33,506 bases of DNA from Paracoccaceae bacterium. GTDB taxonomy: Bacteria > Pseudomonadota > Alphaproteobacteria > Rhodobacterales > Rhodobacteraceae. Under the pieces are notes generated by a model that ran no database searches, was not told where the DNA came from, and saw nothing but the letters and a program-made list of their open reading frames with translations. Position 1 is the first letter of the stretch, and each line of letters begins with the position of its first letter. The translations under genes were made by a program, and so were the position numbers. Positions 1 to 33,506 of this stretch are shown in pieces. The stretch spans positions 1 through 33,506 of the forward strand of contig RFZH01000003.1 in NCBI GenBank assembly GCA_009920815.1. The letters are read 5' to 3'.

Positions 1-5
1 CCGAG

Positions 6-1904
6 GTGCCATTTTCAGCGCCACCAAACATGTCAGAAATAGAAATTAATTTCGATTTGCCTAATGAATTACGTGCACGTGTCACCAAGGTGGATGTGGT
101 CGGGCAATCACATATTGGGGCAAACTATGTTATTGCAGATCAATTACGACGTCCCAAGGTTGGGATTATCGCGACAACCAATAGCGATGAAACAATCAAT
201 GTGTTTGATCCAATGCATTTTGTCAAAACTGCCATTGAACCGTTTGCTGACCTTCAAATTGGGACAATCGAACAGCTTTTGCTTGCATCGCCTGATATTC
301 TGATTTCTGCCGATATTGTTTCGATACCGAATGCGTCCGCGGTTTTAGAGTGGGTGCGCGGCGGTGGTTTATTAATACGCTTTGCCGGTCCCCGTATTGC
401 AGCAGCCGCTGACACATTATTGCGCGACGATCCTTTAATGCCGGTTGTTCTGCGTAATGGTGGTCGCAATTTTGGCGGTGCGATGAGCTGGGATACACCA
501 AAGCGTTTGGCCGCTTTCGATGCGCAGGGCGTTTTTGGTGGATTGGCGATCCCTGAGGATATTCTGATAAACACACAGGTTTTAGCGCAGCCAGAGTTAG
601 AGCTGAACAGCAAGACCTTAGCCAAGCTAGAAGATCAGACACCACTGGTCACCGCACTGTCCATCGGTTCAGGGCGCAGCATTTTTTTCCATACCACAGC
701 GAATACGCAGTGGTCTAACCTACCGTTGTCAGGATTGTTTGTCGACATGCTTAGCCGTTTGATCAGGCCTGGTCTGCGACAGGAAAACGATTTCGATTTA
801 GCGGGTACTAAATGGACGCCCATCCGCACATTAGATGCATTTGGTAGTGCGCGTCTAAGTTCAACCGAAATAACCAAGGCGCTGCCGATTGGGGTTTATG
901 CGTCGCAGGACCACACGATTTCGCGTAACGTTGGCGATATTTTACCGAAAATTATCCGTGCCGATTGGCCCGACATAGTTCAGGTCAAACGTGATGTCGA
1001 ACCTCCCGATACGCAAGATTTGCGCGCTCCGATTTGGATTGTTGCGTTTGCGCTTTTGATCGCTGATCTTTTTGCAAGCGCTTGGGTTTCTGGTCGGTTG
1101 TTGGCATTCGTAGTGATTATGTTTGCTGTCTCGATTGCAACGCCACGTGCCCCACTGTTTGCAGAACAAATTGTTCCTGACGAAATAGCCTTGGCGCATG
1201 TAAAGACATCGGACCGAACGGTCGACGAAATTGCATTTGCAGGATTGCTAGGTTTAACCGAGACCTTATTTTTGCGCACGTCTATTGAACCAAGTCCTCC
1301 GGTTTCTGTCGATCTAGAAAAGGATGACATCGCGCTTTTTCCTTTATTGTATTGGCCTATTACCGATCAGCAACCCATTCCGTCTGACCAGTCCTACGCA
1401 AAACTAAATTCATACTTGGCGTCAGGTGGCGTTATTTTGTTTGACACGCGCGATGCCGGACAATCGCGTGCTATCTCGCCGGTAAATGGTACCCTGCGCC
1501 GGCTGTTGTCTGGGTTAAACATACCGCCGCTTGATATTGTTCCTGCGGATCATGTCTTAACCCGTGCATTTTATTTATTGCAAAGCTTTCCTGGGCGCTA
1601 TGCAGAGGGGTCTGTGTGGATCGAAGCCGCGCCCGAAAACACTGTGCAGGGACAAGATAGGCCTTTTCGTGCGCTTAATGATGGTGTGACACCTGTCTTG
1701 ATAGGTGGAAACGACTGGGCCGCTGCTTGGGCGATTGATGATCAAGGCCGAGCATTATTACCCGTTGGTCGCGGATTTTCCGGCGAACGGCAGCGCGAAA
1801 TGGCGCGGCGCTTTGGCGTAAATTTGGTGATGCACGTATTGATGGGGAACTACAAGTCAGACCAAGTTCACGTGCCTGCATTACTCGAAAGGCTTGGCCA
1901 ATGA
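6..1904 (+). CDS. DUF4159 domain-containing membrane protein (BatA-like N-terminus probably cut by the window edge)
   Basis: Long ORF open to the left edge (first start is a GTG at 6, likely not the true start). C-terminal segment 'FPLLYWPITDQQPIPSDQSYAKLNSYLASGGVILFDTRDAG' resembles DUF4159. ATGA overlap with the next gene. Confidence 0.8.
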   Translation: MPFSAPPNMSEIEINFDLPNELRARVTKVDVVGQSHIGANYVIADQLRRPKVGIIATTNSDETINVFDPMHFVKTAIEPFADLQIGTIEQLLLASPDILISADIVSIPNASAVLEWVRGGGLLIRFAGPRIAAAADTLLRDDPLMPVVLRNGGRNFGGAMSWDTPKRLAAFDAQGVFGGLAIPEDILINTQVLAQPELELNSKTLAKLEDQTPLVTALSIGSGRSIFFHTTANTQWSNLPLSGLFVDMLSRLIRPGLRQENDFDLAGTKWTPIRTLDAFGSARLSSTEITKALPIGVYASQDHTISRNVGDILPKIIRADWPDIVQVKRDVEPPDTQDLRAPIWIVAFALLIADLFASAWVSGRLLAFVVIMFAVSIATPRAPLFAEQIVPDEIALAHVKTSDRTVDEIAFAGLLGLTETLFLRTSIEPSPPVSVDLEKDDIALFPLLYWPITDQQPIPSDQSYAKLNSYLASGGVILFDTRDAGQSRAISPVNGTLRRLLSGLNIPPLDIVPADHVLTRAFYLLQSFPGRYAEGSVWIEAAPENTVQGQDRPFRALNDGVTPVLIGGNDWAAAWAIDDQGRALLPVGRGFSGERQREMARRFGVNLVMHVLMGNYKSDQVHVPALLERLGQ

Positions 1905-3958
1905 ACCACGATATTGTTTTTGCGCCCTTGGTTGATGTGTCCTTACTTTGGCTATCTCTCGCATTAACCGTCGCTACCTGTGGATACGCGGCATGGATCA
2001 GAGTGTCAGGCTGGGCTTTGCGCGCGGCTGCCATGATGTGTATTGTCATGGCCTTGGCCCAGCCATCTTTCCGGCAACGGGATACACAACCGTTGGATGA
2101 TGTTGTTTTGATTGTAGAAGATAGAACGGCTTCGCAAGCATTGGGATCTCGGGCAGAGCAAACAGATCGTGTTGGCCAATTATTGCGTGATCAGCTAACG
2201 CAGTTGCCAAATCTAACGGTGCAAACGATTTCTGTCTCTGACAGTCCTAGCAATCAAGGGACGCAGGTGTTTGAGGCGATTTCACAAGCACAGGCAGATA
2301 TTCCTGCGCGCCAACTATCATCGATCTTTATCCTATCAGATGGGCAGGTGCATGATGTCCCAAACGTGGTTGATTTCGGTATTCCCGTTCATCACATCGT
2401 AACGGGAACACGTAACGAATATGACCGCAAGATTACGATTACGAACGCGCCAGCTTATGCGATTTTGGGTGAACCTGTCAAAATGACAGTGCGCATTGAT
2501 GATGTGGGCAATCAAATGCGTGAGGCTGAGCCCGTGGTTGTCGAAGTAAATCTAGGGGGCGGGGCAAGGTATGAATTTCCAACCATAACTGGCCGAGAAA
2601 CCGAACTTGAGCTAAATCTAACCCATGCAGGGCAGACAATTTTTGAATTCCGAGTTGAACCCATAGCGGGTGAACTGACCACAGAAAACAATACGACTTT
2701 TTTGTCTGTGAATGCTATCCGTGATCGGCTGCGTGTGTTGTTGGTGTCTGGTTTGCCACATGCGGGTGCACGTGTTTGGCGCAATCTTCTGAAATCGGAC
2801 AGTTCAGTCGACTTGGTCCATTTTACCATCCTTCGGCCACCTGAAAAGCAAGACGGTGTTCCCGTGTCAGAGCTCTCGTTGATCGCGTTCCCAACTCGTG
2901 AATTATTTTTGGAAAAGATTGATGATTTTGATCTGATCATTTTTGATAGATACAAGCGCCGGGGTATTTTGCCGAACGCGTACCTTGATAATATTGCCAC
3001 TTATGTGGAACAAGGTGGGGCTGTCTTGATTGCAGCAGGGCCCGATTTTGCGTCAGCACAATCCCTAGCGCGAACGCCGCTTGATCGCATTTTGCCAGGG
3101 CGGGCGTCGGCCCTAGTGCGGCGTGATAGTTTTAAGCCGGTTGTAACAGATCTGGGACAACGCCATCCTGTGACGGCTGATTTGCCCGGGCAAGAAACCT
3201 GGGGTCCATGGGCACGGCAATTGGACTTGGAGCTGAACCGTGGACAGGTTTTGATGGAGGGGGCTGATGAACGCCCGTTATTGATTTTGGACCGCGTCGG
3301 GCAGGGGCGTGTTGCGTTATTGGCGTCAGATCATGTTTGGCTTTGGTATCGACAATTTCAAGGAGGGGGCCCACAGCAAGAACTCTTGCGGCGCATGGCG
3401 CATTGGTTGATGAAAGAGCCCGATCTTGAAGAAGAGACTTTGATCGCCACCCAGATTGAGGATGGATTACTAATCAAACGCCGAACGTTGGCAGAGATAG
3501 CATCACCAGTTTTGATTACAAAGCCCAACGGAGATCGTGTTACACAAAATTTGCTGCGCGATGAGGATGGTCAATTTTCGGCTACATTTCAAACAGACGA
3601 TCAGGGGATTTTTCAGTTGTCTGATGGAACACTATCCATTGCGGTTTCACGTGGCGTTGTTGCGCCAATCGAATTGAATGAGGCGTTGGCAACCCCTGCG
3701 CGATTGGCACCGATCGTTGCGACAACACGGGGCGGGCAAGTTTGGGCAGATGAAATGCCATTGCGCCTGCGTGAGGTAAAACAAGGCCGACCAGCTGCAG
3801 GACGTGGTTGGTTGGGTGTTTTGCGGCGGGACGCAAAAGACGTTGTGGATATCAAACTACGGCCGCTTTTGCCGGTTTGGGCAGGGCTTTTGTTGATACT
3901 TGGTTTGATCCTAGCCGCCTGGTTACGAGAGGGCCGCCGCGCGTCATCCGTTGATTAA
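1901..3958 (+). CDS. Large membrane protein, vWA/glutamine-amidotransferase-like fold (hypothetical)
   Basis: 685 aa ORF with N- and C-terminal TM segments. Segments such as 'SSIFILSDGQVHDV' and 'GGAVLIAAGPDF' fit the DUF4159-partner membrane protein. 4-nt overlap with the upstream gene. Confidence 0.75.
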   Translation: MNHDIVFAPLVDVSLLWLSLALTVATCGYAAWIRVSGWALRAAAMMCIVMALAQPSFRQRDTQPLDDVVLIVEDRTASQALGSRAEQTDRVGQLLRDQLTQLPNLTVQTISVSDSPSNQGTQVFEAISQAQADIPARQLSSIFILSDGQVHDVPNVVDFGIPVHHIVTGTRNEYDRKITITNAPAYAILGEPVKMTVRIDDVGNQMREAEPVVVEVNLGGGARYEFPTITGRETELELNLTHAGQTIFEFRVEPIAGELTTENNTTFLSVNAIRDRLRVLLVSGLPHAGARVWRNLLKSDSSVDLVHFTILRPPEKQDGVPVSELSLIAFPTRELFLEKIDDFDLIIFDRYKRRGILPNAYLDNIATYVEQGGAVLIAAGPDFASAQSLARTPLDRILPGRASALVRRDSFKPVVTDLGQRHPVTADLPGQETWGPWARQLDLELNRGQVLMEGADERPLLILDRVGQGRVALLASDHVWLWYRQFQGGGPQQELLRRMAHWLMKEPDLEEETLIATQIEDGLLIKRRTLAEIASPVLITKPNGDRVTQNLLRDEDGQFSATFQTDDQGIFQLSDGTLSIAVSRGVVAPIELNEALATPARLAPIVATTRGGQVWADEMPLRLREVKQGRPAAGRGWLGVLRRDAKDVVDIKLRPLLPVWAGLLLILGLILAAWLREGRRASSVD

Positions 3959-4636
3959 CAATTCACGTGATTGCGATAAAAACTCGCGTCTCCATAGCAC
4001 GGCCAATGTGACCACTGTCGCACCTATCAGCGCAACTGGGCCAACCAGCCAAGACAACGAACAAATTGAAAAATATACAGACCGCAATCCGCGATTGTAA
4101 CTGCGCGCAGCCGTTATGTTTAATGCGCCCGCTTGCGCTGCGCGTCCTGGTGTCAACGGGTCGTCTGGGTCATTGGGGACAGATGCCATAACGATGGCAC
4201 AATATCCAAAAAGCCGATGCGACCAAACGAATTTTAAAAAAGCGTTGGTGACAAAAAACAGAACGATAAACAGTTTTATTTCCCAGACCACTTGCGGGTC
4301 TTTGGATAAAGTTAATTCGTTCGCCAGACCGACAAAACGATCTGCGTTACCGATCATTGCAAAAAGACCCCCTATTGCGATCATGCTGGCCGACGCGAAA
4401 AATGATGTGCCTTGTCTTAGGCCATTCATGATTTGTGCATCAAATATTCTGTTGTCGCGAGCAGCCATATTTTGCATCCATTCACGCCGATAACGTGTCA
4501 TGACTTGGCTGGTTGACGGCCGTGAATTCGGGGCATTTTCAATGACTAAACCGATAAGAAACCATGTTAGGAAAAGCACGCAAAGCGCACCAACGTCCCA
4601 TGCTGAAAAAAGGTGTATGCGGTCGATCCAAGTCAT
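3944..4636 (-). CDS. DUF599 domain-containing membrane protein
   Basis: 230 aa multi-TM ORF with 'RREWMQNMAARDNRIFDAQIMNGLRQGTSFFASASM', typical of DUF599. Confidence 0.8.
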   Translation of the reverse strand: MTWIDRIHLFSAWDVGALCVLFLTWFLIGLVIENAPNSRPSTSQVMTRYRREWMQNMAARDNRIFDAQIMNGLRQGTSFFASASMIAIGGLFAMIGNADRFVGLANELTLSKDPQVVWEIKLFIVLFFVTNAFLKFVWSHRLFGYCAIVMASVPNDPDDPLTPGRAAQAGALNITAARSYNRGLRSVYFSICSLSWLVGPVALIGATVVTLAVLWRREFLSQSRELLING

Positions 4637-4665
4637 AACATAACGTGTAATAGGTCAATTTGAAC

Positions 4666-4703
4666 TTGCCAATCATAAAAATTGGTTATATTTATTTACC
4701 AAT
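4666..4703 (+). promoter_or_regulatory. Putative glcDEF promoter/operator with three ATTGG/CCAAT half-sites
   Basis: CCAAT (4669-4673), ATTGGT (4681-4686), ACCAAT (4698-4703); possible -35 TTGCCA (4666-4671) and -10 TATATT (4687-4692, 15-nt spacer), 15-50 nt upstream of the glcD ATG. Confidence 0.4.
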
Positions 4704-4717
4704 ATGCGAGGTGAACC

Positions 4718-6157
4718 ATGGAAATGCCTATCCCAAGCGATTTTCGGATCGCACGTAAATCGGAACTTATGTCACGTCTTCGCGCGGTTTTGCCGCCCGA
4801 ATGTGTTATTGATGATCCCATGGAGACGCGCGCATACGAATGCGATGCGCTTTCGGCGTATCGCTGCGCGCCACTTGGCGTTGTGTTGCCCTACACAACC
4901 GAACAAGTTGCGACAGCGCTAAAGATTTGCTTCGAAATGGACATACCCGTTGTTCCGCGTGGCGCGGGAACATCGTTAGCGGGTGGTTCGTTGCCGACAG
5001 CCGATAGCATCATTTTGGGCGTCGCGCGCATGAATGACGTTCTTGAAACTGATTATGCCAATCGGTTTGTTCGTGTCCAAACGGGACGCACCAATTTATC
5101 GGTGACAGGCGCTGTTGAAGCGGACGGATATTTTTATGCACCTGATCCTTCGAGTCAGCTTGCCTGCGCCATTGCAGGGAATATTGCGATGAATTCAGGG
5201 GGCGCGCATTGCTTGAAATATGGTGTAACCTCTAACAATTTGCTAGGTGTGCGCCTTGTAACAATGCAGGGTGAGATTGTTGATATCGGCGGCGCACAGC
5301 TGGATGCCGCTGGCATGGATTTATTAGGGGTCATCTGTGGGTCCGAAGGCCAGTTAGGTGTCGTAACCGAAGCCACGTTGCGCATTTTGCACAAGCCAGA
5401 AGGTGCATTACCCGTTTTGATAGGCTTTGACAGTAACGAAGTCGCCGGGGCGTGTGTCTCAGATATTATTCGTGCGGGCGTGTTGCCTGTCGCCATCGAA
5501 TTCATGGACCGTCCATGTATCCGCGCGACCGAAGAATTTGCCAAAGCGGGGTATCCCGATTGCGAAGCTCTTTTAATCATCGAAGTTGAAGGCAGCCCAT
5601 TAGAAATTGAAGAGCAATTAGAAAAAATAATGTCCATCGCTGCGGCGCATGACCCTGTTGAAGTGCGGCGGGCAAATGACTCGGATGAAGCGGCCCGTAT
5701 TTGGTTGGGCCGCAAATCCGCTTTTGGCGCAATGGGCCAAATCAATGATTACATGTGCCTTGACGGGACCATACCTGTGTCCAAACTACCCTATGTTTTG
5801 CGGCGCATCGGTGAAATGAGCCAACAGTTTGGATTGGGTGTTGGAAACGTGTTTCACGCGGGTGATGGCAATATGCATCCGTTAATCTTATACAACGCAA
5901 ACGAACCAGGTCAGTTGGAATTGTGTGAACAATTCGGCGCAGAGATCCTCAAGCTTTGTGTCGAGGTCGGTGGTTGTTTAACTGGGGAACATGGTGTTGG
6001 TATCGAAAAACGCGACTTGATGGATCATCAATTTGCGCCCGATGATCTTGAGGCTCAGATGGCGATCAAGGATGTTTTCGATCCAAAATGGCTCTTGAAT
6101 CCGGCCAAGGTTTTTCCGTTGGCTGCGTCAGAACGCCGTCGCGATCAAGGTCTGTGA
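4718..6157 (+). CDS. glcD: Glycolate oxidase subunit GlcD, FAD-linked oxidase
   Basis: 479 aa. 'PVVPRGAGTSLAGGSLP' FAD/PCMH motif and C-terminal 'GEHGVGIEKRD'. Followed directly by glcE and glcF. Confidence 0.95.
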   Translation: MEMPIPSDFRIARKSELMSRLRAVLPPECVIDDPMETRAYECDALSAYRCAPLGVVLPYTTEQVATALKICFEMDIPVVPRGAGTSLAGGSLPTADSIILGVARMNDVLETDYANRFVRVQTGRTNLSVTGAVEADGYFYAPDPSSQLACAIAGNIAMNSGGAHCLKYGVTSNNLLGVRLVTMQGEIVDIGGAQLDAAGMDLLGVICGSEGQLGVVTEATLRILHKPEGALPVLIGFDSNEVAGACVSDIIRAGVLPVAIEFMDRPCIRATEEFAKAGYPDCEALLIIEVEGSPLEIEEQLEKIMSIAAAHDPVEVRRANDSDEAARIWLGRKSAFGAMGQINDYMCLDGTIPVSKLPYVLRRIGEMSQQFGLGVGNVFHAGDGNMHPLILYNANEPGQLELCEQFGAEILKLCVEVGGCLTGEHGVGIEKRDLMDHQFAPDDLEAQMAIKDVFDPKWLLNPAKVFPLAASERRRDQGL

Positions 6158-6158
6158 G

Positions 6159-7256
6159 ATGGATTATCAACCAACGTCCGAAGCTGAATTGTCAGAGATT
6201 GTCAAAGCGACAACAAATCCGCTCGCCATTGTTGGTGGCGGTACGCGCCGTGCGCGCCCTGTCAAAGGTGATATGGTTTCAACTGCGGGGATTTCGGGTA
6301 TCGTAGATTATGAGCCAGGCGCCCTGACCATGGTTGCGCGTGCTGGAACGCCATTGTTCGAGATCGAAGCAACCTTGGCCAAAGAAAATCAGCAATTGGC
6401 GTTTGAACCATTAAGCTTGGCAGGCATTCTGGGATCGTCAGGACACAGTACAATAGGTGGCGTTTTTGCTGCAAACGCAAGCGGTTCGAGACGCATCCAA
6501 GCTGGTGCAGCGCGTGATTTTTTGTTGGGCGTTCGATTTGTTGATGGCGCTGGTAAGATTGTTAAGAATGGTGGTCGCGTGATGAAAAATGTTACCGGCT
6601 ACGACTTGGTAAAATTGCTTGCGGGCAGCTGGGGGACATTGGGAATCCTGAGTGAAGTATCGTTCAAAGTTTTGCCAATTTCTGATGTGTCAGCGACCTT
6701 GTCGATGAAAGCCGACGATCCAAAAACGGCGATCGACATTATGACCACCTGTATGAATACAGCATTTGATGTGACTGGTGCTGCTTATGATGCTGTTGCA
6801 GGATGTGTCTATATACGTATCGAGGGTTTTGAAAAATCAGTTGCCTATCGGTCAGGGGCTTTGCAGCAGATAGTATCAAAATTTGGGGCGGTCGATATAT
6901 TGGAAATGACCGCATCGCGTGCGGTATGGACGCAGATACAAAACCTATCCATGTTACAGAACCGAGACGGCGATCTATGGCGCGTGTCCGTTAAACCCAC
7001 AGATGGCGCAAATGTTGTGCATGCCATTTCACCCGATGCTTATGTTATGGACTGGTCTGGTGGTTCAATTTGGATGCGCGTGTCAAAGGGAATGGACGTG
7101 CGTGGTGCACTGGGTTCGATTGCTGGGCATGCAACCTGTTATGTCGGTGACGCAGCTATGTTTCATCCTGAACCCGAAAACGTGCGCGTGCTTACAGATG
7201 CAATCCGCAGAAAATATGATCCAAAGGCTATTTTGAACCAAGGATTGATGGGCTAA
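6159..7256 (+). CDS. glcE: Glycolate oxidase FAD-binding subunit GlcE
   Basis: 365 aa. 'IVGGGTRR', 'GRVMKNVTGYDLVKLLAGSWGTLGILSEVSFKVLP'. Sits between glcD and glcF. Confidence 0.93.
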   Translation: MDYQPTSEAELSEIVKATTNPLAIVGGGTRRARPVKGDMVSTAGISGIVDYEPGALTMVARAGTPLFEIEATLAKENQQLAFEPLSLAGILGSSGHSTIGGVFAANASGSRRIQAGAARDFLLGVRFVDGAGKIVKNGGRVMKNVTGYDLVKLLAGSWGTLGILSEVSFKVLPISDVSATLSMKADDPKTAIDIMTTCMNTAFDVTGAAYDAVAGCVYIRIEGFEKSVAYRSGALQQIVSKFGAVDILEMTASRAVWTQIQNLSMLQNRDGDLWRVSVKPTDGANVVHAISPDAYVMDWSGGSIWMRVSKGMDVRGALGSIAGHATCYVGDAAMFHPEPENVRVLTDAIRRKYDPKAILNQGLMG

Positions 7257-8578
7257 TGCAAACATTTTTCGAACCTGATCAATTGATTGATCCAGATTTC
7301 AAACGTTCTAATGAAATTTTGCGCGCCTGTGTCCATTGCGGTTTTTGTACGGCGACCTGTCCCACATATCAAGTGCTGGGCGATGAATTGGATAGCCCGC
7401 GTGGACGCATTTACTTGATCAAGGATATGTTGGAAAACAATCGTATCCCTGATGCCAAAACGGTGAAACATATTGATCGGTGTTTGTCCTGTTTGGCATG
7501 TATGACGACCTGTCCATCGGGTGTGCATTATATGCATTTGATTGACCACGCACGCGCATATGTGAACGAACATTATCAACGACCTTGGCATGATCGTGCT
7601 CTTCGATGGATCTTATCTCAGGTTATCCCTTATCCTACACGGTTTAGGGTTGCGATGCTGGCGGCTAAAATGGCGCGGCCCTTTGCGCGGCTCATACCTG
7701 ATGCGCGGTTGCGGGCCATGGTCTCAATGGCGCCAAAGCACATTCCGCCTGTAAGCCGGAATGACGATCCTCAAACGTTTCGCGCTGTTGGAAAAAAGAC
7801 AAAGCGCGTTGCATTAATGACGGGATGTGCCCAACGTGCGCTCAACACAGATATCAACGATGCGACCATCCGTGTCTTGCAACGGTTTGGTTGTGATGTT
7901 GTGATCCCCGAAGGACAGGGGTGCTGTGGCGCGTTAACGCATCACATGGGGCAGACGGAAAATTCGCATGCATCAGCAGCTGCAAATATTAAATCGTGGA
8001 TGACCGAGGTAAAGGGTGCTGGTTTGGATGCGATTGTTATTAATACCAGCGGGTGTGGCACGACGGTGAAAGACTATGGCCATATGTTTCGTGATACGCC
8101 ATTGGCGGCAGATGCGGCCATCATTTCAGGCTTGGCCAAAGATATATCCGAGGTGCTGATGGATCTTGATATTCCGCAAGTAGAACATAAAGATTTGGTT
8201 GTTGCCTATCACGCGGCCTGTTCATTGCAACATGGACAAAAAATTAAGGATCACCCCAAAACGCTATTGAAACGCACAGGCTTTCAGGTGGCGGAGCCGC
8301 GCGACCCTCATCTATGTTGTGGTTCCGCCGGTACGTATAATTTGTTGCAGCCTGAAATATCTGGTCAGTTGAAACTGCGAAAAGTTAAGACGCTTGAAGC
8401 GGTGCGTCCAGATATTATCTCTGCAGGTAATATTGGGTGCATGATGCAAATCGGATCAGGAACCGAGGTTCCTGTTGTCCATACTGTTGAACTGATTGAC
8501 TGGGCGACAGGCGGCCCAAAACCTGCTGCACTGGATCGTAAATTGACCAAAGGTCATCCTATCCCTAAATTGCGTTAA
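7256..8578 (+). CDS. glcF: Glycolate oxidase iron-sulfur subunit GlcF
   Basis: 440 aa. Two 4Fe-4S motifs 'CVHCGFCTATCPTY' and 'CLSCLACMTTCPS'; CCG-type motifs 'GCCGALTHHMG' and 'CCGSAGTYNLLQPEIS'. Confidence 0.95.
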   Translation: MQTFFEPDQLIDPDFKRSNEILRACVHCGFCTATCPTYQVLGDELDSPRGRIYLIKDMLENNRIPDAKTVKHIDRCLSCLACMTTCPSGVHYMHLIDHARAYVNEHYQRPWHDRALRWILSQVIPYPTRFRVAMLAAKMARPFARLIPDARLRAMVSMAPKHIPPVSRNDDPQTFRAVGKKTKRVALMTGCAQRALNTDINDATIRVLQRFGCDVVIPEGQGCCGALTHHMGQTENSHASAAANIKSWMTEVKGAGLDAIVINTSGCGTTVKDYGHMFRDTPLAADAAIISGLAKDISEVLMDLDIPQVEHKDLVVAYHAACSLQHGQKIKDHPKTLLKRTGFQVAEPRDPHLCCGSAGTYNLLQPEISGQLKLRKVKTLEAVRPDIISAGNIGCMMQIGSGTEVPVVHTVELIDWATGGPKPAALDRKLTKGHPIPKLR

Positions 8579-8644
8579 TCTTCGGTTGGCCATACTTTTG
8601 CCCAAACTACTTGATATAGAATCAGGAGTTTTGGAGGCCTGTTA

Positions 8645-9430
8645 GTGAAGAGTTTATTTGTTACCCTTTGGTTGTCTCTCACGGCAACTATGTCAAATGC
8701 ACAATCGACCCAATTGCACAGTCTGGATTCTATAAATCAAGCACGTCAATGGGCGTCGGTTGGCCGGTTATCTTTTGGCCAAGGAAGCGGGTTCTGTACC
8801 GCGACGTTGATTGACTTTGACTTGGTTTTGACTGCCGCACATTGTCTATATGACGCGAAAACGGGCAAACCTTTTCCAACGAACAGTTTTGAGTTTCAGG
8901 CAGGTTGGCGCAACGGACGTGCCGAAGCCTATCGTAATATTCGCGAGGCGCGGCCTGATCCAGATTACCGCTTTGACAATACGGTCAGTATTGAACGCAT
9001 CAAAAACGATATAGCTCTTGTGCGTCTTGATCATGCCATTAAAAATCCGCTTATCCAGCCCCTATCGATTTCGACGTTGCCCGAGGCCGGACAAACGGTT
9101 GGTGTTATTTCATATGCACGCGGCCGGATGAACGCGCCATCAATTCAAGACACCTGCGTTGTCACTGCGCGACAAGAGGGTGTTTTGATAATGACCTGCG
9201 ACGTTGATTACGGCGCCTCTGGATCACCGGTATTTATCGAGGGCGAGGACGGCGTTATGATCGTGTCGGTCGTTTCTGCGATGGCAGAAATGGGCGGTAA
9301 AAAGGTGTCTCTTGGCACATCTTTGTTAGATGCGATCACTCAGATCAACGCGCGCATGTCACCAACGGATGAACTAAATGATGAATCAATGCGCCGTCGC
9401 AACACCGGTGCTAAATTTGTGCGTCCTTAG
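8645..9430 (+). CDS. Secreted trypsin-like serine protease (S1 family)
   Basis: Signal peptide 'MKSLFVTLWLSLTATMSNAQS'; catalytic motifs 'TAAHC', 'NDIALVRLD', 'GASGSPVF'. Confidence 0.85.
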   Translation: MKSLFVTLWLSLTATMSNAQSTQLHSLDSINQARQWASVGRLSFGQGSGFCTATLIDFDLVLTAAHCLYDAKTGKPFPTNSFEFQAGWRNGRAEAYRNIREARPDPDYRFDNTVSIERIKNDIALVRLDHAIKNPLIQPLSISTLPEAGQTVGVISYARGRMNAPSIQDTCVVTARQEGVLIMTCDVDYGASGSPVFIEGEDGVMIVSVVSAMAEMGGKKVSLGTSLLDAITQINARMSPTDELNDESMRRRNTGAKFVRP

Positions 9431-9431
9431 T

Positions 9432-9459
9432 GTTGAAAAAGTAAATTACAGTCCTAAAT
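9432..9459 (+). promoter_or_regulatory. Candidate sigma-32 type heat-shock promoter of the hsp20 gene
   Basis: GTTGAAA (9432-9438), 14-nt spacer, CCTAAAT (9453-9459). Partial match to CTTGAAA-N11-16-CCCATnT, located upstream of an Hsp20 ORF. Confidence 0.4.
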
Positions 9460-9470
9460 GAAATGTACGG

Positions 9471-9550
9471 ATGCCACAAAGGGTCCGTAAATTTTAACCG
9501 TCTGCGCCAAACTGGGCAGGCATTTGGTATCGCTCAAAGGAGGATGACCC
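9471..9550 (+). promoter_or_regulatory. Candidate ROSE-type RNA thermometer in the hsp20 5' UTR
   Basis: SD-masking hairpin GGTATCGCTCAAAGGAGGATGACC (9526-9549): TCGCT matches the ROSE UYGCU motif and pairs with AGGAGGA leaving one bulged G. Upstream helices: ATGCC (9471-9475)/GGCAT (9519-9523) and TGC[G]CCA-AAC-TGGGCA (9503-9518). Confidence 0.7.
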
Positions 9551-10009
9551 ATGAGACATTTTGATTTTTCACCCCTATATCGTGCCACTGTTGGTTTTGA
9601 CCAAATCGCAGAAATGATGGATCGCGTACTTGCGTCCGACACTGCTGGGCCGAGCTATCCGCCATACAATATTGAAAAAACAGCTGATGATTCTTATCGC
9701 ATCTCTATCGCGGTTGCCGGATTTGCGGATCAAGAGCTAACTGTTGAAGTCAAAGAAAATGCTTTGGTTGTCTCGGCTAAAAAAGTCGCTGACGATGAAA
9801 AGAAAACTTACCTACATCGTGGAATCGCGACCCGGGCATTTGAACGTCGGTTTCAATTGGCAGATCACGTCCGTGTAACCGGTGCAAGCCATTTTGACGG
9901 TATGCTGCATATTGACCTCGTTCGCGAAATTCCAGAGGCCTACAAGCCCCGTCGTATTGAGATCACATCAAGCGCACAAACGCGTACAATTGAAAATGCA
10001 GTCAATTAA
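9551..10009 (+). CDS. Hsp20 family small heat shock protein (IbpA-like)
   Basis: 152 aa. Starts 'MRHFDFSPLYRATVGFDQI'; alpha-crystallin domain 'PPYNIEKTADDSYRISIAVAGF'; strong SD AAGGAGG. Confidence 0.92.
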   Translation: MRHFDFSPLYRATVGFDQIAEMMDRVLASDTAGPSYPPYNIEKTADDSYRISIAVAGFADQELTVEVKENALVVSAKKVADDEKKTYLHRGIATRAFERRFQLADHVRVTGASHFDGMLHIDLVREIPEAYKPRRIEITSSAQTRTIENAVN

Positions 10010-10028
10010 ACAAACCAAATGACCAAAC

Positions 10029-10054
10029 GTGGCAGATCACTTTAGATCTGCCAC
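10029..10054. terminator. Perfect 10-bp inverted repeat between convergent genes, possible bidirectional transcription end
   Basis: GTGGCAGATC-ACTTTA-GATCTGCCAC. Overlaps the 3' end of the minus-strand gene and lies 20 nt after the hsp20 stop. No clear U-tract. Confidence 0.5.
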
Positions 10055-10768
10055 AAGTCCAACGATTGGTCCAATTGGCCAGCCAAAATCCGAGCGACCA
10101 AGGTTTGGCGCGTAAAGTCGAGAGACCTTTCCATCCAAATAAAGTGCATTCTGGGCATTTAGGCGATCACGAAAAAAGGTCGCGAAACTATGCAAATTTA
10201 TCCGATCATTTGAAATGACAAAATAGACGTTGTCCCCATCAACCGAGACGCCGTTGCGAATATTCAAAGATGTGCTGTCTTTTATAAACCGCGGATGTAA
10301 ACGTCCATTAATGACCAGCATGGGGCCAGACTGCGTCGCATAATTACAGTTTTGCGCGCTCGATAGGTAATTGTTTGTCTCGAACACCTTCACTATTTGG
10401 TCGTTGATGCATAAAACGCCATTTGGCAGCATGCCAAAATTTCCTGGACCTTCGGATGTAATGACGCGCTGCTTTTCTACACCCTCTTCAATGTAATGGC
10501 CCACAGGCGACAAATCCGGGTGATACATTCCGCCATTCATAGCAAAAAGCAATTGTTTTGCGCGTGATTTTAATGTGTTGGACAGGGTGAAAAATTGACC
10601 ATACGGCACGCCTTCTGCATTTGTGTGGAATAAACGCAGGTCTTGGCCCATGTGCGCTTGGCAGATTGTAAAACTTTTATTTTCATGAACTTCATCGCGA
10701 CATTGCGCAGCTGTTGCACTGGCTGCCAAAACAGCAACCAATGTCACAAAAAATCGGATCAAAATCAT
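10037..10768 (-). CDS. Secreted phosphodiester glycosidase family protein (DUF2233)
   Basis: 243 aa. N-terminal signal peptide; '[24 protein letters not shown]' and '[17 protein letters not shown]' typical of the family. Confidence 0.85.
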
Positions 10769-11163
10769 TCTGGCTCTATGTCGCGCCGCACTGTGTCTTG
10801 TGCAAACAAGCGCCGTGTTTCGTCCATGCGATCAAATGTTTCGTCCAAGCGAAAACGCAAGTCAGGCGTATACTTTAGCCCTAGATTTTTACCAATGGCG
10901 CGGCGCAACTCTGATTTGTTTTTCGCCAGCAAAGCAATGACCTCGTCGCCACCTTGTCCGCCCAGTGGGCATACATAAGCCGTTGCTATTTTCAAATCGG
11001 GTGATGCCGATACTTCGCCGACCGTAATTGAAATACGGTTCAATTCTGGATCGTACGTTTCACCGCGCGCCAAAACTTCGGAAAGGGCGCGGCGAACCAA
11101 TTCGCCAACCCGTAACTGTCTTTGGGATGGCCCTGGACCATCATGGAATTTGTTTTTTGCCAT
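10765..11163 (-). CDS. rbfA: 30S ribosome-binding factor RbfA
   Basis: 132 aa. '[23 protein letters not shown]', '[16 protein letters not shown]', '[10 protein letters not shown]'. Confidence 0.95.
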
Positions 11164-11246
11164 ATTTGCCTAATACGCTGTTCTTATGGCTTTGCCAAGG
11201 TCTGCAACACTGGTTAAGAAGGGACAAAGAATAGGAGCATCTGAAC

Positions 11247-12056
11247 ATGACCGATACCGTGGCAATCGCAATTCTTGGGGCCTCTGGGAAAATGGGGCAA
11301 ATGTTGGCGAAAACTGTTTTGGCCAGTGACAAGGCAACATTGGTTGCAATGGCAGATCGTCCAGATAGCCCGTGGATTGGGAAAGATGCAGGCGCCCTGT
11401 TGGGTCAGCTGGATTTGGGGATTATCATTTCATCAGACACGCGTGCCGTGTTTTCCGCCGCTGACGTGGTGATTGATTTCACATCACCGGCTGCAACGGT
11501 TGCACATGCACAATTGGCTGCAGAATTGGGTGTTTCGTTGGTCATCGGCACCACAGGTATGACGGATCAGGAATTGGCGTCTATTGCGCGGTCAGCCGAA
11601 AGAACTTCGATTGTGCGTGCAGGTAATATGTCTTTGGGTGTGAACCTGCTGACTGTTCTAGTGGAAAAGGTCGCTGCGGCGTTAGACGAAGATTTTGATA
11701 TCGAAGTCATAGAAGCACACCATAATCAAAAGGTGGATGCGCCGTCTGGAACTGCGTTGATGTTGGGCGAAGCGGCGGCAAAAGGCCGGGGCGTTAATAT
11801 CCATGATGTGCGCGATAGTGGACGTGATGGGATAACGGGTGCACGCAAGCGCGGTGATATCGGGTTCAGCGCTATTCGTGGTGGCGACATCGTCGGTGAA
11901 CATGATGTTCTTTTTGCAGGCGCTGGTGAACGTTTGGTTCTGCGCCACATTGCAACAGATCGGTCTTTATTTTCGCGGGGCGCATTAAAGGCGGCGCTGT
12001 GGGTCGTTGGTCAAACACCAGGTGAATATTCGATGATGGATGTTTTGGGCCTATAG
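11247..12056 (+). CDS. dapB: 4-hydroxy-tetrahydrodipicolinate reductase
   Basis: 269 aa. '[12 protein letters not shown]', '[10 protein letters not shown]', 'VIGTTGM', '[23 protein letters not shown]'. Confidence 0.97.
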
Positions 12057-12057
12057 G

Positions 12058-12678
12058 CTATTTCGTTTTAGGTGGGCGTGATCGATAAACTGGCAGGCGC
12101 CATCCGAATTGAATTGACCCTGATCGCATGATCCAAGTCAGTGCACCACAGACAATGAGGGATGCAGGCAGTGGCATCCCAAGTTGCATGGCGATAACTG
12201 CGGCTGTTGCACCGCCAAATGCGGCAGAAACATAAAGTTCGCCTTGTTTTAGAACCAGCGGAACTTCGTTACAAACAACATCGCGCATCAGTCCCCCCAT
12301 CGTGGCCGTTGTCATACCCATAATTATGACGATCGGTGCAGAGTGGTTTAGCGATGTTGCAATTGCCACACCCGCAGGGACGGCAATAGCCAATGCAAAG
12401 CTATCCAACCACAATAACCATTTATAGCGGCTTTCCATAAGGGGTGCGGTCAGGAAAACCATGAATGCGGCTGACAAACAGATTGCCAAGACATGCGGAT
12501 TTTCAATCCAAAAAACCGGTCGATCTAGCAAAATATCACGCAAGGTACCGCCGCCTAATGCCGTTAAGCACGCGATAAAAGCAAATCCGATCGCATCTAG
12601 CTGTGCGCGACTTGCGGCCAATGCGCCCGTAAGTGCAAAGATCAAAACAGACCCGTAGTCTAGCAAGATGACGGTCAT
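12058..12678 (-). CDS. Trimeric intracellular cation channel family protein (UPF0126)
   Basis: 206 aa. '[18 protein letters not shown]' and '[26 protein letters not shown]' repeats typical of UPF0126. Confidence 0.9.
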
Positions 12679-13136
12679 TGTGTCGCCTTTTTAAAAGGTT
12701 CCATTCCTTTGCGCGCCAATTCGTCCGCGCGTTCGTTTTCGGGATGGCCTGCGTGACCTTTAACCCATTCCCATGTTACGGTATGCCGTGCCGCGGCTTT
12801 ATCCAGTCGTTGCCATAGCTCAACATTTTTAACGGGCTTTTTATTGGATGTTCTCCAGCCATTTCTTTTCCAACCGAAAATCCAACCTGTAACCCCGTTT
12901 TTCACATAAGCGCTGTCGGTGACCACGGTGATTTTGCTTGGTTTTTCTAACGCCTCAAGCGCCGATATCGCAGCCAATAGTTCCATTTGATTGTTGGTGG
13001 TTTCGGCAGCGCCACCGCTTAAGGTGCGTTCTTTGACAATGTCTGCGCCTTTGATGGCACGCAATAAAACACCCCATCCCCCCGGACCGGGGTTTCCAGA
13101 GCATGCGCCATCGGTGTAAGCAAAAAGTTCTAACAT
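12675..13136 (-). CDS. rnhA: Ribonuclease HI
   Basis: 153 aa. '[20 protein letters not shown]', '[16 protein letters not shown]', '[17 protein letters not shown]'. Confidence 0.97.
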
Positions 13137-13155
13137 GTATTCTTGCTTAATCTGT

Positions 13156-14106
13156 TTACGCAGGTTCGCGTAAGATGCGCGGCACCTTGAAATTTACGTT
13201 TTCTTGCGCTGTTTCAACGTATTCGATCGTGACATTGTAACGGTTTTTGAATGCGTCAATAACTTCGTTTACTAACACCTCTGGAGCAGAAGCCCCAGCC
13301 GTAATCCCGATGGAGCGTATGCTTTCCAGTGCGCGCCAGTCTATCTCAGATGCCCGCTGGACCAGCTGCGCATAGGTGCAGCCCTCTTTCGCGGCGACTT
13401 CTACCAAGCGTTTTGAGTTCGAGGAATTGGGAGCACCGACCACCAAAAGGGCATCAACCTTTGGCGCGATCGCTTTTACAGCCATTTGACGATTTGTTGT
13501 GGCGTAACAAATGTCTTCCTTGTGTGGACCAACAATTTTAGGAAACCTATGATAAAGGGCCGCAATTATGTCTTTTGTATCATCAATGGACAGGGTGGTT
13601 TGCGTGACGAATGCTAGATTGTTTTCATCGCTTACATCAAGGGTCGCAACGTCTTGAGGCGTTTCAACCAAAAGGACCTCGCCGTCTGGTAACTGTCCCA
13701 TAGTGCCAATCGTTTCGGGGTGCCCTTTGTGGCCAATCATAATGATCTGAAGACCGTTTGAATTGTGACGCTCTGCTTCGATGTGGACTTTGCTCACCAA
13801 TGGACAGGTCGCATCCACATAGACCATGTCACGCGCTTGCGCTGTCGCGGGTACTGACTTTGGCACGCCATGCGCGGAAAAAATCACGGGCCGATCATTC
13901 GGGCATTCGTCTAGGTCTTCTACAAATACGGCACCCTTTGCGCGCAAGCCGTCCACAACGAATTTGTTATGCACAATTTCATGCCGCACATAAACGGGGC
14001 TCCCCCATTTTTCTAACGCCATTTCGACGATTTTAATCGCCCGATCTACGCCCGCACAAAACCCACGTGGGGCCGCCAGAAACAGGGTTAAGTCCGATTT
14101 TGTCAT
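13156..14106 (-). CDS. ispH: 4-hydroxy-3-methylbut-2-enyl diphosphate reductase
   Basis: Start reassigned to '[24 protein letters not shown]'. Conserved 'APRGFCAGV', '[11 protein letters not shown]', '[11 protein letters not shown]'. The ORF track start at 14166 adds 20 implausible residues. Confidence 0.95.
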
Positions 14107-14255
14107 GTTCTTGCCTTTTCTCGTATCCCTAAATTTTAGAGCAGCGGGCCATAAGGGTAAACACAATTTTGCTTTTGAAAGTTTTTATTATTTAGCTTTA
14201 ATTTTCAACCAGCTGCTTTATGGTTAAGGGATACGATCAGTATTGTTGAGTAGGC

Positions 14256-16388
14256 ATGTCAAAAGCGCCCAGTGATCAAAAAATAATTGAGGCTATCGAC
14301 AGGATTTCCCATCGGCGGCGTATGGACACCGTCCGTATTACGTCATGGTTTGTTATTTTCGTGGGCGTCGTTTGGGCATTTTTAGGCTTTGTTCTGGGCT
14401 ATCAAGCACTGATCTATATTGCATCGATTGCTGTTTTTGGATCGCTTGCTGCGACATTTCTGGTACAGACAAAATATAACCTGCTGGGCCGTTGCATTTG
14501 GATGCTGTCGGGCATGTTGGCGGTGTTTTTAGGCTGTTTTATCATACACCCTGCGGGTCAAGTGGATTACATGTTTTCGGCCATGGTTGGCGGGGCCTTC
14601 CTGATCTTTTCTTTAATAAAGGAAAGGCGCTATATCGTTATATTCGCACTTTTGGATATCGTGCTTTGGCTGGTGCAGTGGACCTTTCGTGATGACTTTA
14701 GTCAATTTAGGGTGATCGGCGAAGACGTAGCCAGACAGTACATTGTGGCAAGCTCGATGATGACGACATTTACGGTTATTATGATTGAGTTCGGCTATTT
14801 TGCCATGGTCGCCAATGAATATGCGTTAAATATTTTTCGTTCAAATTTACAGGCTGAGGCAGCTCTGAAAACAAAGTCTGCGTTTTTGGCAAATATGAGT
14901 CATGAAATCCGTACACCGATGAATGGCGTCGTTGGCATGATAGATATTTTTGAAACGAGTCCCTTGAACCAAGACCAACAGCGCACATTAAAAACGATGC
15001 GTGAAAGCGCCTATTCTTTGCTGGGCATTATCGATGATATTTTGGATACATCGAAAATAGAAGCAGGTCAGCTTAGTCTAACCGAGCGGCGTACAGAAAT
15101 GCTTTCGTCTATTGAAAGTGCGGTCGAAAGCATGGTGCCTTTTGCTGATAATAAGGGCGTTGTTTTGGCATTTGAATTTGATCCCGCTCTACCACGTTGG
15201 ATTTTGTGCGATAGCGGGCGCTTGCGCCAAATCATGTTAAACCTTGTTTCAAACGCCATAAAGTTTTCATCTCATGATGATCCTCAAAAGCTGGGCGAAG
15301 TGCGCATTTCTGTATTGCGGGTTTCTGAAACATCGTTCGAAATTCGTGTTGCAGACAATGGCATCGGTATCGAAGAAAAATCACGTGCGGGGATTTTTCA
15401 ACCGTTTGTGCAGTCCGAAGATCAAGAACAAGCAAGATATGGCGGAACTGGCTTGGGATTGACGATTGTAAAGCAGTTGGTTGAGTTAATGGGAGGCAAT
15501 ATTTCGTTTGAGAGTTACGTTGGTATTGGGACCACTTTCAATGTTATTTTACCCCTCAAAGACGCCGATGGCACAACACTTGTACCCGACCTAAGTGGTG
15601 TAAAAGTCTACGGCTTTGTCTTGCGTGCCAAAACCGCAGCAAATATCGCCAGATATATTCAAGCGTCTGGGGCAGAGTATATTCAGATTAATGCCGAAGA
15701 TAAGTTGAGCGACGTCATTAACGATCCAACCGGCAACAATATATTGCTAATTGGCTTGTCGGGCGATGATACAGCGGTGATGAATGAATTTGCCCGACAG
15801 GCGCAACTGCAATTTCCTGATTTGAAAATTTTAAGCTTTAGTGCGCATCGCAGCGATTTGATGACACAGGCAGTTGGTCAGCATAAGATCGTACAGTGGA
15901 AGCCTTTATTGCCCACAGATCTTTGGCGCGCGATCCAAGAAATTACGGGCCGCCTTGCGATAGAAATATTGAATTCGTCACAACATTCTTCAAGTGGTGG
16001 CGAGTTTCTGAAACCAAAAGCGACCCGAATTTTGGTCGCGGAAGACAACGAAATAAATAAAATCGTAATTGAAAAGCAGCTTACACAGCTTGGTTACCAG
16101 CCCAAAATCGTATCGGATGGTTTAGCAGCACTAGAAGAATGGACAACCGGCGAATACGACCTGCTTCTTTCGGATTGTCATATGCCGCGTTTAGACGGGT
16201 TTGGATTGTCTGAGAAAATACGCGCAATCGAATTCAAGGAAAACCGACATCGTTTGCCCATAATTGCCATTACTGCCAATGCTTTAATAGGCGAGGCCGA
16301 GCGGTGTTATGCAGCGGGTATGGATGATTATTTGTCAAAACCCGTAAAAATGTCCGAGCTCAAAGAAATGATTGAACGTTGGGAATAA
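14256..16388 (+). CDS. Membrane hybrid sensor histidine kinase/response regulator
   Basis: 710 aa. N-terminal TM helices; H-box 'FLANMSHEIRTPMNGVVGM'; HATPase 'GTGLGLTIVKQLVELMGG'; C-terminal REC 'RILVAEDNEINKIV...LLLSDCHMPRLDGF...DYLSKPVK'. Confidence 0.95.
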   Translation: MSKAPSDQKIIEAIDRISHRRRMDTVRITSWFVIFVGVVWAFLGFVLGYQALIYIASIAVFGSLAATFLVQTKYNLLGRCIWMLSGMLAVFLGCFIIHPAGQVDYMFSAMVGGAFLIFSLIKERRYIVIFALLDIVLWLVQWTFRDDFSQFRVIGEDVARQYIVASSMMTTFTVIMIEFGYFAMVANEYALNIFRSNLQAEAALKTKSAFLANMSHEIRTPMNGVVGMIDIFETSPLNQDQQRTLKTMRESAYSLLGIIDDILDTSKIEAGQLSLTERRTEMLSSIESAVESMVPFADNKGVVLAFEFDPALPRWILCDSGRLRQIMLNLVSNAIKFSSHDDPQKLGEVRISVLRVSETSFEIRVADNGIGIEEKSRAGIFQPFVQSEDQEQARYGGTGLGLTIVKQLVELMGGNISFESYVGIGTTFNVILPLKDADGTTLVPDLSGVKVYGFVLRAKTAANIARYIQASGAEYIQINAEDKLSDVINDPTGNNILLIGLSGDDTAVMNEFARQAQLQFPDLKILSFSAHRSDLMTQAVGQHKIVQWKPLLPTDLWRAIQEITGRLAIEILNSSQHSSSGGEFLKPKATRILVAEDNEINKIVIEKQLTQLGYQPKIVSDGLAALEEWTTGEYDLLLSDCHMPRLDGFGLSEKIRAIEFKENRHRLPIIAITANALIGEAERCYAAGMDDYLSKPVKMSELKEMIERWE

Positions 16389-16399
16389 GCGAACGAACA

Positions 16400-17386
16400 T
16401 CACACCATTGATGGGATCACAAGGTCTGGTGGTCGGTGGCCGTCTTCGAATGTTTTAATGTTAATGATGACCTTTTCGCCCATTTCTAGCCGACCCTCTA
16501 TCGTCGCAGATCCCATATGCGGTAATAGTACAACGTTTTCCAATTTGCGTAATCTTGGGTTAATCTCGGTCCCATGTTCGTAAACATCAAGACCCGCACC
16601 AGACAATTCACCCGCGCGCAACATCCTTGTCAGCGCGTTTTCGTCGATAACTTCGCCACGCGATGTGTTCACAATCACAGCGCTTGGTTTCATCAATTTT
16701 AGGCGTCTTGCGTTCATGAGGTGAAAGGTTGATGGGGTATGGGGACAATTGATTGAAACAATATCCATGCGTGCAACCATTTGGTCCAAGCTGTCCCAAT
16801 AGGTCGCGCCCAAAGCGTCCTCTATTTCCGGGCGTAGCCGTTTTCTGTTGTGATAATGAATTTGCATGCCAAACGCAGCAGCGCGCCGCGCGACCGCTTG
16901 GCCAATGCGCCCCATCCCTAGAATGCCCAATCTGCGCCCTCCTAGTCGCCCGCCAAGGTTTGCGGTTGGCGACCAACCTTGCCAAGTACCCGATTGCATA
17001 ACCGACAGGCCTTGTGGGATTTTGCGGGTAACAGCCATCATCAATGCCATCGTCATATCTGCAGTATCATCCGTCACAACATCAGGCGTATTTGACACCA
17101 AAATACCGCGTTGGCGTGCTGTATTGACATCGACGTGATCGATGCCTGCACCAAAATTAGCAATAAGTTTCAATCGCTCGCCCGCTTGCCCAATCAGACC
17201 AGCATCTATCTTATCTGTAATGCACGGAATTAATACATCAGCGGAGCGGACCGCATCGACCAATTCTTGACGTGTCATAGGTGTGTCATCATCGCGCAAT
17301 GTAACGTTGAACAATTCTTTCAATCGGGTTTCGACGGCCGCAGGCAGACGTCGCGTGACCACAACATTCAAACGCTCTTTTGGCAT
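16400..17386 (-). CDS. D-2-hydroxyacid dehydrogenase (D-glycerate/hydroxypyruvate reductase-like)
   Basis: 328 aa. 'LGILGMGRIGQAVARRA', 'INCPHTPSTFHLMN', 'IVNTSRGEVIDENAL', 'VVLLPHMGSAT'. Confidence 0.92.
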   Translation of the reverse strand: MPKERLNVVVTRRLPAAVETRLKELFNVTLRDDDTPMTRQELVDAVRSADVLIPCITDKIDAGLIGQAGERLKLIANFGAGIDHVDVNTARQRGILVSNTPDVVTDDTADMTMALMMAVTRKIPQGLSVMQSGTWQGWSPTANLGGRLGGRRLGILGMGRIGQAVARRAAAFGMQIHYHNRKRLRPEIEDALGATYWDSLDQMVARMDIVSINCPHTPSTFHLMNARRLKLMKPSAVIVNTSRGEVIDENALTRMLRAGELSGAGLDVYEHGTEINPRLRKLENVVLLPHMGSATIEGRLEMGEKVIINIKTFEDGHRPPDLVIPSMV

Positions 17387-17492
17387 TCTATGCTCCTAAC
17401 ACTTTTCATTGGTCTTTATTAATGGCAGAGTGTGACAAAAATAAAATGGGTACAAGAACCCTTTCAAATAAACTGGCAGTAATGGGCAAAAA

Positions 17493-17990
17493 ATGAAACG
17501 GGCACTATTTCTTTTGATCTGCTTTGCTTGGGTTTCCTCTGCGGCCATGGCCGACACGAAAACAAAAGGGGATGTGACCAATTTACCGATCCCGCGATTT
17601 GTATCCCTTAAATCTGCAGAAGCGAATGCGCGGCGTGGCCCTTCGTTGTCACATCGAATTGATTGGGTATACAAACGCAAACACATGCCATTGGAAATCT
17701 TTGGCGAATATGAAAATTGGCGCAGGGTGCGCGATGCCGAAGGTATGGGGGGATGGATCCATTATTCCTTGTTATCAGGCGTGCGCACAGTTTTGGTGCG
17801 CACTGATCTACAGGCGGTTCACGCAAAACCTCACGACACATCACATGTTGTTGCGAAATTTGAACGTAACGTGGTCGCCGACCTAGAGGCCTGTACAGTA
17901 GATTGGTGCCAGATTATTGCGGATGGATACGAAGGCTGGGTTCCAAAAACGGCGTTGTGGGGTGTGTATCCCGATGAAATCCGTAAATAA
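17493..17990 (+). CDS. Secreted SH3 domain-containing protein
   Basis: 165 aa. Signal peptide 'MKRALFLLICFAWVSSAAMA'; SH3-like 'SLKSAEANARRGPSLSHRIDWVYKRK' and 'WCQIIADGYEGWVPKTALWGVYPDE'. Confidence 0.85.
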   Translation: MKRALFLLICFAWVSSAAMADTKTKGDVTNLPIPRFVSLKSAEANARRGPSLSHRIDWVYKRKHMPLEIFGEYENWRRVRDAEGMGGWIHYSLLSGVRTVLVRTDLQAVHAKPHDTSHVVAKFERNVVADLEACTVDWCQIIADGYEGWVPKTALWGVYPDEIRK

Positions 17991-17991
17991 C

Positions 17992-19369
17992 CTAAACATC
18001 ACTGATCAGGTCGCGTAATTCGTTTAGCTTTGAATTGACCAATTCGCGATCACCTCTGCTCTCGATGTTTAGGCGCACAACGGGTTCTGTATTTGAGGAC
18101 CTAAGGTTGAACCGCCAAGTGTCCAGCGATAAACTGATCCCATCCATGTCGTCACGATGGGTTGCCTTTGGTCCATAAGTCTCAATGATTTTCGCGATTG
18201 TTTTTTTCGGATCTTGTAATCGAAAATTCACCTCGCCCGACGACGGGAATGCTGCGATGCGCTCTTCAATCAATTGCGACATTGGCTTAGCTGATCGGCC
18301 GATCAGTTCGCAAATAACAAGCCAAGGGATCATTCCGCTATCGCAAAAGACAAAATCGCGAAAATAATGATGCGCTGACATTTCACCGCCATAAATTGCG
18401 CTATGTTCACGCATCATTGCTTTGATAAACGCGTGACCTTTTTTCGATTGGATTGCGATGCCACCTTTCGCACTCACGATGTCTTGGGTGTTCCAGATAA
18501 TGCGTGGGTCATGCACACACAATAGCGGCCCCATGTTCCTTTTCCAGGAAAACGTCAGCCAAAAGGCCAACTATATATTCACCTGCCACAAACGCGCCCG
18601 TTTCATCAAAGAAAAAGCACCGGTCAAAATCACCGTCAAAGGCAATACCCAGGTCTGCATTTTGGGCAATGACTTCATCACGCGTCGGTGGTTGGTTCTC
18701 ATCCAGTAAAGGGTTGGGGATCCCATTTGGAAAACTATGATCTGGGGTATGATGCTTTCGAATGAATTTAAGGGGCGCGCCGCGTCTTTCCAATTCCTCT
18801 GCGATTGCGTCAAAGGTTGGACCGGCTGCGCCATTTCCCGAATTCACGACGATGCGTATCGGGCGTAAGTTCGAAATATCGACAAAGGATATTATTTTTT
18901 CAACATAGGCGCGCCGCGCAGCGAGGGCGATGTCTTTTTGCACACCCGTTGAGTGTCGTGGCCCAAAGTCAGCACCTTCTGCAATTTTACGGACTTGCAA
19001 TAGCTCGGTATCCGGATCCAAGGGACGTGACCCTGATTTGACCATTTTCATGCCGTTGTAATTGATTGGGTTGTGCGACGCTGTTACGGAAATTCCGCCA
19101 TCACATTCAAAATGCGATGTCGCAAAATACATTTCTTCTGTGCCAGACAAACCAAGCGTCAGGACTTCAACCCCTTGATCCATCAGACCGCGAGACACAG
19201 CATCGCACAGGGCAGGCGATGTTTCTCGGGCATCAAATCCCACCACAACGCGTTTTGCATTTAATGATATGGCAAAGGCACGACCAATGTCGTAACAAAT
19301 TTCTGGATCAATATTTACACCCAATTCGCCACGAATATCATAAGCTTTGAAACATGAAAAATCTTTCAT
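17992..19369 (-). pseudogene. Phosphomannomutase/phosphoglucomutase, split by a frameshift at a (CA)4 tract (18514-18521)
   Basis: N-terminal part (from 19369, 'MKDFSCFKAYDIRGELG...VTASHNPINYNGMKMV...FDGDFDRCFFFDETG...EKEHGAAIV') continues in another frame as 'HDPRIIWNTQDIVSAKGG...FRLSSNTEPVVRLNIESRGD'-type C-terminus (track 'NLRSSNTEPVVRLNIESRGD'), ending at 17992. Together they rebuild a complete enzyme. Confidence 0.85.
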
Positions 19370-19532
19370 AACAAACTCCAACCCAAACCGTTGATGTGTT
19401 TGTGCCTGAAATCGGACCTGCGGAAAAGGGTTTAGTGGATTTTTGCGCAAACTTTGTAAAACTGTTGCTTTGGTCTTTTCTGTTTTTGGGTTTCCTGCTT
19501 TAAGAGTGGCAAAGTTTTAAAAGGATTTTTAC

Positions 19533-20561
19533 ATGAAAATCGGAAATCGGGAAATCTCGGCGAACCATGCACCGCTGGTTATTGCGGAAATCGGTATTAA
19601 TCATGGCGGCGACCTAGAAGTTGCAAAGAATATGGTGCGCTTGGCCGCCGCGGCAGGTTGTGAATGTGTCAAACATCAAACACATATCGTCGAAGACGAA
19701 ATGACCAACGAAGCCAAATCAATTTTTCCGCCAAATGCAGATGTTTCAATTTGGGATGTTATGGCGCAATGCGCGTTGTCCTTGGACGATGAAGCAGAAT
19801 TAAAACGGTATACCGAAGAATTGGGTATGATTTGGATATCAACCCCGTTTTCAAGAGCAGCAGCAGATTTTCTAGAAGAGCTTGATGTGCCCGCCTACAA
19901 GATTGGTTCGGGTGAGGCCGACAATCTGCCATTAATCCGTCATATTGCCAAAAAAGGTAAGCCGGTGATTATGTCCACGGGCATGCAAAGCATCGATACG
20001 ATCCGTGCGAGCGTTCAGATATTAGAGGACGCAGGCACCGAATATGCCTTACTCGAATGTACAAATCTGTATCCTTCACCGCCCGAGATAGTCAGCCTGC
20101 AAGGTGTCACAGATTTGAAAAACGCGTTTCCAAATGCTGTCGTTGGATTTTCAGATCATTCCATCGGGCCCGAAATGGCCTTGGCGTCTGTTGCGCTTGG
20201 CGCATCTATTTTGGAACGGCACTACACAGATACGCGCTATCGTAAAGGACCAGACATATCATGTTCGATGGATCCTGCAGAGTTGCGATTTTTGATTGAT
20301 CGGTCGCGCGAAATTCACACTGCGTTGATGAACCCCAAACAACGGACCGGTCCCGAAGAAGATGTCTATCGGTTTGCACGTGCATCGGTCGTGGCGGATA
20401 AGGATCTTTCCGCCGGGAGTATCCTCACCGAGGCCGATATCTGGGCGCGCCGTCCCGGATCGGGCGAAATTGCTGGGTATGACTTTGATAAGGTTGTCGG
20501 AAAAACACTAAAAGTTTCAGTGCAACGCAATCAACAACTCAAATGGTCTGATTTCGAATAA
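19533..20561 (+). CDS. NeuB-family nonulosonic/sialic acid synthase with C-terminal SAF domain
   Basis: 342 aa. 'VIAEIGINHGGDLEVAKNMV', 'YKIGSGEADNLPLI', 'IMSTGMQ', 'ALLECTNLYPSP', 'VGFSDHSIG'; C-terminal 'SVVADKDLSAGSILTEADIWARRPGSGEI' (SAF/AFP-like). Confidence 0.88.
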   Translation: MKIGNREISANHAPLVIAEIGINHGGDLEVAKNMVRLAAAAGCECVKHQTHIVEDEMTNEAKSIFPPNADVSIWDVMAQCALSLDDEAELKRYTEELGMIWISTPFSRAAADFLEELDVPAYKIGSGEADNLPLIRHIAKKGKPVIMSTGMQSIDTIRASVQILEDAGTEYALLECTNLYPSPPEIVSLQGVTDLKNAFPNAVVGFSDHSIGPEMALASVALGASILERHYTDTRYRKGPDISCSMDPAELRFLIDRSREIHTALMNPKQRTGPEEDVYRFARASVVADKDLSAGSILTEADIWARRPGSGEIAGYDFDKVVGKTLKVSVQRNQQLKWSDFE

Positions 20562-20563
20562 TT

Positions 20564-21199
20564 TCAGGCGCCGACAAACGCGCGCATGTGAAAGCGTGCT
20601 TGGCTTGGGTGGCGCTTTAACGTGTAAGGGCATGCCCTGCGCGCAAGGCAACCTGACATCAGGTTGTCTTTCCCGTCTGGCGAAAGAACGTGCGATTTGC
20701 ATCTTTCGGCAGCATAACCTTCACCATCAAATGCCTGTACTGGACACGTCCTGAGGCAAGGTGCGTCACAGCCGTCACATGGCGATCCTGTTGTGGGTGG
20801 CAGGTCATTTATCACATGATTAAAGCCCAACGCCCCGCGAAAAGCCACAAACAATCCCGCGTGGCGATCCACCAACAAGCGGATGGGCGATTGATGTACC
20901 TGTCCGGTTGCTAAGGCCCATTGAAAAAATGGTTGGAACGGCGGTCCGCCAAAAGGAAAATATGCTGTCGCTGTTAACTCATCTGCAAGCTGACCGATCA
21001 CCCGCGTTGACCAGCGATCCATAGGGTGGGGCTTTTCATCGTGGTATTCATCGGACCGCGCAAAAATATCCCAAAATGCGGGTTCATCTGGGGCGATCAG
21101 GACGATTGTTTTTGCAGGTTTGCCATCTTGTGGGCAAAATCCCCCTGCGGCCCGCAAGCCTAGATCCCCCAATATTATCTGCAGATCGTCCCAGTTCAT
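20564..21199 (-). CDS. 4Fe-4S ferredoxin-like protein (QueG-like C-terminal cluster region)
   Basis: Start reassigned to 'MNWDDLQIILGDLG' (ATGA overlap with the upstream gene). Cysteine motif 'CDGCDAPCLRTCPVQAF' and later 'CLARRACPY'. Confidence 0.75.
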   Translation of the reverse strand: MNWDDLQIILGDLGLRAAGGFCPQDGKPAKTIVLIAPDEPAFWDIFARSDEYHDEKPHPMDRWSTRVIGQLADELTATAYFPFGGPPFQPFFQWALATGQVHQSPIRLLVDRHAGLFVAFRGALGFNHVINDLPPTTGSPCDGCDAPCLRTCPVQAFDGEGYAAERCKSHVLSPDGKDNLMSGCLARRACPYTLKRHPSQARFHMRAFVGA

Positions 21200-21990
21200 C
21201 TGCGTCGAAACGGCAACCACAGCGCCCAGCTCAATTTATTGGGGGCATCGTCTTGCCACTGCAGCCCGATCTGCATGTCTTGGTGACCCTGTGCAGGTTG
21301 GGCCGTATACGTTCTGAATATGCGATCCCAAATGGACAAGGCAAAGCCGTAATTGCTATCATGTTCATGACGATGGACCGAATGATGGACGCGATGCATG
21401 TCGGGCGTTACAAAAATCAACCGTACAATCCGATCCAGCCAAAGGGGAAGGCGAATGTTTGCATGGTTGAACATCGCCGATCCATTTAACAGAACCTCGA
21501 ACAAAATGATTGCGATTGCTGATGGCCCAATGACATAGACCAAGCCAATTTTTATTCCCATGGACAGAGCGATTTCCAAGGGGTGAAAGCGAATGGCCGT
21601 TGTGACATCCAAATCGCGATCGGAATGATGTACGCGATGCAGTCGCCATAACAATGGAACTTTGTGCGTCACAAGATGCTGTAGCCAGATGGCAAAGTCA
21701 AAAATCGCAACGGCCACTAAAACTTCGATCCAAGGCGATAAGGAGACGGTATTCAAGATGCCAAAACCCTGCCGTCCCGCATCTATGGCCGCACCTACTG
21801 CCAAGAGGGGCACTGCAAAATTAAGCGCGCGCGTGGCCAAAGTATTCACAATCGAAAGACCCCAATTTGTGATCCATCGACGGCCACGAGACGTTGTCAA
21901 CGGACGGCGCGGCGCATAGGTTTCGATGACGGCAAAAACCACAAAAAGGCCAAAAAAAACACCAAGCCGTATGAGGTTTTCATGGATCAT
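21196..21990 (-). CDS. Sterol desaturase / fatty acid hydroxylase family protein
   Basis: Start reassigned to 'MIHENLIRLGVFF'. Histidine boxes 'WLQHLVTHK', 'HRVHHSDRDLD', 'HRVHHSVHRHEHDSNYG'. Confidence 0.9.
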   Translation of the reverse strand: MIHENLIRLGVFFGLFVVFAVIETYAPRRPLTTSRGRRWITNWGLSIVNTLATRALNFAVPLLAVGAAIDAGRQGFGILNTVSLSPWIEVLVAVAIFDFAIWLQHLVTHKVPLLWRLHRVHHSDRDLDVTTAIRFHPLEIALSMGIKIGLVYVIGPSAIAIILFEVLLNGSAMFNHANIRLPLWLDRIVRLIFVTPDMHRVHHSVHRHEHDSNYGFALSIWDRIFRTYTAQPAQGHQDMQIGLQWQDDAPNKLSWALWLPFRRR

Positions 21991-21995
21991 TGCGG

Positions 21996-22859
21996 TTATC
22001 CCAAGCGGATGATTGAACCCGCGCCATGTTCTGTGAACAATTCCAGCAAACATGCATTTGGCGCGCGACCATCCAAAATTACGACAGCCCGTGTCCCGCC
22101 TTCGAGCGCGTCAAGTGCTGTTTCGGTTTTAGGAATCATGCCTCCAGCAATCGTGCCATCTGCGGTCATGTCGCGAATTTGTTTCGCGTTCAATTCGGTC
22201 AAGACTTCGCCTTCACCGTTTTTAACGCCGCTGACATCTGTTAATAACAACAAACGATCTGCCTTCAACGACGCTGCGATTGCGCCGGCGGCTGTATCGC
22301 CATTGATGTTAAATGTCTCACCATTTTCACCCGCACCTAAGGGCGCGATGACTGGGATCAATCCATTTTCAAACAGTGTGCGAATGACCTGCGGATTGAC
22401 TTCTGATGGTGTGCCCACCAGCCCCAGTTCAGGGTTGGTTTGGGTGCAAGTAATCAGATTTGCGTCTTTGCCTGACAGCCCGACGGCACGACCGCCCTGG
22501 CGATTAATAGCTTGAACAATGCGCTTGTTCACGGTTCCTGATAGAACCATTTCCACAACTTCCATGGTCTTTTCGTCGGTCACACGCTTGCCGTTCACAA
22601 ATTCAGATTTGATTTCTAACTTGTCTAATAGCGCATTGATCATTGGCCCACCGCCATGAACGATCACCGGGTTTATACCAACTTGGCGCATCAAGACGAC
22701 ATCGCGCGCAAAGCTTTCCATGCCTTCGTCACTGCCCATTGCGTGCCCGCCAAGTTTGATAACGATGATGGCATTTGTGTAACGTTGTAAATATGGCAGA
22801 GCCTGTGAGAGGGTCCGTGCCGTAGCAATCCAATCGCGATTCATGTCTTGTTTCTTCAT
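21996..22859 (-). CDS. argB: Acetylglutamate kinase
   Basis: 287 aa. '[10 protein letters not shown]', '[15 protein letters not shown]', '[10 protein letters not shown]', '[12 protein letters not shown]', 'DVSGVKN'. Confidence 0.97.
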
Positions 22860-22917
22860 GTTTAAATCTCGGGTTTACGCAATAGTTCTGCGCGATTTAT
22901 GACCTGTTCGCAAGTCA

Positions 22918-23568
22918 TCATACCAAAGTTGCTATTGTCGATCGCAAGGTGTCAATGCCCCATCCTTTTTCTGACGATGTCACGATTATTTCTGGATAGG
23001 CGGCAGGATGTTTGGACAATGCTTCGCGGATCTGTCGCAAGATTGGGTCGCGTTCTTTATCTTTGACTTTGTCTGCTTTGGTGACAACGCATTGAAACGT
23101 GACGGCTGAGGTATCAAGCAGTTTCAATATGTCTTCGTCGACTTTTTTGATGCCATGGCGGTGATCGATCAAGACAAAAGCGCGACGCAGAGATTGGCGA
23201 CCAGAAAGATATTGTTTCAACAACGCTTGCCATTTCTCTACGATCGCTAATGGTGCATTCGCATAACCATAGCCTGGAAGGTCAACCAAATAATGGCTTT
23301 CGGCTGCGGTGAAAAAGTTTATCTCTTGTGTTCGTCCGGGTGTGTTTGATGCGCGCGCGAGATTTTTGCGACCCGTCAGAGCATTGATCAAACTAGATTT
23401 CCCAACGTTAGATCGACCTGCGAAACAAACCTCCATTCGGTCAGCCGGCGGCAGACCTGACATTGCAACCACACCTTTCAAAAATTCGGTTTCTCCCGCA
23501 AACAAAAGGCGTCCTTGTTCACGGATGATGTCATCTGGCTCGTCGGCAATTGGAAACGGAAGGTTCAT
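22918..23568 (-). CDS. engB: Ribosome biogenesis GTPase YihA/YsxC (EngB)
   Basis: 216 aa. 'FAGRSNVGKSSLINALTGRKNLARASNTPGRTQEINFF', 'DLPGYGYA', 'VVTKADK'. Confidence 0.96.
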   Translation of the reverse strand: MNLPFPIADEPDDIIREQGRLLFAGETEFLKGVVAMSGLPPADRMEVCFAGRSNVGKSSLINALTGRKNLARASNTPGRTQEINFFTAAESHYLVDLPGYGYANAPLAIVEKWQALLKQYLSGRQSLRRAFVLIDHRHGIKKVDEDILKLLDTSAVTFQCVVTKADKVKDKERDPILRQIREALSKHPAAYPEIIVTSSEKGWGIDTLRSTIATLV

Positions 23569-24308
23569 AGGTCTACCTCAACTGGATCAGTCGGGCGCAA
23601 AGTCCCTGATGTTTTTGCAATAGCATATACAGTAAAGTCTTGATGCCCAAGGGCATTCAATGCGGCCAATGTATCTGCGTCACGTTGTCCTGTGTCAGGA
23701 TTTGACGTCGTCGCCAAGCAGCGCCGAACAGGTTCTTTAATTTCAAACTCAATTGAACCGATGCGGATTGTTTTTCCGATCCAGCCAAATTCGGCCCATG
23801 GCTCTGCTCCGTCGATCCATAGATTACAACGCCATCTCAGATGCGATAGATCAAATCCCATACGTTTAGCGAGGTCTCGATTGGACGCGAGATTGCCGAT
23901 TGAAATGGACGGATAGTCTGTATCGGTCATGGCCCGTTCTTGTGCACGCACCAGACGAAAGGATTGCGCCCGGTTTGATGGGACCATCCCGCGCGTCCAA
24001 TCTATGAATGGTTGGCTATCCACGTCAGGACAAAAAGTTAGAGCTTTGCGTTCGGGGTGACTAAGCGTAACAGTCGCTCCATCAGCGCTAAATTCTGAGT
24101 TTATTGCCATCAACTGCGGCGCTTTGGCCCCAATCGTAAAGTTGTTGCAGCTGACCCAACGTGATCCATCGGCATCTGACGCATCATGCACAACCGCCCA
24201 ATGACGATCGCGGGGCAAAGATTGCCCCGCGGTCACGGAAATTTCCGAAAGCTGTTCCCGAGAATGTGATTTAATCGGGTACCGCCATATTTCGGACAGC
24301 GTTATCAT
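23565..24308 (-). CDS. MOSC domain-containing protein
   Basis: 247 aa. N-terminal 'IWRYPIKSHSREQL', 'LSHLRWRCNLWIDGAEPWAEFGWIGKTIRIGSIEFEIKEPVRRC'. 4-nt overlaps with both neighbours. Confidence 0.92.
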   Translation of the reverse strand: MITLSEIWRYPIKSHSREQLSEISVTAGQSLPRDRHWAVVHDASDADGSRWVSCNNFTIGAKAPQLMAINSEFSADGATVTLSHPERKALTFCPDVDSQPFIDWTRGMVPSNRAQSFRLVRAQERAMTDTDYPSISIGNLASNRDLAKRMGFDLSHLRWRCNLWIDGAEPWAEFGWIGKTIRIGSIEFEIKEPVRRCLATTSNPDTGQRDADTLAALNALGHQDFTVYAIAKTSGTLRPTDPVEVDL

Positions 24309-26098
24309 TTTGCGGGTTTTTTCCGCTTTAGCCCTGATTTTATATTTCCAAATACATCAGGTTTGATGCCTTGGGCCCGCATGATCAAATATTGTTGGGT
24401 AAATGTGATCATGTTGTTGGCGATCCAGTAGATGACCAAGCCGCTGGCAAAGGTGCCGAGCATGAACATAAAGACCCATGGCATCCATGCAAAGATCATA
24501 GCTTGCGTTGGATCAGTGGGGGCTGGGTTCAGTTTTTGCTGTAGCCACATCGAAATGCCCAACAAGATTGGTAGCACGCCTAGTGAAATAATCGACAACA
24601 GGCTATCAGGCGACGGTGCAGCGAATGGCAATAGGCCAAACAGGTTCAAGATTGACGACGGATCTGGCGCTGACAAGTCTTTGATCCAGCCAACCCAAGG
24701 TGCATGGCGCAATTCAAGTGTTACGAAAATCACCTTGTAGAGCGAGAAAAAGATAGGGATCTGTAAAAGGATCGGCAAACAGCCAGAGGCAGGGTTTACC
24801 TTTTCTTTTTTGTACAGGGCCATCATCTCTTGTTGCAATTTGGCACGATCATCACCTGTGCGTTCTTTGATCTTTTCCATTTCTGGCTGAAGGGCTTTCA
24901 TTTTTGCCATGGAAACGCTGGATTTATATGCCAACGGGAACAACAAAGCCTTGATTATGATGGTCAGGCCGATGATCGCCCAGCCCATATTGCCGATTAG
25001 CGAATTTAACCAATGCAAGACTGCAAACATAGGTTTGGTGATGAAAAAGAACCATCCCCAATCGATGCTGTCCAAGAAACCTGCGATTCCTGCATTTTCG
25101 TAGTTGCGGATGGTTTCCCATTCTTTTGCACCTGCAAAGAATTTTGTCGTGGTGGATACCTGCATTCCGTCCGCAACAGTCTGAGGGGCCATCACCGCCT
25201 CGGCCTGAAAAATGTTAGAGGATGGATAATATTTACCTGTCGAACGGAACCCAATTCCAGACTCCGGAATAAGCGTCGTCATCCAAAAATGGTCGGTAAA
25301 TCCAATCCAGCCTTGATCGGCCACCTCGATACGAACAGCGTTTGTACCTTCTCGGTCATCAATGCTGTAGCCTTCCATTGTGCCGTAGTCATCTTCGGCC
25401 AATTCGCCGTCCGACATTCGAACAAGACCTTCGTGCAATATGAAAAAGTTTTTGACGTCAGCCGGAATACCATGACGGCGGATTAAACCATAAGGACGCA
25501 AAGAAACCTCTTGGCCTGATGTGTTTTTCACCCGCTGTTCTACGGAAAACATATAGTTTTCATCGACAGAGATCACGCGTTCAAAATTCAGGCCTTTGCC
25601 ATTCGACCAAACCAGCGTGACAGGTGTTTGGGTTGTCAGCGTGTCGTTGCCCGATACTGTCCAAACCGTCTCTGGGTTTGGAACGTCTGGCGCGCCCGCG
25701 CCCGACAACGCAGCCCAGCCAAAGGCTGAGTAATAGGCTTCGTCTTGCCCGACAGGTTTTAGCAAAGTCACCTCTGGGGTCGTGGGATCAACTTCGACAT
25801 GATAGTCCAGTAACTTTAGGTCATCGATCCGGCCACCGGTGGTAGAGATTGAACCGATGACGCGATCTGTTTTGATTGGCAGGCGGATTGTTTGGGCGGC
25901 CTGAACTGTTTCTGGTTGAACCGACAGCTCGCTAGACGTAACAGGCGTTGTAGATGCCGTATTGTTTTGCGTCGAAATAGTTGTCTCTTGTTCGGTCTGT
26001 GGTGTTGGTTCTGGCGGTGGGAACATAATGAACCACACCACGATGACAACAAAGCTCAGTACAGAAGCTAAGATGAGATTTTTATTCTGATCGTCCAT
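24305..26098 (-). CDS. yidC: Membrane protein insertase YidC
   Basis: 597 aa. 'MDDQNKNLILASVLSFVVIVVWFIMFPPP', 'ALLFPLAYKSSVSMAKMKALQPEMEKIKERTGDDR', 'KEKVNPASGCLPILLQIPIFFSLYKV'. Confidence 0.97.
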   Translation of the reverse strand: MDDQNKNLILASVLSFVVIVVWFIMFPPPEPTPQTEQETTISTQNNTASTTPVTSSELSVQPETVQAAQTIRLPIKTDRVIGSISTTGGRIDDLKLLDYHVEVDPTTPEVTLLKPVGQDEAYYSAFGWAALSGAGAPDVPNPETVWTVSGNDTLTTQTPVTLVWSNGKGLNFERVISVDENYMFSVEQRVKNTSGQEVSLRPYGLIRRHGIPADVKNFFILHEGLVRMSDGELAEDDYGTMEGYSIDDREGTNAVRIEVADQGWIGFTDHFWMTTLIPESGIGFRSTGKYYPSSNIFQAEAVMAPQTVADGMQVSTTTKFFAGAKEWETIRNYENAGIAGFLDSIDWGWFFFITKPMFAVLHWLNSLIGNMGWAIIGLTIIIKALLFPLAYKSSVSMAKMKALQPEMEKIKERTGDDRAKLQQEMMALYKKEKVNPASGCLPILLQIPIFFSLYKVIFVTLELRHAPWVGWIKDLSAPDPSSILNLFGLLPFAAPSPDSLLSIISLGVLPILLGISMWLQQKLNPAPTDPTQAMIFAWMPWVFMFMLGTFASGLVIYWIANNMITFTQQYLIMRAQGIKPDVFGNIKSGLKRKKPAK

Positions 26099-26222
26099 AG
26101 GGGAATGCCGCCTGTCCGTTGATATTTGGTCTAGGGTTCAACAGAGTCAGGTAGCAAAGGTCAAGTGCAATTCAAGTAGTTTTTGCCCTATCGCAGCTAT
26201 TCGCCGAATTATTCCATCAATT

Positions 26223-27728
26223 TTAGGCGATTTTTGATGTCGTGCGACGTGCGTTTGAATAATTTTTGATCCATGTCGGGACTGACTGCGCTGGCATTGC
26301 TTTTGCAATTGCAAAGCCTTGAATTGCATCAACGCCTTGTCGCACCGCTTCGACCTGTTCTGCAATCGTTTCGATTCCCTCGGCAACGACCTGTAAATCC
26401 ATTTGATGTGCCATCGCGATCATAGCCGCCAAAAGTCGTTGCTGGCGTTCGTCTTGATCACAATTGGTCAGGAAGCTTCGGTCTATTTTAATCCGATGAA
26501 GCGTAAGATGGCGCAACGATGGGATCGAGGCATTTCCCGTTCCAAAATCATCTAGATCAATGCTGCAACCGATTTTTGCAAGCGACAAAATATTTTTGGC
26601 AATGATCGTGTCGGGGGATGAGACAATAACATTTTCAACGACCTCAAGGATCAGGTGTTTTGGATCAATACCTGCATTCACAAGATGCCACTTGATGCGC
26701 TTTGCCAAATTGGGGTCGTTTAGGTCGTCAACGCTTAGGTTAACGCTGACTGTCTCAACCGCCAGCCCTGCGTTGTTCCAGGTTTTCAAGGCGCATAGCG
26801 ACTGGGAAATCATATGATCTGTGAGCGCTGTCATCTGTCCCGAAGATTTCAAAACGTCCAGAAACTTCATCGGCGGTATGATCTTACCGGCAGATGTTGT
26901 CCAACGTGCAAGCGCTTCGAACCCTTTCACTTGGCCGGTAAAACCGCATATCTGGGGTTGGAAATGCGCTACGATTTCGCCACGATCAAGTGCCTTTTTC
27001 AGCTCGGGCGCAGTTGGTCTTTGGTCGAAGGATTTAACAGAACCCCCGCCTTGAGAGAAAAATCGTACTTGTCCAGCGCCTTGGTCTTGGGCGACTTTAT
27101 TGGCAACAATCGCCGCACGACACAGATCTTTTGACGAATTGACCACATCCATCTGTGTGTCGGCGATGCCAATTGTAATGCTGAAATAGTGTGGGCGTTC
27201 GCCGATTAATACGGCCGGATCCACCGCGCGCTGCAAACGTTCAGAAATCGAAAGAGTGGTGTTTATATCAAAAATTCCACGCATTGAAACGGCTATAAAG
27301 AAACGGTCATCTGCTGTGTACACCACTAAATCATCATGGCGCACGGCACTGGCCAGTCTGTCATAAATGGAAATGATTGCGGCTGTTTTAGTGGCTTTTG
27401 AATGTTTTTGCGCCCAAGCAGAGAACCCGTCAATTTCGATTGCGAATAAAATACATGGCGTATGAGCACCTATCGCAACCAGTGGGTCGAGATTTGTTAA
27501 CAGATAGGGTGTTGTGCGATATAGCTGACGACCCATGGTTGGCTGAGGTGGGCGCGGCTCGGACGCAATTAAAACGATTAGCGAGCCAATCGTTCCAAAA
27601 GCAAGTGCAAAGACTATTTCTGTGTTGATGGCCACAACCGAACACAACAGCGGTATTGTGACAATCGCCGTCCGTTTTGTATGATTTCGGACTTGCCCCC
27701 AAAGACGGTCCCGTAAAATATATGTCAT
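26223..27728 (-). CDS. Membrane-anchored protein with degenerate GGDEF and intact-looking EAL domain (putative c-di-GMP phosphodiesterase)
   Basis: 501 aa. GGDEF position reads 'YTADDRFFIAV' (degenerate). EAL motifs 'FEALARW', 'LDDFGTGNASIPSL', 'KIDRSF', 'VVAEGIET', 'QGFAIAKAMP'. Confidence 0.9.
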   Translation of the reverse strand: MTYILRDRLWGQVRNHTKRTAIVTIPLLCSVVAINTEIVFALAFGTIGSLIVLIASEPRPPQPTMGRQLYRTTPYLLTNLDPLVAIGAHTPCILFAIEIDGFSAWAQKHSKATKTAAIISIYDRLASAVRHDDLVVYTADDRFFIAVSMRGIFDINTTLSISERLQRAVDPAVLIGERPHYFSITIGIADTQMDVVNSSKDLCRAAIVANKVAQDQGAGQVRFFSQGGGSVKSFDQRPTAPELKKALDRGEIVAHFQPQICGFTGQVKGFEALARWTTSAGKIIPPMKFLDVLKSSGQMTALTDHMISQSLCALKTWNNAGLAVETVSVNLSVDDLNDPNLAKRIKWHLVNAGIDPKHLILEVVENVIVSSPDTIIAKNILSLAKIGCSIDLDDFGTGNASIPSLRHLTLHRIKIDRSFLTNCDQDERQQRLLAAMIAMAHQMDLQVVAEGIETIAEQVEAVRQGVDAIQGFAIAKAMPAQSVPTWIKNYSNARRTTSKIA

Positions 27729-27782
27729 AACTTTACCCCATTTAACGTGGGTAAATTATGCGAGACTTTATTAAGCTCTGCG

Positions 27783-28655
27783 TTAACGCAGTTTGGGAAT
27801 ATCTATCGAATTTTCATCAAATTCGGCTGACCCAAGCTCTAGTCCCTTGAAATCGAAAATGCGATCATCCAACATGTGGGATGGACGAATATTCATCAGA
27901 GACCGAAACATGACTTGTCTGCGCCCAGGACGATTTTTTTCCCAACCATCCAAGATTTGTTTTACCTGTTGACGTTGCAGACCATCTTGAGATCCGCACA
28001 AATCACAGGGGATGATGGGATAGTTCATCGAACGCGCAAATTTTTCGCAGTCTTCTTCTGCTACAAAGGCCAGCGGTCGATAAACGAACAAATCACCTTC
28101 TTCGTTCACCAATTTGGGCGGCATTGTTGCCAACCGACCACCATGAAAGAGGTTCATGAAAAACGTCTCTAACATGTCGTCGCGGTGATGGCCCAAAACG
28201 ATCGCCGAACAGCCTTCTTCGCGTGCAATGCGGTATAAATGACCACGCCGTAACCGCGAACACAGCGAACAATAGGTACGCCCTTGGGGGATTTTGTCGA
28301 CAACGACAGAGTAGGTATCTTGATATTCGATGCGATGGGGAACGCCCATATCCTCAAGGAATTTGGGCAAAACAGTCGATGGGAATCCGGGTTGTCCTTG
28401 ATCCAAATTACAGGCCAATAGATCCACGGGCAAAAGCCCGCGCCACTTTAATTCGTATAAAACCGCCAACAGCGTATAACTGTCCTTTCCACCAGAAAGG
28501 CAGACCAACCAACGTGCATCCCGCTCGATCATACCGTATTGTTCAATCGCGTCGCGCACATAGCGGACAATCCGCTTGCGCAGCTTTTTGAACTCGGTCG
28601 TCGATGGTGCGCCGTGAAACAAGGGGTGAATGTCGTCTAGATCAGGCGTGTCCAT
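27783..28655 (-). CDS. ttcA: tRNA 2-thiocytidine(32) synthetase
   Basis: 290 aa. '[12 protein letters not shown]' PP-loop, '[10 protein letters not shown]', '[20 protein letters not shown]', 'IPCDLCGSQ'. Confidence 0.95.
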
Positions 28656-28893
28656 GTGGGTCCTCTTTATTCACTTTCGGGACTGGGTCATATCCACACC
28701 CACCCAACGGATTACAGCGCGCAATGCGTTTTGCCGCCATCCAGCCCCCTTTTAGTGCGCCATGTTCTTGCAGCGCGTCCAGGGCATATTGGCTGCATGT
28801 CGGTTGATATCGACAGTTGTACCCAATCCATGGCGAGAAAACCAGTCGATAGGCTCGGACGGGCAGAGCCATTATGCGCGCCATGAGTTTCAT
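28642..28893 (-). CDS. yidD: Membrane protein insertion efficiency factor YidD
   Basis: 83 aa. '[60 protein letters not shown]'. Confidence 0.96.
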
Positions 28894-29333
28894 GGGCGCT
28901 GAATTGAATGTAGTTTTTGAAGTGCCAAGGTTGCGTCTTGGATCAGGCTATCGAAGTCTGCTTGTTCTGTGACCGTGTTACGTCCGACAAAGACGTAATC
29001 AAAACCAGCCTTTCCATGGCGCGTGACTACGGCTCTTGCTACTTCACGTAACCGGCGTTTTGCGCGATTACGGATCACTGCATTGCCAACCTTTTTGGAA
29101 CAGGTAAACCCAACACGCATTGTCGCATCATCATCGTTCCGCATGCGGGCCTGTACGAGCATACTGCGCATTGACTGGCGCAATGCCTTCGACGCAGCAA
29201 TAAAATCCGATCGTTTTTTTAGCACTTGGATATCAGACACAGAAAAAGACACCGCTTGCGAGGTATGAATTTCGTTCAGGATTTCCTGTGAAACCATGCT
29301 CTCGTTAGCGGCGTCTTTTTTAATCTTCGCCAA
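28890..29333 (-). CDS. rnpA: Ribonuclease P protein component (start uncertain)
   Basis: '[13 protein letters not shown]', '[26 protein letters not shown]' is the RnpA signature. Directly downstream of rpmH. The first ~35 aa may be over-extended. Confidence 0.93.
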
Positions 29334-29341
29334 AGCGGGCG

Positions 29342-29476
29342 TTACGCGCTAAGCGCTTTCCGGCCACGTGCACGACGTGCGTTAAGGATTTTGCGGCCTG
29401 CTTTAGTTGCCATACGCGCACGAAAACCGTGGCGACGTTTGCGAACGAGGTTCGATGGTTGATAGGTGCGTTTCAT
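29342..29476 (-). CDS. rpmH: 50S ribosomal protein L34
   Basis: Not in the ORF track (44 aa). Minus-strand translation: [44 protein letters not shown]. Confidence 0.98.
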
Positions 29477-29540
29477 CGCTCCGACTCCGTAACTTTAAGG
29501 CGCAAAGAGATTCGCACCACATGTAAATCTAAGATGCCGC

Positions 29541-29568
29541 ATCTAAGCGACAATTAGGCATAAGTCAA
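29541..29568 (-). promoter_or_regulatory. Putative rpmH operon promoter
   Basis: Minus strand TTGACT (29568-29563), 16-nt spacer, TTAGAT (29546-29541), about 65 nt upstream of the rpmH ATG. Confidence 0.6.
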
Positions 29569-29746
29569 ACCCGACAAGTGGGTTTCGCAACATTTTTGCC
29601 AGATTGAGGGCGGATTATTTCATCCTGTGTAAAAATACCAGCGTAAAATTCACAAACTTTGTATTTTCGATCACCCTGTCGTGAGCCTACTGTAAAAACA
29701 TCCGCTCGCAGTGCATTGTGTGCCTGCTTACATGTTTGGGAATGCT

Positions 29747-30433
29747 ATGAAATATATACCACTTTTGATTATTGCAGTCGTTGCGATTGTTGGCGGCTTC
29801 TATTTTGCCGATTATCTTTCATTTGAAACGCTTGCGCAGCACCGCTACAGTTTGTTGGCCTTCAAAGAAACCTATTTCGGCGTGGCGGCATTGCTTTTTG
29901 TGTTTGTTTATTTTGTGATCGTTGCGTTTTCGTTGCCGGGTGCTGGCGTGGCGTCGATCACAGGTGGGTTTTTGTTTGGACTCGGGTTTGGCACAGTTTT
30001 GAATGTGGTCGCGGCGACGCTTGGGGCCTGTGCTATTTTCTTGGCGGTACGTACAGGGGTAGGGCGGTCTTTGGCAGCTAAGGTCGATACTTCCCAGGGG
30101 AAACTGGCAAATATGATGGCACGGATGCGCGACAATGAAATAAGCGTTTTGTTTTTGCTGCGTTTGGTTCCTGTTGTGCCGTTTTTCGTGGCGAATGTCC
30201 TTCCGGCATTGGTTGGTGTCGGTTTGCGTAACTTTGCATTTACTACGTTTTTGGGAATTATACCTGGTGGCTTGGTGTATACATGGATTGGCGTTGGGTT
30301 GGGCGATGTATTCGACCGTGGAGCATCCCCAGATCTTGGCCTCATTTGGTCGCCCCACATATTGGGTCCAATTCTAGGGCTCGCAATATTGGCGGCGGTG
30401 CCGATGCTTATCGGCAAGAAAGGACAATCATGA
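29747..30433 (+). CDS. TVP38/TMEM64 family membrane protein (DedA/SNARE-associated)
   Basis: 'FSLPGAGVASITGGFLFGLGFGTVLNVVAATLGACAIFLAVR', 'LLRLVPVVPFFVANVLPALVGVGLRNFAFTTFLGIIPGGLVYTWIGVGLG'. Start moved to 'MKYIPLL'. Confidence 0.92.
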   Translation: MKYIPLLIIAVVAIVGGFYFADYLSFETLAQHRYSLLAFKETYFGVAALLFVFVYFVIVAFSLPGAGVASITGGFLFGLGFGTVLNVVAATLGACAIFLAVRTGVGRSLAAKVDTSQGKLANMMARMRDNEISVLFLLRLVPVVPFFVANVLPALVGVGLRNFAFTTFLGIIPGGLVYTWIGVGLGDVFDRGASPDLGLIWSPHILGPILGLAILAAVPMLIGKKGQS

Positions 30434-31848
30434 AAAAGATTACAACAGATCTGTTGGTCATCGGCGCAGGTTCTGGCGGGTTATCTGTGGCAGCGGGTGC
30501 CGTTCAGATGGGCGCGGATGTTACCTTGATCGAAGCCAACGAAATGGGCGGAGATTGTTTGAATTTCGGGTGTGTTCCATCCAAGGCACTGTTGTCGGCG
30601 GCAAAGCGCGCTTACATCGTTCAAAATTCTATCGCCTTTGGGGTAACTGCGGGGCATGTTAAAATTGATTACAGTAAAGCACAAAGCCATGTTCGCGATA
30701 CAATAGCGACAATATCCCCTCATGATAGCCAAGAACGGTTTGAAGGACTGGGCGTGCGGGTCATCCGCGCATTTGCACGATTTTCAGGCCGCCGAGAGGT
30801 TATTGCCGGTGATTACGCAATCACCGCGCGTCGCATTGTGATCGCGACCGGTGCGCATGCCGCTGTGCCACCTGTGCCCGGTTTGAAAGATGTGCCCTAT
30901 CTTACAAACGAAACTTTGTTTTCTATTGCCGTCGAACCAAGCCACTTGGTCATTCTTGGCGCAGGACCAATTGGTATGGAAATGGCACAAGCCCATGCGC
31001 GGCTGGGCGTGCGTGTCAGCATGATTGAAATGGCAAAATTTGGGGCAATGCTTGATCCAGATGCAGCGAGTATATTGCGTACCTCGCTTGAACGCGATTG
31101 GGTCGAGATTCATGACGAAATAGGCTTGACGTCGATCGAGAAGGTCGAAAATGGAATTTTGTGCCATTTGTCAGACGGCCGTTCAATTGAAGGGTCGCAC
31201 ATTCTTGTCGCAGCAGGGCGCAAGCCTAATCTAGAAGGGCTGGATTTAGAACGGGCGGGTATTCAATATGATGTTAAGGGTATAAAGGTCGACGCCGGTC
31301 TTAGGACATCTAATAAATCGGTCTATGCAATCGGCGATGTTGCTGGCGGCGCACAATTTACGCATGTGGCAGGTTATCATGCAGGCATCGTTATACGCTC
31401 CGCACTTCTTGGCTTGCCTGCCAAAGCGCGTACGGATGCGATCCCCTCCGTGGTTTACACAGACCCAGAAGTGGCGCAGGTCGGGTTGACCCTTGCACAA
31501 GCACGCGGCGAATATGGTGCACGTGCCGAAGAGGCAAGATTTGATTATGCGGGCAACGATCGCGCTATTGCAGAACGGAAAACCGAAGGTTTTGCCAAAG
31601 CGATTATCGCAGGCGGGCGCGTTGTGGGGGCAACCGTAGTTGGGCACCAAGCCGGCGAAATGATTAATTTTTGGACCTATATGGTGACCCACAAAGAAAA
31701 AATTAGCAAAGTCTCGGCGATGATTGCACCTTATCCGAGTTTGCATGAAATCAACAAAAGGGTGGCGGGGGCCTATTTTTCGCCACGTCTGTTTGATAGC
31801 GTTTGGGTAAAGCGCGTCGTTCGTTTTGTTCAAAAAAGGATTCCATAG
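30430..31848 (+). CDS. FAD-dependent pyridine nucleotide-disulfide oxidoreductase (mercuric reductase/lipoamide dehydrogenase-like)
   Basis: Start reassigned to 'MKKITTDLLVIGAGSGGLSVA' (ATGA overlap with TVP38 gene). Redox motif 'GGDCLNFGCVPSKALL', NAD motif 'LGAGPIGMEMAQA', 'YAIGDVAG'. Confidence 0.93.
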   Translation: MKKITTDLLVIGAGSGGLSVAAGAVQMGADVTLIEANEMGGDCLNFGCVPSKALLSAAKRAYIVQNSIAFGVTAGHVKIDYSKAQSHVRDTIATISPHDSQERFEGLGVRVIRAFARFSGRREVIAGDYAITARRIVIATGAHAAVPPVPGLKDVPYLTNETLFSIAVEPSHLVILGAGPIGMEMAQAHARLGVRVSMIEMAKFGAMLDPDAASILRTSLERDWVEIHDEIGLTSIEKVENGILCHLSDGRSIEGSHILVAAGRKPNLEGLDLERAGIQYDVKGIKVDAGLRTSNKSVYAIGDVAGGAQFTHVAGYHAGIVIRSALLGLPAKARTDAIPSVVYTDPEVAQVGLTLAQARGEYGARAEEARFDYAGNDRAIAERKTEGFAKAIIAGGRVVGATVVGHQAGEMINFWTYMVTHKEKISKVSAMIAPYPSLHEINKRVAGAYFSPRLFDSVWVKRVVRFVQKRIP

Positions 31849-31851
31849 GTC

Positions 31852-33231
31852 ATGTTCAAAACCCTCTCAGGTCGGTTTTTGATTTTGACAATTGTCTTTG
31901 TCATGCTGGCTGAGGTGCTGATTTTCGTGCCGTCAATTGCGCGCTTTCGCTTGGATTACTTGAACGCGCGGATCGAAAGGGCACAGCTGGCTTCGCTTGC
32001 GCTGCTGGCAGATGACATGCTTTCACCCGAATTAGAGGCCGAGCTTTTGAACACAGCGGACGTCTACAACGTGGTTTTGATCCGCGATTCGGCGCGCCAA
32101 CTGGTGTTATCCTCTGATTTGCCGCAACCTGTCGCGCGCAGTTTTGACCTAAGAGACCCACAGCCGCTTGTTTTGTTGCGCGATACATTTGCACGCATTT
32201 TATCCCCGAATTTTGAGGTGATACGTGTCATTGGTATCCCCGCACAAGGGGCAGGTCAATTGATCGAAGTTACGCTGGGCACGCTTACATTGCGCGAGGC
32301 GATGTTGGACTATGGTTTGCGTATCTTGTGGCTTTCGGCTGTGATTTCGGTGATCACTGCTGCCCTTTTATTCGTGGCTGTTCGGATGATGATCGTACGC
32401 CCAATCAAGAGGGTAGCGCAGTCCATGGCAGATTATGCGCGCGCGCCTGATGATATCCGCCGTATCATCACGCCGAGCTCGTCTATTGTTGATATCTACC
32501 AAGCCGAAGCTGCCTTGGCTCAGATGCAAGGCGACCTACGTACATCACTTAAACAAAAACAAAGGCTTGCGACGTTGGGCGAAGGTGTCGCCAAGATTAG
32601 CCATGATTTGCGCAATATTTTATCCAGTGTGCAGCTTTTGTCAGATCGCCTAGAAGATAGCCAAGATCCAATGGTCAAACGCATGGCACCGCGATTGATT
32701 AAATCTGTATCACGCGCTGTATCCTTGACGGAAAATACACTTGCATTTGGACGGGTACAGGAACCGACCCCCCATCTAGAGCGGGTGGCCCTGAAAGCTA
32801 TTGTTGAAGATGTATTTTCCCAAGAAGAATTAGCGCTATCTGAGGGCGATAACATTCGTTTTGTCTGCGATGTGGGTTCATTGATCCTGCGCGTTGATCC
32901 TGAACATCTTTCAAGGATCTTGCAAAACATTGTTCGCAATGCGCGGCAGGCCATGCAGATCTCTGGGTGTGTCGGAACGATTTCTATCCGCGGAACCGAG
33001 GATGAGAACCAGTGGTCAATCACAGTCGTTGATGACGGTCCTGGTCTTTCTGATAAAGCCAAAGCAAACCTATTTCAGGCGTTTTCTGGCGGCACTAAAA
33101 AAGATGGTACTGGATTGGGGCTTGTGATCGCACAAGAGCTTGTTTCAGGGCATGGGGGTCAGCTGGAATTGGTGTCGTCAAATGTTGATGGAACCACGTT
33201 TAAGATATCCTTGCCCAAAACACTCGCATAA
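31852..33231 (+). CDS. Sensor histidine kinase (membrane, HAMP)
   Basis: 459 aa. Two TM segments; H-box 'VAKISHDLRNILSSVQLLSDRL'; N-box 'LQNIVRNARQAM'; 'DDGPGLSDKAKANLFQAFSGGTKKDGTGLGLVIAQELVSGHGG'. Starts 3 nt after the oxidoreductase stop. Confidence 0.94.
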   Translation: MFKTLSGRFLILTIVFVMLAEVLIFVPSIARFRLDYLNARIERAQLASLALLADDMLSPELEAELLNTADVYNVVLIRDSARQLVLSSDLPQPVARSFDLRDPQPLVLLRDTFARILSPNFEVIRVIGIPAQGAGQLIEVTLGTLTLREAMLDYGLRILWLSAVISVITAALLFVAVRMMIVRPIKRVAQSMADYARAPDDIRRIITPSSSIVDIYQAEAALAQMQGDLRTSLKQKQRLATLGEGVAKISHDLRNILSSVQLLSDRLEDSQDPMVKRMAPRLIKSVSRAVSLTENTLAFGRVQEPTPHLERVALKAIVEDVFSQEELALSEGDNIRFVCDVGSLILRVDPEHLSRILQNIVRNARQAMQISGCVGTISIRGTEDENQWSITVVDDGPGLSDKAKANLFQAFSGGTKKDGTGLGLVIAQELVSGHGGQLELVSSNVDGTTFKISLPKTLA

Positions 33232-33270
33232 TGTTCCAGAATATTTTTTAGAAAAACGAGTATTTAGCCC

Positions 33271-33298
33271 TTGCAAAGCGTCGCTATAGGTTTTAGAT
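33271..33298 (+). promoter_or_regulatory. Putative tRNA-Arg promoter
   Basis: TTGCAA (33271-33276), 16-nt spacer, TTAGAT (33293-33298), ending 10 nt before the tRNA 5' end. Same -10 hexamer and spacing as the proposed rpmH promoter. Confidence 0.55.
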
Positions 33299-33308
33299 CG
33301 GCCCTCGT

Positions 33309-33385
33309 GGACCGATAGCTCAGCTGGATAGAGTACTTGACTACGAATCAAGGGGTCGGGGGTTCGAATCCTCCTCGGTCCGCCA
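33309..33385 (+). tRNA. tRNA-Arg (anticodon ACG), CCA encoded
   Basis: GGACCGA/TCGGTCC acceptor stem, TAGCTCAGCTGGATAGAGTA D-arm, CTTGACT-ACG-AATCAAG anticodon arm, GGTTCGAATC T-loop, encoded CCA. Confidence 0.97.
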
Positions 33386-33506
33386 TTATTCTGAAAATTA
33401 TGATTTTTTAACAGCATGTTAGGGTGCAAGTGTTTATTTCGCCACCACATTTTTATGATGCTCTAATTTTTACAAATGCATATCTAAGTATGAATAATGT
33501 TCGCTA

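Follow-up and report, generated by a model that had tools for sequence, protein, structure and literature searches.

A predicted three-hairpin ROSE-type RNA thermometer in the hsp20 leader of a Paracoccaceae bacterium

The hsp20 locus

The window, i.e. the whole analysed stretch of 33,506 nucleotides, contains an intergenic region (9431–9550) that lies between a gene for a trypsin-like protease (8645–9430) and an hsp20 gene, the product of which usually finds its best match in the genomes of the family at 54–85% identity. This region holds, in order, a sigma-32-like promoter and three hairpins (Table 1), with the hairpins forming an element at 9466–9553 immediately 5' of the gene and its start codon (ATG at 9551). 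Further upstream, three adjoining genes at 4718–8578 resemble an operon for glycolate oxidase, with FAD-binding subunits and an Fe-S subunit that carries CCG domains. Just 3' of hsp20, an inverted repeat, GTGGCAGATC..GATCTGCCAC (10028–10057), is present without a T-run and possibly marks where transcription ends between two convergent genes.

Table 1. Positions of the promoter, leader and gene features in the window
Feature	Position	Strand	Basis
−35 element TTGAAA, sigma-32/RpoH-like promoter	9433–9438	+	CTTGAA conserved in relatives
−10 element CCTAAAT, 14 nt spacer	9453–9459	+	promoter pattern in relatives
Hairpin 1, UACGGAU[G9473]CC-ACAAA-GG-GUCCGUA, bulged G	9466–9489	+	pairing in relatives; RF00435 consensus with the same bulge
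Hairpin 2, GUCUGC[G9506]CCA-AAC-UGGGCAGGC	9500–9521	+	predicted fold; alignment of relatives
Hairpin 3, predicted thermosensing hairpin masking the Shine-Dalgarno	9526–9549	+	predicted fold; alignment
UCGCU, the UYGCU motif of ROSE, with bulged G9532	9530–9534	+	sequence; relatives; model alignment
Shine-Dalgarno GGAGGA, 6 nt 5' of ATG	9539–9544	+	sequence
hsp20, small heat-shock protein, 152 aa	9551–10009	+	Pfam PF00011, E 1.6e-18

Promoter and predicted transcription start

In the relatives, CTTGAA is mostly found 35–38 nt upstream of hairpin 1, and a strict promoter pattern, picked after the leaders had been viewed, is matched by 79 of 99 leaders as against 0.02% of plain mononucleotide shuffles. 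PMC3669281 quotes CTTGAA-N13-18-CNCCATAT as the sigma-32 consensus, with which the pattern of the relatives is in accord. In the window itself the promoter reads GTTGAAA..CCTAAAT, a weaker copy that falls outside the strict pattern. A sigma-70 scan of the leader found no promoter. Transcription is predicted to start at approximately 9464–9467, at the foot of hairpin 1; a start downstream of 9526 had been named in the original prediction as evidence against it, and the predicted start lies upstream of the element.

Anatomy of the three hairpins

Folding reproduces the 3'-most hairpin as it was originally proposed (GGUAUC[G]CUC-AAAG-GAGGAU..ACC), with G9532 bulged and UCGCU placed opposite AGGA (9541–9544), and with a bulge on the 3' side that is either G9546 or A9547, varying with the folding temperature. 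In an 85-row model alignment of the leaders, UYGCU is present in all rows (83 UCGCU, 2 UUGCU), the bulge position of hairpin 3 is a G in 85/85, and the stretch aligned with the Shine-Dalgarno reads GAGGAT in 75 rows, AAGGAT in 7, GAGGAA in 2 and GATGAG in 1. The motif was also searched for within 40 nt upstream of the start codon in 103 distinct orthologous leaders with the pattern [TC][TC]GCT[CT], which is wider than UYGCU and accepts CYGCU. All 103 were matched, 101 of them by UYGCU (99 UCGCU, 2 UUGCU) and two, L033 and L056, by CCGCU. These last two are first matches lying upstream and off-register, which arose because the pattern also took CYGCU; by eye both leaders (GGTTCGCTCAACGGAGGAT in L033, GGATCGCTTTACGGAGGAT in L056) carry UCGCU positioned as in the others.

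The two upstream helices of the original prediction fared differently. The ATGCC/GGCAT helix did not hold up: ATGCC (9471–9475) instead lies in the 5' arm of hairpin 1, which folds locally and the pairing of which is preserved in the relatives via compensatory changes. Since ATGCC belongs to a hairpin starting at 9466, the element starts some 5 nt upstream of the 9471 first assigned to it. In 99/103 relatives the [G]CC..GG of hairpin 1 forms together with four or more pairs of a flanking stem. The bulge of this hairpin is a G in all 85 rows of the model alignment, and its arms are 99.0% paired versus 69.7% after permutation among species, a figure biased upward because the hairpins were selected for pairing. 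The second helix, proposed as TGC[G]CCA-AAC-TGGGCA, is recovered and is actually three pairs longer (hairpin 2 in Table 1). In the relatives it commonly takes the form GCCY[G]UCC..GGARGGC, with a U-A to C-G exchange. The hairpin-2 counts were taken from the model alignment, because the hairpin-2 finder at times returned hairpin 3, and they give a G at the bulge in 83/85 rows (4 with a second letter; the other two rows are gapped); in the window's own fold the bulge sits two positions further inward than in that alignment.

Conservation and covariation

In a seed alignment built from sequence alone, though from leaders chosen for their equal hairpin-1 loops, 96.5% of the cells are paired versus 88.6% after shuffling, with 37 versus 11 double changes. 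The 85-row alignment, which was fitted to the structure and hence leans towards it, has 94.0% of its cells paired versus 80.8%, and 279 double-changed cells versus 85; sliding the 3' strand by 1–3 columns reduces the pairing to 33–59%. The conserved pairing of the three hairpins, within the two to four that are typical of ROSE, is accompanied by a covariation score reached in 0/500 shuffles, and all three are preserved in two congeners despite different sequences. Most of the covariation falls in hairpins 1 and 2. Hairpin 3 contributes little of its own: its core, constrained to lie opposite the Shine-Dalgarno, hardly varies, so that this hairpin rests more on conservation than on covariation. 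The folding energy of the leader is moderately unusual (z −2.07), and occlusion of the Shine-Dalgarno taken alone is not beyond chance, 17% of shuffled leaders hiding it equally at 30 °C. Judged by conservation and covariation in the sequences compared, the element does exceed chance; the compensatory changes for which the hsp20 5' UTRs of relatives were to be inspected are strong.

Predicted response to temperature

Nearest-neighbour models capture ROSE thermosensing poorly. In ViennaRNA calculations, the opening of the window's AGGA rises from 3% at 20 °C through 12% at 37 °C to 23% at 50 °C. Deletion of G9532 in silico takes the energy of hairpin 3 at 37 °C from −7.1 kcal/mol to −10.9 kcal/mol, rendering the hairpin 3.8 kcal/mol more stable. 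The expected opening of the Shine-Dalgarno with heat is thus seen in the calculation, but the predicted melting is shallow. Similar curves are obtained for most leaders that RF00435 finds, while L014 and L002 have no predicted opening on heating. Because of the shallow trend and these two leaders, the opening curves constitute weak evidence.

Rfam and clade-model searches

The Rfam ROSE model RF00435 matches 9467–9557 over all 94 model positions with 22.7 bits, which is half of the gathering cut-off of 45 (a detection threshold and not a structural feature), and with an E of 0.21 taken over all 4227 Rfam families; no other family among the 4227 scanned matches at the hsp20 leader. The covariance-model match foreseen in the original prediction therefore runs end to end and is sub-threshold, and the suspicion that the element may be unannotated proved right: automatic annotation misses it because the score falls below the cut-off. 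The sole above-threshold Rfam match in the window is a tRNA gene at 33309–33382. Searched against whole genomes of the relatives and of the class, RF00435 gives almost no matches, its cut-off being passed in 1/289 alphaproteobacterial genomes under strict filters, which is due to the model and the filters and not to an absence of elements.

A clade model, R1, was built from 18 other species, with the window left out of training. Its seed leaders were hand-picked for equal hairpin-1 loops and its structure was specified by the analyst; it was used instead of an earlier MAFFT alignment of full leaders, which misplaced hairpins 1 and 2 and on which RNAalifold, because of that misalignment, saw hairpin 3 alone. 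For the window R1 gives 56.0 bits, with an E of 5.5e-10 in 322 kb and of 4.3e-9 in the 2.52 Mb genome, where it finds no second copy at E up to 1. It matches 84/84 further leaders outside training. Under strict filters, by which weak matches are lost, exactly one match is found in 124/150 genomes of the family, and in the class 40/289 genomes are matched, one of them twice. In all 47 match loci that were fetched (41 from R1, 6 from RF00435) an hsp20 relative begins at the match end or a few residues from it; weak R1 and R2 matches away from hsp20 (E 0.02–1; R2 is described below) are about as many as chance would give for that number of genomes. Homology to recognised ROSE is found in both directions, since RF00435 matches the window and, of the six class leaders detected by RF00435, R1 recognises five (E 6e-9 to 2e-3); only one of the six passes the Rfam cut-off. 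Standard annotation therefore misses ROSE thermometers across a large and ecologically important family, in which the Rfam model calls almost none and the clade model finds one, at hsp20, in approximately five of six genomes.

Relation to known ROSE elements

More than 40 ROSE-type elements have been reported at small heat-shock genes of alpha- and gammaproteobacteria (PMC4166951), and ROSE-like motifs have been described on both such genes of a Roseobacter (PMC3230580), so that neither the class nor its occurrence in this clade is new. For the clade-wide anatomy, no description was found in the literature searched, a cited 2005 survey lying outside that search. The Roseobacter in question, Nautella sp. 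R11, is of the same clade and carries its elements at the same kind of gene (ibpA and hspD); they are given in one sentence without structure or covariation (PMC3230580) and are compared here by that description.

With RF00435, which represents Bradyrhizobium hspA ROSE1 and its rhizobial relatives, the leader shares the order and form of the hairpins, the [G]CC..GG bulge of hairpin 1, the bulged-G UYGCU motif preceding AGGA, the 3'-side bulge and the hsp20 gene downstream. It differs in that the RF00435 consensus has UUGCU and the Rhodobacteraceae leaders have UCGCU (83/85), which places a C-G pair where RF00435 has a U-G wobble, and in that the consensus has bulges in hairpins 1 and 3 and none in hairpin 2, which in the window has a bulged G of its own. 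ROSE_2 (RF01832) and ROSE_3 (RF02523) have sub-threshold matches in some relatives, whereas the window matches RF00435 only. The short ROSE-like thermometer of Pseudomonas ibpA (PMC3669281) has in common the sigma-32 promoter followed by a ROSE leader at a small heat-shock gene; with two hairpins and 61–62 nt it is closer to the leader of a second hsp20 gene in this genome.

Interpretation and alternative explanations

It is very probable that the hsp20 leader is a three-hairpin ROSE-type RNA thermometer, transcribed from an RpoH promoter, in which hairpin 3 masks the Shine-Dalgarno until heat. The element is real, worth annotating and within the known ROSE class. Its membership, as originally proposed, is supported by the end-to-end RF00435 match, by R1 and by the compensatory changes, and it does lie outside the rhizobial hosts, the Rhodobacteraceae being the family of Roseovarius and Ruegeria.

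In the proposed mechanism, the hsp20 mRNA would start at about 9466 from the heat-shock (RpoH) promoter, and at growth temperature hairpin 3 would pair UCGCU with the AGGA of the Shine-Dalgarno and keep ribosomes off. The bulged G9532 and the 3'-side bulge would weaken this hairpin, allowing a gradual melting on heating upon which Hsp20 is made, while hairpins 1 and 2 would probably serve as stable scaffolds for correct folding of the leader. The comparisons show the anatomy of the leader, how it is conserved and covaries, its homology to Rfam ROSE and its association with hsp20 genes; we infer the melting, the roles of the bulged G and of the scaffolds, and the dual control with RpoH by analogy with experimentally studied ROSE elements.

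A different model, in which the conserved hairpins serve mRNA stability or the binding of an sRNA or protein and the Shine-Dalgarno hairpin merely lowers basal translation, would account for the strong maintenance of hairpins 1 and 2 and for the shallow predicted melting of hairpin 3. Against it stand the conservation of UYGCU and the bulged G before AGGA in every relative, the occurrence of the element at hsp20 genes and a match spanning recognised ROSE end to end, and we consider it unlikely. Far less probable still is a hairpin that sequesters the Shine-Dalgarno by chance, with regulation purely transcriptional via RpoH: a sigma-32-like promoter is indeed present and 17% of the shuffled leaders hide the Shine-Dalgarno equally at 30 °C, but compensatory changes over more than 80 species and the single model match per genome argue against it. 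Equally improbable is a thermometer of another class (fourU, ROSE-G or the cyanobacterial hsp17 type), for while these all mask the Shine-Dalgarno by a hairpin near the start codon, no U run faces it here, ROSE is the only Rfam match, and in ROSE-G the bulged G of CUGCU lies opposite another one in the Shine-Dalgarno region (PMC12857270), as against UCGCU with an unopposed bulge in the predicted fold of the window.

The second hsp20 leader of the genome

The ROSE-type thermometer favoured for the window may have a counterpart, as the second hsp20 gene of the genome (loci L167 and L111) has a two-hairpin, ROSE-like leader (G000:C61:911-967, minus strand) with a bulged-G hairpin 1 and a GUC[G]CUU..AAGGAC hairpin in which UCGCUU faces AAGGAC, an anatomy conserved in the family. 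R1 does not match at L111, and Rfam ROSE matches none of the second-hsp20 leaders in the three loci tested. A two-hairpin model, R2, from 10 other species finds this leader with 53.2 bits (E 3.4e-8); at an E limit of 0.1 it matches 72/101 genomes of the family, with chance matches expected among the weakest.

A speculative and rather doubtful extension is that the Rhodobacteraceae elements constitute a distinct ROSE subfamily, characterised by a 5'-strand bulged G in all three hairpins, by C-G in place of the Rfam U-G wobble and by an additional ROSE of two hairpins at the other hsp20 gene, in which case both leaders could be thermometers with different set temperatures. Two differently built thermometers per genome would let hairpin number and the wobble pair be compared for their effect on switching temperature. 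As a separate observation, R2 also weakly matches the window at 9500–9553 (E 0.024), i.e. over hairpins 2 and 3, so that hairpins 1 and 2 may derive from a duplication.
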